Positions 1 through 64,000 of a DNA stretch of 64,000 bases are shown here, piece after piece. The position numbers and the translations under genes are program-made. This DNA comes from Meiothermus sp. GTDB taxonomy: Bacteria > Deinococcota > Deinococci > Deinococcales > Thermaceae. Within the stretch, counting starts at the first letter, position 1; each line of letters begins with the position of its first letter. Below the pieces are notes generated by a model, which did not search any database, was not told the DNA's origin, and saw only the letters and a program-made list of their open reading frames with translations. The stretch covers positions 187,803 to 251,802 of the forward strand of contig NZ_BPIJ01000002.1 in NCBI RefSeq assembly GCF_026004055.1. The letters are read 5' to 3'.

Positions 1-441
1 CCCAACATGCGCTACGGCACCACCCTCATTCCCCTCGACCCGGTCACCAAGCAGCGGGGCAACTTCATCTTCACCGTGTCTTGGAGCATGAACGCCGCTT
101 CCAAAAACAAAGATGCGGCTGCTAAGGTGCTGCGGGCACTCACTAGCCCCGAGGCCCAGAACTGGATTCTCTCCAGGGGTCTGGCCCTGCCCAGCCGCAG
201 CGCGCTGGCCAACAGCCCCATCTTCCAACGCCCCGGCAAGGAAAACGAGCTGAACCGGGTGGTTTTCCAGGGCTCGACCAGCGTGGGAGGTGCGGTGCTG
301 CCCTTCAAGTTTGGCTCGCTGGACGGCGGAGAGTGGATGCGCCCCATCAACGAAGCCTTGCTGGCGGTGATTACCGGCAAGAAGTCGGTGGATCAGGCCC
401 TGGCCGATGCCCAGGCCGAGCTCAACCGCCTGGTGCGCTAG
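1..441 (+). CDS. ABC sugar transporter, extracellular substrate-binding protein (C-terminal part)
   Basis: The reading frame is open from the first base, so the gene begins outside the window and only about 146 C-terminal residues are visible. The fragment resembles the end of family 1 (MalE-like) solute-binding proteins: a helix with NAASKNKDAAAKVLRALTS, the usual 'run ends, remove residues' helix pattern, and a C-terminal helix with VDQALADAQAELNRLV. Two permease genes follow in the same direction after 100 bp, as in carbohydrate uptake operons. The protein would bind sugar outside the membrane and deliver it to the permeases. Which sugar is bound cannot be read from this fragment; the debranching enzyme downstream makes maltodextrin or another alpha-glucan likely (inference). 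Confidence 0.8.
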   Translation, partial: PNMRYGTTLIPLDPVTKQRGNFIFTVSWSMNAASKNKDAAAKVLRALTSPEAQNWILSRGLALPSRSALANSPIFQRPGKENELNRVVFQGSTSVGGAVLPFKFGSLDGGEWMRPINEALLAVITGKKSVDQALADAQAELNRLVR

Positions 442-542
442 GTAGCCAAAGGCGGGGGCTGGGCGCCTAGGGAGCGCTCAGCCCTCCCTGAGTATCTCCC
501 ACGGGCCGGGGCTCGACCCCGCGCGGTAGAGAAGGGGGAGGC

Positions 543-1634
543 ATGCGTAGATCGCAACGAACAGAAGCCCTTTACGCCCTTTTGTTTCTAGCTCCATTTT
601 TGATTCACCTGGGGGTTTTCTTTGTATTTGCTTTTGTGCGCACCCTGGGCTTTAGTTTTACTGATAAAACCCTAATCGGGCAGTCCTATCAGATTGTGGG
701 TTTTGCCAATTTTGCCCAGTTGTTTCAAGACCCTCGTTTTTTGGCGGCTCTAACCCACTCCATCAGCTTCATGCTGGTGGTCACCATCCTCCAAACCTTT
801 CTGGCTCTAAGCATGGCCGCTATCCTCAACCAGCGCCTGCGGGGGATTACCTTCTTCCGTACCGTGTACTACATCCCCAGCGTGCTTTCTTCGGCAGCCG
901 TAACCGTGATTGCCATCTGGTTCTTTCAGAAAACGGGTTTCCTCAATACCTTTGTGGGCTGGGTGGGTTCGGTGGCCCCGGTGCTGCTCACTTTTCTGGC
1001 AATTTTTTTGCTGGCCCAGGCCCTACAGGTGGGCTGGGAGCGGATGCGCGGTCTACCGGTAGCCCCTACCGACCCGGCCCTGGCGACCATCTCGCTGGCA
1101 GTGGGGCTGGCCCTCACCTGGGTCTTGGTGGCCCTGGGGGTGGTTGGGCCGCGCGAGCCAGAGCCGCCGGAGTTCACCTGGCTGACCAACTCCGACCGCT
1201 TCCTGGGGGTTCCCATTCCGCTGTGGAGCATCATTATGCTCAACACCTTTACCACCATTCCCACCCTGATGCTCATTTTCCTGGCGGGCTTGCAGGACAT
1301 TCCCAAAAGCATCTACGAGGCGGCGGCGATTGATGGGGCCTCGCCCCTGCAGCAGTTCTTTAGCGTGACGGTGCCCATGCTGCGCCCGGTGACCTTTCTG
1401 GTGATTACCCTTTCGCTCATCGGCACCTTGCAGATGTTCGACCAGGTTGCCCTGATGGGCGATGCGGCTCCGCTGGATTCCATCATTGTGCTGGCCTACT
1501 ACGTTTACAACAACGTGTTTAGCGGAGAGGGCCGGGTGGGGCTGGCCTCGGCGGCTGCCATCATTCTCGCAGCGTTGACCTTTGCAATTGTGCTCTTACA
1601 GCGGGCCGTGGGTATCTCGGAGAAAGCCCACTAG
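543..1634 (+). CDS. ABC sugar transporter permease, MalF-like, with extra membrane segments
   Basis: This 363-residue integral membrane protein is an ABC importer permease. The cytoplasmic EAA loop that docks the ATPase is clear near residues 258-285 (EAAAIDGASPLQQFFSVTVP). Hydrophobic segments lie at about 10-35, 67-95, 104-129, 226-251, 285-305 and 337-353. Two further segments at about 141-161 and 180-201 fall between the usual third and fourth helices, making the protein longer than the common form of about 290-300 residues. The start is ATG with GGGGGAGG just upstream. It is 8 bp before the second permease, so the two are surely co-transcribed. No ATPase gene is present here; Thermus-group sugar importers often share an ATPase encoded elsewhere. 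Confidence 0.9.
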   Translation: MRRSQRTEALYALLFLAPFLIHLGVFFVFAFVRTLGFSFTDKTLIGQSYQIVGFANFAQLFQDPRFLAALTHSISFMLVVTILQTFLALSMAAILNQRLRGITFFRTVYYIPSVLSSAAVTVIAIWFFQKTGFLNTFVGWVGSVAPVLLTFLAIFLLAQALQVGWERMRGLPVAPTDPALATISLAVGLALTWVLVALGVVGPREPEPPEFTWLTNSDRFLGVPIPLWSIIMLNTFTTIPTLMLIFLAGLQDIPKSIYEAAAIDGASPLQQFFSVTVPMLRPVTFLVITLSLIGTLQMFDQVALMGDAAPLDSIIVLAYYVYNNVFSGEGRVGLASAAAIILAALTFAIVLLQRAVGISEKAH

Positions 1635-1642
1635 GGGGTTCT

Positions 1643-3010
1643 ATGGCCGCGCAAGTACTGCAACCGAAGCGCAAGCTGGATGAGCGTTACCTGGCCCGGC
1701 AGCGCTGGGCCCGGGCCGCCTGGATCTATGGGGCCATGCTGGCCCTGGCGGTTTTCTTTATTGGGCCCTTTTATGTGGCCTATCTGGGCAGCCTGAAGGA
1801 TAATCCGCTCGAGTGGCCTTTCCGTTACTCCTTTGCCCAGACCCAGCCCAAAAACTGGGTGGCGGCCTGGCGGTTGGGACAGTTGGGGGCGGGCAACCCC
1901 TGGACGGGGGGGTTTGCCCCGGGGGCCCGTATCCCTTTCCAGGTCAGTTATTTTGTGGAGGAGGGCCAGGAGCCGGAAGCCCCCGTCGTAACAGTACCGA
2001 CGCGGCGGGCCGGGGCGGGCCTGGGGGCCATTTTCGATGAAGTGCAGGCGGCGCAGTATGCCCGGGTTTCGGAGGTGCAGGAGGTAAGCCGCCGTCCGGC
2101 GGTGGTGGGGGGTCGGAGGGGCCAGATTGTCACCTATGGCTTCACCATCACCTACGAGGGCCAGGGCCCCAAAGCGGCCCGCCTGCCCCTGGATATCGAA
2201 GCCCCCAGGGCTCAGACCTACCACTCGGCGACCCTCGACCCCAACCGCCTCGAGCGCCGGGGACGGGTGGCCAGTTGGGATAGTGCGGCTCCGGGCTTTT
2301 TTGGCTATGTGTTCCGCAACTATGTGCGGGTCTTCAACGAAGCCAGAGACCCCAACACCGGGGCCAGCTTCTTCTTACGCTGGACACTCAACACTTTTCT
2401 GGTCGCGCTGGCGGTGGTGCTAAGCACCCTGCTCTTTGCTTCGCTGGCCGGGTATGCCCTGGCCCGCATGTACTTTCCCGGCAAGAACTACCTGTTTGCC
2501 TTTGTGGTTTTTACCATGACCGTGCCGGCCCAGGCCATCTTCATCTCCAACTACCTGGTGCTGCGCGATCTGGGTCTTTTGGGCAGCCTGTGGGGCATGA
2601 TTGTGTGGAGTGCGGTGGGGGCGGGAGCGGTATTTATCATGAAGCAGTTTTTCGAGTCCATCCCGCGCGAAATCGAGGAAGCGGCCCTGATTGACGGGGC
2701 CAGCCCCATCACCACCTTTTTCCGCATCATCATCCCCATGGCCACCCCGGCGCTGGGGGCCCTCACCATCCTGACCTTCCAGGGCATGTGGAACGAGTTC
2801 TTCAAGGCCGCGGTGGTGCTGTCGGGCCAGCAGACCAACTACACCCTACCGTTGGGCCTTTCCTTCTTCCGCAGCGCCTATGGGGTGGCGGGCGACTGGG
2901 GCTTGATGCTGGCCAGTGCCTTTCTCTCGATGATTCCCATTATCATTCTGTTTGTGGTGTTTCAGCGCTACTTTGTGGAGGGAGTCTCTACCAGCGCTTT
3001 GAAGGGCTAG
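1643..3010 (+). CDS. ABC sugar transporter permease, MalG-like, with a large extracytoplasmic insertion
   Basis: The second permease of the importer, 455 residues. The EAA loop is present near residues 346-373 (EEAALIDGASPITTFFRIII). After the first membrane segment (about 28-52) there is a stretch of about 190 mainly hydrophilic residues before the second segment (about 250-275). Typical MalG proteins are about 280 residues, so this loop is an insertion that should face the outside and might contact the binding protein (inference). The remaining segments follow the usual MalG order and the C-terminus ends in the expected short tail. It pairs with the upstream permease to form the channel. 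Transcription probably continues into the glucosidase gene 107 bp downstream. Confidence 0.9.
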   Translation: MAAQVLQPKRKLDERYLARQRWARAAWIYGAMLALAVFFIGPFYVAYLGSLKDNPLEWPFRYSFAQTQPKNWVAAWRLGQLGAGNPWTGGFAPGARIPFQVSYFVEEGQEPEAPVVTVPTRRAGAGLGAIFDEVQAAQYARVSEVQEVSRRPAVVGGRRGQIVTYGFTITYEGQGPKAARLPLDIEAPRAQTYHSATLDPNRLERRGRVASWDSAAPGFFGYVFRNYVRVFNEARDPNTGASFFLRWTLNTFLVALAVVLSTLLFASLAGYALARMYFPGKNYLFAFVVFTMTVPAQAIFISNYLVLRDLGLLGSLWGMIVWSAVGAGAVFIMKQFFESIPREIEEAALIDGASPITTFFRIIIPMATPALGALTILTFQGMWNEFFKAAVVLSGQQTNYTLPLGLSFFRSAYGVAGDWGLMLASAFLSMIPIIILFVVFQRYFVEGVSTSALKG

Positions 3011-3067
3011 TCGGCAGAAAGCTCAAAGCCGGACTTGCCGGCCAAGGCAGGATACAACCCATGTTGC

Positions 3068-3102
3068 TTGAGCCTTTGCCATTCAGCTTTTAGCTTTCGG
3101 CT
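3068..3102 (-). repeat. heptamer tract between permease and glucosidase genes
   Basis: Five consecutive 7-base units on the minus strand: AGCCGAA, AGCTAAA, AGCTGAA, TGGCAAA, GGCTCAA. They belong to the dispersed RGYNNAA family described in the findings. The tract fills most of the spacer between the permease and the glucosidase start, 15 bp before the ATG. Confidence 0.7.
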
Positions 3103-3117
3103 CTATCGAGGTTTTAC

Positions 3118-4986
3118 ATGTTGCCGCTCAAAGAAGATGATACCTACGCGGTTTTGTCCGACCAAGGCCAGGTGCTCGAGGGAGAGCAGGGCTTCTACCG
3201 TCACGATACCCGCTACCTGGCGCGGTATGCGTGGAATTTACCGGGTTTCAGGCTGCTGGTTTCACAGACGCCCCGCCCAGATCGTCTGGTGCAACACTGG
3301 AGCCTGATTGTGGGGCCCGACCAGCTCGTGGGCGTACGGCGGGAATTGCAGCTGGTGCGGGGTGGATTTAGCGAGCGACTCGAGCTCGAGAACACCTCGT
3401 TAAAGACGCAGGTGGTGGAGGTAGCCCTCGAGGCCACCGCCGACTTCGCCGACCTCTTCGAGGCCAAGGGCTGGCACAAGCTCTCGCGCACAATCCAGGG
3501 CTTCGAATATACCGCCGAGGACGGCCTGCGGGTGGCCACCTACCTCACCTCGAGGCCCCCCGCCACGGAGCAGCCCATTGCTGCGGGCGGGAAGTTGTTC
3601 AAATGGAACCTGGAACTGGCCCCCAAACAACAGGTGGTGCTCACCCTGGAAGGCCGTTTCGAGAGCCCCTTTGAGCCCCAAACGCCCCCACTCCCCAGCT
3701 ACCAGGACTGGCAGCAACGCTTCCCGCTTCGAATGGAGAGCGGGCGCAGCCAGCGGGTTCTGGAGCAGGCCATCACCGACCTGCGCGCTCTGCTCTTTTC
3801 ATTGCCTGAAGGGCTTTTCCCGGCAGCCGGCATTCCCTGGTATGTCTGCCCGTTTGGCCGCGACTCGCTGCTGACGGCCTACATGATGCAGCCCTGGGCC
3901 AGCGAGGTGACCCAGGGGGTGCTGACCTATCTGGCCAAATACCAGGGTACCGAGGTCAATGCCTTTCGAGACGAGACCCCCGGCAAAATTATCCACGAGA
4001 TGCGCCTGGGCGAGCTCTCCCGCACCGGGAAGGTGCCTTTTGCCCGCTACTACGGCACCGTGGACGCCACCCCGCTCTTTGTGATTTTGCTGCACCGCTA
4101 CTGGAAAGACACCGCCGACCTGGCTTTTGTACGCCGGCTACAACCCCACTGGGAAGCCGCCCTCACCTGGATGATCCACTACGCTGACCCCGATCAAGAC
4201 GGCTTTTTGGAGTACGCCCCCAACACCGACCGGGGCCATGTGGTGCAGTCCTGGAAGGATTCCTTTGACTCTCAAAGCCATCGGGACGGCTCGCTGGCCC
4301 AAGGAGCGATTGCGGTCTGTGAGGTGCAGGGTTATGCGTATATGGCTTATTTGGCCGCGGCGGAGTTTTATCGGGTGCTGGGCCAGATGGATCAAGCTGA
4401 GGAATGGGAAGCCAGGGCCCAGGCCCTCAAAGCCCGCTTTCACCAGCAGTTTTGGCTGCCGGAACTCCAAACCTACGCAGCCGGCCTAGACGGTGCCAAA
4501 AAGCCCCTGGCCATCCTCACCTCCAACCCCGGCCATCTGCTGTGGAGCGGCATCGTGCCGGAGGAGATCGCACCCCAACTGGTCAAAACGCTCTTTTCGC
4601 CCGCCTTATACAGCGGCTGGGGAGTACGCACCCTGGGCACCGGCGAGGTGCGCTACAACCCCCTCTCGTACCACAACGGCTCGGTCTGGCCACACGACAA
4701 CGCCCTGTTTATCGGCGGGCTGGTGCGCTATGGTTTCTTCGAAGAAGCTCTGCGGGCCGCCGAGAACCTGTTCCGCCTGGCCATGACCCAGCACGACTGG
4801 CGCTTGCCGGAGCTGGTGGGGGGCTACGAAAAGCACGAAGGGGAGCCGCCGGTGCCGTATCCGGCTTCCTGTAGGCCGCAAGCCTGGGACGCGGCGACGG
4901 TGGTGTATCTGCTGCGTTTGATCCAAGAAATTGAGCGCAAGCACCCGGTAGGGGGGGTGCTCGAGCTGCGTAAGGTCAGGGTGTAG
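3118..4986 (+). CDS. glycogen debranching-type amylo-alpha-1,6-glucosidase
   Basis: A 622-residue protein with the two-part layout of the bacterial GDE family. Residues 1-200 are a beta-rich N-terminal domain starting with EDDTYAVLSDQGQVLEGEQG and the FYRHDTRYLARY signature. From about residue 215 an (alpha/alpha)6-barrel glycosidase domain follows, with PWYVCPFGRDSLLTAYMM, DPDQDGFLEYAP and YNPLSYHNGSVWPHDNALF. The enzyme should cleave alpha-1,6 branches or related glucosides in the cytoplasm; no signal peptide is seen. Its position after the sugar importer suggests it acts on imported oligosaccharides. The chemical specificity is not fixed by sequence alone: some relatives act on other glycosides such as glucosylglycerate or sucrose-type compounds. 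Confidence 0.85.
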   Translation: MLPLKEDDTYAVLSDQGQVLEGEQGFYRHDTRYLARYAWNLPGFRLLVSQTPRPDRLVQHWSLIVGPDQLVGVRRELQLVRGGFSERLELENTSLKTQVVEVALEATADFADLFEAKGWHKLSRTIQGFEYTAEDGLRVATYLTSRPPATEQPIAAGGKLFKWNLELAPKQQVVLTLEGRFESPFEPQTPPLPSYQDWQQRFPLRMESGRSQRVLEQAITDLRALLFSLPEGLFPAAGIPWYVCPFGRDSLLTAYMMQPWASEVTQGVLTYLAKYQGTEVNAFRDETPGKIIHEMRLGELSRTGKVPFARYYGTVDATPLFVILLHRYWKDTADLAFVRRLQPHWEAALTWMIHYADPDQDGFLEYAPNTDRGHVVQSWKDSFDSQSHRDGSLAQGAIAVCEVQGYAYMAYLAAAEFYRVLGQMDQAEEWEARAQALKARFHQQFWLPELQTYAAGLDGAKKPLAILTSNPGHLLWSGIVPEEIAPQLVKTLFSPALYSGWGVRTLGTGEVRYNPLSYHNGSVWPHDNALFIGGLVRYGFFEEALRAAENLFRLAMTQHDWRLPELVGGYEKHEGEPPVPYPASCRPQAWDAATVVYLLRLIQEIERKHPVGGVLELRKVRV

Positions 4987-5052
4987 CGCACGATAAACAC
5001 CCCTTCCCTGGCTGATCCAAAGATTTAAGACCGGAAGTCCCGCAATAAAAAA

Positions 5053-5072
5053 CCCGCCCCTTGCGGGGCGGG
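5053..5072 (-). terminator. rho-independent terminator of the 16S rRNA gene
   Basis: An 8-bp G+C hairpin (CCCGCCCC / GGGGCGGG, four-base loop) is followed on the minus strand by TTTTTTATTG. It lies about 100 bp past the 16S 3' end, so the transcript stops with no 23S gene attached. Confidence 0.9.
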
Positions 5073-5094
5073 TCGAATCTTGGCGCAGGTTAGG
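5068..5094 (-). other. 3' arm of the 16S rRNA processing stem
   Basis: These 27 bases match the leader segment at 6742-6768 in inverted orientation, sharing GCGGG, AATCTTG and GCGCAGGTTAGG with a short internal mismatch. The two arms would bracket the whole 16S and form the long precursor stem usually cut by RNase III. The arm overlaps the terminator hairpin, and a GCAA-capped hairpin (CTTCGC/GCGAAG) lies just inside it at about 5100-5115. Confidence 0.8.
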
Positions 5095-5168
5095 CGAGTC
5101 TTCGCTTGCGCGAAGTCTGGTACGGCTACGATAGCCGCCAGATTGGCGCCACTAAAGGCGCTAGAACT

Positions 5169-6664
<1,496 letters not shown>

Positions 6665-6741
6665 GCTCTTGCGAGCTGAGTTTGAGCTATAATGCTCAAA
6701 AGTTTTGACGTGGCAAAACCACGTTGTGGTCGTATTTATTT

Positions 6742-6768
6742 CCTAACCTGCGCTTTCAAGATTCCCGC
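6742..6768 (-). other. 5' arm of the 16S rRNA processing stem
   Basis: Leader segment complementary to 5068-5094; see that entry. It lies between the promoter and the 16S 5' end. A small palindrome (TTGAGC, loop TATAAT, GCTCAA) at 6682-6699 separates it from the mature end. Confidence 0.75.
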
Positions 6769-6793
6769 ATCACCGTTTGGCGACGCAAAGTAG

Positions 6794-6822
6794 AGATTAT
6801 CAAACGCTTCGAACTCTGTCAA
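6794..6822 (-). promoter_or_regulatory. sigma-70-type promoter of the 16S rRNA gene
   Basis: On the minus strand a perfect -35 TTGACA (6817-6822) and -10 TAATCT (6794-6799) are separated by exactly 17 bases. This is one of the strongest promoters in the window and gives a leader of about 125 bases. Confidence 0.9.
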
Positions 6823-7021
6823 TAGGAGGACTGCCCGGGCAGGTTTGCCTGTTAATCCCCTAGGTTAGTTCAAGGGGCAGGAACCCGCACAAAGCCTTGA
6901 GCAGGTTCCTGCGCCCAGGGCCCACAACCCGCAGTACCGCCTCTGGGGACTCCTGATCCTGATCCTCCTGTACCCCAAAAACTTACAAAAGGCCCTACAC
7001 CTTGCCTTTCTCGAGACAGAT
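6823..7021. other. intergenic stretch between the rRNA promoter and the PATAN-like gene
   Basis: No gene is seen. It contains a perfect 9-bp inverted repeat GCAGGAACC / GGTTCCTGC (6877-6885 and 6904-6912). The repeat could end transcription of the minus-strand gene at 7022, but there is no T-run after it. Confidence 0.5.
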
Positions 7022-7867
7022 TCAGAGAGTGGGGCGCAACAGGCGATCGAAGAGGGTAGCGGCGTTGGGCTCGAGGCTTTCCGCCATCCAGCGGCGCAGG
7101 GTCTTTTCCAGAGCTGTGGGGTCATCGGTAGTATGGATTTTTTGTAGGCGCTCGAGGGCTAAGGGTGCACCACGACCCATGTACTCCCTGAGCACCTCCT
7201 GGGCTGCGTTCCAGACCACCTTCAGCCGGATGCTGCGCTGCTCTAAGTCTTCCTGCCGGGCCTGCTCGAGCAAATCGGGGGGAGCCTTGCTGGGGGCCTG
7301 CACCAGGTGTAACCGACCTTCGCGGAACTGCTCCGGCAGCTCGCCGCCAAAGAGGCGCTGGCCTCGAGCAAAAAACCAGGCCCGCCCCGCCAGACCATCC
7401 TCGAGCACCAGCGCACCGGTAAACTGTTCCTGCCCAAACGATTCCAACAGGTCTGCCAGCACCACATTGCTGGCGGCCATGGCGGTGATGCGCAACGCCC
7501 CCTGGGTGAGGGCCACCACCGGGGGCAGGTCATCGGGCCGAAGGCGGTAGAGCGAGAGCGTACCCTGGGCCAGCTCGCGCTGCAAAGCCCGGTACGCTAC
7601 GGTGCCGGAAAGGTGACCGTAAGTGGTCTGACGCCAGGCTTCCAGGAGCCGCCCACGGTAAAACGCCAACCAACCCCGTTCTTCCCCAGAAAAATGAGCC
7701 AGCGCATAACCACAAAAGCCATCCCCCCTCAGTCGCTCGATCAGCTCGGGGGTCAGCAAACCGCCGGGCACGCTTTCGGCCAAGGGGTCATGCTGGGGCA
7801 AAAAACTGAGCAGATAGCCCAGGAGGGCCGGAGAAATGTGCTCCAGTAAACCCCGATTCTCGCTCAC
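7022..7867 (-). CDS. uncharacterised protein with two PATAN/DUF4388-like segments
   Basis: About 281 residues. GTG at 7867 is chosen because AGGGGAG lies 3 bases upstream; a longer frame starts at 7912. No signal peptide or membrane segment. Two segments share the pattern 'helix, then GaLvledG..aWFfaqGrrLfgg': residues near 50-80 (GFCGYALAHFSGEERGWLAF) and near 160-190 (LLESFGQEQFTGALVLEDGL). That pattern resembles the PATAN/DUF4388 fold found in bacterial signalling and motility proteins. The C-terminal 80 residues are charged and helical. It is transcribed away from thrB, whose downstream partner is a clearer PATAN protein. Function is unknown; the fold assignment is a visual match only. 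Confidence 0.6.
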   Translation of the reverse strand: MSENRGLLEHISPALLGYLLSFLPQHDPLAESVPGGLLTPELIERLRGDGFCGYALAHFSGEERGWLAFYRGRLLEAWRQTTYGHLSGTVAYRALQRELAQGTLSLYRLRPDDLPPVVALTQGALRITAMAASNVVLADLLESFGQEQFTGALVLEDGLAGRAWFFARGQRLFGGELPEQFREGRLHLVQAPSKAPPDLLEQARQEDLEQRSIRLKVVWNAAQEVLREYMGRGAPLALERLQKIHTTDDPTALEKTLRRWMAESLEPNAATLFDRLLRPTL

Positions 7868-8112
7868 GGTCTCCCCTGCACCGATGTCTGACCCTTCAAA
7901 GGTGTACCCCACCTCAACTTAACCTGAGGCAGAATACCACTCGAACCCCCGCATCCATATACTCAATCGGCTCATGGGCAGTGTACCACGTCACCTGCGC
8001 AAAGTAGGATCAAAACGCAGCTCCAGCGGTAAAGTATCGCCATCATCTTTTGAGCATTCCCGAGACCGGTCATAAGGTTATGATGACAGGGATCGCCTTG
8101 GGCGGTAGAAAT

Positions 8113-9015
8113 ATGTCCGATGAAGCCCTGTACGTTCAAGTTCCGGCCACCCTGGCCAACCTGGGTTCTGGTTTCGACGCCCTGGGGGTAGCACTCGACC
8201 TCTACCTCGAGGTTCGCGCCTCACCAGCCCTAGCCGACGAGTTGTACTACACCGGGGAGGGCCAGGTGCCCAACACCCCCGACAACCTGATCCACCAAGG
8301 CTACCGAGCTGCCTGGCAGGCTCTGGGTGAAACCAAGGCCCCTCCTTTGGCCATCCAGGCCCACAACCCCATCCCCCTGGCCCGTGGCATGGGCAGCAGC
8401 TCGGCGGCCCTGGTAGCCGGGGCAGCCTTGGCCGATCTGATCTCGGGGCATCGGCTGGGCAAGGAAGGGATATTCGCCGTGACCGCCGCGCTGGAAGGCC
8501 ATCCCGACAATGTGGCCCCAGCGGTGTTTGGAGGTTTTGTGGCCGCGCTGGCCGACCCTCCCCTGGCTCTGCCCCTACCCTCACCCCACGGGCTGGTTTT
8601 TGTGCTGGGGATACCCCCTTACGAGGTACCTACCCCACTGGCCCGGGCCGCCTTACCCCAAACCATTCCCTATGCCGATGCGGTTTTTAATCTGGCCCGC
8701 AGCGCGCTCTGGCCGGCGGCTCTTTACTCAGGGCATTTGGAGGCTTTGCGAGAAGCCGCAAAAGATCGCCTCCACCAGCCCTACCGAGCGCATCTGATGC
8801 CGGGCCTCGAGGCGGCGCTCGAGCAGGTGTATGCAGCAGGTGCGCTGGCAGCCTTTGTGGGGGGAGCCGGCCCCACCCTGGCTGCACTGGCCCAAGCCAA
8901 CCAGATCGAGAGCATCAAGAGCGCCCTACAAAACTATGTGGGGCAGGGTTCCACCCTGGTGCTGGGGCTGGGGAAAGGTTTGCAGTGGAAGGAAGTTTCA
9001 GCACCATCCCGCTGA
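8113..9015 (+). CDS. thrB: homoserine kinase
   Basis: A GHMP kinase of about 300 residues that phosphorylates homoserine in threonine synthesis. The N-terminal motif is VPATLANLGSGFDALGVALD and the ATP-binding loop is PLARGMGSSSAALVAGAALA. The third GHMP motif is near GALAAFVGGAGPTLAAL. ATG at 8113 is preferred because it places the first motif at the usual distance from the N-terminus; a longer frame from TTG at 8050 exists. A TATGAT box at 8079-8084 could drive it with a leader of about 20 bases. The last 31 bases overlap the next gene, so the two are translationally linked although their functions look unrelated. Confidence 0.93.
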   Translation: MSDEALYVQVPATLANLGSGFDALGVALDLYLEVRASPALADELYYTGEGQVPNTPDNLIHQGYRAAWQALGETKAPPLAIQAHNPIPLARGMGSSSAALVAGAALADLISGHRLGKEGIFAVTAALEGHPDNVAPAVFGGFVAALADPPLALPLPSPHGLVFVLGIPPYEVPTPLARAALPQTIPYADAVFNLARSALWPAALYSGHLEALREAAKDRLHQPYRAHLMPGLEAALEQVYAAGALAAFVGGAGPTLAALAQANQIESIKSALQNYVGQGSTLVLGLGKGLQWKEVSAPSR

Positions 9016-9734
9016 GCGATGTCCTGGAGATGATCCACGCCAACCGTGGAACCGGGGTCTTGCAGCTTCGCAGTGGTAGGCTACCCCTGCATCTGCACTT
9101 CGTGCAGGGCGAGGTAGTAGGAGGAGGTATCCTCGACTGGGAGGGCTTTGAGGCCATCTCCACCTTTCCGCTACATCCCGAGCAAGGAAGCTTCCGGTTT
9201 CAAGCAGGTACAAAGCAAGGAACCCCTCTCCTGCCCTTCAAGGCTTTGGTGGGTGAGTGGGCCCGCATGAACGACCAGTGGGCCCGCTTTCGCAGCGTGC
9301 TGGACTCCCCCAGCCGGGTTTTGGAGACCCCCCGGGCAGTGGAGCCATTTGCCATCTTTGTGGGGGGCAAAAGCGTCCGGGCCGCCGCCAAGAGCTGGGG
9401 GGTTCCCCTTATCATTGCAGCCGAGCGGGCCTGGCGGGGCCTGCGCGAGGGTGACCTCACCAAACTGCGTAAGTATGCCTGGTTTGCCTTGCGCATCCGC
9501 CACCCCTCGGCCCGGCGCACCCAGGCCGGCATCCGCAACCCCAAAGACATCACCGTGCTGCTCGATGGCAGCCGCAACCTGGGCGAGCTCATCCATGCAG
9601 GCCTCTCCATTGCCCAGGTGCGCAGCTACCTGATCGAGCGCATTAGCAGCGGAGAGCTCGAGGCCCCCGGCAAGGGATGGATCCTGCGCGACCTGCTGTG
9701 GGAAGTCGAAAGCGAGCAAGGCCTTCAACTCTAG
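8985..9734 (+). CDS. PATAN (DUF4388) domain protein
   Basis: 249 residues from a GTG start preceded by GGGGAAAGG. Residues 2-60 match the PATAN/DUF4388 pattern: GSFSTIPLSDVLEMIHANRG, then TGVLQLRSGRLPLHLHFVQG, then EVVGGGILDWEGFEA. Such domains occur in response regulators and motility proteins; in cyanobacteria PATAN regulators contact the pilus ATPase PilB (family knowledge). The middle and C-terminal parts (from about residue 95) are mostly helical, with no receiver domain. The gene overlaps thrB by 31 bp, and two genes downstream lies pilF. A role in pilus or motility control is an inference from this context. Confidence 0.75.
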   Translation: MEGSFSTIPLSDVLEMIHANRGTGVLQLRSGRLPLHLHFVQGEVVGGGILDWEGFEAISTFPLHPEQGSFRFQAGTKQGTPLLPFKALVGEWARMNDQWARFRSVLDSPSRVLETPRAVEPFAIFVGGKSVRAAAKSWGVPLIIAAERAWRGLREGDLTKLRKYAWFALRIRHPSARRTQAGIRNPKDITVLLDGSRNLGELIHAGLSIAQVRSYLIERISSGELEAPGKGWILRDLLWEVESEQGLQL

Positions 9735-9858
9735 CAAAAACCGCTGCCATACCACCTCTCAGCGAGGGAGAAGCCTGTGGGCCAGCGGCCCCGCCATTTT
9801 CGGAGTACCGGGCCAAAATGGCCTATAGTCTTCCATAAGTTTTCGTTACACTATGGGG

Positions 9859-10413
9859 GTGCTTAGGCCCCGGGCCCGCCTTAAGTCCGTGATGGAGATC
9901 ACCCCCGAGTGGTTGCAGGTGCGGGGTTTAAGGGCACTATTGCTCGACCTGGATAACACCTTGGTACCCTACAAGACCTATGGCGAGGCCCCCCGGGACT
10001 TACTGGAATGGCTCCAGACTCTCAAAGATGCCGGTATTCAGATCATGCTGGTTTCCAACGGCAGCCGGGGTAGGGTGCGCTACTGGTGCGAGAGACTGGG
10101 GGTTTTGGGGTTTGGCCCGGCCGGCAAACCCTGGTTTGGTTTTCGCAAGGCCCTCCGCCAACTGGCCCTCTCCCCCCGGGAGGTGGCCGTGGTGGGGGAT
10201 CAGCTTTTTACCGACGTACTGGGGGGCAACCTGATTGGAGCTTATACAATCCTGATCCCTCCTCTTTCTAAGAGAGAACTGGGATATACCCGGCTGGTGC
10301 GAAAACTCGAGCGCTGGGTGTTGCAAAATCCCGGTTTTGCACGGACGGCAGAAGACGGTGAGGAATTTGACCCAACAGAAAACCAGCCAAAGCCCACAAT
10401 AAGCAAAGACTAG
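9859..10413 (+). CDS. YqeG family HAD-type phosphatase
   Basis: About 184 residues. The class III HAD signature is plain: LRALLLDLDNTLVPYK with the nucleophile Asp, the VSNGS motif II, the lysine in GPAGKPW and the acidic VAVVGDQLFTDVLGGN. The N-terminus (ARLKSVMEITPEWL) matches the family pattern. The start is either ATG 9853 or GTG 9859. A TACACT box at 9847-9852 lies exactly 6 bases before the GTG, the spacing seen for many leaderless genes here, so GTG is preferred. The substrate is unknown; relatives are annotated as phosphatidylglycerolphosphatase-like or as GTPase-neighbour phosphatases. Confidence 0.85.
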   Translation: MLRPRARLKSVMEITPEWLQVRGLRALLLDLDNTLVPYKTYGEAPRDLLEWLQTLKDAGIQIMLVSNGSRGRVRYWCERLGVLGFGPAGKPWFGFRKALRQLALSPREVAVVGDQLFTDVLGGNLIGAYTILIPPLSKRELGYTRLVRKLERWVLQNPGFARTAEDGEEFDPTENQPKPTISKD

Positions 10414-10424
10414 GAGGCGAAGCG

Positions 10425-10517
10425 ATGGCTTGCACCACCCGCTACCGCAAAGAAAGAACCGGCACCCTGCCCTCTATTTGCAACCACATCACGCCGGGCA
10501 ACATCTGCTTCGCATAG
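10425..10517 (+). CDS. 30-residue ORF between yqeG and pilF
   Basis: A short frame reads MACTTRYRKERTGTLPSICN followed by ten more residues and TAG. It has an AGGAGG seven bases before its ATG, and its stop codon overlaps the TAGGAGGA that serves pilF, so the two would be translationally coupled. It has three cysteines (3, 19, 28), several basic residues and no hydrophobic segment. I do not recognise it. It may be a leader peptide controlling pilF translation or a small protein in its own right; only the ribosome-site arrangement supports it. Confidence 0.5.
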   Translation: MACTTRYRKERTGTLPSICNHITPGNICFA

Positions 10518-10530
10518 GAGGACAGGTCGA

Positions 10531-13188
10531 ATGGCAAATGTTTTGACCATTGGAGACAAACGATTGGGCGCAGCCCTGTTGGACATGGGCTTGCTGGGTG
10601 ACGAGGAACTGCAGCGGGCCCTCGAGCAACACCGCGAAGTGGGGGGCAACCTCTCGGACATCATCGTGGAGCTGGGGCTGCTTTCCGAGCGACGCATTGC
10701 CCAGGCCATCGAGGAGACCTTCGGGGTGCCAATGGTGGAACTGGTGGGCCTGGAGATCGCCCCCGAGGCCAAATCCCTGATTCCCGCCGAGCGGGCCCGC
10801 GACCTCGGTGCCATTCCCTTCAGTCTGGAGGGCGGCACCCTGCGGGTGGCCCTGCTCAACCCACTGGATAACCTGATCCTCGAAGAGCTCGAAGACCTCA
10901 CCAACCAGATCATCGAGCCCTACCTGACCACCCAATCTTCTTTCCGCTACGCCCTGGCCCTGCACTACCCCGAGCTGGGCCTGCCGGTGCCCCCGCCGCC
11001 CTCTGCAGTTTCGCCTGGCGAGATGCAACTGGGCGAACTCTTGGTCAGCAAGGGCTGGTTGAGCCGCGACGACCTCGAGGCCGCTTTGGTCGAGCAGGAA
11101 AAAACCGGCGAGCTGCTGGGCCGTCTGCTGATGAGCAAGTACGGCTTGGAAGAAGAAAAGCTCTACCGGGCGCTGGCCGAGCAAGCGGGGCTGGAGTTCA
11201 AGGTGGAGCTGGACAACCTCGAGCTGCAAAACGAGGTCACCGCCCTTTTGCTGCGTCCCGATGCCCTGCGCTACCAGGCCGTGCCCATCCGCCAGGATGG
11301 TCAGCAGGTGCTCATCGTGCTGGCCGACCCCCGCCACCGCCATGCCGTAGCCCAGCTGGTCGAGCGCCCCACCAAGTTCATCCTGACCCTGCCCAAAATC
11401 TGGGAGACCCTGTTCAGCAAAGCGTATCCCGAGAAGAGCCGCCTGGGCGAGACCCTGGTGCAAGAGGGCAAGCTGGGCCGGGCGGCCCTGCAAGATGCTC
11501 TTTCGGTGCAGCGCCGCTTGGGCAAAACCCGCCCGCTGGGCGAGGTGCTGGTAGAACTGGGCTACGTCACCGCCCAGGACGTGGAGGAGGCCCTCTCCAA
11601 GCAGCGACACGGCGGGGGTCGCCTGGAAGATACCCTGGTGCAGTCGGGCAAAATCAAGCCCGAGATGCTGGCCAAAAGCCTGGCCACCCAGCTAGGCTAC
11701 CAATACATTGACCCCACCGACTCCCCCCCCGACCCCTCGGTGTTGACCATGGTGCCCGAGAACACCGTGCGGCGCTATACCGTTTTCCCGCACCACCTCG
11801 AGGGCAACACCCTGGTGGTCTTGATGAAAGACCCCCGCAACATCCTGGCCATCGACGACCTGCGCATGATCACCAAGCGCGAGGTGATGCCGGCGGTGTC
11901 GGCGGAGGCCTCCATCACCAAGTTGATCGAGCGCTTTTATGGCGGCACGACCGGGGTCGAGGAGCTCGCGCGCGAGTTCGAAGGCAAGAAAAAAGAAGAA
12001 GAGGCGGTTGATACCAGCGCCCTCGACGACAACGCGGTGGTCAAGCTGGTCAACAGCATCATCCGCGAGGCCTTCTTGCAGGAAGCCTCGGACATCCACA
12101 TCGAGCCACGCCAGTCCGACATCCTGGTGCGCATCCGTATAGACGGCACCTTGCGGGAATACATGCGGCTACCCAAAGGGGCCGGGCCGGCGGTGGCCTC
12201 GCGGGTAAAAATCATGTCCAACCTGGACATTGCCGAACGCAGGCTGCCCCAAGACGGGCGGGTGCGCTACCGCGACCGCTCCATCGACCTAGACTTGCGC
12301 CTCTCCACCCTGCCCACCGTCTACGGCGAGAAGATTGTGATGCGCCTTCTGCGCAAGGCCGCCGACATCCCCGAAATCGAGCAGCTCGGCTTCGCTCCAG
12401 AGGTGTTCCAGCGCTTCGAGGACGTAATCGCTAAGCCCTACGGCATTTTTCTCATTACCGGCCCCACGGGCTCGGGTAAATCCTTCACCACCTTCAGCAT
12501 CCTCAAACGCATCGCTACGCCGGATAAAAACACCACCACCATCGAAGACCCCGTAGAGTACGAGATTCCCGGCATCAACCAGACCCAGGTGAACCCGGTG
12601 GCGGGCCTGACCTTTGCCAAGGCCCTGCGCAGCTTTTTGCGCCAAGACCCGGACATCATCATGGTGGGTGAGATCCGCGACTCCGAAACCGCTAAAATTG
12701 CTACTGAAGCCGCCCTCACGGGTCACCTGGTCATTGCCACGCTGCACACCAACGACGCCGCCGGCGCGGTTACCCGCTTGGACGAGATGGGGGTGGAGCT
12801 TTTCAACATCTCTGCTGCGTTGGTGGGGGTGCTGGCCCAACGTTTGGTACGCAAGATTTGCGAGCACTGCAAGATTCAGGTCGAGCCCGACCCCAGCGTG
12901 CTACGCCGTCTGGACTTGAGCAAGGAAGATGTGCGCGGCAAAACCCTATACAAAGGCACCGGTTGCGACAAGTGCAACGGCTCGGGCTACAAAGGCCGCG
13001 CGGCCATCCACGAGCTGATGGTGCTGGACGACGAAATTCGCCGGGCCATTGTGGAAGGGCAGTCGGCTACCCAGATTAAGGAAATCGCCCGAAAGAACGG
13101 GATGAAAACCCTACGCGAGGACGGCATCCAGAAAGCTTTTATGGGGCTTACTACCCTGGAAGAAGTGATGGCCCGCACCAACGAATGA
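10531..13188 (+). CDS. pilF: type IV pilus assembly ATPase PilF (PilB family)
   Basis: 885 residues, close to the Thermus PilF size. Three MshEN (GSPII_E N-terminal) domains fill about residues 1-480, each starting with a variant of LGELLVSKGWLSRDDLEAAL; such domains can bind cyclic di-GMP. The ATPase core follows, with Walker A GPTGSGKS near residue 650, the Asp box TIEDPVEYEIPG, Walker B DPDIIMVGEIRDSETA and the His box. A zinc site with CEHC and CDKC sits near residues 775-820. It powers pilin extension at the inner membrane, needed for twitching and DNA uptake. A TAGGAGGA ribosome site lies 8 bases upstream. The pilin genes are at 19.7-20.6 kb and a GGDEF/EAL protein is at 45 kb. Confidence 0.96.
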   Translation: MANVLTIGDKRLGAALLDMGLLGDEELQRALEQHREVGGNLSDIIVELGLLSERRIAQAIEETFGVPMVELVGLEIAPEAKSLIPAERARDLGAIPFSLEGGTLRVALLNPLDNLILEELEDLTNQIIEPYLTTQSSFRYALALHYPELGLPVPPPPSAVSPGEMQLGELLVSKGWLSRDDLEAALVEQEKTGELLGRLLMSKYGLEEEKLYRALAEQAGLEFKVELDNLELQNEVTALLLRPDALRYQAVPIRQDGQQVLIVLADPRHRHAVAQLVERPTKFILTLPKIWETLFSKAYPEKSRLGETLVQEGKLGRAALQDALSVQRRLGKTRPLGEVLVELGYVTAQDVEEALSKQRHGGGRLEDTLVQSGKIKPEMLAKSLATQLGYQYIDPTDSPPDPSVLTMVPENTVRRYTVFPHHLEGNTLVVLMKDPRNILAIDDLRMITKREVMPAVSAEASITKLIERFYGGTTGVEELAREFEGKKKEEEAVDTSALDDNAVVKLVNSIIREAFLQEASDIHIEPRQSDILVRIRIDGTLREYMRLPKGAGPAVASRVKIMSNLDIAERRLPQDGRVRYRDRSIDLDLRLSTLPTVYGEKIVMRLLRKAADIPEIEQLGFAPEVFQRFEDVIAKPYGIFLITGPTGSGKSFTTFSILKRIATPDKNTTTIEDPVEYEIPGINQTQVNPVAGLTFAKALRSFLRQDPDIIMVGEIRDSETAKIATEAALTGHLVIATLHTNDAAGAVTRLDEMGVELFNISAALVGVLAQRLVRKICEHCKIQVEPDPSVLRRLDLSKEDVRGKTLYKGTGCDKCNGSGYKGRAAIHELMVLDDEIRRAIVEGQSATQIKEIARKNGMKTLREDGIQKAFMGLTTLEEVMARTNE

Positions 13189-13222
13189 GGGGCGCGGCTT
13201 GGTGGGGTAGAATCCCCTTGCC

Positions 13223-14584
13223 ATGAACTGGAAAGACTACCTATCCCAACATCAAGCTGCCCACCTCGAGGACTTCCGCACCTTCCTCTCCATCCCCAGC
13301 ATCTCGGCCCAACCAGCCCACAGCCAGGATGTGCAGCGGGCTGCGGCGTGGCTGGCGGAGCGTTTCAAACAGGCCGGGTTTTTACAGGCCGAGGTGCTGC
13401 CCACCGCCGGGCATCCGGTGGTGTTGGCCGAGTACTGCCCCTACCCGGACAAACCCACGGTGCTGTTCTACGGCCACTACGACGTACAGCCCGCCGACAA
13501 CCCCGAGCGTTGGAACTCCCCTCCCTTCGAGCCCACCGTGGTAGATGGGCGTATGGTGGCGCGGGGGGCCTCGGACATGAAGGGCCAGGTGATGGCCTTT
13601 TTGCTGGCCGCCGAGGCCCTTATCGCCACCGGGGCTCTGGGTCTCAATCTCAAGGCCCTGATTGAGGGAGAAGAAGAGATCAGCAGCCCTAACCTGCCCG
13701 CCTTCATCGAGCAGAACAAAGAACGCCTGCGCTGCGACATGATTATCAACGGCGACAGCGGCCAGCTCTCCGAGACTACGCCCCTTTTGAGCCTGGGGGT
13801 GCGGGGCATCTGCGGCCTCGAGTTCGACCTTACTGGCCCCAGCCACGACCTGCACTCGGGTTCCTGGGGCGGCCAGGTGCAAAACCCCCTGCACGCCATG
13901 GCCGAGCTGGTGGCCTCGCTGCACAACCCCGACGGCAGCGTGGCGGTAAAGGGCTTCTACGACGATGTGGAACCCCTAAGCCCCGAGCTGCGGGAGTGGT
14001 ACAAAAAAATCCCCTGGGACGAAGAAGAGATGAAGCGAAAGCTGGGGGTGCCGGCTTTTTACGGCGAGGCGGGCTACACCCCCTGGGAACGCATCACCGG
14101 AAGGCCCACCCTCGAGGTCAACGGGATGTGGGGCGGCTACACCGGCCCCGGCGGCATGACGGTCATTCCCTCCACCGCCCACGCCAAGATTACCTGCCGC
14201 CTGGTGCCCCACCAAGACCCCGATAAAATCGTGGCGCTGGTCAAAGCCCACCTGGAAGAACACCTGCCCCAAGGGGTGCGTCTCTCGGTACGGGTCAAGG
14301 AGTCGGGCGCTCCGGCTTTCCGCATGCGGGCCGACCACCCGGTGGCCCAGGCCGCCAAGGAGGTGCTCACCGAGCTTTATGGCGTGCCCCCGGTGGAGAC
14401 CATGTTTGGCGGCTCGGTGCCCATCCTTAGCACCCTCAAGCAGATGCTGGGCCACGACCCGGTGAGCTTTGGCTTTGGCCTCGAGGACGAGCTGATCCAC
14501 TCGCCCAACGAGTTCTTCCGGCTTTCCAGCTTCGAGAAGGGCAAGCAGGGGTATGCCATGCTGCTGGGCCGGTTGGCACGGTAG
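13223..14584 (+). CDS. M20 family dipeptidase/peptidase
   Basis: 453 residues with the M20 metallopeptidase pattern: metal ligand His in VLFYGHYDVQPAD, Asp in ARGASDMKGQVMAF, the glutamates in IEGEEEISSPNL, and His in the C-terminal HSPNEFF motif. The central dimerisation domain has the SHDLHSGSWGG stretch. No signal peptide, so it is cytoplasmic and probably cleaves dipeptides or small amides. TAGAAT at 13208-13213 lies 9 bases before the ATG, suggesting a nearly leaderless message. It is separate from pilF by 34 bp and probably has its own promoter. Confidence 0.9.
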   Translation: MNWKDYLSQHQAAHLEDFRTFLSIPSISAQPAHSQDVQRAAAWLAERFKQAGFLQAEVLPTAGHPVVLAEYCPYPDKPTVLFYGHYDVQPADNPERWNSPPFEPTVVDGRMVARGASDMKGQVMAFLLAAEALIATGALGLNLKALIEGEEEISSPNLPAFIEQNKERLRCDMIINGDSGQLSETTPLLSLGVRGICGLEFDLTGPSHDLHSGSWGGQVQNPLHAMAELVASLHNPDGSVAVKGFYDDVEPLSPELREWYKKIPWDEEEMKRKLGVPAFYGEAGYTPWERITGRPTLEVNGMWGGYTGPGGMTVIPSTAHAKITCRLVPHQDPDKIVALVKAHLEEHLPQGVRLSVRVKESGAPAFRMRADHPVAQAAKEVLTELYGVPPVETMFGGSVPILSTLKQMLGHDPVSFGFGLEDELIHSPNEFFRLSSFEKGKQGYAMLLGRLAR

Positions 14585-14711
14585 TTGTGGTTGTAGGGTT
14601 GCGAGCACGTTAGCGAGAAAGCACGAGGCCATTCCCAAGAAGGCTTCGTGAGGCTTTAGCCCAGCGCAAAAGCCCACACAGAGGCGAAGCGAAAGCAGTG
14701 CTCGAGCCCCT

Positions 14712-14793
14712 TCAGCCGTTTACCAGCCGATCGTATTCATCGTGCGGCCCAACCCAAAACCACAAGTAGCCTTCCGAAACCTCTACTGATACC
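14712..14793 (-). pseudogene. toxin remnant (C-terminus of a RelE-like protein)
   Basis: The minus strand ends a frame with SVEVSEGYLWFWVGPHDEYD followed by RLVNG and stop. 'WFWIG-H-EYDRL' endings are typical of a RelE/ParE-like plasmid-stabilisation toxin family. The rest of the gene is missing: the fragment stops at the 15-base arm at 14794. Read with the antitoxin remnant upstream on the same strand, it looks like a deleted toxin-antitoxin pair. Confidence 0.55.
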
Positions 14794-14849
14794 GGATTCA
14801 AAAAGATACTCTTCAAAACCAAAAACCCAGAGGCTATCTTTTTGAATCC
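14794..14849. repeat. 56-bp segment with perfect 15-base inverted ends
   Basis: Arms GGATTCAAAAAGATA (14794-14808) and TATCTTTTTGAATCC (14835-14849) are exact reverse complements around a 26-base centre. The segment lies precisely at the break point of the toxin remnant, so it may be an insertion scar or a tiny mobile element. Confidence 0.6.
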
Positions 14850-14939
14850 TAGAGCACACCCCTCCCTGACGGTCGGCGAAAAAAACGTCTCCCTTCCAAG
14901 GGGCGGCATCGCCCTCCGCTACGCGGATAACTTCGGTCG

Positions 14940-14973
14940 GGTTAGTTCGTCACCATTCGGTGACGAACTAACC
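14940..14973. repeat. perfect 15-bp palindrome with a 4-base loop
   Basis: GGTTAGTTCGTCACC and GGTGACGAACTAACC flank ATTC. No T-run follows on either strand, so it is not a standard terminator. It truncates the antitoxin remnant, whose last readable codons end at its edge. Confidence 0.7.
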
Positions 14974-15132
14974 GAATCTGGTATGAAACTTCCCTTGCTG
15001 GAACTGGGCAATGGCTTCGTCGGCAAACTTGTCCCGCTTCCCCACCCTGGCATCGGCCTCGATTTGTTTGTCTCAAAGCTCGGCCTTGAACTCGGCAAAC
15101 CAGCGCTCAAACTGAACTTCCCGCTCAAGCAT
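14968..15132 (-). pseudogene. antitoxin remnant interrupted by an in-frame stop
   Basis: On the minus strand one frame reads MLEREVQFERWFAEFKAEL, stop (TGA at 15073-15075), then DKQIEADARVGKRDKFADEA and IAQFQQGKF. The part after the stop is the common tail of short antitoxins found upstream of RelE-like toxins (ELDKQIEADxxxGKLD...DEALAxFxxGK). The in-frame TGA and the missing C-terminus make it a pseudogene. It lies upstream of the toxin remnant at 14712, in the expected order. Confidence 0.55.
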
Positions 15133-15265
15133 CTCCAAACGGCTCGTGCCTCGTGTGTAGCACGAAGCCCGGCGGAAGTTGTAACCGCTGCTGCGAAGGT
15201 TAGCGCATAAAGCACAGCTGTGCAGCGTACTGGCAGACGCTGGACGGATTTTAGAACTAATCATA

Positions 15266-15295
15266 CTTGACAATATTACACTCAAGTTTCATAAT
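15266..15295 (+). promoter_or_regulatory. clpB promoter with an overlapping HAIR-like operator
   Basis: -35 TTGACA (15267-15272), 17-base spacer, -10 CATAAT (15290-15295). The same bases contain CTTGACA-N7-ACTCAAG (15266-15286), close to the HspR-binding HAIR consensus CTTGAGT-N7-ACTCAAG. The expected start of transcription is only a few bases before the clpB ATG, so the message would be almost leaderless. The same arrangement recurs before hsp20. Confidence 0.8.
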
Positions 15296-15304
15296 ATTAT
15301 TAGT

Positions 15305-17869
15305 ATGAATCTTGAGCGTTGGACCGAACAAGCAAGACAGGCCGTGGCCCAGGCCCAGGTGCTGGCTCGAGAGAACTCGAACCAGCAAATAGACGTGGGG
15401 CACCTGGCCTCGGTGCTGTTCCGCGACCCCCAGGGGCTGCCGGCGCAGCTTTTGCAGCGGGCCGGGCAGAACCTGCAGGCGGTGCAGCAGACCGCCAGCC
15501 GCGACCTGGGGAGCTATCCCAGGGTCTCGGGGGCCGAGGGGGGACAGTACCTGTCGGGGAAGTTGGCGGGGGTGCTCGAGCGGGCCGAGAAGCTCGCCGC
15601 CGAGTACAAGGACAAATTTGTAGCGATTGACACCCTCACTCTGGCCCTGGCCGAGACCGGTTACGGGGGGCTCAACGCGCAGGCCATCAAGTCGGCCTTA
15701 GTGGACTTGAGAGGAGGTAAAACCGTGGACTCCGAACATGCCGAAGGAACCTACAATGCCCTGGAGCAGTATGGCATAGATCTGACCAAGCTGGCCGAGC
15801 AGGGCAAGCTCGACCCGGTTATCGGGCGCGACGAAGAAATCCGCCGGGTGGTTCAGATTTTGCTGCGCCGCACCAAAAACAACCCCGTTTTGATTGGCGA
15901 GCCGGGAGTGGGCAAGACCGCGGTGGTGGAAGGGCTGGCCCAGCGCATCGTGAAGGGCGACGTGCCCGAGGGGCTCAAGGGCAAGCGCATTGTGAGCTTG
16001 CAGATGGGCTCGCTTTTGGCCGGGGCCAAATACCGGGGCGAGTTCGAGGAGCGGCTTAAGGCCGTCATGCAGGAGACCATCCAGAGCGCGGGGCAAATTA
16101 TTTTGTTCATTGACGAGCTGCACACCGTGGTGGGGGCCGGCAAGGCCGAGGGCGCGGTGGACGCGGGCAACATGCTCAAGCCCGCGCTGGCTAGGGGCGA
16201 GCTGCACCTGATCGGGGCCACTACCCTAGAGGAGTACCGCGAGATCGAGAAGGATGCGGCCCTCGAGCGCCGCTTCCAGCCGGTGTTGGTGGACGAGCCC
16301 AGCGTGGAGGACACGGTCTCGATTTTGCGCGGCATTAAGGAGAAGTACGAGGTGCACCACGGGGTGCGCATCGCCGACCCAGCCCTGATTGCTGCGGCCC
16401 AGCTCTCGCACCGCTACATCCCCGACCGACGCCTGCCCGACAAGGCCATCGACTTGATCGACGAGGCTGCCGCCCGGCTCAGGATGGCGCTGGAGAGTAG
16501 CCCCGAGCACATCGATGCCCTGAACCGTCGCAAGCTCCAGCTCGAGATCGAGCGTGAGGCCCTGAAGAAAGAAACCGACGCCGAGAGCAAGCTTAGGCTA
16601 GCCGAGTTGGAAAAGGAAATCGCCGAACTCGAGGCCGAAATCAAGAAGCAGCAGGCCGAATGGGAAGCCGAGCGCGAGATAATGCAGAAGCTCCGCGCAG
16701 CCCAGCAGCGCCTGGACGAAGTCCGCACCCAGATCGAGCAGGCCGAGCGGGCCTACGACCTCAACAAAGCCGCCCAGCTTCGCTACGGCGAGCTGCCCCG
16801 GCTCGAGCAGGAGGTGGCCGAGCTCTCCGACCGCATGGCGGGCGCCAAGTTCGTGCGGCCCATGGTCACCGAGGAGGACATCGCCGCCATCGTCTCGCGC
16901 TGGACGGGTATCCCCGTGGCCAAGCTGATGGAGGGCGAGCGGGAGAAACTCTTGCGCTTGGAAGACGAACTCCACCAGCGGGTGGTGGGCCAGGACGAGG
17001 CCATCCGGGCCGTGGCCGACGCCATCCGCCGGGCTCGCGCGGGCCTCAAAGACCCGGGCCGGCCCATCGGCTCCTTCTTGTTCCTGGGGCCCACCGGTGT
17101 GGGCAAGACCGAGCTGGCCAAGACCCTGGCCGCAACCCTCTTCGACACCGAGGAGAACATGGTGCGCATCGACATGTCGGAGTACCAGGAGAAACACACC
17201 GTGGCCCGGCTGATTGGGGCCCCGCCCGGCTATGTGGGCTACGAGGAGGGCGGCCAGCTCACCGAGGCGGTGCGCCGCCGGCCCTACTCGGTGATTCTCT
17301 TCGACGAGATCGAAAAAGCCCACCACGACGTGTTCAACGTGCTATTGCAGGTGCTGGACGACGGCCGCTTGACCGACGGACAGGGCCGCACGGTGGACTT
17401 CCGCAACACCGCCATCATCCTCACCTCCAACATCGGCTCGCAGCTTATTTTTGAAGGCATCCAGTCGGGCCAGAGTTACGAGACCATTCGCGAGCGGGTG
17501 TTTGGCGTGCTGCAACAGCACTTCCGCCCCGAGTTCCTGAACCGTCTGGACGAGATCGTGGTCTTCCGCCCGCTGGCCAAGGAACAGATTGCCGCCATTG
17601 TGGAGATTCAACTCGGGGCGGTGCGCAAACGGCTGGCCGAGCGGCGCATTACCCTCGAGCTCTCCCCCGAAGCCATGCGCTTCCTGGCCGAGCGCGGCTA
17701 CGACCCGGTGTTTGGAGCCCGGCCCCTCAAGCGGGTCATCCAGCGGGAGCTCGAGACCCCGCTCTCGCGTAAGATTCTGGCGGGCGAGGTGCCCGACGGC
17801 GCCAGCGTATACGTGACCACCGGCCCCTTGGGCTTGCAGTTCGAGGTGCGCAAGGCGGTACAGGCCTAA
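15305..17869 (+). CDS. clpB: ClpB disaggregase (Hsp104 family)
   Basis: 854 residues. The N-terminal substrate domain spans about 1-140. The first AAA+ module has Walker [19 protein letters not shown] near residue 200 and Walker [11 protein letters not shown] long coiled-coil middle domain rich in Glu, Lys and Gln covers about 390-520. The second AAA+ module has [20 protein letters not shown] near 595 and [11 protein letters not shown]. It rescues aggregated proteins together with DnaK. No ribosome-binding site precedes the ATG. Inside the gene a GAGGAGGT at 15711-15718 lies 6 bases before the GTG codon of Val141, a likely second start producing the form without the N-terminal domain. Heat control through HspR is inferred from the operator upstream. 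Confidence 0.98.
15711..15727 (+). promoter_or_regulatory. internal ribosome-binding site and GTG start within clpB
   Basis: GAGGAGGT, 6-base spacer, then in-frame GTG for Val141 (15725). This corresponds to the known internal start at the domain boundary of other ClpB genes, such as Val149 in E. coli. It would make a protein of 714 residues. Confidence 0.75.
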
Positions 17870-17901
17870 GGGGCGTCGCCCATTCCCATTCCGGGTGAAC
17901 T

Positions 17902-18327
17902 ATGACCAACGCAGAAAAAATCGTAACCTGTCCCCACTGTGGGGCCAAAAACCGCCTGGGCACCCCCCCGGCGGGCCAGGTTCCGGTCTGCGGGGCCTGC
18001 AAGAAACCCCTCCCCTGGCTGGTTGAGGCCAACGCCGGGCTTACTTCCGAGCTCTCGGCCGGCGTACCGGTACTGGTAGACTTCTGGGCCGAGTGGTGTG
18101 GGCCCTGCCGCATCATTGCGCCGGTGCTCGAGGAAATCGCCCGCGAGTACGCGGGCAAGCTCAAGGTGGTCAAGCTCAATGTAGACCACCACCCCCTGGC
18201 CCAGAGCGCCTACCAGGTGCAGGGCATCCCCACCCTGATTCTGTTCAAAAACGGCCAGCCGGTTGAGCGCATTGTGGGTGCAGTACCCAAGCACGTGTTG
18301 AAGCAAAAGCTACAACCCCACCTGTAG
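17902..18327 (+). CDS. thioredoxin with N-terminal zinc ribbon (Trx2/TrxC type)
   Basis: 141 residues. Residues 8-38 form a zinc ribbon with CPHC and CGAC pairs; the thioredoxin fold follows with the active site [10 protein letters not shown] and the cis-proline in [10 protein letters not shown]. The two-domain layout is that of thioredoxin 2, a cytoplasmic disulfide reductase linked in other bacteria to oxidative stress. It starts 32 bp after clpB, so co-transcription in a stress operon is likely. A terminator follows at 18342. Confidence 0.92.
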
Positions 18328-18341
18328 CCCAAGTCGCATAA

Positions 18342-18373
18342 CAACCCCTCCCCGCCCAGCAGAGGAGGGGTTG
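18342..18373 (+). terminator. terminator after the clpB-thioredoxin operon
   Basis: A 10-bp stem (CAACCCCTCC / GGAGGGGTTG) with a 12-base loop, followed by TTGCTGTT. Confidence 0.7.
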
Positions 18374-18426
18374 TTGCTGTTATGGGCAGGGGCGAACACC
18401 CAGTATTAATCAAGCGACTAACTATA

Positions 18427-18456
18427 CTTGACAATAATGCACTCAAGTTTTATACT
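18427..18456 (+). promoter_or_regulatory. hsp20 promoter with an overlapping HAIR-like operator
   Basis: -35 TTGACA (18428-18433), 17-base spacer, -10 TATACT (18451-18456), with CTTGACA-N7-ACTCAAG across 18427-18447. This is the same design, base for base in the half-sites, as before clpB. Confidence 0.85.
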
Positions 18457-18478
18457 TCCCCCTGTAAAGGAGGTTGAT

Positions 18479-18892
18479 ATGATTCGATACAACCCTTTCC
18501 GTGAGATTGAACAACTGCAAAACGCCCTGCTGCGCAACTTCTTCACCCCCACCGGCGAAAGCGCCAACACCCCCTTGGTAGACGCCCTCGAGGATGCCCA
18601 GGGTATTCATCTGGCGGTGTATCTGCCCGGCGTAGAGCCCAACCAGGTCGAGGTGACCACCGAGAACAACACCCTCACCATCCGGGCCGAACGGCCTTTC
18701 AGCAAGCCCGAAAACGCCAACCAGTGGCGGCTCGAGGGCCCCTACGGCAAGTTCGAGCGCAGCTTCGTGATCCCCAACACCTACGACCTCTCCAAGATCC
18801 AAGCCACCTTCAAACACGGTATCCTCTACCTCGACATCCCCAAAGCCGAAGCGGCCCAGCCGCGCCGCATTGAGGTGCGGGTCAACTCCTAA
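18479..18892 (+). CDS. small heat shock protein Hsp20
   Basis: 137 residues with an alpha-crystallin domain across about 35-130: DAQGIHLAVYLPGVEPNQVE, then a central strand region with TIRAERPF, and the closing FKHGILYLDIPKAEA strand. The N-terminal arm MIRYNPFREIEQLQNALLRN is typical. ATG at 18479 follows AAGGAGG by 5 bases; frames starting further upstream lie inside the promoter. It binds unfolding proteins and hands them to ClpB/DnaK. HspR repression is inferred from the operator. Confidence 0.95.
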   Translation: MIRYNPFREIEQLQNALLRNFFTPTGESANTPLVDALEDAQGIHLAVYLPGVEPNQVEVTTENNTLTIRAERPFSKPENANQWRLEGPYGKFERSFVIPNTYDLSKIQATFKHGILYLDIPKAEAAQPRRIEVRVNS

Positions 18893-18907
18893 CCCCACCA
18901 TCCACAA

Positions 18908-18933
18908 AAGCCCCCGCCAAGCGGGGGTTTTTG
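18908..18933 (+). terminator. hsp20 terminator
   Basis: GCCCCCGC / GCGGGGG hairpin followed by TTTTTG, 16 bases after the stop codon. Confidence 0.85.
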
Positions 18934-18947
18934 TGTACCCTGGGAGC

Positions 18948-19607
18948 ATGTTCCCGCTGCACGACATCAACCGGGCCCACCGCCGCCCCTACGTGCTATA
19001 CCTGCTGGTAGCCCTGAACCTGCTGGGCTTTTTCTACACCTACTTCCTCACCGACCCCGCCTACGTCATCCAGACCTATGGCTTTGTGCCGGCCCGCTTC
19101 GGGGCCGATGTATGGGGCGAGTGGCCCACCCTTTTCAGCAGCATGTTTTTGCACGGGAGCCTGTTGCATATCCTGGGCAACCTGTGGTTTTTGTGGGTGT
19201 TTGGCGACAACATCGAAGACCGCCTGGGTCACGGGCGGTTTTTGCTCTTCTACCTGCTGGGAGGGGTTGCAGCAGCCCTGATCCAGGGTTTGGTGAGCGG
19301 CTTTTCCAGCGACACCCCCATGATTGGCGCCTCGGGGGCCATCTCGGCCTTGTTGGGCGCCTACATTGTGCTCTATCCCCGCGCCCTGATTCTTTCCCTC
19401 ATCGGCTGGATTCCCGTGCCCATCCCGGCAGTGCTCTACCTGGGCTACTGGCTCCTGATCCAGTTTGTAGGCGACTTTATGGGTGAGGAGGGCATCGCCT
19501 TCTGGGCCCACATTGGGGGGTTTCTGGCCGGGGTAGTGCTGATTCGGTGGTTTGAGGGGGGCAGCAAAACCCAGTTGTCTAACCGCCAGGGTAGGCCTGA
19601 CAAGTGA
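18948..19607 (+). CDS. rhomboid family intramembrane serine protease
   Basis: 219 residues with at least six hydrophobic segments. The catalytic serine is in GASGAISALLGAY (residues near 125), and the catalytic His is in FWAHIGGFLAGVVL near the C-terminus. The conserved HGSLLHILGNLWFLWVFGDN motif of segment 2 is present. It should cut substrates inside the membrane; the substrate is unknown. The ATG is 15 bases past the hsp20 terminator and TACCCT lies 6 bases before it, so the gene may be leaderless. Confidence 0.92.
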   Translation: MFPLHDINRAHRRPYVLYLLVALNLLGFFYTYFLTDPAYVIQTYGFVPARFGADVWGEWPTLFSSMFLHGSLLHILGNLWFLWVFGDNIEDRLGHGRFLLFYLLGGVAAALIQGLVSGFSSDTPMIGASGAISALLGAYIVLYPRALILSLIGWIPVPIPAVLYLGYWLLIQFVGDFMGEEGIAFWAHIGGFLAGVVLIRWFEGGSKTQLSNRQGRPDK

Positions 19608-19626
19608 TGCCCACTTTTCAAAATAA

Positions 19627-19656
19627 AAAAGCCTCCAGTGTTACCTGAAGGCTTTT
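19627..19656. terminator. bidirectional terminator between rhomboid and pilin genes
   Basis: AAGCCT...AGGCTTTT hairpin with A-rich sequence on one side and TTTT on the other, serving the plus-strand rhomboid gene and the minus-strand pilin gene. Confidence 0.7.
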
Positions 19657-19670
19657 GATGTTAGTGTCAA

Positions 19671-20090
19671 CTACGGGCTCTGACCATTGATCGAGATAGC
19701 ATTACCAGCTTGGCTATTTCCGGTCACTGTGACAATAAAGCCATCGTTTCCGGCACTAAGACCGATTGTGCAGCTTGCAGCTGCAGAGGGTGGTGTAGTC
19801 CAGCCATAGTGGTATGTTTGGCTTTCTACCGTGATTGCAGTAGTAGGGCTAAGACAAAGGGGCTCAGCTGCACTGGCAATGCTACTTGCCGATAGCTGGG
19901 GATTTTCTGCCAGAATGGCCATCACTGCTTTATACACATTTGCACTATGGAGCTGAACGGCTTTTTTGTTGGCTGAGGTGCGGGCCGAAAGCAAAGTGGG
20001 AATCAAAACAGCAGATAGGATACCAATAATGGCAATCACGATCAGCAGCTCGATCAAGGTAAAGCCCCTGTCAAAAGTGGAATCGCGCAT
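19671..20090 (-). CDS. type IV pilin-like protein
   Basis: 139 residues. A short basic leader ends in RG|FTLIELLIVIAIIGILSA, the class III prepilin cleavage site with Glu5, followed by the hydrophobic helix. The globular part has two cysteines (LCLSPTT and SCTIGLS) able to form the C-terminal disulfide loop. It is close in sequence to the pilin just upstream on the same strand (LIPTLLSARTSANKKAVQLH versus LIPNLLAARTSANKRAIQAH), suggesting duplication. AAGGGGG lies before the ATG. Codon use is less GC-biased than in neighbours. Probably a second or minor pilin. Confidence 0.92.
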   Translation of the reverse strand: MRDSTFDRGFTLIELLIVIAIIGILSAVLIPTLLSARTSANKKAVQLHSANVYKAVMAILAENPQLSASSIASAAEPLCLSPTTAITVESQTYHYGWTTPPSAAASCTIGLSAGNDGFIVTVTGNSQAGNAISINGQSP

Positions 20091-20110
20091 GGGACTTTTA
20101 CCCCCTTAGG

Positions 20111-20143
20111 CATACGACCCCGCGAAGATGGCGGGGTCGTATG
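20111..20143 (-). promoter_or_regulatory. perfect 13-bp hairpin between the two pilin genes
   Basis: CATACGACCCCGC and GCGGGGTCGTATG surround a 7-base loop. No T-run follows, so it is not a full terminator. It may protect or attenuate the upstream pilin message, giving different levels of the two pilins. Confidence 0.65.
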
Positions 20144-20156
20144 TGCTGACGATCGT

Positions 20157-20555
20157 TTAGCGCCCGTTTATGGATACGTAGCCGCCCGTGCTGGCATCGC
20201 CCGTCACGGTTACAACAAAGTCGCCCCCACCATCGGTGACCACACAGGTATCTACAGCACCTGGAGCAGCGCTCCATCCATAAGGAGCGGTGCCAAGAGA
20301 TCCACCCAGGGCAATGCTGGTCTTGGCAGCTTTGCAGTCACCGTTGTTAGCTACGATGTTGGCAACCGTAGCAGCGTTGTTTTCGGCCAGAGCAGCGTTG
20401 AGCGCCTTGTACACGTTGGCCGAGTGTGCCTGGATAGCGCGCTTGTTAGCAGAGGTACGGGCAGCCAACAGGTTGGGGATGAGCACCGCAGCCAGGATGC
20501 CAATAATGGCGATCACAATCAACAGCTCGATCAGGGTAAAACCGGATTTCTTCAT
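20157..20555 (-). CDS. pilA: type IV major pilin PilA-like
   Basis: 132 residues from ATG at 20555, which has AGGAGAAG upstream; a longer frame from 20579 is unlikely. The leader is only MKKSG and cleavage before FTLIELLIVIAIIGILAAVL is expected. Two cysteines (DCKAAKTS and DTCVVTDG) could bridge the globular head, which is rich in Gly and Thr. The short leader and good ribosome site fit the major pilin of the pili driven by PilF. The second pilin follows after a strong hairpin. Confidence 0.9.
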   Translation of the reverse strand: MKKSGFTLIELLIVIAIIGILAAVLIPNLLAARTSANKRAIQAHSANVYKALNAALAENNAATVANIVANNGDCKAAKTSIALGGSLGTAPYGWSAAPGAVDTCVVTDGGGDFVVTVTGDASTGGYVSINGR

Positions 20556-20910
20556 GGTACTTCTCCTAGGGTTCCGCACCGGGATATGGGTATGGGTGCG
20601 GTATTGCGTAGTGCAGAAAGGGTTTGGGGCTTCATGGGAGCGGGCCTATTCCCGAACTCCAAGGGTTAGTATAGCCCCCGGTTTTGTAGGGCGTGTGGAA
20701 TTTGACCCAAACCGGCCCCCTTTAGCGTTACGTGGGTAAGCCGCCCCCAGATCTGTGTTTTTATTGTCCAGAACAGCGAAAACAGCTAAAGCCCGCCGTT
20801 GTTGCGAGGAGGCCACAGGCCAGCGCACCAATCCAGGAAGAGGCCGGAAAGCCTTCTGGCCAGTGGGTGAGCCCGATAGCCTCGCATGGTGCGACTGCTA
20901 CACTGGGGGC
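20556..20910. other. intergenic region with the pilin promoter
   Basis: A TATACT box on the minus strand (20668-20673) could start the pilin message with a leader of about 105 bases. The expected -35 position has no consensus, which would fit activator control. TACACT at 20899-20904 lies 6 bases before the Uma2 start on the plus strand. Nothing else is recognisable. Confidence 0.5.
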
Positions 20911-21489
20911 ATGGGGGCGGCTCAGTTGGTGCGTTCGCTCAGTTTTGAGGAGTACCTGGCCCTGGAGGAAAAAGCCCGGCGCAAGCACGAGCTGGTGGAT
21001 GGGGTGCTGTATGCCATGGCGGGGGCCTCGGAATTACATAATTTGATAGCTGGAAACGTTTTCTTTCGTTTGAGGCAACAAGCCCAAGGAAAACCTTGTC
21101 GGGTTTTCATGAGCGACATGAAGCTGCGGGTAGACGCCTTTACTAGCTACTACCCCGATGTGATGGTGGTGTGCGAACCGGACCAGGCCGACTACTACAA
21201 AGAGCGGCCCTGTCTGGTGGTGGAGGTAATGTCACGTTCTACCGAGGCCACCGACCGGCGGGAAAAGCTCGCCAAATACCGCCAGATCCCCAGCCTGCGG
21301 GCCTATGTGCTGGTGGACTCGCTCTCGCGCCGGGTAGAGGCCTACTACCGCGAAGGCCCCAACTGGCTCTACCTGGATGTGGTGGGGACAGGCAGTGTCC
21401 CCATTCCCTGCCCGGAGATGCACCTGAGCCTGGACGAGGTGTACGAGGGCTTGGACGTGCCCCTCGAGCGCCCCAAAGACGAGTCTTGA
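20911..21489 (+). CDS. Uma2 family putative endonuclease
   Basis: About 192 residues from ATG 20911. The Uma2/DUF820 restriction-endonuclease-like fold is indicated by SFEEYLALEEKARRKHELVD, the acidic residue in YYPDVMVVCEPD and the PCLVVEVMSRSTEATDRREK motif (Glu-x-x-Ser...Lys core). Such genes are numerous in Thermus, Deinococcus and cyanobacteria; their roles are unknown. Longer upstream frames have improbable composition. TACACT at 20899 sits 6 bases before the ATG, so the message is probably leaderless. Confidence 0.85.
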   Translation: MGAAQLVRSLSFEEYLALEEKARRKHELVDGVLYAMAGASELHNLIAGNVFFRLRQQAQGKPCRVFMSDMKLRVDAFTSYYPDVMVVCEPDQADYYKERPCLVVEVMSRSTEATDRREKLAKYRQIPSLRAYVLVDSLSRRVEAYYREGPNWLYLDVVGTGSVPIPCPEMHLSLDEVYEGLDVPLERPKDES

Positions 21490-21514
21490 CGAGACCGGCC
21501 TTGCCCCCTATACT
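21486..21514 (+). promoter_or_regulatory. promoter of tRNA-Ala
   Basis: -35 TTGACG (21486-21491), 17-base spacer, -10 TATACT (21509-21514). The -35 overlaps the Uma2 stop codon. Confidence 0.85.
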
Positions 21515-21529
21515 TTCCCTTGCTGCTTG

Positions 21530-21607
<78 letters not shown>

Positions 21608-21612
21608 AGAAG

Positions 21613-21645
21613 AAACCCGTGGAACAATGCCACGGGTTTTTTATT
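21613..21645 (+). terminator. terminator of tRNA-Ala
   Basis: AAACCCGTGG / CCACGGGTTT stem with a 7-base loop, then TTTATTTT. Confidence 0.9.
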
Positions 21646-21999
21646 TTGCTCGAGGTTGCCTACCGCGCTCTTCACAGACCTGGCCGCCCACGAAAACGAG
21701 AAGGGACAAGCAGACGTGCCTCACCAAGGTGAGGCACGCTTGTCTGTGTTGCGTCTGGGCCAGGTTAGCCACGTTGTGGCTATGGCATAAGCCATTCCCT
21801 GGCAGACGCAGGTTACGCACTGGGGCGTGGGCCACGGGTGCTTGGGTTTCGAGTTTCCAGGCGGCCACTGTTCAGTCCAGGGCAAAAGATTCTTAGTGCT
21901 CTGGTAACAAAATACGCAGTATGGGGTTTAGCCTTCAGAACGCGCCGTGTCTCGTAAACCTGGGCCTTCGGTGTCTTGCCTGTACGGTCATGCAAAAAG

Positions 22000-22058
22000 C
22001 ACCCCACCCCGCTTCGCCCCTTCCCTCCCCTACTGCGTAGGGGAGGCCAGGTGGGGTG
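22000..22058. repeat. nested palindrome
   Basis: Outer arms CACCCCACC / GGTGGGGTG (22000-22008, 22050-22058) enclose an inner stem CCTCCCCTAC-TGC-GTAGGGGAGG (22024-22046). It resembles intergenic palindromes of the REP type. The inner stem closely matches the one at 22114. Confidence 0.65.
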
Positions 22059-22113
22059 GCTGACCTGGCCCTTCACGCAGCGGATTGGGGGCCTTGCCTG
22101 ATACCCTCCCCCA

Positions 22114-22143
22114 CCCTCCCTACGCGGTAGGGAGGGCGTTTTT
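22114..22143 (+). terminator. terminator-like palindrome
   Basis: CCCTCCCTAC-GCG-GTAGGGAGGG followed by CGTTTTTA. It has the form of a rho-independent terminator for the plus strand, but no gene is evident before it. The stem shares the CCTCCCYTAC...GTARGGGAGG core with the palindrome at 22024. Confidence 0.6.
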
Positions 22144-22271
22144 AGGCCATCTCGGGGGCCGAAGTGGGATGGAATCTCTACATCGATGTATTCGGTGTGC
22201 GGTACATAACTTCGGAAATTTAGTTACCAGACCACTTAGTCCCCGATGGCTCGATATTTGTGAAGAGCGCT

Positions 22272-24194
22272 CTATGCTCTCACCGGATGGGCCAGGAGCC
22301 GCAGGCCCACCAGCACCACAAACACCGTACCGCCTTCGTGGGCGACTACCCCCAGCGGAAGGGGCACTTTGCCGGCCAGGGCAAAAGCGCCCACCACCAC
22401 AATCACCCCCAGGGCAAAGCTCAGGTTGAAATAGACGGTGCGGGCGGTGGCCCGGGCCAGCCGCTGGGCGCCCACCAGGCGGGTCAGGTCGTTTTTCATG
22501 AGTACGAGGTCGGCGCTCTCGAGCGATACATCCGATCCGGCGGCCATCGAGACCCCCACCGCGGCGGCGTTCAGGGCCGGGGCATCGTTGAGGCCGTCGC
22601 CCACCATCACCACCGTGCCTTCTTGGTTGAGTTGCTGGATGCGGGTCAGCTTATCTTCCGGCAACAGTTCGGCATAGACCTCGCCAATGCCCACCTGGGC
22701 TGCGATATGGTCGGCCACGGCCTTGCGGTCGCCGGTGAGCATAACCACCCGTGCGCCTTGCTGCTTGAGCTGGGCAATGGCCTGGGCGGCTTCGGGGCGG
22801 GGGGTGTCGGCCACGCCCAGCAGGGCCAGGGGGTGGTGGTTGGCGCCCAAGATGGCGGTGGTTAGCCCCCGTTGCTCCAGGGCCCGCAGCCGGGCTTCAA
22901 CACCGGCCGGAAGCGCAATGCCCAGGCTTTCCAGCAGGCGCCGGTTGCCCACCCAGACCTGGGTACCATCGGCCAGAACGCCCAGCACCCCGTGGCCCCG
23001 CACGGCGCGAATTTCGCTGACCTCGGGGGTAGGGCCCTCCCAGCCCTGGACGATGGCCTGGGCAATGGGGTGTTCGCTGTAGCGCTCGATGCCGGCGGCC
23101 AGGGCCCTGGCCTCGGCCTCGGAGCCTTGCAGCACCACCACCTCCACCAGCTTCATGCGCCCTTCGGTGAGAGTGCCGGTTTTGTCGAACACAAAGATGT
23201 TGGCCCTGGCCAGCGATTCCAGGGCAGCCCCGCTCTTGAACAGGGCTCCGGCCCGCGCACCTGCTGCCATCGCCGATAGCACCGCCGCCGGGGTGGCAAT
23301 CACCACCGCGCAGGGGCTGGCCACCACCAGAAAGGTCATGGCGCGGTACCAAGCCTGGGCGGCCTCGAGGCCAAACACAAAGTGGGCTACGGCAAACACC
23401 ACCGGGGCCGAAAGCAGCACCGCAATGGTATAGGGCCCCTCGAAGCGCTCGGCAAAGCGCTCGGTGCGGCTTTTGCTGGCCTGGGCGCTTTCCACCAGTT
23501 TGATTAGCTTGGCCAAGGTGCTCTCGCTGGCGGGGCGCTCCACTCGCACCCGCACCACCCCGTGTCCGTTGAGGGTGCCGCTCTTGACCGGGTCGCCGGG
23601 CTTTTTGTCTACCGGCACGCTCTCGCCGGTGAGGGCGCTTTCGTCCACGTCGGTGTAGCCCTCTAGCACGGTGCCATCGGCCGCAAAACGCTCGCCGGGG
23701 CGTACCACCAAAAGGTCGCCCGGGCGCAGGGCGTCCAGGGGTTTCCACTGTTCGCTGCCGTCCGGCAGCAACACATTGGCCCCTTCGGGGTGCAGGGTCA
23801 TGAGGGCCTCGATGGCGCGACGGGTGCGGTTCATGGCCCAGCTTTGCAGGGTGTTGGAGAGGCTAAACAAAAAGAGCAGAATGGCCCCGTCACCGGCCTG
23901 CCCCACCGAAGCAGCGCCCAGGGCGGCCACCACCATAAGCAGATCTACGTCCAGTTTGCGCTGTTGGAGCAGGCTGCGCCCTGCTTTGATGGCCGAGGGA
24001 ACCCCCCCGGCCAGAAAACCCAGAGCCCACAGGCTGTTTTGCAGCCAGGCCAGCTCGTAGGCTCCGGCCACAAAACCCCCCACCACCCCCAGCAGGGTCA
24101 GGCCAGAGAGTAGGAAGCCTCGCTTGACTTCGTGCTGCCAGAACGACACCCAGGGATGTTGGGGTGTAGAGGTGGCTGTTGCAATCGCACTCAC
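22272..24194 (-). CDS. heavy-metal P1B-type ATPase, probably P1B-4 (Co/Fe/Zn efflux)
   Basis: 640 residues from GTG 24194, with AAAGGAG just upstream; the frame can be drawn back to a TTG at 24215. Motifs: the membrane SPCAVVIATP in segment 6, phosphorylation site DKTGTLTEGR, ALTGES actuator loop, and MVGDGLNDAPAL. The C-terminal membrane segment carries HEGGT. SPC with HEGGT is the signature of subgroup P1B-4, known for Co2+, Fe2+ or Zn2+ export. There is no N-terminal CxxC metal-binding domain. A palindrome at 24233-24245 could be the operator of a metal-sensing repressor. Confidence 0.92.
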   Translation of the reverse strand: MSAIATATSTPQHPWVSFWQHEVKRGFLLSGLTLLGVVGGFVAGAYELAWLQNSLWALGFLAGGVPSAIKAGRSLLQQRKLDVDLLMVVAALGAASVGQAGDGAILLFLFSLSNTLQSWAMNRTRRAIEALMTLHPEGANVLLPDGSEQWKPLDALRPGDLLVVRPGERFAADGTVLEGYTDVDESALTGESVPVDKKPGDPVKSGTLNGHGVVRVRVERPASESTLAKLIKLVESAQASKSRTERFAERFEGPYTIAVLLSAPVVFAVAHFVFGLEAAQAWYRAMTFLVVASPCAVVIATPAAVLSAMAAGARAGALFKSGAALESLARANIFVFDKTGTLTEGRMKLVEVVVLQGSEAEARALAAGIERYSEHPIAQAIVQGWEGPTPEVSEIRAVRGHGVLGVLADGTQVWVGNRRLLESLGIALPAGVEARLRALEQRGLTTAILGANHHPLALLGVADTPRPEAAQAIAQLKQQGARVVMLTGDRKAVADHIAAQVGIGEVYAELLPEDKLTRIQQLNQEGTVVMVGDGLNDAPALNAAAVGVSMAAGSDVSLESADLVLMKNDLTRLVGAQRLARATARTVYFNLSFALGVIVVVGAFALAGKVPLPLGVVAHEGGTVFVVLVGLRLLAHPVRA

Positions 24195-24221
24195 AAAGAA
24201 CTCCTTTGGAAACAAAGATCG

Positions 24222-24245
24222 CTATTGAAAATAGTAATCATTACT
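24222..24245 (-). promoter_or_regulatory. candidate operator upstream of the P1B ATPase
   Basis: Two adjacent inverted repeats: CTATT-GAA-AATAG (24222-24234) and AGTAAT-C-ATTACT (24233-24245). On the minus strand TACTAT within them could be the -10. The first repeat resembles one before the Cys-containing HTH regulator at 40861. Confidence 0.5.
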
Positions 24246-24452
24246 GATAGGAGTATTCCATACCGTCCGGCCGATTGCAACCTCGAGGGGGTGGGCGCGG
24301 ATCACCCTGGCCTTTCCTACCGATTTTACCGCTTTGCCCGCAGGACTTTCGGCACCAAGGCGCATCTTGTGGTCGCCCCTCCCCTACCGCTTTAAGAGCA
24401 AGGCCCGGGAATAGGCTCTACAGTGGTTTTTGCCACATCGGGCTGCCTTGCG

Positions 24453-24983
24453 CTAGTAAAAGATGGGGGGGCGGCTATAGATCCACTCCTCGGGCAGCAG
24501 ACTGTACATGTAAAAATCCCAGGGCTCCCCGCGAATCCAGCGCCAGCGGCGCAAAAGACCCTCGCGCCTAAAGCCCAGCTTCTCCAGCGCCCGTTGCGAG
24601 CGCGGGTTGTGCACGTGGGCGATGGCCTGGATACGGCGCAAGTCCCAGGGCCCAAAGGCGAAGTCGAAGAGTACTACCTTGGCCTCGGTATTGAGGCCCG
24701 TCCCCCAGTAGGGCCGCCCCAGCCAGGTCTCGGTCTCGCCCAGCTTGTTGGGCCAGTCCAGGTGCAGCCCTATCACCCCGGCGGGCTGTCCCTCCGTTTC
24801 GATAATGAAAAAGCCTTCCTTGGCCTGCAGGTGCTCCAGGTACTGGTAGGTTTCCTGGAGGCTCTGGTGCGGGTTCCAGTAGACAAGGGGGGCCAGCTCG
24901 GGATCGGACATCAGGGCAAAGAGCGCCTCGGCGTCCTCGAGGCGGGGCGAGCGGAGCAGAAGGCGGGGGCCGCGCAGTTCCAT
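24453..24983 (-). CDS. GNAT family N-acetyltransferase (RimJ/RimL-like)
   Basis: About 176 residues from MELRGPRLLLRSPRLEDAEA. The GNAT core shows ETETWLGRPYWGTGLNTEAK as the acetyl-CoA binding turn and ALEKLGFRREGLLRRWRWIR, the hallmark of the ribosomal-protein or amino-acid N-acetyltransferase subgroup. The start at 24983 lies just after the terminator of the upstream protease gene; a longer frame would run through that hairpin. TATGCT lies 8 bases before the ATG, so it may have its own leaderless transcript. Substrate unknown. Confidence 0.88.
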   Translation of the reverse strand: MELRGPRLLLRSPRLEDAEALFALMSDPELAPLVYWNPHQSLQETYQYLEHLQAKEGFFIIETEGQPAGVIGLHLDWPNKLGETETWLGRPYWGTGLNTEAKVVLFDFAFGPWDLRRIQAIAHVHNPRSQRALEKLGFRREGLLRRWRWIRGEPWDFYMYSLLPEEWIYSRPPIFY

Positions 24984-24999
24984 CTGCCCATAGCATACG

Positions 25000-25023
25000 A
25001 AAAAAGACCCGCCGGAGCGGGTC
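25000..25023 (-). terminator. terminator of the subtilisin-like protease gene
   Basis: GACCCGC-CGGA-GCGGGTC hairpin followed on the minus strand by TTTTTT, 20 bases after the stop codon. Confidence 0.9.
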
Positions 25024-25043
25024 TCTTGCAAGGGTTCTGACCC

Positions 25044-27629
25044 TTATGGGCGGTCGATGGTGATTACGGGCGAAGTCCAGGTTTCCCAGTCGGCGGGGTT
25101 TTGTACCTTACCGGTGGGCTTCAGCACCCGAATCTGAAGTTTGTAGCTGCCGTCGGGCACCGCCTGGAACTCGCTGGGTACCGGAATCTTGTTACCGTAG
25201 ATATCTTCTTTCTGGTACTTGGTGATGCGGGTACCGTCCCAGGGAAGAGCGAAGAAGCCGTTGGCGCTGGAGTTGCGGCCCGTGTACTCACTGTAGTCGG
25301 CCCGGTTGAGCTTGGGGTGGATGGGGGCGCCGGTAGCAGCATCCAGGATTACCAGCTCGTATACCTGGGCCCCATGCTCAAAGTGCACCAGAAGCTGCGG
25401 CACATCGTTGCCCTGAAGGGTGAAAGTGCCGCCGCTGGGCAGGAGGTCGTAGCCGGTGCCGGCTGCGTTCAGTTTGGCCAGCAAGGGGAATCCAAAAGCC
25501 GTCGGCGTCAAAACCTGCACTGCCCGGTAGCCACCCTGCATGCCCACGTAGGGCACGTTCATCTGAACGCCGGCCCCTACGGGTTTCAGCAGTACGTAAC
25601 CGCCGTAGAGCCCCTTGTCCGGTAGCCCTGCGGGGGGGGTGATGGTCACGGTGAGGATGGCCTCGCCCCCGGCCGGCACGGTGATCTGGGTGTGGCTGAA
25701 GCTCACCGTGGCCACCGCAGTGGTGAAGCTGGGGGCGTAGATGCTGCCCTGCGCCGAGGGCCCCGCCAAGTGCACCGGCTGGTAGATGACGGGCACGTTG
25801 CTGCGGTTCTTGAGCACCAGCCGCTGGGTGTGGGGCCCGGCCTTGGCCGCAAAGGAGATGGCCGAGGGGGTCACGGTCACCCGGTTCTGCACCGCTGCCA
25901 CGATGTCAATCATGCCCGCGCCCTCGCGGTAGCTGGTCTCGGGGAAGCCGCTGGCGGGGGCCAGGGCAAAGGGCTTGGGTATGGCGGTGTTTTGCAGGTA
26001 CTTGCGTACCTCACTGGGCCGCTGCTCGCGCCAGAAAGCCGGGTTGCCCTCCAGCAGCAGGGCCACTGCGCCGGCCACATGGGGCGAGGACATGGAGGTA
26101 CCGCTCAGGATGGCGTAGCCCCCTTGCTCCAGCGGCACCGCGGAGCGAATCAGGCCGCCGGGGGCGCCCAGGTCGGGCTTGAGCTCGAGGTCCTGGCTCA
26201 GCCCCCAGGAGCTGAAGCTGGAGATGAGGTTGCCGGTGGGGTTGGCGACCAGGGTGGTATCGGGCGTCCAGGTCAGGGTGGTAGGAGTGGTGAGGGCCCG
26301 CAGGGCCAGGCCGTCGGCTTGCGAGATGCTGATGCCGAACTTGCCGGCCACACCTGCTACCCCGCCCCCGGCGAAGAGGCCGACGGTATTGTTGTGGATG
26401 ATGACCCCGACCGCGCCGGCGGCCACGGCTTTCTGGTACTTCTCGTTGAAGGTGCAAGCTCCCCGCTCGATCAGGGCCACCTTGCCCATGGGGTTGGTCA
26501 GGAGGGCATCGGCGTTGCAGGCCCGGCCGATCCAGACCACCTCGGCGCTGGTGCCGCTGGTGGGGGGTGCTTCGGCCCCACCCAGCACCAGATAGCCTAG
26601 GGGGTTGCCGGTGGCGTTCACGATGGCCTTTTGAGCATTGACGCTGATGTTGTCGAAGGAGGCCACGCTGATGACCCCCTCGGTAGCCGCCGGGTCACCG
26701 GTGGCGAAGAGGCCCAGGTTGCCGTTGTTGCCGGCAGAGGCCACCACCACGGTACCGCGCTTGACCATTTTGGTGAGGGCTTTGCCCAGTACGGTCCAGC
26801 CGAAGGGCGAGCCCAGGCTCATGTTGACCACGTCCATACCGGCGGTCTCGGCCCGCTCGAGGGCCGCCAGGATTACGTCGTCGCCGGTAGAGCCTTCGCA
26901 GCCGAACACCTTGTAGGCACCGAACTTGACCCCAGGAGCCACCCCGGTAATCTGGCTATCCTTGCCCCCCACAATGCCCGCCACGTGGGTGCCATGGCCG
27001 TCGCAGTCGTCGGGGTTGGGGTCGGGCACAGGGGTAGACTTGGCCGGATCGGAGGCGTCGTAGGCGTCGCCCACAAAGTCGTAGCCGTCCACAATGCGCC
27101 CCGCAAAAGCCGGGTGCTCTAGGTCAATCCCCGAGTCGATAATGCCCACTTTTACGCCCCGACCGGTAAGACCCAGGTCGTTTTGGGCGATGTCGGCCCC
27201 GGTCTGGGTGATGGCGCTGGCCAGGTCGGGGTTGGCAGGCTCCCGCGGGGGTAGTTTGTAGGTGCCGATGGGATAGACTCCCTCAACCCCCGGCAGGGTA
27301 TAGAGCAGCTTGCGGTTGTTGCCCGGAACCTCTACCGAGAAGCCGTTGAAAAGCTGGGTGTAGGCGTACTGGATCTTGATCCCGGCGGCCTGGGCGGCCT
27401 GGCGGAAAAGAGCGTGTTGCGCCTGTATGCTTTGCAGGCTGATGCCATCGGCTACTGCCCCACCCGATAGCTCCACAAACCAGCGGCTGGGGGTTTCATC
27501 TACCATCTGGCCGGTAGGCACCGGAGGCAAACTACCGATAACCTCCGGGCTGGGCTGCTGGCCCGACCTGAGACCGCCGCAGGCCGCCAGCAAAGCGGCT
27601 GCACCGATAAGTAATAGCAATCTACGCAC
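25044..27629 (-). CDS. subtilisin-like serine protease (S8), lipoprotein
   Basis: 861 residues. The signal peptide LLLLIGAAALLAAC ends in a lipobox, so it is exported and lipid-anchored. An inhibitor-I9-like propeptide region covers about 40-130. The catalytic triad is Asp in KVGIIDSGIDLEHPAF, His in DCDGHGTHVAGIVGG, and Ser in SGTSMSSPHVAGAVALLLEG. A PA domain is inserted between His and Ser (about residues 350-460, with FNEKYQKAVAAGAVGVIIHN). The C-terminal 270 residues are beta-rich Fn3-like. It probably degrades proteins outside the cell. AAAGGAG lies ahead of the GTG start. Confidence 0.95.
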   Translation of the reverse strand: MRRLLLLIGAAALLAACGGLRSGQQPSPEVIGSLPPVPTGQMVDETPSRWFVELSGGAVADGISLQSIQAQHALFRQAAQAAGIKIQYAYTQLFNGFSVEVPGNNRKLLYTLPGVEGVYPIGTYKLPPREPANPDLASAITQTGADIAQNDLGLTGRGVKVGIIDSGIDLEHPAFAGRIVDGYDFVGDAYDASDPAKSTPVPDPNPDDCDGHGTHVAGIVGGKDSQITGVAPGVKFGAYKVFGCEGSTGDDVILAALERAETAGMDVVNMSLGSPFGWTVLGKALTKMVKRGTVVVASAGNNGNLGLFATGDPAATEGVISVASFDNISVNAQKAIVNATGNPLGYLVLGGAEAPPTSGTSAEVVWIGRACNADALLTNPMGKVALIERGACTFNEKYQKAVAAGAVGVIIHNNTVGLFAGGGVAGVAGKFGISISQADGLALRALTTPTTLTWTPDTTLVANPTGNLISSFSSWGLSQDLELKPDLGAPGGLIRSAVPLEQGGYAILSGTSMSSPHVAGAVALLLEGNPAFWREQRPSEVRKYLQNTAIPKPFALAPASGFPETSYREGAGMIDIVAAVQNRVTVTPSAISFAAKAGPHTQRLVLKNRSNVPVIYQPVHLAGPSAQGSIYAPSFTTAVATVSFSHTQITVPAGGEAILTVTITPPAGLPDKGLYGGYVLLKPVGAGVQMNVPYVGMQGGYRAVQVLTPTAFGFPLLAKLNAAGTGYDLLPSGGTFTLQGNDVPQLLVHFEHGAQVYELVILDAATGAPIHPKLNRADYSEYTGRNSSANGFFALPWDGTRITKYQKEDIYGNKIPVPSEFQAVPDGSYKLQIRVLKPTGKVQNPADWETWTSPVITIDRP

Positions 27630-27867
27630 CTGAACTCCTTTCTCGAGTTTCTCAAGCCAAAAAACTGTATGGGTGGCCTTTCTATGGATTTAGAACCCGC
27701 TCATCCCCCCTTTCCGAAGGCGTTATATTGTGACGTTCACCATCTTAGGCTTTTTTGTGGCAACGCGGGTTACTCACCTAAGTTACTTAGACGTTTCCTA
27801 AAGGCTGGATTCGTTACAGCCTATTTTTTGACGCCCCCAGCGCCCATTAGGCCGCCATCCGCTATGA

Positions 27868-29310
<1,443 letters not shown>

Positions 29311-29314
29311 GGGT

Positions 29315-30079
29315 ATGTCGAGGGTAAATAGAAGCGCGGAAGGCCAAAAGCGCAAGGCTGAAGGACGAAAGAGGGGGGCACTAAGCCCAAAAAGCGGGGT
29401 AGCTAGGAGCCGGGGCAGGCCCCAGGAGGGGGTGCTCGAGTCTCTCCGGGCCAGGAAGAGGCGGGCCCTGAAGGTGCTCTCGGTCATGGAGCAGCTCTAC
29501 CCCCAGGCCGCTACCGAACTACAGCACACCAACCCCTTCGAGCTGCTGGTAGCTACGGTGCTCTCGGCCCAGGCCACCGATGCCTCGGTGAACAAGGCCA
29601 CCCCGGCCCTTTTCCGGCGCTACCCCGACGCTTTTACCCTGGCCCAGGCCACGCCCGAGGAAGTGGAGCCCTACATCAAGACCATTGGCCTGTACAGATC
29701 CAAAGCCAGGAACCTGGTGCTGCTGGCGCGCAAGCTGGTGGAGCGGCACGGGGGACAGGTGCCGGTGGACAAGGCCCAGCTACGCGAGCTACCCGGCGTG
29801 GGTTGGAAGACCGCCACGGTGGTGTTGGGGGCCGCGTTTGGCGTGCCGGGGATTGCGGTGGATACCCACCTCACCCGGCTGGCCCGGCGCCTTGGGCTGT
29901 CACAACAAAAAGACCCCGAGAAGATCGGGGCCGACCTCGAGCGCCTCTTCCCCAAAGAAAAGTGGGTGTTTGTCCACCACGCCCTGATTCTGTTTGGCCG
30001 CTACCGCTGTACGGCCCGCAAACCCCGTTGCGAAGGGTGCCCTCTTTTTGACGAATGCCTGAGCAAAGGGGCCTGGTAG
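29315..30079 (+). CDS. nth: endonuclease III (DNA glycosylase/AP lyase)
   Basis: 254 residues if begun at ATG 29315. The core has the helix-hairpin-helix LRELPGVGWKTATVVLGAAF with the catalytic Lys, the catalytic Asp in IAVDTHLTRLARRL, and the 4Fe-4S loop C-x6-C-x2-C-x5-C near the end. It removes oxidised pyrimidines from DNA. About 40 N-terminal residues (Arg, Lys, Gly-rich) are unlike the family and are encoded by heptamer repeat sequence at 29342-29376. The native start may therefore be GTG 29432, which has AGGAGG only 2 bases upstream. The gene follows proS by 4 bp. Confidence 0.93.
   Translation: MSRVNRSAEGQKRKAEGRKRGALSPKSGVARSRGRPQEGVLESLRARKRRALKVLSVMEQLYPQAATELQHTNPFELLVATVLSAQATDASVNKATPALFRRYPDAFTLAQATPEEVEPYIKTIGLYRSKARNLVLLARKLVERHGGQVPVDKAQLRELPGVGWKTATVVLGAAFGVPGIAVDTHLTRLARRLGLSQQKDPEKIGADLERLFPKEKWVFVHHALILFGRYRCTARKPRCEGCPLFDECLSKGAW
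29342..29376 (+). repeat. heptamer tract at the nth start
   Basis: Units GGCCAAA, AGCGCAA, GGCTGAA, GGACGAA, AGAGGGG. It lies between the proS stop and the conserved nth core and is open in the nth frame. Confidence 0.7.
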
Positions 30080-30137
30080 GAAGTCCCCTGCCGAACCGAA
30101 GCCCTTGGCGTGGTGGATTCGTGCCGCAACCCTTTCC

Positions 30138-31184
30138 TCAAAAAGCCCGCTCGTACTGCACCGGCCAGACCCGGGTGCCCAGGGCCTGCGCGGCGCGGTA
30201 GGGCCAGTAGGGGTCGCGGAGCAAAACCCGGCCCAAAAGAATCAGGTCGGCCTGGCCGGCCTGAAGGATGGCCTCGGTTTGTAAGGGCTCGGTCAGAAGG
30301 CCCACCGCACCTGTGGATAAACCTGTGGACAAGCGCACCTGGGCCGCAAAGGGCACCTGGTAGCCGGGCCCCACCGGAATTTTCACGCCCGGAATGGCTC
30401 CACCCGAAGAACAGTCCAGCAAATCCACCCCGCGTTTTTGCAGTTCCTCCGCAAACGTCACGGTGTCGGTAATGTCCCAGCCCCCCTCTACCCAGTCGCT
30501 GGCCGAGACCCGCACCCAAAGCGGCAAGTCCTCGGGCCAGACCGCCCGCACCACCTCCACCACCTCGAGGGGAAAGCGCATCCGGTTCTCCCGGCTGCCC
30601 CCGTAGGCGTCGCTGCGGCGGTTGGTGAGGGGCGAGAGAAAAGAGTGCAGCAAGTAGCCGTGGGCCATGTGGATCTCCAGTACCCGAAAGCCCGCTTGCA
30701 AGGCCCTTTGGGCCCCTTGTCGGAAGACTTGCCGCACCTGATCCAGTCCCGCAGCATCGAGTTCTGCTGGCATAGCCCAGCCCTCGCCAAAAGGAATGGC
30801 GCTGGGGGCCACCGGCGTCCATTGGTGCAGGGGCTTCCCGCCCTGCCAGGGGCTCGAGGTGCCGGCTTTGCGTCCCGCATGAGCAATCTGGATGCCCGGT
30901 ACGGCGCCTGCGTCCCGGATGCGCCGGGTTAGCGTCTGCAGCCCCGCTACGTGCTCATCCGACCAGATACCCAGGTCATCCGGGCTGATCACCCCCCGCT
31001 GCTCCACCGCGGTGGCCTCCACCATAATCAGGCCCACCCCGCCAACCGCCCGCGTGGGGTAGTGCAAAAGGTGCCAATCGGTCACGTGCCCTGCTTGAGC
31101 CGAGTACTGGCACATGGGCGACATTACGATGCGGTTTTTGAGGGTCACCGAACGCAGCTTCAGGGGGCTAAAGAGCAGGCTCAT
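30138..31184 (-). CDS. Old Yellow Enzyme family NADPH dehydrogenase (YqjM-like)
   Basis: 348 residues from ATG 31184. The thermophilic-like OYE pattern is clear: [20 protein letters not shown], the Cys-containing [17 protein letters not shown], the substrate His pair in [11 protein letters not shown], and the [26 protein letters not shown] stretch. It binds FMN and reduces activated C=C bonds with NADPH in the cytoplasm. TAGAAT lies 7 bases before the ATG, so it is probably leaderless. The gene is divergent from the acyl-CoA dehydrogenase; the 220-bp gap holds the 37-bp shared element. Confidence 0.93.
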
Positions 31185-31231
31185 AGCGCGGATTCTACGC
31201 GGTGTAGTGGTTTGGTTTGTGGATTTCCATA

Positions 31232-31268
31232 CATAACGTTTTTTATTCACCAGGCCCGTGATACGATA
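31232..31268 (+). promoter_or_regulatory. 37-bp element before the first acyl-CoA dehydrogenase
   Basis: Begins CATAACG and ends CGTGATACGATA; 31 of 37 bases are identical, without gaps, to 57509-57545 before the second acyl-CoA dehydrogenase. TACGAT near its end may be the -10. A second -10-like TATACT lies at 31291. It is likely an operator/promoter for fatty-acyl oxidation genes (inference). Confidence 0.7.
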
Positions 31269-31315
31269 GACAGGCCAGGAAGAAAAAAGTTATACTAAGT
31301 ACAAGAAGTTTGTGT

Positions 31316-31405
31316 AAGGAGGTGAACCAGCGCCGAACGCTAGAAGCCAAAAGCCAGGAGCAAAACACTTTTTGGCCTGAAGCCTTTAGCCTTCTGCCGT
31401 CCGCC
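31316..31405 (+). repeat. heptamer tract separating a Shine-Dalgarno from its start codon
   Basis: A perfect AAGGAGGTGA (31316-31325) is followed by units AGCCAAA, AGCCAGG, AGCAAAA (31345-31365), a short centre, then GGCCTGA, AGCCTTT, AGCCTTC. The second half is roughly the inverse of the first. The ATG follows 12 bases later at 31406, far too distant from the ribosome site for normal use. Confidence 0.65.
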
Positions 31406-32551
31406 ATGCCCATAGACTTTAGCCTGACCGACGAACAAAAAGAACTGCAAAAACTAGCCCGTCGCTTCGCCAGGGAGCAGATTGCCCCCATCGCAGCAGA
31501 GTACGACGCCAAAGAGGAGGTACCCTGGGAGGTAGTGGAAAAGCTCCACGAGGTGGGCCTCTTGAACGCCATCATCCCCGAAGAGTACGGGGGTTTGGGG
31601 CTGGGGATGCTCGAGGAGGTGATCATCGGCGAGGAGCTGGCCTGGGGCTGTATGGGCATCTACACCATCCCCATGGCCTCCGACCTGGGCATTACCCCCA
31701 TCCTGCTGGCGGGAACGCACGAACAAAAGCAGCGCTTTTTCAAAAAACTCACCGAGAAGCCGGCCCTGGCGGCCTTTGCCCTCTCCGAGCCGGGCAACGG
31801 CTCCGACGCAGCAGCGCTGCGGACGCGGGCCGTGCGCGAGGGCGACCACTACGTGCTGAACGGCACCAAGACCTGGATATCCAACGGTGGCGAGGCTGAG
31901 ACGGTGGTGGTTTTTGCGACCATCGCCCCTGAGCTGCGCCACAAAGGGGTAATTGCCCTGGTAGTGGAAAAGGGCACCCCCGGCTTTAGCGCCCACAAAC
32001 TCCACGGCAAGATGGGCCAGCGGGCCAGCGGCACCTATGAGCTGGTCTTCGAGGACTGCCGGGTGCCTGCCGAGAACCTGCTGGGCCAGGAGGGCGACGG
32101 CTTCAAGATTGCCATGCACACCCTGGACAAAACCCGCATTCCGGTGGCGGCGGGCAGTGTGGGGGTGGCCCGGCGGGCCCTGGAAGAAGCCACCAAATAC
32201 GCCAAAGAGCGCGAGGCCTTTGGCAAGCCCATTGCCGACTTCCAGGCCATCCAGTTCAAGCTGGCCGAGATGCTGATGGGCATCGAAACCGCCCGTGCTT
32301 ATACCTACTACGCGGCCTGGCTCACCGACCAGGGGCTGCCCCAGGCCCACGCCGCCGCCATTGCCAAGGCCTACGCTTCGGAGATGGCCTTCGAGGCGGC
32401 CAACCAGGCTATACAGATCCACGGCGGCTTTGGCTACATGCACGAGTACCCGGTGGAGAAGCTCTTGCGCGACGTCAAGCTGAACCAGATTTACGAGGGC
32501 ACCAACGAGATTCAGCGGCTGATCATCGCGCGGCATATATTGAGTCAATAG
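31406..32551 (+). CDS. acyl-CoA dehydrogenase
   Basis: 381 residues from MPIDFSLTDEQKELQKLARR. Family motifs: FALSEPGNGSDAAALRTRAV, YVLNGTKTWISNGGEAETVV, REAFGKPIADFQAIQFKLAE, and the C-terminal YEGTNEIQRLIIARHIL with the catalytic Glu. It oxidises an acyl-CoA at C2-C3 and passes electrons to ETF, whose genes follow at 32940. The frame continues upstream to a GTG at 31322 within the ribosome site, which would add 28 residues encoded by repeat sequence; ATG 31406 matches the family N-terminus. The chain-length preference cannot be told. Confidence 0.95.
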   Translation: MPIDFSLTDEQKELQKLARRFAREQIAPIAAEYDAKEEVPWEVVEKLHEVGLLNAIIPEEYGGLGLGMLEEVIIGEELAWGCMGIYTIPMASDLGITPILLAGTHEQKQRFFKKLTEKPALAAFALSEPGNGSDAAALRTRAVREGDHYVLNGTKTWISNGGEAETVVVFATIAPELRHKGVIALVVEKGTPGFSAHKLHGKMGQRASGTYELVFEDCRVPAENLLGQEGDGFKIAMHTLDKTRIPVAAGSVGVARRALEEATKYAKEREAFGKPIADFQAIQFKLAEMLMGIETARAYTYYAAWLTDQGLPQAHAAAIAKAYASEMAFEAANQAIQIHGGFGYMHEYPVEKLLRDVKLNQIYEGTNEIQRLIIARHILSQ

Positions 32552-32577
32552 TCTATAGCCGATGGTCTATAGCCAAA
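32550..32577 (+). repeat. heptamer tract, left flank of the four-helix-bundle remnant
   Basis: AGTCTAT, AGCCGAT, GGTCTAT, AGCCAAA. The first unit begins inside the acyl-CoA dehydrogenase stop codon. Confidence 0.75.
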
Positions 32578-32597
32578 AACATTTCTATGGAAAATAG

Positions 32598-32899
32598 ACA
32601 GCGCAAAGCTCGGCCATTAAGCAGCAACGGCTTTTTGGAGCTGCCAACTCGATTGCGCCCAACATTGCTGAGGGAAAAGGGCGCCGTACCGACAAGGACT
32701 TCTGCCGCTTCCTGTACCAGGCTCGAGGTTCCCTACTCGAAACTGTTTGTTCGCTACACCTTGCCGTTGAGCTCGGCTTTTGCAACAGGCCGCAATTCAA
32801 CCCCTTTACGATCAAGCCAGCACCTTAAATGGTAAGCTCAACGCCCTGCTCAAAAGCCTAGACACCAACTTTAATCGAACCCTGACGATAGACCACTGA
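32598..32899 (+). pseudogene. four-helix-bundle (S23/23S rRNA intervening-sequence type) protein remnant
   Basis: One frame reads LFGAANSIAPNIAEGKGRRT followed by DKDFCRFLYQARGSLLETVC and SLHLAVELGF. This is the core of the four-helix-bundle family (typically RRAANSIAxNIAEGxGR...FLxxARGSLxE). After GGCTTTTGC the frame shifts: the other frame continues QAAIQPLYDQASTLNGKLNA and LLKSLDTN, consistent with loss of one T in the TTTT run. The first 35 or so codons of the family are absent. So the gene is 5'-truncated and frameshifted. Heptamer tracts in opposite orientation bracket it, suggesting it arrived as a unit between the dehydrogenase and etfB. Confidence 0.75.
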
Positions 32900-32918
32900 C
32901 CATAGACTATAGACCCCT
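32884..32918 (-). repeat. heptamer tract, right flank of the four-helix-bundle remnant
   Basis: Plus strand reads GACGATA, GACCACT, GACCATA, GACTATA, GACCCCT. Its reverse complement contains GGTCTAT and AGTCTAT, the same units as the left flank, so the two tracts are inverted. Confidence 0.75.
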
Positions 32919-32939
32919 TACTACCTTTGGAGGCATAAG

Positions 32940-33686
32940 ATGAAATTCATAGCAGTCATCCGACAAGTACCCGACGGCGAGTCCCGCCTCAAGATCGAGG
33001 GGGGCAAGGTAGACCTCAACGGGGTCACGATGATCCTCGATCAGATGGACGAATGGGCGGTGGAGGAGGTCATAAGGCTTCAGGAAAAACACGGTGGTGA
33101 GAGTGTGGTGGTGGCCCTGGGCCCCGAGCGTTTCGAGGAGGCCATCCGCACTGCGCTGGCCATGGGCATAGACCGGGCCGTTCACCTGGTGGCCGAGGGC
33201 TACACCGACCCCATTACCCAGGCCGAGCTCCTGGCCGAGACCCTGCGAGCCGAAGCCCCCACCCTGGTTTTTACCGGCGGGCAACAGGCCGACTGGGACT
33301 CCCAGGCGCTGGGGCCGGCCCTGGCCGAAGCGCTGGGCTGGCCGGTGGTGAGCTGGACAACCCAGATCGAACTGGAAGGCGAGACCCACGCCAAGGCCAA
33401 ACACGACCTCGACGAGGGCGCCGAGGTAGTGCGGGTGACCCTGCCGGCGGTCTTCACCAGCCAGCAGGGCCTCAACGAGCCGCGCTACCCCACCCTGCCG
33501 GGCATCATGAAGGCCAAGCGCAAGGAGCTGAAGAAGGTGCCCGTGAGCGCCTCGAGCAAGGTCGAGGTGCTGGAGCAGACCATCCAGGAGCGCACCCGGC
33601 TCAACAAGCTAATCGACGGTAAAGACCCCGTGGCCGCCGCGCACGAGCTGGTGCGGCTCTTGCACGAAGAAGCAAAGGTGATTTAG
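32940..33686 (+). CDS. etfB: electron transfer flavoprotein beta subunit
   Basis: 248 residues beginning MKFIAVIRQVPDGESRLKIE. The EtfB nucleotide-binding pattern is seen in DQMDEWAVEEVIRLQEKHGG, ESVVVALGPERFEEAIRTAL and TLVFTGGQQADWDSQALGPA. The signature loop VTLPAVFTSQQGLNEPRYPT is present. With EtfA it carries electrons from acyl-CoA dehydrogenases to the quinone pool. TTTGGAGG is 6 bases before the ATG. etfA follows after 75 bp containing a heptamer tract. Confidence 0.95.
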   Translation: MKFIAVIRQVPDGESRLKIEGGKVDLNGVTMILDQMDEWAVEEVIRLQEKHGGESVVVALGPERFEEAIRTALAMGIDRAVHLVAEGYTDPITQAELLAETLRAEAPTLVFTGGQQADWDSQALGPALAEALGWPVVSWTTQIELEGETHAKAKHDLDEGAEVVRVTLPAVFTSQQGLNEPRYPTLPGIMKAKRKELKKVPVSASSKVEVLEQTIQERTRLNKLIDGKDPVAAAHELVRLLHEEAKVI

Positions 33687-33719
33687 CTAAAAGCCATAAG
33701 CTGAAGGCCAAAAGCATCC
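33685..33719 (+). repeat. heptamer tract between etfB and etfA
   Basis: AGCTAAA, AGCCATA, AGCTGAA, GGCCAAA, AGCATCC. As at 32550, the first unit begins in the stop codon of the upstream gene. Confidence 0.75.
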
Positions 33720-33761
33720 TAGTTAGGGATATTCGGCCTTCCAACCAACCGGAGGTTCTCC

Positions 33762-34700
33762 ATGATTCTTGTAGTCCTCGAGCACGACGGCCAGCGCCTG
33801 CGCAAGGGCGCGCTGGAAGCCATTAGCCGGGCCCGGCAGCTTAGCAGCCTGAGGCCCATTGCAGGGGTAGTAATCGGTGAAAACACCCAGACCGTGGCCC
33901 AGGAGGCCGCGCAGTATGTACCGGTGGTCTACGCCGCCGAGGTAGGGCCCTACACGCCTGAGAAATGGGCCGAGGCCGCCTACGTCGCAGTGCAGAAAAG
34001 CGGGGCCAGGGTGGTGATTGCCCCTGGGGGTCGCCAAAGCCGCACCTGGACGGCCCGCCTGGCCTACAAGATGAAGGCCGGGCTGCTGGAAGACACCCTG
34101 GAAACCAGCACCGACGGCCAACACATCATCGGCACCCGCTACAGCTTCCTTAACCGCGTTACCGAGCGGCAAAAGGCCCCCCTGCCGGTGGTCTTTACCG
34201 CCAAGCCCAACACCACCCCCCTGGCCGAGCCGGAGGGGAACGGCACGGTGGAGGCCCTCGAGGTGAGCGTTCCCGCTGGGGTAGAGGTGCTCGAGCGCCT
34301 GAGCGAACAAAAGAAAGGGGTCTCGCTGACTGAGGCTACCGTAGTGGTTACGGGCGGGCGCGGCCTGGGCAGCCCTGAGGCCTTCGCCGCCGTAGAAGAG
34401 CTGGCCGGGGCGCTGGGCGCGGCAGTAGGCGCGACCCGCGCGGTGGTGGACGCGGGCTGGCGGCCCTACAGCGAGCAGGTGGGCCAGACCGGCAAGACTG
34501 TACAGCCCAACCTTTACCTGGCCCTGGCGGTCTCGGGCGCGGTGCAGCACCAGGCCGGCATGAACAAGAGCAAGTACATCGCCGCAGTCAACAAAGACCC
34601 CGAGGCCCCCATCTTCAAGATCGCCGACTATGGCATTGTGGGCGACGTGCACCAGGTGTTGCCGGCGCTCATCGAAGCGGCCAAGAAGTTGAAGGATTAG
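33762..34700 (+). CDS. etfA: electron transfer flavoprotein alpha subunit
   Basis: 312 residues. The C-terminal FAD domain has VVVTGGRGLGSPEAFAAVEE, GAAVGATRAVVDAGWRPYSE, QVGQTGKTVQPNLYLALAVS and GAVQHQAGMNKSKYIAAVNK, the standard EtfA signature; the N-terminal half has the alpha-subunit Rossmann-like domain. It pairs with EtfB. GGAGG lies before the ATG. Confidence 0.96.
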   Translation: MILVVLEHDGQRLRKGALEAISRARQLSSLRPIAGVVIGENTQTVAQEAAQYVPVVYAAEVGPYTPEKWAEAAYVAVQKSGARVVIAPGGRQSRTWTARLAYKMKAGLLEDTLETSTDGQHIIGTRYSFLNRVTERQKAPLPVVFTAKPNTTPLAEPEGNGTVEALEVSVPAGVEVLERLSEQKKGVSLTEATVVVTGGRGLGSPEAFAAVEELAGALGAAVGATRAVVDAGWRPYSEQVGQTGKTVQPNLYLALAVSGAVQHQAGMNKSKYIAAVNKDPEAPIFKIADYGIVGDVHQVLPALIEAAKKLKD

Positions 34701-34907
34701 GGTAAGCTTCAACCCAGGAGCAGGCTTGGTACGCTTGCAGGATGGCAAGAACGACCCCGTGGCGCATCCGGTATCAGTGTAGCAGGGGTTCTCTGAACCG
34801 AATAAGCTTGTACAGAACCTCAGAGATTGAAGCCGGCTAACTCATTCGCACGGGGCCTTTTGGTAGAGCCAGCAAGCAACCAAAAGCTTGCCACTTTGTG
34901 CAGGTAA

Positions 34908-34928
34908 GTATATACTTTACGTATATAC
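34908..34928 (+). promoter_or_regulatory. double GTATATAC operator of vapBC
   Basis: Two copies of the palindrome GTATATAC (34908-34915, 34921-34928) spaced 13 bases apart, the first containing a TATACT-like -10. This fits autorepression by the VapB dimer pair. Confidence 0.6.
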
Positions 34929-34940
34929 AAGGTGATTCCT

Positions 34941-35189
34941 GTGCCAGCAATTAAAACCACCAAAGTTTTCAAAAGCGGCAACTCCCAGGCGGTGCGGCTG
35001 CCCAAGGAGTTTCAGTTCGACGTGGACGAGGTGGAGATCTTCCGCCGGGGCGACGAGGTGGTGTTGCGCAAAAAGGCCCGGAATCTGCTGCCAGCATTCA
35101 AGCTGCTGGCCGGGATAGAAGGCGAGTTCAAGCGGGAACAGCCAGCCTTGCAAGAACGCGACTTTTCGCTTTGGGACAAGGATGAATAA
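34941..35189 (+). CDS. vapB: antitoxin VapB (AbrB/SpoVT fold)
   Basis: About 82 residues from GTG 34941 (an alternative GTG is 9 bases earlier). The swapped-hairpin DNA-binding domain is TTKVFKSGNSQAVRLPKEFQ, followed by DVDEVEIFRRGDEVVL. The C-terminal tail with DFSLWDKDE is the usual toxin-binding end. The toxin gene follows immediately. Confidence 0.92.
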   Translation: MPAIKTTKVFKSGNSQAVRLPKEFQFDVDEVEIFRRGDEVVLRKKARNLLPAFKLLAGIEGEFKREQPALQERDFSLWDKDE

Positions 35190-35597
35190 ATGCGCTATCT
35201 GCTCGATACCGATACCTGCATTTACATCATGAATCAAAAGCCCGAGCAGGTCTTCCGCAGGGTAGCCAGGCTAAAGCCCGGCGATGTGGGCATTTCCAGC
35301 ATCACCTTTTACGAACTGGCCTTTTGGATTGCCAAGAGCGCTAAGGCTGCTCAAAACCGGGAGCGCCTCGAGGGGTTCATAGCCCTGGTGCCGGTTTTGC
35401 CTTTTGACCAGAAGGCCGCCGATGCTGCGGCCACCATCCGACTGGACTTACAAAAGGCGGGCACGCCCATTGGGGCTTACGACTTGCTGATCGCTGCCCA
35501 TGCTTCAAGCCTGGGTCTTACCCTCGTCACCAACAACCTACGTGAGTTTTTACGGGTTCAAGGGCTTCGGGTAGAAAACTGGCTGGACGAGGGATAA
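35190..35597 (+). CDS. vapC: toxin VapC (PIN domain ribonuclease)
   Basis: 135 residues. PIN-domain acidic residues are visible in MRYLLDTDTCIYIM (first Asp), SSITFYELAF (Glu) and GAYDLLIAAHA (Asp), with LVTNNLREF near the end; all four conserved positions appear intact. It should cut RNA, held in check by VapB. The ATG follows the antitoxin stop codon directly (TAAATG), so translation is coupled. This is a complete type II toxin-antitoxin module, unlike the decayed one at 14.7-15.1 kb. Confidence 0.95.
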   Translation: MRYLLDTDTCIYIMNQKPEQVFRRVARLKPGDVGISSITFYELAFWIAKSAKAAQNRERLEGFIALVPVLPFDQKAADAAATIRLDLQKAGTPIGAYDLLIAAHASSLGLTLVTNNLREFLRVQGLRVENWLDEG

Positions 35598-35613
35598 GCC
35601 TATTGGCAAAACT

Positions 35614-35647
35614 CGAGTGGGGCCCGTTGACCCCACTCGGCTGCTTT
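35614..35647. terminator. terminator between vapC and the nuclease gene
   Basis: CGAGTGGGG / CCCCACTCG stem followed by GCTGCTTTTTT on the plus strand; on the minus strand AGTTTTG follows. It probably works in both directions. Confidence 0.8.
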
Positions 35648-35653
35648 TTTGGG

Positions 35654-38600
35654 CTACTTCACAAAGTTGAAGTTGGCCCGGTAGGTAATGCCGTCGGTGT
35701 AGCGCACTACCAGTTGGCGGCAGCTACCCGCCCAGGCTTTCTCGGTTTTCCAGGGGTAGGTGTAGCGGTCTTGCAGCGGGTCGTAGCTGAGGCCGCCGTT
35801 GCTATTGGTGGGGTGGGTGCCCCATACCGCAGCGGTAGAGCCGCACGGAATCACCTGCCACTTGGGGTAGCCCGGCGCAAAGATGTTCAGGCCCTTGTTG
35901 CCGCCCAGGCTGAAGATGAGCGGAATGGCCTGCCCCGAGTTGACGTTGTTGTAAGCCGGGAACGGCGCAATGGGGCCAAAGAACCAGGCCCCCGGAGCAG
36001 CCAGGTTCAGCCCCACCACCACCGGGTCGTGGTCGGAAACCCGGAACGGGTCGGGGGCATAAAGCACCGCTTGCAGGTTGGGGGTCTTGAAGTCGGTGTT
36101 GTAGTCCAGCACGCTGGGCTCGTCGGCGTTGATGTGATACTCGGCCACCCCGCTGACCTGGGCGTTTAGCGAGGCCGAGGCCAGGGCATGGTCGAGGTAG
36201 CCCCACTGCCCATCGAACACATACGAATAGGCACCCTGGCCTAAGCGGGTCTCGAGCAGGTTCACAAAGCCCGCGTTCTTGAGGGCGGTGATGGGGTCTT
36301 CCTGGGCGTAAGAGTTATAGTCGCCAATCAGAAGCACATCCGGGTCGGCAATGCCGGTGGGGTGGGTGGCCAGCCAGGCCGCGAGTTGCTGCGCAGCCTG
36401 GGTGCGTACCGCGTTGCAGTTGCCCTGCCCGTCGCCCTGGTCGGGCAGGTCACAGACCGAGCCCTTGCTCTTGAGGTGGTTCACATTGACGATGAAAATG
36501 GCCCCATTATCGTTTTGCTGGAAGGCCTGGGCCAGCGAGGCCCGGTTGCGCGGGGCGCTGTCGCCGCCGTTCACGAAGGCGGGGGTATTGAGCACCGCGG
36601 TCTGGCCTACCGGGGTTACGCGGGCCGGCTTGTAGATCAGGCCTACCTTGATGGCATCGGTGCCTAGGGCATTAACCTGGCCGGTGGCCGCGTCGGCGTC
36701 GATGAAGGCATAGGTGCCCGGCGCGGTGGCTTCGTTGAGTTTGTCCACCAAGAAGGCCAGGGCGCTATCCGGGCCGTATCCGTCGTTTTCCATCTCGTTG
36801 AAGCCCAGCACATCGGGGTTCATGGCCAGGATGGCCGCCACCGTCTTGGGCCACTGGCGGTTGAACTCGGCCAGGGTATCGGCGCCGCGGCAGTCGGTAG
36901 GCGCACCGCCTAGGCCGTTGGTACAGTTGTCCACGGTATCCGGCAACCCGTCAAAGGTGTTGAAGAAGTTGAGCAGGTTCATCCCCACCACCCGCAGGGT
37001 GCCCCCCACCTCGGGCGCCGCAGTGGGCCGGGGGTTGGCCGCCACAAAGTTTACATAGCCGTTCAAGGCCCCAATAGGCCGCACCCGGTAGGCGTTGCCG
37101 CTGGCGGCGTTGCCGGCCCAGGTATAGGTCATCACCCCCACAATGCCCGTAGCGGTGTCGCCGCCGCGCAAGGTGTTGGAGGCCGATAGCGGCAGGCCGC
37201 CCCGGGCAAACAGGATGGGGTCGGGGTTCTGGTTTTGCAGGGCATCGTCCAGGATGATGCGGTTGAGGTTGTTCTGGGCTTGCAGGGCATTGGCCGCAGC
37301 GCCGGGCGTGGTCACGTGGGTGGGCTGCCATAGCCTGCCGCCCGACGAGAGCACCACCTGCCCAAAGCGCCCCAGCTGGAAGTGCTCGGTCACGTAGAGG
37401 GTCTGGGGCAGCCGCACCAGCATGCCCTCAAAACGCTCGGCCTCGGTGGGCGAGGCAAAGGGCAGAGTGACGTCTACCGGGGTGACGCTTGCGGTGCCGC
37501 ACTTGGTGAGGCTGGTGGCGCTCACCTGGGTCTGATCCTGGAACTCCCCCGCCGTGCCGGTTACCCGCACCACATCGCCCAGACTCACGCTGTCGTTGTT
37601 GCCATTGAACACAAAGAGGCCATCGGAGGTGTTGGGGTCTCCATCGCCCGTAGCGTCCTGGATGTAAAAGCCGCGCAGGGCCGGGGCGGGGCCTTCGTAA
37701 TCGCCTACCACCACGCCCTTGGTGACCACGCTGCCGGTAATGGCCGCCGAGGGGCCGCTGCCCTGAATCTGGTAGATGGGGGTATGGGGCAGGTCGCAGA
37801 CCGAGACCGGGTTGAAGGTCAGCACGAAGTTGGCGGCCAGGGTGTCGGGGGGGTCGAGGGTATCCACATCCGACACCTGGACCGCAAAAACCGTGAGGGT
37901 ACAGCTCTCGCCCGAGGCGAAATCGGTGTTGGGGTCGATCACGAACTGCGTCGAGGTGGCATTGGGCGTGACCACCGCATCGGCCACCGTGCGCGTTCCG
38001 CTGGCCGAGCAGGCAATTTCAAACCAGTTGCCGCTCACGCTCACCGGCTCGCTGAAGGTCAGGGTCAGGTTGTCGCCGGGGTTGATGGTGCCGCTCGAGG
38101 CCGGAACCGAGGAGACCACACTGGGCGCGGACTCGCCGCAAAAATTGCGGGCGGAGGCAGTATTGCGAGGGTTGGGCGCGGCCGCTTCAAAATCGCTGGC
38201 GTTTTGGTCGGTTTCGGTACAGCCGTTGCCCTTGCGAATAGCCGCGGTGGTGTTGGAAAGGGTGGGGGCAGCGCCCGAACCTTCAAAGAAGTTGGCATTG
38301 CCATAGCCCACCAGATCCACGATTTGGGCGAGCTGGGCAGCAGAACAGGGGGTAGAGCCACCATTGCAGCCCAGGGGGGTGGTGCTCGAGACCAGCGCCA
38401 CCTTCCCCGCTGCGGCGGCCATGGCAATGGGGGTGGCGTCTACCAAATCCGGCGTTGGCAGAGCTACCCCAACCGTACCCCCCGCCTGCTGTACGAGGTA
38501 GTACTGTCCGGGCTGTAAGGTCACGTTGGGCAGCTCAGTGAGCTGTGCGCTGCTGGCTCCAAAGTTGCCCGTGCCAGTGGCGCTGGCATATTGAATCGAC

Positions 38601-38830
38601 CAGCCGTTCAACGAAACCGGTGTGCTTCCGCGGTTGAACAGCTCGACAAAGTCGTGGGTGTAAGGCGCACCGCTGTTGCCGCCCCCACCGTACACCTGGC
38701 TAATCACCACCCCATCGGAAACGACTTGAGCGGTGAGTTTGGCCTGGGGTTGGGCGGGCGGGGCCTGGGTACAGGCTGAGAGCACAATCAAGACGAGCGA
38801 TAAAACACCCACGCGTAGAGATGGCTTCAT
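35654..38830 (-). CDS. large secreted nuclease (ExeM/NucH-like), lipoprotein
   Basis: 1,058 residues. Signal peptide with lipobox LIVLSAC. A lamin-tail domain covers about 35-150 (VISQVYGGGGNSGAPYTHDF VELFNRG...). An Ig-like Big_5 domain is near 240-345 and an OB-like domain near 350-470. The endonuclease/exonuclease/phosphatase domain spans about 610-960, with NPDVLGFNEMENDGYG, VNVNHLKSKGSVCDL, LLIGDYNSYAQEDPITALKN and RVSDHDPVVVGL, all catalytic motifs. A short beta tail follows. This layout matches secreted ExeM/NucH nucleases that digest external DNA. AGGAGGAAAT precedes the ATG. It could supply nucleotides or phosphate, or remodel extracellular DNA. Confidence 0.93.
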   Translation of the reverse strand: MKPSLRVGVLSLVLIVLSACTQAPPAQPQAKLTAQVVSDGVVISQVYGGGGNSGAPYTHDFVELFNRGSTPVSLNGWSIQYASATGTGNFGASSAQLTELPNVTLQPGQYYLVQQAGGTVGVALPTPDLVDATPIAMAAAAGKVALVSSTTPLGCNGGSTPCSAAQLAQIVDLVGYGNANFFEGSGAAPTLSNTTAAIRKGNGCTETDQNASDFEAAAPNPRNTASARNFCGESAPSVVSSVPASSGTINPGDNLTLTFSEPVSVSGNWFEIACSASGTRTVADAVVTPNATSTQFVIDPNTDFASGESCTLTVFAVQVSDVDTLDPPDTLAANFVLTFNPVSVCDLPHTPIYQIQGSGPSAAITGSVVTKGVVVGDYEGPAPALRGFYIQDATGDGDPNTSDGLFVFNGNNDSVSLGDVVRVTGTAGEFQDQTQVSATSLTKCGTASVTPVDVTLPFASPTEAERFEGMLVRLPQTLYVTEHFQLGRFGQVVLSSGGRLWQPTHVTTPGAAANALQAQNNLNRIILDDALQNQNPDPILFARGGLPLSASNTLRGGDTATGIVGVMTYTWAGNAASGNAYRVRPIGALNGYVNFVAANPRPTAAPEVGGTLRVVGMNLLNFFNTFDGLPDTVDNCTNGLGGAPTDCRGADTLAEFNRQWPKTVAAILAMNPDVLGFNEMENDGYGPDSALAFLVDKLNEATAPGTYAFIDADAATGQVNALGTDAIKVGLIYKPARVTPVGQTAVLNTPAFVNGGDSAPRNRASLAQAFQQNDNGAIFIVNVNHLKSKGSVCDLPDQGDGQGNCNAVRTQAAQQLAAWLATHPTGIADPDVLLIGDYNSYAQEDPITALKNAGFVNLLETRLGQGAYSYVFDGQWGYLDHALASASLNAQVSGVAEYHINADEPSVLDYNTDFKTPNLQAVLYAPDPFRVSDHDPVVVGLNLAAPGAWFFGPIAPFPAYNNVNSGQAIPLIFSLGGNKGLNIFAPGYPKWQVIPCGSTAAVWGTHPTNSNGGLSYDPLQDRYTYPWKTEKAWAGSCRQLVVRYTDGITYRANFNFVK

Positions 38831-39012
38831 ATTTCCTCCTGGCCGAACTGTATGAACCTGCCGTCAGGGCAGTGTTGCCAACAAGCCCGGACAAAAAACG
38901 GTTAGGCATAGCCTACCGCAAAGGTGCGTTTCTTTTGACATTACTCTGGCATGTCGGCCCAGGTTGGTTCGCCTGGCTCCCGGCCCAGCCCAGAGCGCCG
39001 TACAATGGCCGG

Positions 39013-40203
39013 GTGCCGTTGTCTTTGAAGTTACGGGGCGCGCTTTACTACTTTGGGTTCTGGGGGGCCAATGGGCTCTATCAGGGCTTCCTGGCGGTGC
39101 ACTTTCGGGAACTGGGCCTGAGCCCCACGCAAATTGGCCTGGCCATTGCGCTGTTTCCGCTGTGCAGCTTGCTCTTTAGTCCGCCGGTGGCGGCCTGGGC
39201 CGATGCGCGGAATAAACGGGTGCCGGTGCTGATGGCTTCGCTTCTGGCTTTGGCCCTGTCGCTTTTGGGCCTGTACTTGGCTAGGGGCTTTGGGGGGGTG
39301 TTGCTGGGCATGGCGGCCCTGGGGCTCAGCCTGGCCTTAGCGGCCCCGCTGGCCGACAGCCTGATTGGGCGAATGGCCAGCCGGAACGGTCTCGAGTATG
39401 GCCGCATGCGCCTGTGGGGCAGCCTGAGCTTTGCCCTGGCTTCCGCGCTGGCAGGGCTGGCCTGGGCCCGGGTAGGCTACGAGGCCATGTTTATTGTGGC
39501 GGCGGTGGCGACCCTGCCCCTTATTGCCATCGCACGGGCCCTGCCCGAAGTGGCCGCCACAGAGGAAGGACGGGGAAGCCTCCTGCATACCCTGCACGGC
39601 GTGTTCCGGCACGACCGGGGTACCCTGTTGCTGCTGGCCAGTGTACTGCTGATAGGGTTTGGGGTGGGCTTGGCGGCCCCTTTTCTGGGGTTGGCCATGC
39701 AAGACCGGGGCGGGGCCGCCGCCATGGTGGGGTTTTTGTATGGCACCATCGCCCTGGTAGAGATTGTCACCATGCGCTACGAGCGCCGGCTCTCCCGCCG
39801 GCTGGGCGACGCCGGGGTGCTGATGCTTTCGGCCGGGCTTTATGCCCTGGCCTACCTCGGCATGGCCCTGGCCAACAGTCCGGCGCTGATGCTGGCCTGT
39901 GGGATGGTAGTCGGGATGGGATTTGGGCTCTTTTTCGTGGGCTCGGTGCGGATTGTGGACGCCCGTGCCGGGGCCCACCAGGTCAGCACCCTGCAAAGCC
40001 TGCGCAACGGGCTGGCTTTTGGCCTGGCTCATTTGATTGCCGGGCCGGTGGGGGGTGGGCTCTACCAGGCCCAGGGGCCTGGGGCGCTGTTTTTGCTGGT
40101 AGCGCTTGTTTTCTGCCTGGCTTTCTGGCTATTGTGGGGGGCTCGAGGCAACATCAACACCCTCCCGCCCCATGCCCTGACCCAAAGCAAAACCCCGGCC
40201 TGA
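39013..40203 (+). CDS. major facilitator superfamily transporter
   Basis: 396 residues from GTG 39013; longer frames begin upstream, but TACAAT lies at 39001-39006, exactly 6 bases before this GTG. About twelve hydrophobic segments. The loop ADARNKRVPVLMA between segments 2 and 3 is a variant of the MFS motif A. The N-terminus GALYYFGFWGANGLYQGFLA with YQGFLAVHF and LSPTQIGL resembles the MFS_1-like/LacY-type group. The substrate is unknown. Its stop codon lies in the loop of the hairpin at 40193. Confidence 0.88.
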   Translation: MPLSLKLRGALYYFGFWGANGLYQGFLAVHFRELGLSPTQIGLAIALFPLCSLLFSPPVAAWADARNKRVPVLMASLLALALSLLGLYLARGFGGVLLGMAALGLSLALAAPLADSLIGRMASRNGLEYGRMRLWGSLSFALASALAGLAWARVGYEAMFIVAAVATLPLIAIARALPEVAATEEGRGSLLHTLHGVFRHDRGTLLLLASVLLIGFGVGLAAPFLGLAMQDRGGAAAMVGFLYGTIALVEIVTMRYERRLSRRLGDAGVLMLSAGLYALAYLGMALANSPALMLACGMVVGMGFGLFFVGSVRIVDARAGAHQVSTLQSLRNGLAFGLAHLIAGPVGGGLYQAQGPGALFLLVALVFCLAFWLLWGARGNINTLPPHALTQSKTPA

Positions 40204-40212
40204 AGGCCGGGG
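40193..40212 (-). terminator. terminator for the DUF2892 genes, overlapping the MFS stop codon
   Basis: CCCCGGCC-TGAA-GGCCGGGG, followed on the minus strand by TTTTG. The loop includes the MFS TGA stop. Confidence 0.7.
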
Positions 40213-40228
40213 TGAGGGAAGCGCACGT

Positions 40229-40432
40229 TCAGGTGGCCTTGCCCCTGGTGTTGATCTTGAGCGCAGCCCAGATGGGGCAGAAGTTGAGGGTAGCGGTTAC
40301 CAGCATCACCACCCCCAGCAACCCAAACACCCAAGACCAGATACCGCTGCTAGCAAAAAAGGCGATCAGGAAAAACACCACCGCCAGGATGTAACGAATC
40401 AGCCGATCGGTACTGCCTACATTGGGAACCAT
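40229..40432 (-). CDS. DUF2892 family membrane protein
   Basis: 67 residues with two hydrophobic segments: LIRYILAVVFFLIAFFA and SWVFGLLGVVMLVTATLNF, followed by the CPIWAALKINT tail. The N-terminal NVGSTDRLIR and C-terminal Cys-Pro motif are those of the DUF2892/YgaP transmembrane family, often near sulfur-transfer or redox proteins. Its paralog lies 140 bp upstream on the same strand. Function unknown. Confidence 0.9.
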   Translation of the reverse strand: MVPNVGSTDRLIRYILAVVFFLIAFFASSGIWSWVFGLLGVVMLVTATLNFCPIWAALKINTRGKAT

Positions 40433-40571
40433 GCTTGCCTCCTTAGCCGGAAACGGGCTCGATTAGCGTGCCAGCAATGCCTGCGCTTCCAAACCCACGT
40501 TGGCCCGATTCCGCTTTAATTCTAACCACGCCTACCGGGACAACTGTAACCAGGTGCAGCCCGGCCTCGAG

Positions 40572-40781
40572 CTAGGCCTTACGTCGTACCGGGCAGGTGT
40601 TGATGCCCAGGAGGGCGTACAAGGGGCAGAACCCCACAGCTGCTGTTAGTAGCATGACCCCGCCCAAAACCACCGCTACATAAACCCACACCCCTTGGGC
40701 CAGCGTAAAAGCCAAAAGGAATAACACCGCCGCCAGCACCAGGCGAACCATCCGGTCGGTTGTACCTTCGTTGGGTTTCAT
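40572..40781 (-). CDS. DUF2892 family membrane protein (paralog)
   Basis: 69 residues with the same plan as its neighbour: NEGTTDRMVRLVLAAVLFLL, a second hydrophobic segment, and GFCPLYALLGINTCPVRRKA at the end. It has an additional cysteine (NTCPVRR). AAGGAGGAG lies before the ATG. The pair is divergent from the HTH regulator at 40913, which may control it (inference). Confidence 0.9.
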   Translation of the reverse strand: MKPNEGTTDRMVRLVLAAVLFLLAFTLAQGVWVYVAVVLGGVMLLTAAVGFCPLYALLGINTCPVRRKA

Positions 40782-40844
40782 ACGCTCCTCCTTAGAGCCG
40801 GCGCGTTCGGGTTTGCGAACTGCACCGTACCTCTGCAGTTAGGG

Positions 40845-40882
40845 TATACTCTATTTGGTGCTATTTCAATAGCGAAAATAGC
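40845..40882 (+). promoter_or_regulatory. promoter/operator region of the HTH regulator
   Basis: TATACT (40845-40850) is followed by CTATT-TC-AATAG (40861-40872) and a further AATAG at 40877-40881. The inverted repeat lies after the -10, where bound protein would block transcription, suggesting autorepression. Similar CTATT/AATAG pairs occur at 24222 and 53640. Confidence 0.5.
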
Positions 40883-40912
40883 AAAAAATAACGCACGCCC
40901 TTTGGAATCCCC

Positions 40913-41512
40913 ATGAACACCCCCCGCCGTCTAATGGAATACCTCAAACAGCACGGCCCCAGCACCATCAAGGAACTGATGGCGCACCTGGGCCTGAGCC
41001 AGACTGCCGTGCGGCACCAACTCAATAGCTTAGAAAAAAGCGGCTGGCTGGCGCGGGAACAGCGGCGTGAGGGCAGGGGCCGCCCGGCCACCGTGTACCG
41101 GCTGACCCAGGCATCGGAAGGGCTTTTTCCCAAGCGCTACCCCGAACTGCTGGACGCGGTACTGGCAGAGGCTGAACGAGAGGGCCTGCTCGAAAGGCTG
41201 CTGGAGGGAGTGGCCGAAAGCATGGCAGCAGAGCTAAGGCGCAAGCTAGAGGGCCTGGAAGGCCCGGCCAAGCTCGAGGCCCTGCTGACCCACATGGACT
41301 ATGGCGACATGCTGGGTACCCTGGAGGAAACCCCAGCGGGGTGGGAGCTCAAAGCCCACAACTGCTTGTACTACGCTACCGGGCAACGCTTCGAGCCGGT
41401 TTGCAACCTGCCGCCCAAGGTCATTACCAAGGTCACCGGCCTGCCCGCCGAGCGTCCCTTCTGCCAGCGGGATGGACTTCGGGCCTGTCACTTTCTGATC
41501 GGCAAAGGCTAG
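40913..41512 (+). CDS. HTH transcriptional regulator with C-terminal cysteines (SufR-like)
   Basis: 199 residues. The winged-helix N-terminus has LMEYLKQHGPSTIKELMAHL, GLSQTAVRHQLNSLEKSGWL and the wing REGRGRPATVYRLT. The C-terminal domain has cysteines in AHNCLYYATGQRFEPVCNLP, RPFCQRDG and LRACHFLIGKG. That cysteine arrangement resembles SufR-type regulators that bind an iron-sulfur cluster, but the assignment is by pattern only. It ends 4 bases into the convergent metallopeptidase gene. Candidate targets are itself, the DUF2892 genes, and possibly the P1B ATPase. Confidence 0.8.
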   Translation: MNTPRRLMEYLKQHGPSTIKELMAHLGLSQTAVRHQLNSLEKSGWLAREQRREGRGRPATVYRLTQASEGLFPKRYPELLDAVLAEAEREGLLERLLEGVAESMAAELRRKLEGLEGPAKLEALLTHMDYGDMLGTLEETPAGWELKAHNCLYYATGQRFEPVCNLPPKVITKVTGLPAERPFCQRDGLRACHFLIGKG

Positions 41513-42339
41513 CGGAAGGTATTGCAGCGGTTTGGGTCGCCGCTCTGCAAGCCCCGGTTGAACCAACCCACCCGCTGCTCTGAGGAACCGTGGGTAAAGG
41601 CCTCGGGCACCACATAGCCCTGGGAGCGGCGCTGGAGGTTATCGTCGCCGATGGCGCTAGCCGCCGCAATGGCCCCCTCCACGTCGCCAAACTCGAGCAA
41701 ACCCCGCTTTTGGGCGTAGTGACCCCAGACCCCGGCCAGACAGTCGGCCTGTAACTCCAGACGCACCGAGAGCTGGTTGGCCATCGCCTGGCTGCTCTGG
41801 GCTTGCTGGGCGCGCACCTTATCGGAAATGCCCAGCAGGTTCTGGATATGGTGGCCCACCTCGTGGGCAATCACATAGGCCTTGGCGAAGTCGCTGGTCT
41901 GCCCCCGGGTCAGGCGCTCCATCTGATCAAAAAAGCTGGTATCGAGGTAGACCTTGGCATCGCGGGGACAGTAAAAGGGCCCCACTGCCGCATCGGCAAA
42001 ACCACAGGCCGACTCCACCTGGCCATCAAACAAGACCAGTTGTGGAGGCCGGTAGCCCTGGATCATCTGCCCCCAGGTATCTTCCAGATCGCCCACGATG
42101 GAACGCACAAACTGGCCCTCAAGGTCATTGGCGGGCGTATTCTGGGGGGCCGGGGCGTTGGTCACGGGCCCGCCCTGGAGTTGGGAAAGGATATCCACCG
42201 GGTTCACCCCAAACAGCAAACCCCCCAGCAAGGCCAGTATCACCGCTCCAATGCCGATGCCGGCAGGGCCGCCCATGCGGGGGCCACGTCCCCGGCGGTC
42301 TTCTACGTTCTGGCTCTTGCGCAGGTCTTCCCATTTCAT
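41509..42339 (-). CDS. neutral zinc metallopeptidase (YpfJ/KPN_02809 family)
   Basis: 276 residues. A membrane segment at about 26-48 follows a Gly/Arg-rich N-terminus (NVEDRRGRGPRMGGPAGIGI). The zinc motif is AYVIAHEVGHHIQNLLGI, and the third ligand region holds LELQADCLAGVWGHYAQ. The DAAVGPFYCPRDAKVYLDTS stretch is typical of the family. Its physiological substrate is unknown. The ATG lies 3 bases after the DinB stop codon on the same strand, so the two form an operon. Confidence 0.93.
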   Translation of the reverse strand: MKWEDLRKSQNVEDRRGRGPRMGGPAGIGIGAVILALLGGLLFGVNPVDILSQLQGGPVTNAPAPQNTPANDLEGQFVRSIVGDLEDTWGQMIQGYRPPQLVLFDGQVESACGFADAAVGPFYCPRDAKVYLDTSFFDQMERLTRGQTSDFAKAYVIAHEVGHHIQNLLGISDKVRAQQAQSSQAMANQLSVRLELQADCLAGVWGHYAQKRGLLEFGDVEGAIAAASAIGDDNLQRRSQGYVVPEAFTHGSSEQRVGWFNRGLQSGDPNRCNTFR

Positions 42340-42342
42340 GCT

Positions 42343-42870
42343 TCACCCCAATCGTTCTTGAATTTGCCGCAAATGATGCCGCTCGTGATAGACCAGGGTT
42401 TGTAGCCAACCCAGAGCGGTCAGTTCGCCAAAAAAGGGGTGTCCGTAGGTAGGGGGTTACGACAAGCCTTCGCCGCTCTCGGCCACCTCGGCCAGCACCC
42501 GCTCCCGCATGGTTTGCAAACGCTCCAGCAGGGTGGCGCGGGTGAGGCCTCCCTTGGGCTCCATCAGGGGCGGGGCCAGGGGACGGCCATCGGGGCGGGT
42601 CTGGCCTGGCGGAGAAGGCGGGAAGGGCTCGGCCTCGCCCAGCCTCACCTTGCGCAAGCGGCGGATAATTTTGCCCGCCGACTCCTCTACCAGGGCAATG
42701 TGCTCCAGCACCTCGGCGGGGCTCCAGACCTCTGTACTGGGCCGCCGGAAGAGCTGTTCGTCAGAAAGGCTCTCTAGCAAATGTAGCAACTCCCGCCTCG
42801 AGCGCTCCAAATGCCTTAGACAACCGGCCGCGTCGCCAAAGCGGGCCAACATCTCCTGGGCGGAAGACAT
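42343..42870 (-). pseudogene. DinB-like protein gene with an in-frame premature stop
   Basis: The frame from ATG 42870 (MSSAQEMLARFGDAAGCLRH) runs 137 codons to TAA at 42457-42459. In the same frame, without any shift, coding sense continues for 37 codons: PPTYGHPFFGELTALGWLQT and LVYHERHHLRQIQERLG, then TGA at 42343. The continuation carries the final His motif (YHERHHLRQI) that supplies metal ligands in DinB/YfiT four-helix proteins; the first is in VLEHIALVEES. A single CAA-to-TAA change would explain it. TACAAT lies 6 bases before the ATG. It could be a recent pseudogene, a readthrough case or a sequencing error. Confidence 0.75.
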
Positions 42871-42891
42871 ACCGCTATTGTATCGAGAAGA

Positions 42892-42922
42892 GGCTATAGG
42901 CCAAAAGTGAATAGCAAAATGC
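42892..42922 (+). repeat. heptamer tract upstream of the DinB gene
   Basis: GGCTATA, GGCCAAA, AGTGAAT, AGCAAAA, ending in TGC. It occupies the gene's upstream promoter region. Confidence 0.7.
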
Positions 42923-42982
42923 CCTTTGCCACACAACAAAAAGCGACCCCACAGGGTCGCCTGAAAGTAAGCTTGTTCGGTG

Positions 42983-43210
42983 CTAGGCCTTATCGAAGGC
43001 TTCGCGCAGCTTGTTGCTGAAAGGAAGGGAGATCAGACCCTTGAGGTAGAGTTCGTGTACGGCATCCACTCCGGCAATCTGTTGTAGTTGCTCGAGGGTC
43101 ACTTGCACATCATGGCCCGGTAGGTGAACCTTGACCTGGTTCATGGTACCCGGAACCCACTCGCACTGGATACCGCTCGCGCTGGTCACTCCTTGCTGAA
43201 GTGTCTGCAT
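42983..43210 (-). CDS. small uncharacterised protein
   Basis: About 75 residues from ATG 43210 with GGGGGTGG just before it; a frame starting at 43297 has improbable composition. Sequence begins MQTLQQGVTSASGIQCEWVP. A middle helix-turn region VTLEQLQQIAGVDAVHELYL may be a small helical fold, and the end is NKLREAFDKA. One cysteine, no signal or membrane segment. I do not recognise a family. It stands alone between DinB and fabI. Confidence 0.6.
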   Translation of the reverse strand: MQTLQQGVTSASGIQCEWVPGTMNQVKVHLPGHDVQVTLEQLQQIAGVDAVHELYLKGLISLPFSNKLREAFDKA

Positions 43211-43440
43211 ATCTACCACCCCCAAAGCGCTCTGTACTTTGTAAAGATGCTTATAGCCTAAAAGATATACCACGGGTAGTGAGAAATCTCCCACCACTGG
43301 TAATCTATAAAACTAACCGTCCTAGACAGTATAGTATCGGTTTTTTATGAGGATTGGTTCAGAAGCGCTACAGCGGCTGGTGAAGCCTTTATGGCCGAGG
43401 TTGCCAACCCTCGAGGGAATGCAGGTAAGATACGGGGGTT

Positions 43441-44235
43441 ATGGTTTCAATTGACTTATCCGGCAAAAAGGCGCTTGTAATGGGCGTGACCAATGAGCAC
43501 AGCCTGGGCTGGGCCATCGCCGAAAAATTACACGCTGCGGGAGCCGAAATAGCCTTCAGCTACCAAGGAGAGCGCCTCCGGGACAAACTGGAAAAACTCA
43601 CCGCGGGCCTTCCCAATCGGCGCCTGTACCAGGTAGACGTAACCGACGAGGATGCCCTTAAGGCCATGTTCGCCGACCTAGAACGGGCTTGGGGTGGGCT
43701 GGACTACGTGGTGCACTCGATTGCCTTTGCCCCCCGTGCGGCTATGGAAGGGCGCTTTATTGACACCACCGCCACCGACTGGAACACCGCGCTACAGGTC
43801 TCGGCCTATTCGCTGGTAGCAGTAGCCCGCGAAGCCGAGCCTCTCTTGCGTGAGGGGGGCAGCCTGATCACCCTGACCTACTACGCTTCTGAAAAAGTGG
43901 TACCCAAATACAACGTGATGGGTATTGCCAAAGCAGCCCTGGAAGCCAGCGTGCGCTACTTAGCCTACGAGCTCGGCAAAAAGAACATCCGGGTCAATGC
44001 GGTGAGCGCGGGGGCCATTCGCACCGTAGCCGCCATGAGCATCCCCGGCTTTCGCAAGATGGTCGCCAAGTACAACGCCACCGCTCCCCTAGGACGCATG
44101 ATTACCCACGAGGAAGTGGGCCATCTGGGCTTGTATCTGCTCTCTCCCCTGTCCAGCGGAACCACCGGTCAGACGGTGTACGTGGATGCAGGCTACAGCA
44201 TCATGGGCATGAGCTTTGATGAAGAAGGAACCTGA
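43441..44235 (+). CDS. fabI: enoyl-[acyl-carrier-protein] reductase (NADH)
   Basis: 264 residues of the short-chain dehydrogenase type. FabI-specific features: KKALVMGVTNEHSLGWAIAE cofactor loop, LDYVVHSIAFAPRAAMEGRF, the catalytic Tyr-x6-Lys in TYYASEKVVPKYNVMGIAKA, and INAVSAGAIRT-like NAVSAGAIRTVAAMSIPGF. It carries out the last reduction of fatty-acid elongation in the cytoplasm. TAAGAT lies 9 bases before the ATG. A terminator follows. Confidence 0.96.
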   Translation: MVSIDLSGKKALVMGVTNEHSLGWAIAEKLHAAGAEIAFSYQGERLRDKLEKLTAGLPNRRLYQVDVTDEDALKAMFADLERAWGGLDYVVHSIAFAPRAAMEGRFIDTTATDWNTALQVSAYSLVAVAREAEPLLREGGSLITLTYYASEKVVPKYNVMGIAKAALEASVRYLAYELGKKNIRVNAVSAGAIRTVAAMSIPGFRKMVAKYNATAPLGRMITHEEVGHLGLYLLSPLSSGTTGQTVYVDAGYSIMGMSFDEEGT

Positions 44236-44271
44236 TTTTCTTTCAAGCCATGCAAGCAAGATACGAAAAGA

Positions 44272-44298
44272 AGCGGGGCCAACCCCGCTTTGGTTTTT
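44272..44298 (+). terminator. fabI terminator
   Basis: AGCGGGG-CC-AACCCCGCT hairpin followed by TTGGTTTTTC. Confidence 0.8.
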
Positions 44299-44374
44299 CA
44301 TTGCAGCTATGTAGGCGCAATTTTCAAAAGTGATTACCGGTCAGATCATCCGTCAAAACATATACGCCAGGGCC

Positions 44375-44761
44375 TTAGCGGCGCTTGCGTCCGCCTTTTC
44401 CCCCACCCTGCTTTTTGCCACCTCCAGTGCCAAAACCCCCAGAGCCACGCAGAAAGCTTTTGAGTTTGTTTTCAAACTCGGGAGCCTGGCGGGGCAAGCG
44501 TTTGGGCCGGGGGGGTTCGATGGGGGCCGGGGTGAGTTCTTTGATGGAAAGATCGAGACGGCCTTTCTCGTCACGGCCCAGCACCAGCACCGAGACCACA
44601 TCCCCTTCGTTCAGGTGATCACGGATGTTTTTGACAAACTCGTGGGCCACCTGCGAGATGTGTACCAGCCCCGATTCCCCCGTGGGGAACTCGATAAAAG
44701 CCCCAAAATCCATAATTCGCGTAACGCGACCTTCCACGATTGCACCGGCTTCAAGCTCCAT
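44375..44761 (-). CDS. S1 domain RNA-binding protein
   Basis: 128 residues. Residues 4-72 are an S1 domain: GAIVEGRVTRIMDFGAFIEF, ESGLVHISQVAHEFVKNIRD and GDVVSVLVLGRDEKGRLDLS. The C-terminal 50 residues are basic and Gly/Lys-rich (GGGKKQGGGKGGRKRR), suiting RNA contact. Similar short S1 proteins (YugI/YabR-like) are linked to translation or stress. GGAGGAA precedes the ATG. Confidence 0.92.
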   Translation of the reverse strand: MELEAGAIVEGRVTRIMDFGAFIEFPTGESGLVHISQVAHEFVKNIRDHLNEGDVVSVLVLGRDEKGRLDLSIKELTPAPIEPPRPKRLPRQAPEFENKLKSFLRGSGGFGTGGGKKQGGGKGGRKRR

Positions 44762-44916
44762 TCAGGCGTTCCTCCGAAACGACACGAGATCCCACAACGC
44801 AAGCGTACCAAAGCTGTGGGGATTCACGGTACTTCACTATAACATCTGTCGGTCAACATAGAGCGTTTCTGCAACAAAACGCCGTTGGAGCGCTTCACAC
44901 AAAGGCCCGGCAGGGT

Positions 44917-47900
44917 TTATTCACCTCCGTCTGGCCGAATCGAGGAGAATAGTGCCTGCTCGAGGGGCTGTATCGAAGGCCAGTCGGCAACTGGGGCGGG
45001 GTGGCCTATTAGATACCCCTGTGCTAAGTCGCAGTCGTTTTGAAGCAGCCAACGGAGTTGCGAGGGGGTCTCTACCCCCTCGGCCACCACTTCGGCCTCG
45101 AGGCTATGGGCCAGCTCTATGGCCCCCCGGATCAGCTTCTCATCCCGTGCGCTGGTGCCCAGATAGCCGACAAAACTGCGGTCTATCTTGAGACGATCCA
45201 GGGGAAGCTGGCGTAAGTAGCCCAGCGAGGCATAGCCACTACCAAAATCGTCAATGGCAACCCGCACCCCCAGGGCTTTGAGTTCGCCCAGCACCTCTCG
45301 AGCCCGCTCGGGTTGGCTTAGCAACACGCTTTCAGTTACCTCGAGGGTGAGCCAGCGAGGGTCAATCTCGGCCCAGCGCAGGTGTTCTAGTAGTTCCCGT
45401 TTGACCTCTGGTTGAACCACCGACTGGGTCGAGAGGTTGAGGGAAAGGCGGTACATAAGCCCCTGCCGGTGCCAGCTTTTGAGCTGCGCTAAGCCTTTTT
45501 GAAGAGCTAAAATATCCATCTGTTCGATCAGGCCCATCTCCTCCGCCAGGGGCACAAACTCCGAAGCCCGCAACACCCGGCCCTGGTGCGGCCAGCACAG
45601 AAGCGCCTCGGCCCCTTCCACCCGGCCCTCCTTGAGATGATAGATGGGCTGAAAAAGCAGCTGAAACTCTTGGTTTCGGATGGCCTCGCGCAGGGCTGCT
45701 TCTAGCTCGAGCCGCTCCTCGGTATAGGGGCTTTTGGCTGCGTCGAAGATGACCACCCGGCTGCCGGAGTCTTTGGCCTGGTACATGGCAATATCGGCCA
45801 CTTTGAGCAGTTCCACAAAAGTTTGACCATCCTTGGGAAAGCTGGCAATCCCCACGCTCACCCCCAGACTGGGCCGCTTGAGGGCAGGGTTGCTCGAGCC
45901 CAGGGCACTTCGAATGGCTCTGGACATGCGAAATGCCACTTGTTGAGCCTGCTCTGCATCGGTATTGAACAAAATGCAGGCGAACTCATCGCCGCCCAAA
46001 CGGGCCAGCATGTCCTCAGAACGTAGTTGTTTGGTCAAGATCTGCGAAACCTCTACCAGCAGCTCGTCGCCCACATCGTGCCCCAGGGTGTCATTTACGG
46101 TTTTGAAGTTGTCCAGGTCGAGGTATAGAAGACTTACGGGTACCGCCTGTTGCGAGGCCCTGGACAGCATCTGCTCGGCCACCTGCCGCAAGGCCCGGCG
46201 GTTGGGCAGCTTGGTCAGTTCGTCGTGGTAGGCCATGTACTCCATGTGCGCCTGCTGCTGCTTGCGCTCGCTGATATCCCGCATCCCTACCACGATGCCT
46301 TGGAGCCCCCCCGCCTCATCCCAGACAAAATTAACCAGACCCTCGATCCAGACCCGATGCCCGTCCTTGTGCCGACAGGCACACTCGGTGGTGTAAGGCC
46401 GCCGCTCACGGATGGCTTGCAAGCCCGCCCGCCGAACGGCAGACCACTGGGCCGAATCGGCCAGCAGCGAGACCGAACGGCCTACCAGCTCCTCCGGATG
46501 GTACCCCAGTACCTGCTCAACCGAGGGGGTCACGTACTGCACCTTGGCCCAGGGATCGAGTAGCAACACTACGTCGCGCACCGAGTTGGTGATCTGGCTC
46601 AACCGATACTCGCGCTCGCGCAAGGCCTCTTCGGCCTGGCGTCGCTCGGTGACATCACGGCCGCTCACCACACTGCCGATCACGTTCCCCTCGGCATCGG
46701 AAATGAAGGTGACCAGGGTGTCAATCCAAACGTAATGCCCATCGGCATGGCGATAGCGAGCCTCGAGCCGATAGGAACCGCGCTCTGTCCTGCTGCGCTC
46801 GGCTAATAGCAAGGCTTTCTCGGCGTCTTCGGGAGCTAGGTAATCAAACGCCAGCAAACCCAGCATCTGCTCTGGCTGGTAGCCCAGTACGCGCTCCACC
46901 GAAGGGGTTACGTAGCGTATATAACCCCAGGAGTCGGTCAGGGCTACCACATCCAGCATGGCATTGGTAATCTGCCGCAGCATCTGTTCGCTTTGGCGCA
47001 CCGCTTGTTCGGCCAAAAAGCGCTCGGTTACGTCTCGAATGCCGGTTACGGCCCCCCGGTCACGGCCCTGGGCATCGAACAAGAACTGGATCGAGGCCTC
47101 CATGTAGAGTTCCCGGCCATCGGGCGCGGTAAAAGTAAAACTCGACTGGGTCGAGGGGTTTTCGGGCCTTGCAGCAGCAGAAAGCTCCCTAAAACGCGCA
47201 GCCTGGCCCGCTTCTAGCAGTTCGTAGGCCGAGCGCCCTACGATGGCTTGCGGGGGCACACCCACCACCTTCTGCACCGAAGGGGTAACGTAGCGCACGA
47301 TGGCGTTTTCGTCAGTCAGCACAACAATATCCCGGATGGCGTCGGTGATCTGCCGCAGCATCTGCTCGCTTTGGCGTAGCTGCTCTTCGGCCTCGCGGCG
47401 GTCTTGAATCTGGCGGGCGCCCAAGACCATCCGCACGGGTTGATCCTCGGCGTCGTAAATGAAGTCGAGCTGGGTCTCGAGCCATACCCTATGGCCGTCT
47501 TTGTGCAGGTGCTGGTACTCCAAGCGCAAAGGCCGCCTGCCCTGCCGGGCAGCCCGAACCGCCTCGAGTACCCACGGGTGGTCTTCGGGATCAAAAAAAT
47601 CGAACGCGCTGCGGCCCAGAAGTTCTGCGGGGTCGTAGCCTAAGGCTGCTTTTACTGAAGGGGTTACATACTCGATGAACCCCTTCAAATCGAGCATCAG
47701 CACCACATCGCGCATGGAATTGGTCAGTTCACGCAAGCGTTGCTCGCTTTCGCGCACGGCTTGCTCGGCCCTGTAGCGCTGGGTTACGTCGCGCACCCCA
47801 ACCACGGCCCCCTGAAAAACACCCTCCGGCCCAAAGAGGAATTTGATCGAAGCCTCGAGCACACGCTGCTCACCCCTTGGGTGTTGGTACGCGAAGCTCA

Positions 47901-48684
47901 CTTGAGCGGTGTCATGTTCCGGTGTCGCAGCCTGTATCATCTGCTCAAATAGGCGTTGTTGTTCGGTATCTAACAGACTGTATACCGAGCGTCCCAGCAC
48001 CTCTTCGGGTTGCCAGCCCGCTACCGGGTATACCGAAGGCGTCGCGTACTGAATGCGGGCTTCGGCATCGGTCAGAAGCACCACGTCCTGCACGGTCTCG
48101 ACGATTTGACGCAGTACGTTCTCGCCGCGCAAGCGCTCCTGCTGGGCTTGCTCGAGACCTGTAACATCCTGCCCGATGGAGGTTGTTCCCACCACACGAC
48201 CCTGTTCGTCGTGGAGCAGGGTGCTGCTCCACACGATTTGTTGCAACTGGCCTTGCCGGGTCAGGATGCTGTTCTTGTACTGCGGCGGTATGGTTCCTTG
48301 GGCCATTTGTTGGGTGAAAAGCCGCTCGAGCTTTTCGTGGCCGGGAATAAACAGCTCAAACCAGTTCCGCCCGGCCACTTCGGGCCAGCTCCAGCCGGTA
48401 AGCTCGAGCAAGTAGCGGTTACAAAAAGTAATCCGGCCCTCTCGATCCAGTTTCACAACCAGCAAATCAACATCCTGGAAAAGTTCTTCTATTTGCCGTT
48501 CGGAGAGCCGGTGTTTTCGCTCGAGTAGAACTAGCTGTACCAGCAAAAGCGCAACCAAGGCGAAAAGCAACAGCCCCGGCCATAAAGCCCAGGGGTAGGA
48601 AAGCCAGTGCAAGCCAGCCATCAAAAACCCGACCGACGCTGCTATCAGTAGCGCCCATCGGTAGGCTCGGTTGCCCGTGTTCAC
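44917..48684 (-). CDS. multi-PAS GGDEF/EAL cyclic di-GMP signalling protein
   Basis: 1,255 residues. Two membrane segments at about 10-55 are followed by six PAS/PAC repeats (about 62-825), each ending in a variant of GVRDVTERxxAEQAV. The GGDEF domain (about 830-990) retains ARLGGDEFACIL, so cyclase activity is plausible. The EAL domain (about 1005-1245) has GAEALLCW, LNLSTQSVV, VTESVLLS, IDDFGSGYASLGYLRQLPLD, KIDRSFV and AEGVETPSQL, all metal and catalytic positions. Both activities look intact. It would adjust cyclic di-GMP in response to small-molecule or redox signals at the membrane. GTG start; TAAACT lies 7 bases before it. Confidence 0.95.
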   Translation of the reverse strand: MNTGNRAYRWALLIAASVGFLMAGLHWLSYPWALWPGLLLFALVALLLVQLVLLERKHRLSERQIEELFQDVDLLVVKLDREGRITFCNRYLLELTGWSWPEVAGRNWFELFIPGHEKLERLFTQQMAQGTIPPQYKNSILTRQGQLQQIVWSSTLLHDEQGRVVGTTSIGQDVTGLEQAQQERLRGENVLRQIVETVQDVVLLTDAEARIQYATPSVYPVAGWQPEEVLGRSVYSLLDTEQQRLFEQMIQAATPEHDTAQVSFAYQHPRGEQRVLEASIKFLFGPEGVFQGAVVGVRDVTQRYRAEQAVRESEQRLRELTNSMRDVVLMLDLKGFIEYVTPSVKAALGYDPAELLGRSAFDFFDPEDHPWVLEAVRAARQGRRPLRLEYQHLHKDGHRVWLETQLDFIYDAEDQPVRMVLGARQIQDRREAEEQLRQSEQMLRQITDAIRDIVVLTDENAIVRYVTPSVQKVVGVPPQAIVGRSAYELLEAGQAARFRELSAAARPENPSTQSSFTFTAPDGRELYMEASIQFLFDAQGRDRGAVTGIRDVTERFLAEQAVRQSEQMLRQITNAMLDVVALTDSWGYIRYVTPSVERVLGYQPEQMLGLLAFDYLAPEDAEKALLLAERSRTERGSYRLEARYRHADGHYVWIDTLVTFISDAEGNVIGSVVSGRDVTERRQAEEALREREYRLSQITNSVRDVVLLLDPWAKVQYVTPSVEQVLGYHPEELVGRSVSLLADSAQWSAVRRAGLQAIRERRPYTTECACRHKDGHRVWIEGLVNFVWDEAGGLQGIVVGMRDISERKQQQAHMEYMAYHDELTKLPNRRALRQVAEQMLSRASQQAVPVSLLYLDLDNFKTVNDTLGHDVGDELLVEVSQILTKQLRSEDMLARLGGDEFACILFNTDAEQAQQVAFRMSRAIRSALGSSNPALKRPSLGVSVGIASFPKDGQTFVELLKVADIAMYQAKDSGSRVVIFDAAKSPYTEERLELEAALREAIRNQEFQLLFQPIYHLKEGRVEGAEALLCWPHQGRVLRASEFVPLAEEMGLIEQMDILALQKGLAQLKSWHRQGLMYRLSLNLSTQSVVQPEVKRELLEHLRWAEIDPRWLTLEVTESVLLSQPERAREVLGELKALGVRVAIDDFGSGYASLGYLRQLPLDRLKIDRSFVGYLGTSARDEKLIRGAIELAHSLEAEVVAEGVETPSQLRWLLQNDCDLAQGYLIGHPAPVADWPSIQPLEQALFSSIRPDGGE

Positions 48685-48742
48685 CCTAAGCAGTTTAAGA
48701 CATCATCCGGCCCAACCTTGGTTGAATTTGCTCCGGTACGCC

Positions 48743-49252
48743 TTATCCCATTCCCCCCCGGGGGTCGGGCTCGGCCAGGACAGCCTCGGTCTGGGTTTTG
48801 CGGTACTGCTCCAGGGCAGCCTTGCACGCTGGGTATTTGTTGCCCAGGATGCTTGCCGCCAACAGCGCCGCATTAATCGCCCCAGCCCGGCCAATGGCCA
48901 GGGTGCCCACCGGCACGCCCGCGGGCATCTGCACGATGGACAAAAGGGAGTCGAGCCCCTTGAGGGTTTTGGATTCCACCGGAACCCCTAGCACCGGCAG
49001 GCTGGTTTTGGCGGCGGTCATACCCGGCAGGTGCGCAGCACCCCCGGCCCCGGCGATGATCACCTCGAGGCCCCGCGCTGCGGCTTGCTCGGCATACTCA
49101 AACAGCAAGTCCGGGGTTCGGTGCGCCGAAACCACCCGCACCTCGTAGGGAATCCGAAGTTGCTCCAGGGTTTGTGCGCTGTGCTGCATGGTCTCCCAGT
49201 CCGACTTAGAACCCATGATGATACCCACCAGGGGGTAGTGAGGCGTATCCAT
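48743..49252 (-). CDS. purE: N5-carboxyaminoimidazole ribonucleotide mutase
   Basis: 169 residues from [20 protein letters not shown]. Class I PurE motifs: [73 protein letters not shown] and [20 protein letters not shown]. It acts in purine synthesis; no purK is next to it. A longer frame to 49327 has no family match. TAAACT lies 8 bases upstream. Confidence 0.96.
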
Positions 49253-49464
49253 TGGTACGCAGTTTATCGCACCATGGTTTTGCGCTCGGCCCAGGGCATT
49301 CCCAAGGCCAAAACGCGCCCTGAACAAATCGCTCCACCCAAAAGGCTGTTATTCCCCAGGATAAGGGGCAGTGTAACAGAAATTGACCATAACGCAACCC
49401 AGTTTTTTGGGAACCCGATTCACCTAGATTGATTTTCGAGCGCTTTGGCGCAAGGAGAACACCC

Positions 49465-50910
49465 ATGAGCAAAACCCCCATCACGGTTGCTTTTGGCGAT
49501 GGCATCGGCCCGGAGATCATGCGGGCAGTGTTGCAAATTCTGGAGGCGGGCGGAGCCGAGATTGAACCCGAAATCATCGAGATAGGCGAAAGCGTCTACC
49601 AGCGCGGGCACACCAGCGGCATCGAGGAGAGCGCATGGGAAAGCTTGCGGCGCACCAAAGTATTCCTCAAAGCCCCCATCACCACCCCTCAGGGTGGGGG
49701 CTACAAGAGCCTCAACGTGACGGTGCGCAAAACCCTGGGTCTATACGCCAATGTGCGCCCCGTGCAAAGCTACGAGCCCTTCGTCACCACCAAGCATAAA
49801 TCCATTGACCTGGTGATTGTGCGCGAGAACGAAGAAGACCTCTACGCCGGCATCGAGCACCGGCAGACCGATGAAGTGGTGCAGTGTCTAAAGCTGATAT
49901 CTCGTCCCGGCACCGAGCGCATTGTGCGCTATGCCTACGAGTTCGCCCGGCGCAACGGGCGCAAAAGGGTTACCTGCATTACCAAAGACAACATCATGAA
50001 GCTCACCGACGGGCTCTTCCACCGGGTGTTCGACGAGATTGGGGCCGAATACCCCGAACTACACAAAGAGCACATGATTGTAGACATCGGCGCAGCGCGC
50101 CTGGCCGAGATGCCCGAGCGCTTTGACGTGATTTTGGCGCCCAACCTCTACGGCGACATTTTGTCGGATATTGCCGCCGAGGTCGCCGGTTCGGTGGGGT
50201 TGGCCGGCTCGGCCAATGTGGGCGACGATTGCGCCATGTTCGAAGCGGTACACGGCAGTGCGCCGGATATTGCTGGCAAGGGCGTCGCCAACCCCTCCGG
50301 GCTATTGCAGGGCGCCATCCTGATGCTGGTGCATATTGGTCAGCCCGAGGCCGCCGCCCGCATCAAGAATGCCTGGCTCAAAACCCTCGAGGACGGCATC
50401 CACACCGCAGACATCTACGACGAACGGGTGAGCGAAAAAAAGGTAGGCACCGAAGCCTTTGCCCAGGCCGTGATCGAGCGGCTGGGCCAGCTCCCCGAGC
50501 GCCTGCGTCCGGCCCGGTTTGGCGAGGCCAGCAAAAAGCCCATGGTGCCCCTGATGGTTCGGAACCCCAAGCCTGCGCAAAAGGAGCTGGTCGGGATCGA
50601 CGTTTTTTTCAACTGGCGCGGCACCAAGCCCGAGGAGCTGGCTGGGCTGCTCGAACCTCTTTCTACCCATAAATTCAAGCTCGAACTCATCACCAACCGG
50701 GGAGTAAAGGTGTGGCCGGGCGGCTTCCCCGAGACCTTCCGCACCGACCACTGGCGTGGGCGCTTCATGGCCCAGAATGGAACCCCCAACCACCACGATA
50801 TTGTGGAACTGATGGGCAAAATTGCCGCCGCCGGGATGGACTTCATCAAAACTGAACACCTCTACAACTTCGATGGCAAACCCGGCTACTCACTGGGGCA
50901 AGGACAGTAG
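49465..50910 (+). CDS. icd: isocitrate dehydrogenase, Thermus-type with C-terminal extension
   Basis: 481 residues from MSKTPITVAFGDGIGPEIMR, with AAGGAG 8 bases upstream. The isocitrate-binding LNVTVRKTLGLYANVRPVQS, the IVRENEEDLYAGIEHRQTDE loop, the DIGAARLAEMP and NLYGDILSDIAAEVAGSVGL metal-binding region are all present. A C-terminal domain of about 140 residues (from about 340, with ELVGIDVFFNWRGTKPEELA) is the extra tail of the Thermus/Rickettsia-type NADP enzyme. It makes 2-oxoglutarate, which korAB at 53.7 kb could use. Confidence 0.93.
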   Translation: MSKTPITVAFGDGIGPEIMRAVLQILEAGGAEIEPEIIEIGESVYQRGHTSGIEESAWESLRRTKVFLKAPITTPQGGGYKSLNVTVRKTLGLYANVRPVQSYEPFVTTKHKSIDLVIVRENEEDLYAGIEHRQTDEVVQCLKLISRPGTERIVRYAYEFARRNGRKRVTCITKDNIMKLTDGLFHRVFDEIGAEYPELHKEHMIVDIGAARLAEMPERFDVILAPNLYGDILSDIAAEVAGSVGLAGSANVGDDCAMFEAVHGSAPDIAGKGVANPSGLLQGAILMLVHIGQPEAAARIKNAWLKTLEDGIHTADIYDERVSEKKVGTEAFAQAVIERLGQLPERLRPARFGEASKKPMVPLMVRNPKPAQKELVGIDVFFNWRGTKPEELAGLLEPLSTHKFKLELITNRGVKVWPGGFPETFRTDHWRGRFMAQNGTPNHHDIVELMGKIAAAGMDFIKTEHLYNFDGKPGYSLGQGQ

Positions 50911-50936
50911 GCGAACCTTTCGTAGAATCTGGAAAC

Positions 50937-51905
50937 GTGGACACCCTCGAGCTACTACGCATCAACCTGCTCTCCCCTGCCGTGCTGGCTTTTGCCCTGG
51001 GGATCACGGCCACGCTGATTAAGTCCGACCTCAAAATCCCCGATGCGCTCTACACCACCCTCTCGATCTATCTGCTGCTGGCCATTGGCCTCAAGGGTGG
51101 GGCGGCTCTGGCCATCACCCCATTAGCCGAGGTGTGGAAACCGGTTCTGGCCACACTGGTGCTGAGTGCGCTGACCCCGCTTCTCTCCTACGCCGTGTTG
51201 CGGCGATTGGGGCGTTTCGATGTGGTGAATGCTGCGGCCCTCGCAGCCCACTATGGCTCGGTCTCGGCGGTCACCTTTATTGCCGCCACGGCCTTTATGC
51301 AAGCAGCCCGGCAACCGGTGGAAGGCTTTTTGCCCACCTTGGTGGCCATTTTGGAAGTCCCGGCTATCGTAATTGCCCTGCTGATTGCCCGCCGAAACCT
51401 GGGGGGCGGCTCGCTAGGCGAGGCGGTGCGGGAGATTTTAGCGGGCAAGAGCATCCTGCTGCTGGTGGGGGGTTCCCTGATAGGCTATCTGAGCGGGCCG
51501 GATGGTCTCAAGCAAGTTGCCCCGGTGTTCGTAGACCCTTTCCGGGGCGTGCTGGTGTTATTCTTGCTCGAGCTCGGCATGGTAGCGGCCAAGCGCTTGC
51601 GCGATTTGCGCAAGGTGGGGGTTTTCCTGATCGGTTTTGGGATTGTGATGCCGCTAGTGCACGGCGCCCTGGGGGTCTGGTTGGGGAGCCTGGCCGGCAT
51701 GTCGGTGGGGGGTGCTATGGTTTTGGGTACTATGGCCGCCAGCGCCTCGTACATTGCTGCCCCCGCCGCCGTGCGTATCGCCCTACCCCAGGCCAACCCC
51801 AGCTACTACCTCACCGCCTCGCTGGGCATCACCTTCCCTTTCAACCTAACCCTGGGCATCCCCCTCTACTTTGCCCTTTCCCGCTGGCTGCACGGAGGTA
51901 GCTAA
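50937..51905 (+). CDS. sbtA: sodium-dependent bicarbonate transporter SbtA-like
   Basis: 322 residues with about ten membrane segments arranged in two inverted halves: LLSPAVLAFALGITATLIKS with DLKIPDALYTTLSIYLLLAI in the first, and KSILLLVGGSLIGYLSGPDG in the second. GLKGGAALA and AAHYGSVSAVTF are characteristic of SbtA. It imports HCO3- with Na+. GTG start; TAGAAT lies 8 bases before it. The next gene overlaps by one base and encodes the matching PII-like protein. Confidence 0.9.
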   Translation: MDTLELLRINLLSPAVLAFALGITATLIKSDLKIPDALYTTLSIYLLLAIGLKGGAALAITPLAEVWKPVLATLVLSALTPLLSYAVLRRLGRFDVVNAAALAAHYGSVSAVTFIAATAFMQAARQPVEGFLPTLVAILEVPAIVIALLIARRNLGGGSLGEAVREILAGKSILLLVGGSLIGYLSGPDGLKQVAPVFVDPFRGVLVLFLLELGMVAAKRLRDLRKVGVFLIGFGIVMPLVHGALGVWLGSLAGMSVGGAMVLGTMAASASYIAAPAAVRIALPQANPSYYLTASLGITFPFNLTLGIPLYFALSRWLHGGS

Positions 51906-52207
51906 TGGCCCTGGTCTCGCTCAAACTGGTTACCATCATTGCCGAAGGCTTCCTGGAAGAAAAACTGGTTCGAGACATTAAAAAACTGGGCGCCAAAGGC
52001 TATACCATCACGTCCGCCCGAGGTGAGGGCAGCCGGGGGGTGCGGGCCAGCGAATGGGAAGGAAGTAACATCCGCCTAGAAACGATTGTGAGCCCGGCAG
52101 TGGCCGAAAAAATCCTGGGCCACCTGGCCGAGGTCTACTTTGCCAACTACGCCGTGATTGCCTTTGTGGAAAACGTGGAGGTGGTGCGGGGGGACAAGTA
52201 CACCTGA
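51905..52207 (+). CDS. sbtB: PII-like protein SbtB
   Basis: 100 residues with the PII-like ferredoxin fold: LKLVTIIAEGFLEEKLVRDI, the T-loop region SARGEGSRGVRASEWEGSNI, and IRLETIVSPAVAEKILGHLA. SbtB proteins bind adenine nucleotides and block SbtA. It starts in the SbtA stop codon (TAATG), so translation is coupled. The R-loop cysteine pair found in some SbtB proteins is absent. Confidence 0.9.
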   Translation: MALVSLKLVTIIAEGFLEEKLVRDIKKLGAKGYTITSARGEGSRGVRASEWEGSNIRLETIVSPAVAEKILGHLAEVYFANYAVIAFVENVEVVRGDKYT

Positions 52208-52220
52208 CCATCCCACGGGC

Positions 52221-53483
52221 CTACCCCATCAAGTGCGGCCCCTTCGCCCAGTGGTACACCCGGCCTCCCTTCATCACCAGCTTTAGGTAGCGCTCGGGTT
52301 GAACAAGTACCCGGATGTCGTCTAGGGGGTTTCCCTCCACCGCAATCAAATCGGCATGGGCCCCCGGGGCCACCACCCCCAGCCGGCCCTCGGCCCGGAG
52401 CAGCCGGGCTGCGTACAGGGTGGCGGCCCGGATGACCTCGAGGTTGGGCTGTACCTGCGCCCGAAGGGTGAACTCTTCAAGCTGACGCCGGTGCATGGCC
52501 CCCAGCAGGTCGGTGCCGTAGGCCAGGTTCACCCCGGCCCTGGAAGCCATCTCCAGCGCGGCCAGACCTTTGTCCAGAACCAGGTAGATCTTGTGTTCCA
52601 CTTCCTTGGGCAAGCCCGCCGAGACTCCCTCCTGGGCCAGCGCCTGATAGGTGACCAGGGTGGGCACCATCCAGGCCTGGTGCTTCAAGAACAGCTCCAC
52701 GCTGTGCTCGTCAATCAGGTTGCAGTGCTCGAGGCTTCGCACCCCACACTCGAGGGCCCGGTTGACCGCTCGAGCGGTGTAGGTGTGGGCCATCACATAA
52801 AGGTCGGCCATCTCAGCTTCCTCGACGGCAGCGAGGATTTCTTCCCGGGAGAACTGGTCGTTGGTCAGGCGGTCGGTCGGAGAGGCGATACCGCCCCCCA
52901 GCATCAGCTTGAGGTGATCGGCCCCCCGGCGAATCTCCTCGCGGGCGGCCCGCCTTACTTCGGGCACCCCGTCCACCACCGTCCCAAAAGCCACCGGGGT
53001 ACTCACGGTCTCGACTATCTTTTCACCCGCCGCCCGGCTATCGGCATGGCCCCCGGTCTGGCTCAGGGCTCGCCCGCAGATGTAGAGCCGGGGCCCGGCC
53101 AAAAGCCCTTCTTCCACCGCCCGCTTGAGACCAAAGTCGGCCCCGGCGGCATCGCGCACGGTGGTAAAACCGCGCAGCAACATCTCGTGCATAATCTGGG
53201 CCGCTTGAAGGGCGTTGTAGTGCGGCGAAGCGTTGGTCAGCTCGCGCAAATTGGCCGTCCAGGCCAGCACGTGCACGTGAGCATCTATCAAGCCGGGCAG
53301 CAGGGTTAGGCCCTTAAGGTCGAACTCTACCACCTCCGCGACCCTGGCCTCGGGTGCCTCCGCTTGCATGGGCTCGAGGCGCTCGATCAGACCGTCTCGG
53401 ATGACCACGCGCCGCTGGGACAGCAGCGTACCGGCTTGAACATCGAGCACCGTAGCATTGTGGAGTAGGGTTATGGCAGACAC
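52221..53483 (-). CDS. amidohydrolase family protein (imidazolonepropionase-like)
   Basis: About 420 residues from GTG 53483; ATG 53498 is also possible. Metal-dependent hydrolase motifs: LLPGLIDAHVHVLAWTANLR (His-x-His), EIRRGADHLKLMLGGGIASP with the carboxylated-Lys position, VMAHTYTARAVNRALECGVR, LEHCNLIDEHSVELFLKHQA, and the Asp in NLAYGTDLLGA. Relatives include Xaa-Pro and Xaa-Arg dipeptidases. Cytoplasmic. TATGCT at 53494-53499 is the likely -10 and overlaps the edge of MITE copy 2. Confidence 0.9.
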   Translation of the reverse strand: MSAITLLHNATVLDVQAGTLLSQRRVVIRDGLIERLEPMQAEAPEARVAEVVEFDLKGLTLLPGLIDAHVHVLAWTANLRELTNASPHYNALQAAQIMHEMLLRGFTTVRDAAGADFGLKRAVEEGLLAGPRLYICGRALSQTGGHADSRAAGEKIVETVSTPVAFGTVVDGVPEVRRAAREEIRRGADHLKLMLGGGIASPTDRLTNDQFSREEILAAVEEAEMADLYVMAHTYTARAVNRALECGVRSLEHCNLIDEHSVELFLKHQAWMVPTLVTYQALAQEGVSAGLPKEVEHKIYLVLDKGLAALEMASRAGVNLAYGTDLLGAMHRRQLEEFTLRAQVQPNLEVIRAATLYAARLLRAEGRLGVVAPGAHADLIAVEGNPLDDIRVLVQPERYLKLVMKGGRVYHWAKGPHLMG

Positions 53484-53497
53484 GAAAAAGCCTAGCA

Positions 53498-53616
53498 TAT
53501 CGCGCTCTTCATAGACGTGGCCGCCCACGAAAACGAGAATGCTTCTGGGCTCATCGCGTTTCTGTGGGATAGTGGACTCAGGGCAGGATAGCTCGATATG
53601 GGTGAAGATCGCTCTA
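53498..53616. mobile_element. MITE-like element, copy 2
   Basis: 119 bp bounded by TA. Left end TA-TCGCGCTCTTCATA and right end GGTGAAGATCGCTC-TA form imperfect inverted ends. Inside, GACGTGGCCGCCCACGAAAA matches copy 1, and CCCACGAAAACG / CGCGTTTCTGTGGG form an inner stem. No coding capacity. Confidence 0.65.
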
Positions 53617-53639
53617 GAATGCGCTCAAACTCTTTTGTG

Positions 53640-53659
53640 CTATTTTTCCCATAAAATAG
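53640..53659 (+). promoter_or_regulatory. candidate operator upstream of korA
   Basis: CTATTTT-TCCCAT-AAAATAG, a perfect 7-bp inverted repeat about 100 bp before the korA ATG. It resembles, with wider spacing, the CTATT/AATAG pairs at 24222 and 40861. Confidence 0.4.
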
Positions 53660-53755
53660 GGCCTAAAGTCACTCAAATACCTCACCGTTTTCCGATAGGA
53701 TAGTACCGCAGACCCAGGGCTGGCCTGATGGGTTTTTAAAGCACTAGGAGGTGCC

Positions 53756-55579
<1,824 letters not shown>

Positions 55580-55595
55580 CCCAAGGATTGTTTTT

Positions 55596-56651
55596 ATGGA
55601 AAACCCCAACCCCATCCCTTCCGAGCGGGCCCCCATCAAGCTCAATACGGTGGGCCTGAGCAAAAAAGACTACGACGGCGCTCCCAGCACCTTGTGCAAG
55701 GGCTGCGGGCACAACAGCATCGCCAGCCAGATCGTCCAGGTTGGTTACGAACTGAACCTGAGGCCCCACGAGATTATCAAGCTCTCGGGCATCGGCTGCT
55801 CGTCCAAGTCGCCGGCCTATTTTCTGGGCATGTCCCACGGCTTTAACGCCCTGCACGGCCGGATGCCCAGCGTGGCCACCGGGGCTTTGCTGGCCAACCA
55901 TACCCTCAAAGCCATTGGGGTCTCGGGCGACGGCGACACCGGCAGCATTGGGATGGGCCAGTTTAAGCACCTGATGCGCCGCAACGTGCGGATGGTCTAC
56001 ATCGTGGAGAACAACGGAGTCTATGGCCTGACCAAAGGCCAGTTCTCGGCCACCGCCGAGGAGGGCCTCGAGCTCAAATATGCCGGCCACAACGAGTTTC
56101 CTCCGATTGACCTGTGCATGGAGGCCATCATCGCCGGGTGCGGCTTTGTGGCCCGCAGTTTTGCCGGCGACGCCAAACAGGTGCGCGAACTGCTCAAAGC
56201 CGCCCTCTCGCACCGGGGCACCGCCCTGCTCGACATCATCAGCCCCTGCGTAGCCTTCAACAACGAAGATGATAGCCCCAAGAGCTACGGCTATGGCACC
56301 AAACACGAGCAGCCCCTGCACGAGCTAGGCTTTATCCCCTACGCCGAAGAAATCCAGATTGAGCCGATGGAACCCGGTGAGTTCCGCACCGTGCGTCTGC
56401 ACGATGGCTCCCTCATCCGCCTGCGGAACCTGGACAAAGACTACGACCCCACCAACAAACTTGCGGCCCTCGAGCGCCTTTTGCGGGCTCAGGAGACCGG
56501 CGAGTTCATCACCGGCCTCCTCTACTACAACCCCAATCGGCCCAGCCTGGCCGAGGTAGAGGGGCTCAGCACCCCCTTAGCCCGGCTCTCCGAGCCGCAA
56601 CTGCGCCCCAGCAAAAGAGCCCTGGAGCAGTTCTTGCAGGCCTACCGTTAG
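55596..56651 (+). CDS. korB: 2-oxoacid:ferredoxin oxidoreductase beta subunit
   Basis: 351 residues. TPP-binding motif ISGDGD-type VSGDGDTGSIGMGQFKHLMR with NNGVYGLTKGQFSATAEEGL. Cysteines for the 4Fe-4S cluster lie in TLCKGCGHNSIASQIV and SGIGCSSKSPAYFLG, with a later one in ISPCVAFNNEDDSPKSYGYG. It pairs with KorA, 17 bp upstream. It ends 1 bp from the convergent YdcF-like gene. Confidence 0.95.
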   Translation: MENPNPIPSERAPIKLNTVGLSKKDYDGAPSTLCKGCGHNSIASQIVQVGYELNLRPHEIIKLSGIGCSSKSPAYFLGMSHGFNALHGRMPSVATGALLANHTLKAIGVSGDGDTGSIGMGQFKHLMRRNVRMVYIVENNGVYGLTKGQFSATAEEGLELKYAGHNEFPPIDLCMEAIIAGCGFVARSFAGDAKQVRELLKAALSHRGTALLDIISPCVAFNNEDDSPKSYGYGTKHEQPLHELGFIPYAEEIQIEPMEPGEFRTVRLHDGSLIRLRNLDKDYDPTNKLAALERLLRAQETGEFITGLLYYNPNRPSLAEVEGLSTPLARLSEPQLRPSKRALEQFLQAYR

Positions 56652-56652
56652 C

Positions 56653-57438
56653 CTACAACCACCCCTGCAAACGGTACTTCAGCAGCCCCAGATACTCCCG
56701 CGCCAGGGGGGTGAGGGCTTGCAAGCGGTCGGCGGGGGCGGTGAGGGCTAGGTCGAAGCGGGGTTCGCTCGAGACCACGCTGACCACCTCAAGCCCCAGC
56801 TTGCGAAAGGCCCCGGCAGCGCGGCGGCTGTGGGCGGGGGTGGTAACCAGCAAAACCCGGTTCCAGCCTTGCTCCCTGACTACCCGGGCCACCGCCAGGG
56901 CCTCGGTGCGGGTGGTGCGCATCTGGGGCAACAAGACGATTTCCGGGCCTTCTGTGCCGTAAAGGGCTTGCACGCGCGTACGGGCCTCGAGGCCCAGCGA
57001 AGGGCAGCGGGCATCGCCGAAAATCTCGCCCATGGTGTCGGAGAGGGAAATGCGGGGCGCATATCCGGCCCGCCAGAGCTCCAGGCCCTTGACCAGCCGG
57101 GCCAGCGAGGAGGCCTCGAGTTCCCCCGCCCCGCAGTGCATCCCGCCCCCCAACACCACGATCAGGTCTGCTTTTTGGGGCGCTTCGTCAACAACCAACC
57201 CGTTCATCAGTACCCTGGTGAGCGGGGTAAAGACCACCGCTGCAACGAGCAGGGCACAAAGCCCGCTTCCCAGCAGCAAAATCCGGAAGGTCGGGCCATA
57301 TAAACCCAAGAGCGCACCCCCCAGCCATAGCCCCAGCAACGGCCCAAGCCCCAACTCGGGGTTAATCACCAGCCCCAGCGGCAAGAGCAACAGGCTCAAC
57401 CCTGCCGCCATTAGCAAACGCTCTACCCGTCTCAACAT
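56653..57438 (-). CDS. YdcF/DUF218 family protein
   Basis: 261 residues. Membrane segments near 9-30, 31-48 and 52-75 are followed by the DUF218 domain from about residue 85: QKADLIVVLGGGMHCGAGEL, ASSLARLVKGLELWRAGYAP, then EALAVARVVREQGWNRVLLV and TPAHSRRAAGAFRKLGLEVV. Related proteins (ElyC, SanA) affect envelope maintenance; the reaction is unknown. Transcribed toward korB. Confidence 0.9.
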   Translation of the reverse strand: MLRRVERLLMAAGLSLLLLPLGLVINPELGLGPLLGLWLGGALLGLYGPTFRILLLGSGLCALLVAAVVFTPLTRVLMNGLVVDEAPQKADLIVVLGGGMHCGAGELEASSLARLVKGLELWRAGYAPRISLSDTMGEIFGDARCPSLGLEARTRVQALYGTEGPEIVLLPQMRTTRTEALAVARVVREQGWNRVLLVTTPAHSRRAAGAFRKLGLEVVSVVSSEPRFDLALTAPADRLQALTPLAREYLGLLKYRLQGWL

Positions 57439-57458
57439 CTTCCCAATCTTACGCAGCT

Positions 57459-57500
57459 TTCCACCTTCGGCCTTCGACTTTGGGCCTTTTGCTTTCGGCT
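57459..57500 (-). repeat. heptamer tract before the second acyl-CoA dehydrogenase
   Basis: Six clean units on the minus strand: AGCCGAA, AGCAAAA, GGCCCAA, AGTCGAA, GGCCGAA, GGTGGAA. The most regular tract in the window. Confidence 0.8.
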
Positions 57501-57506
57501 CTCTAT

Positions 57507-57545
57507 TGCATAACGCTTTTTATGCACAAACCGCGTGATACGATA
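57507..57545 (+). promoter_or_regulatory. 37-bp element and promoter before the second acyl-CoA dehydrogenase
   Basis: Same element as 31232-31268 (31/37 identical). Here it includes a perfect inverted repeat TGCATAA-CGCTTT-TTATGCA (57507-57526), which could bind a dimeric repressor. TACGAT (57539-57544) lies exactly 6 bases before the ATG. Confidence 0.75.
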
Positions 57546-57550
57546 TATTC

Positions 57551-58672
57551 ATGGCCGTTCTGACCACCGATCAAAAAATGGTGCTGGACATGGTGCGGGC
57601 GGTTTCCCGCGAGGTTTTGTGGGAGCTGGCGCCGGAGTACGACCGCTCGGGGCAGTACCCCTGGCCCCAGCTCCAAAAGCTGGGCCAGCTAGGCTTGCTG
57701 GGCATGACCACCCCCGAAGCCTGGGGCGGGGCCGGGCTCGACGCGGTCACCTGGGCCCTGGCCCTGGAAGAAATCGCCGCGGCCGACCCCAGCGTGGCGG
57801 TGATTCTCTCGGTTACCTCGGGATTACCGCAGTACCTGCTGAACCGGTTTGGCACCGAGGCTCAGAAAAAGAAGTACCTGGTGCCGCTGGCCAAGGGCGA
57901 GTGGATCGGGGCCTTCTCCCTCACCGAACCACACGCCGGCTCCGACCCGGCTTCCCTAAAAGCTGCAGCTCGCAAAGTGCCGGGGGGTTGGCTGCTGGAC
58001 GGCCTTAAGAGCTGGGTTACGTCGGGGGGGCAGGCCCAGATGTATGTGGTGATGGCCCGGAGCGAGGCCGGCATCAGCAGCTTTATTGTGGAAAAAGACA
58101 CGCCCGGCCTCAGCTTTGGCAAACCAGAGGACAAGATGGGCCTTCACGCTGCGCACACCTGTGAACTGCGCTTGGAGGGGGTCTTTGTACCGGAGGAAAA
58201 CCTGCTCGGGCAGGAGGGCCGGGGGCTAGCCCAGGCCCTAGCCGGGCTGGACTCCGGACGCATCGGCATTGCCGCCCAGGCGGTGGGTATGGCCCGTGCC
58301 GCCTTTGAGATCGCCAAGCAGTACGCCGATGAGCGCACCCAGTTCGGCCAGAAGATTCGGGAGTTCCAGGGGGTGGGCTTCAAACTGGCCGAGATGCACA
58401 CCCAGATTGCCGCTGCGCGGGCCCTGGTGCTCGAGGCCGCCGCCAAAAAAGACCGCGGGGAGAAGTACACCCTCGAGGCCTCTACCGCCAAGCTCTTCGC
58501 CTCGGACGTTGCGGTGGGCGTAACCCGCAATGCAGTCCAGATTCTGGGTGGCTACGGCTACCACCGCGAGTACCGGGTGGAGCGCTACTATCGCGACGCC
58601 AAAATCACCGAAATTTACGAGGGCACCAGCGAGATTCAAAAGCTGGTTATTGCCAGGGAACTGTACCGATAA
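57551..58672 (+). CDS. acyl-CoA dehydrogenase (second)
   Basis: 373 residues. MVLDMVRAVSREVLWELAPE, FSLTEPHAGSDPASLKAAAR, GWLLDGLKSWVTSGGQAQMY, RTQFGQKIREFQGVGFKLAE, VGVTRNAVQILGGYGYHREY and YEGTSEIQKLVIARELYR follow the family order, with the catalytic Glu in the last motif. It is only distantly like the dehydrogenase at 31406, so the two likely differ in substrate. It is probably leaderless and shares the 37-bp element with the first gene. Confidence 0.95.
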   Translation: MAVLTTDQKMVLDMVRAVSREVLWELAPEYDRSGQYPWPQLQKLGQLGLLGMTTPEAWGGAGLDAVTWALALEEIAAADPSVAVILSVTSGLPQYLLNRFGTEAQKKKYLVPLAKGEWIGAFSLTEPHAGSDPASLKAAARKVPGGWLLDGLKSWVTSGGQAQMYVVMARSEAGISSFIVEKDTPGLSFGKPEDKMGLHAAHTCELRLEGVFVPEENLLGQEGRGLAQALAGLDSGRIGIAAQAVGMARAAFEIAKQYADERTQFGQKIREFQGVGFKLAEMHTQIAAARALVLEAAAKKDRGEKYTLEASTAKLFASDVAVGVTRNAVQILGGYGYHREYRVERYYRDAKITEIYEGTSEIQKLVIARELYR

Positions 58673-58696
58673 AGCGGCCTCCCATTGCAGCCCTGG

Positions 58697-58720
58697 GGCC
58701 TTTAGCCGTAGGCTTGGGGC
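58697..58720 (+). repeat. short heptamer tract
   Basis: GGCCTTT, AGCCGTA, GGCTTGG, then GGCC, ending at the start of the flavoprotein gene. The phase is kept but base similarity to the consensus is weaker than elsewhere. Confidence 0.5.
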
Positions 58721-58722
58721 CG

Positions 58723-59319
58723 ATGAATGTGCTCATTGTGTATGCCCATCCCAACCCCGCCTCGTTTAATGCAGCCATGCGCGACCTGGCAGTGCGGGCT
58801 TTGAGCCAGGCTGGACACAGCATTCTGCTTTCCGACCTCTACACCATGCGTTTCAACCCGGTACTGAGCGCGCAAGAGTTGCAGGGCGACCTGCGCGAGA
58901 TTCAGCCCGAGATCGAGAAGGTTCGCCGGGCCGACCTGCTCTTGTTTCAGTTTCCCAATTGGTGGTACGGAATGCCCGCCATCTTGAAGGGCTGGATAGA
59001 CCGGGTGTTTGCCTATGGCTTTGCCTACGACGACGAACACTCCTTTGAAACCGGCCTTTTGCGGGGCAAAAAAGCCATGCTGAGCCTCACCGTAGGCGCC
59101 CGCGAGGATTACTTCCGCGAGGCGCCCCAGCGCGACCTCATGCGGGTACTCGAGCCCATCCACTACGGCATTTTTGCTTATTGTGGCATGGAGGTACTGC
59201 CCCCTTTTATCGCCTACGGGCCGGGGGAGATGAGCGAGGCCGAGCGCAAGGCCACCCTCGAGGCCTTCCGCGAACACCTGCAAAAACTACCGGAACTCAC
59301 ACCCCTTCGCTTCAGCTAA
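58723..59319 (+). CDS. NAD(P)H:quinone oxidoreductase-like flavoprotein
   Basis: 198 residues from MNVLIVYAHPNPASFNAAMR. The flavodoxin-2 fold has RADLLLFQFPNWWYGMPAIL, KGWIDRVFAYGFAYDDEHSF and KKAMLSLTVGAREDYFREAP, matching the NQO/MdaB/KefF group. It should carry FAD or FMN and reduce quinones in two-electron steps. TAGGCT lies 8 bases before the ATG. Confidence 0.92.
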   Translation: MNVLIVYAHPNPASFNAAMRDLAVRALSQAGHSILLSDLYTMRFNPVLSAQELQGDLREIQPEIEKVRRADLLLFQFPNWWYGMPAILKGWIDRVFAYGFAYDDEHSFETGLLRGKKAMLSLTVGAREDYFREAPQRDLMRVLEPIHYGIFAYCGMEVLPPFIAYGPGEMSEAERKATLEAFREHLQKLPELTPLRFS

Positions 59320-59348
59320 ATTTCAGTCAGGGCCCCTAGGCTAAGGTT

Positions 59349-60386
59349 ATGCACCGCCGCACCCTTCTCAAGGGCCTCGCCACCCTGCTGGCAGGCGCTC
59401 GTGGGTTCGCACAAACCGCACCTCAACCCAATAACCCCTCTTTTCACCGAGTGGCCGCCGACTACTCCGCCCAAAACCGGGGCATTTCGTTGCTGGTAAT
59501 GGTAGACGGCCAGATTGTGTTCGAGGACTACCCTGGCAGGGGCAGCCCCGACCGGGCTCACGAGCTGGCCAGCGGCACCAAAAGTTTTTGTGGGGTGATG
59601 GCCGTGGCGGCTGCGCAGGACGGGCTCGTCTCGCTGGACGAGCCCCTGGCCCAAACCCTGACCGAGTGGCAGGGCGACCCCTTGCGTTCACAGATCACCC
59701 TGAGCCAGCTTTTGCACCTCACCAGCGGCATTCCCGGCGGCACCCTGGCCCGCCCCCCCACCTACCAGGCCGCCATTCAAACCCCCGCCGAAGCCCCGCC
59801 CGACACACGCTTTTCCTATGGCCCTATCCCCTTTCAGATTTTTGGCGAGGTGATGCGCCGCAAACTACAGGGCGACCCTCTTTTGTATCTGGAGCGCCGT
59901 ATCTTCAGGCCCATTGGCCTCGAGTACGCCTTCTGGCGCCGCGGATCCGACGGCCACCCCCACCTGCCCTCCGGAGCCTTCCTGACCGCCCGCAACTGGG
60001 CCCGGTTTGGCGAGCTGGTACGCACCGGAGGGCTCTGGCAAGGGCGGCGGGTTTTGCAGGCCGACCTGCTGGAAAAGTGCTTCGAACCCTCGAGGGTTAA
60101 CCCCCTCTACGGCCTGACCTGGTGGCTGGGCCGCCCCATCAGCCCGGCACAGCGGGCCGCCATTGGCCGCGTGGGACAGGACATAGGCTCGCTGGCAAGC
60201 ACCCCTGGTCTGCCCGACGACCTGGCGGTTGCAGCAGGGGCCGGCGACCAACGGCTGTACATCAGCCGCAAGCTAAAGCTGGTGGTGGTACGCCAGGCCG
60301 AGGGCATTGTAGAAAGCCTTGCGGGTCGTAGAACGGCCTTTTCGGATGCCACCTTTCTGCGCCTATTGCTCACCGGCCAGCCATAA
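59349..60386 (+). CDS. exported serine hydrolase of the beta-lactamase/class C family
   Basis: 345 residues. The N-terminus HRRTLLKGLATLLAGARGFA has a twin-arginine start and signal-like region. The active serine is in LASGTKSFCGVMAVAA (Ser-Gly-Thr-Lys). The Tyr motif lies in DTRFSYGPIPFQIFGEVMRR, where Tyr-Gly-Pro replaces the usual YxN, as in esterase-type members. So an esterase or peptidase role is more likely than beta-lactam hydrolysis. TAGGCT lies 6 bases before the ATG. Confidence 0.85.
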   Translation: MHRRTLLKGLATLLAGARGFAQTAPQPNNPSFHRVAADYSAQNRGISLLVMVDGQIVFEDYPGRGSPDRAHELASGTKSFCGVMAVAAAQDGLVSLDEPLAQTLTEWQGDPLRSQITLSQLLHLTSGIPGGTLARPPTYQAAIQTPAEAPPDTRFSYGPIPFQIFGEVMRRKLQGDPLLYLERRIFRPIGLEYAFWRRGSDGHPHLPSGAFLTARNWARFGELVRTGGLWQGRRVLQADLLEKCFEPSRVNPLYGLTWWLGRPISPAQRAAIGRVGQDIGSLASTPGLPDDLAVAAGAGDQRLYISRKLKLVVVRQAEGIVESLAGRRTAFSDATFLRLLLTGQP

Positions 60387-60410
60387 ATCACCATGCTATA
60401 CACTGCCATC

Positions 60411-60968
60411 GTGACGCAAGGTGAAGTGCGCGAAATGGTCTGGAGCGCTCTGGCGCAGCATCGGGCCGCTGCCTACCCCACCCCACCCCACGGACACCAC
60501 CCCAACTTTGTGGGAGCCAGCCGAGCCGCCGAGCGCCTGATGGCCTTGAAACTGTGGCAACTGGCCACGGTGGTGCTGGCCGGCCCCGACCAGGTGCTCA
60601 AACCCTTACGAGAGGCCGCTCTGAAGTCAGGAAAAATCGTCCTCATGCCCCATCCGGACAAGGCCGGGCAGTTTCTGAGCCTCGAGGGCCTGCTGCCCCA
60701 TCAGCTCAAGCGGGTGCGGGAAATAGCCCAGCTGGGCAAACCCATTGAACTAGGCCAGACCGCGGTTGACCTGGTGCTGGTGGGAAGCGTGGCGGTGGAC
60801 GAGCAACTCAACTGGATCGGCAAGGGCTACGGCTTTCCTTACAAACACCTACACGTAGCCGCCCCCTGGGTCACCCTGGCCCACACCCTAATGGTGTTTG
60901 ACCGGCTGCCCTGCGAGCCAGAGCGCAGGCTTGACTTGGTGGTAACTCCCCATCAGGTTATCCCCTGA
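60411..60968 (+). CDS. 5-formyltetrahydrofolate cyclo-ligase-like protein
   Basis: About 185 residues from GTG 60411, set by TACACT exactly 6 bases before; the frame also opens at 60393. The MTHFS-like pattern includes ARRAAERLMALKLWQLATVV-type segments, GKIVLMPHPDKAG and DLVLVGSVAVDEQLNWIGKG YGF, the last being the conserved GxGxGYxD-like loop. It belongs to the distant, archaeal-like MTHFS-domain group; whether it acts on folinate is not certain. Confidence 0.8.
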   Translation: MTQGEVREMVWSALAQHRAAAYPTPPHGHHPNFVGASRAAERLMALKLWQLATVVLAGPDQVLKPLREAALKSGKIVLMPHPDKAGQFLSLEGLLPHQLKRVREIAQLGKPIELGQTAVDLVLVGSVAVDEQLNWIGKGYGFPYKHLHVAAPWVTLAHTLMVFDRLPCEPERRLDLVVTPHQVIP

Positions 60969-60990
60969 CGGCATTGGCCAAAAGCCGCCT

Positions 60991-61455
60991 TTATCGCGAA
61001 CCATCAAGGCGAAATGCCATCAAAGGCGGTCTAAGCCGTACCGTGACCCGGCTTCCTACAGCAGGAGGGGTGGGCGCCGACAAAAGCACTTGCAGCGGGC
61101 CGTTATCATCACCCTGCACCTGCAACACAAAAAACACCTCGTCCAGCACAGCTTCTACCTGGCCGGTCATTTGGTAACGGCCAGCCCCAAGATGGGTGAG
61201 GGCCTGGGTATGCTGCGTGGGCTCCCAGTGTTCAACCTGTCCGTGCAAAATTAGCTGGATTTCACTCTTGGAACAAGGAACCAGGCCGCGGTCGAAGGCG
61301 AATAGAGGCCCCATTGGCGTGAGCACCTCGAGCATAGGGCTTCCCAGCGGCTCGGGGCTTACCGGCCAGGTCTGGGCGTATTGCGAAAAACGCTCCCAGA
61401 AATACTCTGGACTGTCCTCGAGGGCCTTACGGTCTGGACGGATGGCCGTATTCAT
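60991..61455 (-). CDS. uncharacterised protein
   Basis: 154 residues. The N-terminus (NTAIRPDRKALEDSPEYFWE) is polar; the rest appears beta-rich with repeated short strands (YQMTGQVEAVLDEVFFVLQV, VGSRVTVRLRPPLMAFRL), possibly an OB or PilZ-like barrel. No membrane segment or signal. TATGAT lies 8 bases before the ATG. I do not recognise a family. It is convergent with the cyclo-ligase gene. Confidence 0.65.
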   Translation of the reverse strand: MNTAIRPDRKALEDSPEYFWERFSQYAQTWPVSPEPLGSPMLEVLTPMGPLFAFDRGLVPCSKSEIQLILHGQVEHWEPTQHTQALTHLGAGRYQMTGQVEAVLDEVFFVLQVQGDDNGPLQVLLSAPTPPAVGSRVTVRLRPPLMAFRLDGSR

Positions 61456-61517
61456 GGCATTTCATCATAAAGCCAAAAAAGGATGCGCCCTGCTCACCCC
61501 CCCATTTCCACCGAATT

Positions 61518-62141
61518 CTAGTCTCTGGGCGCGGGGAGCCCCAAACCTAGCCAGCGGCTCGAGAGCCTGAGCCCAATGGTTACCAAAGCCCCCAGCACCA
61601 CCGCCAGGGCCGAGTAGGTGGGCACAAAGGTGTAGATGAGAAAAACCACCGCCGCGCCCCCACTCGCCGCGGAAGCATACAGGTCGCGGTTGCGGTAAAA
61701 AATGCCGGGAATCTCCCCTGCCAGCACATCGCGCAAGACCCCACCCCCCACCCCCGAAACCGTGCCCACAAACACACTACCCCAGAAGCCCAGCCCAAAA
61801 GCCAGGGCCCGCTCGGCCCCCAGCGCCGCAAACAACCCCAGCCCCAGGGTGTCAAAGTAGTAGATGGGGCGCTCGAGCCGACCCAAGCGGCGATAAAACC
61901 GCCACACCAAAAGCGCCACCAGGAACACCAACCAAAGCACCGGTTCGTTCCGCAGTGAACCTGCCGGCAGCGAGCCCACCAGCACATCCCGAATGGCCCC
62001 ACCCCCAATGGCGGTTACTCCAGTCAGTACAATGATGCCCACCAGATCGAAGCGCTTTTGCACCGCCACCAGCGCCCCCGAGACCGCAAAGGCCAGCAGG
62101 CCCGTCCAGGCCAATACATCGAGCAGTTGCCAGTGTTGCAT
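61518..62141 (-). CDS. YicG/TRIC-type membrane channel
   Basis: About 207 residues from MQHWQLLDVLAWTGLLAFAV; a GTG 18 bases earlier is possible. Two repeated halves each hold a glycine-rich motif: VLTGVTAIGGGAIRDVLVGS and GTVSGVGGGVLRDVLAGEIP. With about seven membrane segments this is the UPF0126/YicG family, now known as bacterial TRIC-like channels that can pass K+ or, in some, glycine. The gene may be in an operon with ispF 107 bp upstream. Confidence 0.92.
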   Translation of the reverse strand: MQHWQLLDVLAWTGLLAFAVSGALVAVQKRFDLVGIIVLTGVTAIGGGAIRDVLVGSLPAGSLRNEPVLWLVFLVALLVWRFYRRLGRLERPIYYFDTLGLGLFAALGAERALAFGLGFWGSVFVGTVSGVGGGVLRDVLAGEIPGIFYRNRDLYASAASGGAAVVFLIYTFVPTYSALAVVLGALVTIGLRLSSRWLGLGLPAPRD

Positions 62142-62184
62142 AAACCCAGGGGATTCCACCCGTTACTTCATCCGCCAATCGAGG

Positions 62185-62227
62185 TGCCGAAGGCTTAGGG
62201 CTCTAAAGCTTGTGGCTTGCGACCCGC
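62185..62227 (+). repeat. heptamer tract between the YicG and ispF genes
   Basis: TGCCGAA, GGCTTAG, GGCTCTA, one extra A, AGCTTGT, GGCTTGC, GACCCGC. One single-base slip interrupts the period. Confidence 0.6.
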
Positions 62228-62247
62228 AACCGTTTCTAAACCAGCGC

Positions 62248-62760
62248 CTACCCCTTTTCTCCCTGCTTTTCCGGGATGGGCTCGAGGTAGACCATGGCCC
62301 GGCACTGGGCATGATCGGGGGCTAGCCCCTCTGAGGTCTTGAAGGTAAGGCCCACCCGGCTTTCGGGCAGTCCGGTCAGGAAGGCCAGCTGTTGCTGAAT
62401 AATTGCTCGGTGCGGCCCCAGCTTGGGCCGATCCAAAACCACCACCGCCACCATCTGAGCCAATCGGTAGCCCTTGTCCCGCACCTTTTGCAACACCAGC
62501 TCGAGAATCACCCGGCTTTCCAGGCCTTTCCATTTGGGGTCGTGGTCGGGGAAAAAGCTGCCGATATCCCCCAGTGCAAAAGCTGAAAGCAAAGCATCGG
62601 ACAGCGCGTGCAGAATTACGTCGCCGTCGGAATGGGCAATGGCACCCCGCTCACTCTCGAGGTGAACCCCCCCTAGCCACAGCTCCCGCCCCTCCCCCAG
62701 GCGGTGCGAATCCTCCCCGTAGCCAATAAGCAGTGGAGCAGTCGTAGATTTCTCTGCCAC
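62248..62760 (-). CDS. ispF: 2-C-methyl-D-erythritol 2,4-cyclodiphosphate synthase
   Basis: 170 residues. Zinc ligands lie in GYGEDSHRLGEGRELWLGGV (Asp, His) and GAIAHSDGDVILHALSDALL (His). The DIGSFFPDHDPKWKGLESRV loop and the C-terminal FKTSEGL are diagnostic. It works in the MEP route to isoprenoids. GTG start; TAGGAT lies exactly 6 bases before it and its last bases form the edge of MITE copy 3. Confidence 0.96.
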   Translation of the reverse strand: MAEKSTTAPLLIGYGEDSHRLGEGRELWLGGVHLESERGAIAHSDGDVILHALSDALLSAFALGDIGSFFPDHDPKWKGLESRVILELVLQKVRDKGYRLAQMVAVVVLDRPKLGPHRAIIQQQLAFLTGLPESRVGLTFKTSEGLAPDHAQCRAMVYLEPIPEKQGEKG

Positions 62761-62770
62761 GCACTTATCC

Positions 62771-62876
62771 TATCGCGCTCTTCACAGACGTGGCCGCCCA
62801 TCCAGGCGGCCACTGTACTGTCTAGGACAAATCTTTTTTGAAGTTGCTTGACTCAAAATATGTGAAGTGCGCTCTA
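62771..62876. mobile_element. MITE-like element, copy 3
   Basis: 106 bp bounded by TA. Left end TA-TCGCGCTCTTCACA and right end TGTGAAGTGCGCTC-TA are inverted with two or three mismatches. An inner palindrome GTGGCCGCC-CATCCA-GGCGGCCAC lies at about 62800-62823. No coding capacity. The left TA overlaps the ispF -10 box. Confidence 0.7.
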
Positions 62877-63067
62877 ACTTTTTTGAGCTCAAAGCCCAAT
62901 GCCGAAGGCTAAAAGCATGCTCACGCTGCCAGCCACGTGCGACTTGAGACCCGCCACATCTGGCTCAAACTGGATCCTGATCAAAGCACCAGGTTGACTA
63001 ACCACTGAACCCGACCAGGGCACCCGACCCTCGACGCCAGGCCCGGGGCCCCTTTTAGAATGGGCCT
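62877..63067. other. intergenic stretch after MITE copy 3
   Basis: Contains a heptamer tract at 62886-62920 (AGCTCAA, AGCCCAA, TGCCGAA, GGCTAAA, AGCATGC) and the -10 box TAGAAT (63056-63061) of the HD gene. Nothing else is recognised. Confidence 0.6.
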
Positions 63068-63628
63068 ATGGCGATCTACATGGTTTATGAAGACGCTTTG
63101 GCCCTGATGAAGCGCTTTACCCCTTCAGAAAGCCTGCAAAAACACATGATGGCAGTGGAGGCTGCCATGCGGGCCTATGCCCGAAAATATGGCGAGCCCG
63201 AAGAAAAATGGGCCATTACCGGTATCCTGCACGACTTCGACTACGAGCAATTCCCCGAAACCCACCCCTACAAAGGGGTTGAGATGCTGCGCGAGATGGG
63301 CTATCCCGAGGATGTCCTGGAGGCCATTCTGGGCCATGTAGACGTACCCGAACACCCCCGCCACTCCCTTATGGCCAAGGCCTTGTTTGCCGTAGACGAG
63401 CTGGTGGGCCTGATTACGGCGGCGGTCTATGTGCGGCCCGACAAGAGCATCCAGAGCCTGGAGCTGAGCAGCCTGAAAAAGAAGTTCAAGGATAGGGCGT
63501 TTGCGGCCAAGGTAGACCGTGAGGGCATCGTGCGCGGAGCCGAGGAACTGGGGGTAGATCTCGACGAGCACATGGCGTTTGTGCTGGAGGCCATGAAAGC
63601 CGATGCCAAGCGGCTAGGACTGGCGTGA
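63068..63628 (+). CDS. HD domain phosphohydrolase
   Basis: 186 residues. Metal ligands: His in LQKHMMAVEAAMRAYARKYG, the His-Asp pair in WAITGILHDFDYEQFPETHP, His in AILGHVDVPEHPRHSLMAKA and Asp in LFAVDELVGLITAAVYVRPD. It is a small HDIG-type hydrolase; the substrate is not known. TAGAAT is 6 bases before the ATG, so probably leaderless. Confidence 0.9.
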   Translation: MAIYMVYEDALALMKRFTPSESLQKHMMAVEAAMRAYARKYGEPEEKWAITGILHDFDYEQFPETHPYKGVEMLREMGYPEDVLEAILGHVDVPEHPRHSLMAKALFAVDELVGLITAAVYVRPDKSIQSLELSSLKKKFKDRAFAAKVDREGIVRGAEELGVDLDEHMAFVLEAMKADAKRLGLA

Positions 63629-63664
63629 ACCGCTTCCCAGTAAGCCTTGGGGTAGGCTAGAGGG

Positions 63665-64000
63665 GTGAGCCTACTGCGCTGGGCGTTGGGAGCGCTGGCC
63701 CTCTTGGGGCTGGCCTGGGCCAAGAGCTACGCCCTCGAGCGGGTCGAACAAGACGTGTACCTGCTGGCCGATGGGCGGGTGCGGGTGGTGGATGTGCGCA
63801 CCTGGCGCTTTGAGGGTGCCTTCCGCGAGGTGTTCCTGGAGATTGACCCCCGCCGGGGGGGCCAGGTGCGCTTTGAGGAAGCCAGCGCCCTCGATGATGG
63901 AAGGCCCATCCGCTACGAAGTGCAGGGCAACCGCATCAGCATTACCGCCGGCCCCCCCGACCGCTCGGGCAACCTGCCGGTGCTGGCCGAGAACCAAAAC
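63665..64000 (+). CDS. DUF2207-like secreted or membrane protein (N-terminal part)
   Basis: The frame runs off the window, leaving 112 residues. GTG start with TAGGCT exactly 6 bases before. A signal peptide is visible (LLRWALGALALLGLAWAKSY). Then comes YALERVEQDVYLLADGRVRV, VDVRTWRFEGAFREVFLEID, typical of DUF2207 N-terminal domains, whose beta-domain sits outside the membrane. The rest, including expected membrane segments, lies beyond the edge. Confidence 0.7.
   Translation, partial: MSLLRWALGALALLGLAWAKSYALERVEQDVYLLADGRVRVVDVRTWRFEGAFREVFLEIDPRRGGQVRFEEASALDDGRPIRYEVQGNRISITAGPPDRSGNLPVLAENQN

Follow-up and report, generated by a model that had tools for sequence, protein, structure and literature searches.

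A probable dead copy of a small mobile element with an S23 gene between inverted heptad arrays

Between an acyl-CoA dehydrogenase gene and etfB, in a window of 64,000 nt (the whole stretch of DNA analysed), lies a broken gene of the S23 family bracketed by degenerate heptamers (Table 1), which raises the question of what this block is and how it arrived there. The block as a whole (32543-32915) is an imperfect inverted repeat of 7-nt units with arms of 32 nt, 78% complementary and 307 nt apart. None of 1551 control pairs, each made of two 70-nt stretches taken elsewhere in the window at the element's own spacing, reached the 25/32 match of its arms (maximum 23), and only 0.025% of positions in the window have a 21-column lag-7 score as high as those of the two tracts. 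The left tract overlaps the dehydrogenase stop codon and the right one stops ~14 nt short of the GGAGG of etfB. The gene between them matches PF05635 over profile positions 35-92 with 57.7 bits, the curated cut-off being 33.8 bits. Alignment to intact orthologs from the same site revealed a deletion of ~115 nt, with its junction near 32636/32637, and a second lesion, the loss of 1 nt near 32778; the copy is therefore dead. An earlier, sequence-only reading had described a truncated and frameshifted S23 gene, a heptamer left flank with an inverted right flank, and tracts reaching the dehydrogenase stop and the etfB ribosome site, and it was right on all of these. The block is probably what is left of a small, autonomous mobile element of ~420 bp, composed of a heptad array, an S23 gene and an inverted heptad array, with the S23 protein as the proposed mover.

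Table 1. Features of the block and of its two host genes, in window coordinates
Feature	Position	Strand	Basis and remarks
Acyl-CoA dehydrogenase gene, upstream host	31310..32551	+	Sequence resemblance and sequence-only reading; TAG stop 32549-32551 within left tract
Left terminal tract, degenerate heptamers AGTCAAT AGTCTAT AGCCGAT GGTCTAT AGCC	32543..32575	+	Repeat analysis of window
S23/IVP gene remnant	32587..32889	+	PF05635 match 32631-32804; alignment to intact orthologs G003, G004, G015
Right terminal tract, the left tract inverted	32884..32915	+	Repeat analysis of window
etfB, downstream host gene	32940..33686	+	Ribosome site right behind right tract

The orthologous site was fetched from relatives with etfB as the anchor. 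An intact S23 gene occupies it in six related genomes (G003, G004, G005, G006, G015 and G022), a remnant or altered copy in G000 and G002; G009 and G018 have bare tracts, that of G009 with the final S23 codons still attached. Several further species are tract-free at the site, but too diverged to give an exact junction. Two versions of the unit were seen, a GTCTATA type and a GGCTATC type, with both arms changing in concert. It is likely that the site received one old insertion that then decayed and was lost in places. The source genome also holds two intact S23 genes (121 and 114 bits to PF05635) within operons of, by resemblance, ABC permease/ATPase and trpE/trpG genes, and both are flanked by inverted tracts of 7-nt period with quite different units. 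Besides the element's own tracts the window contains no further strong lag-7 tract, and a pattern search, the method used for all genome-wide array counts here, found a single exact GTCTATNGTCTAT site in the source genome, namely the element itself. Bare tracts, which the sequence-only reading had placed elsewhere, are common in sister genomes.

A wider sample, drawn from 41 relatives and from 80 loci of many phyla, archaea included, gave 87 usable S23 loci. The flanks matched themselves best at a lag of 7 or 14 at 69 of these, and a strong lag-7 tract lay within 160 bp of the S23 gene at 70%, against 2.9% of control windows placed more than 600 bp away at the same loci. Compared with the reverse complement of the downstream flank, the upstream flank gave a median score of 17 (9 for mismatched pairs), and inverted complementarity exceeded the 95th percentile of mismatched pairs at 59% of loci. 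Heptad flanks are mostly inverted arrays, with a unit that varies from element to element; at three loci (L011, L022 and L029) the inverted tracts are built of 8-nt units. The sequence-only reading had staked itself on intact family members carrying heptamer flanks. Inverted heptad arrays indeed accompany both intact genes of the source genome and most sampled S23 genes, with ~30% of loci under the lag-7 threshold, in part through degenerate tracts or misplaced starts. The S23 gene is co-directional with both neighbours at 50 of the 87 loci and antisense at 6. On a Nostoc edaphicum plasmid (L146, 1380-1930) an antisense S23 element was seen between ribonucleotide reductase beta and alpha genes, counter to the co-directional trend.

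Such co-directionality, together with etfB-site copies that are orthologous in several species, would suit S23 elements that are immobile, vertically inherited features of operons acting as transcript stems. Plasmids of Nostoc, Trichormus, Aulosira and Scytonema speak against this. For the S23 element of pNsp_a (L142, unit AGTCAGA) the sister plasmid pNsp_c (L144) has an empty site, AGGTTCTAGGTTATGC, with flanks 91-93% identical; one gene beyond this site pNsp_c has an S23 element of its own, with the unit GGGAAAA, and there pNsp_a is empty. Four loci on Trichormus, Aulosira and Scytonema plasmids (H38-H41) are homologous to the pNsp_a element over ~418 bp only, from tract to tract, and lie in unrelated surroundings. 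Gene-less elements were sought by comparing 45-kb regions of Nostoc plasmids. One of ~170 bp (L148:882-1057) is nested within an S23 gene whose element belongs to its own unit family; it has an exact empty site, as does one of ~105 bp at a stop codon (L256), whose unit is that of the plasmid's S23 element; L257 and L258 provided more gene-less elements with exact empty sites. A polymorphic gene-less element at L257:6137-6294 has the unit CAATTCG. The junctions have 0 to ~6 bases in common, a variable number without constant target duplication. Exact empty sites had been the other point on which the sequence-only reading depended, and they were found for intact and gene-less elements alike, at flank identities of ~90% or more. 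Its view of bare tracts as leftover or minimal forms is likewise supported, by the last S23 codons kept in G009 and by gene-less elements that are polymorphic insertions. The family thus has two marks of mobile elements, exact empty sites and one element at unrelated loci, and by these comparisons elements of the S23 type are shown to be mobile. Immobility of the family is refuted by the empty sites, the unrelated loci and the nested insertion, and a purely vertical origin, which would also have to accommodate S23 elements on plasmids and within 23S rRNA, is very improbable. A single Nostoc query gave no S23 match in phages, and 14 well-known genomes taken as controls gave no PF05635 match.

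The same insertions bear on whether the arrays are ordinary simple-sequence repeats generated by replication slippage, with S23 genes there by chance. Array length does vary widely, the longest arrays (L222) having more than 20 exact units, and slippage may alter array length after insertion. The empty sites, however, are free of any repeat, so that slippage as the only origin is rejected; moreover the gene-less elements are exact insertions, the arms are inverted and matched within each element, and the ends have common subterminal motifs. We regard this explanation as scarcely credible.

Mobile S23 elements were also met inside genes. Ten of the sampled elements lie within DNA methylase-like coding genes (L062-L065, L067, L068, L095, L096, L100 and L116). 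In all ten the host frame is open throughout, with an intact S23 gene in another frame at a constant offset; in a comparison set an alternative frame was open across the S23 gene in 1 of 84. Methylase-like homologs of relatives without the insert have IPPRFAGQPPVNPEARKDKNLFGREWKGAQGLAEDVRYYG, 40 residues, where those with the element have 168. The methylase-borne element seems to be tolerated as an in-frame linker and is an overlapping-gene arrangement created by a mobile element. In G286, three equal-scoring S23 copies lie on three contigs (C1:1263904, C2:2215636, C3:371725), and the two that were looked at (L290, L291) sit within 23S rRNA. One of these intervening sequences (IVSs), analysed in detail, has the inverted heptads AGTTATC-AGTGAAC-AGTGAAC, and hence rRNA IVSs are the same type of element, at least in the G286 case. 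The IVS of Coxiella rRNA is 428-444 nt long with a 28-bp terminal stem and an ORF inside, RNase III excises the RNA stem of such rRNA-borne copies, and mobility of IVSs has already been proposed (PMC4990558). The 23S rRNA IVSs of Leptospira, Coxiella and Alphaproteobacteria resemble the present elements in protein family, size, terminal inverted repeats and internal ORF; they differ in being described in rRNA only, whereas the window copy lies outside 23S rRNA. In the papers on IVSs that were searchable we found no heptad structure, intergenic or coding-gene insertions, gene-less relatives or exact empty sites.

The relation of arrays to the S23 gene was followed in the Xanthomonadaceae. S23 is present in 64 of 149 genomes, mostly as a single copy, at accB/accC, carA/carB or apparent ribonucleotide reductase genes, and GGGATTC/GGGAATC units flank it at accB/accC. 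Exact GGGATTC dimers number up to 369 in one genome. At least 20 of them occur in 30/64 genomes with S23 and in 2/85 without (p=1.6e-11, kinship ignored), and at least 40 in 26/64 and 0/85, respectively. For GGGACYC, at least 10 dimers were counted in 17/64 genomes with S23 against 1/85 without (p=1.7e-6, kinship ignored), the median being 124 in genomes whose carA/carB S23 gene carries this unit and 0 in the accB/accC-type set. The array unit tracks that of the resident S23 gene's flanks (p=6.6e-5 and 0.025, kinship ignored), and the gene-less elements of G113 and G140 have subterminal GNAAGAGCGG / CCGGCTCTTAC in common with the S23 element resident in the same genome. No gene-less element junctions were recovered in Xanthomonadaceae with a G113 region, the relatives being too diverged. 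The association of arrays with S23 repeats in Thermales (9/20 vs 0/21, p=5e-4) and in the family of Bosea sp. (5/18 vs 1/131, p=8e-5), kinship being ignored in both.

The fold of the protein was considered next to these counts. A structure model of the G004 ortholog (pLDDT 89.6) matches 2gsc (XCC0516) with a TM of 0.92, so the predicted fold is the four-helix bundle of 2GSC/2RLD; 2GSC, a solved relative, has five chains and is described as a pentamer. An R-S-N-E-R helix bears conserved polar residues, R56, S60, N64, E67 and R71 in the first sequence of the S23 alignment A3. XCC0516 is also the solved structure nearest to the G113 protein and comes from Xanthomonas campestris, a species with reported GGGAATC arrays. 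After 2gsc the next match of the model is Avd of diversity-generating retroelements (4dwl, TM 0.85 by target length). The resemblance of Avd to PF05635 has been published before (PMC10053308). Sequence identity is ~8%, and membership of the S23 element in diversity-generating retroelements is unsupported, there being no reverse transcriptase in it. The S23 protein might be a passenger that binds RNA and serves in RNA processing or regulation, while some other factor of the host or plasmid, such as a RAYT-like or IS enzyme, moves the arrays. No nuclease motif is known in S23, its relative Avd has an accessory role beside a reverse transcriptase, and some genomes lacking S23 are rich in heptad arrays (98 in G050, 26 in G086 and 33 in G095). 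Against a passenger role, S23 is the sole gene of these ~420-bp elements and the arrays enclose no other recurrent gene; array abundance and unit track the resident S23 gene in Xanthomonadaceae, and the link to its presence replicates in two more clades. We therefore hold a passenger role to be unlikely and keep S23 as the candidate mover.

Which known class such an element would join was also asked. The sequence-only reading had supposed a system without a known transposase, and S23 as the sole gene fits this. A DDE insertion sequence does not agree with that gene content or with the inconstant junction bases, nor an HUH element with a four-helix-bundle protein. In REP/RAYT (TnpA-REP) systems there is usually one protein gene per genome between inverted short repeats, along with many gene-less copies with the same ends; constant target duplication is lacking, RAYT is a Y1/HUH transposase and the ends are REP hairpins. 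S23 elements are alike in usually having a single gene per genome between inverted repeats, in their many gene-less copies with the ends of the master element and in the lack of constant target duplication; they differ in that the protein is a four-helix bundle rather than a Y1 HUH transposase and the ends are tandem 7-nt arrays. S23 elements occur across bacteria and seem to have spread hundreds of gene-less copies. Intergenic heptamer arrays of orphan status are familiar from the STRR of Calothrix. Others have been reported as GGGAATC in Xanthomonas and GGGGA(C/T)T in Nostoc (PMC4692102), and as TAACTGA in Beggiatoaceae and cyanobacteria (PMC4679880); neither paper mentions S23 or four-helix proteins. 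The Xanthomonas GGGAATC arrays include 70 convergent pairs and differ in location between Xcc and Xac, as expected of mobile elements, and their unit is among those flanking S23 at accB/accC. Several of the published orphan arrays probably belong to the S23 element class, of REP/RAYT-like architecture with S23 in place of the transposase. The link between S23 and heptamers was not found in the literature searched, a scope outside which subscription papers and bioRxiv preprints fell.

Taken together, the elements end in the arrays, form exact polymorphic insertions and have gene-less insertions with the same ends, and high array numbers are found mainly in genomes whose resident S23 gene has the same unit; this correlation strongly implies that S23 drives the movement. 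We propose that each S23 protein would recognise its family's own heptad arrays and, much as RAYT acts on REP elements, promote insertion both in cis and in trans. Since neither a constant target-site duplication nor a classical transposase gene is present, the strand chemistry would come from host enzymes, by an ssDNA or cDNA route, or from a new activity of S23, in which no catalytic motif was identified. Surviving copies are mostly those at stop/start junctions within operons, co-directional with the host genes, and the sense bias (50 vs 6) may stem from selection for operon polarity or from a step that involves RNA. Once transcribed, the arrays can form a stem of the kind by which RNase III cuts out the rRNA-borne copies.

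In the broadest form of this proposal, to which we give an even chance, S23 would found a new kind of transposition protein that acts on tandem heptad ends and mobilises the S23 gene itself as well as hundreds of gene-less elements in bacteria and archaea; it would also be the source of rRNA IVSs and of most unexplained intergenic heptamer arrays. If this were true, it would define a widespread class of prokaryotic transposable elements without a recognised transposase and assign a function to a large family of 'unknown' proteins for which structures have been solved. It would also show how rRNA intervening sequences arose, a question dating from the 1990s, and account for heptamer arrays that have so far been taken as regulatory or quadruplex elements.
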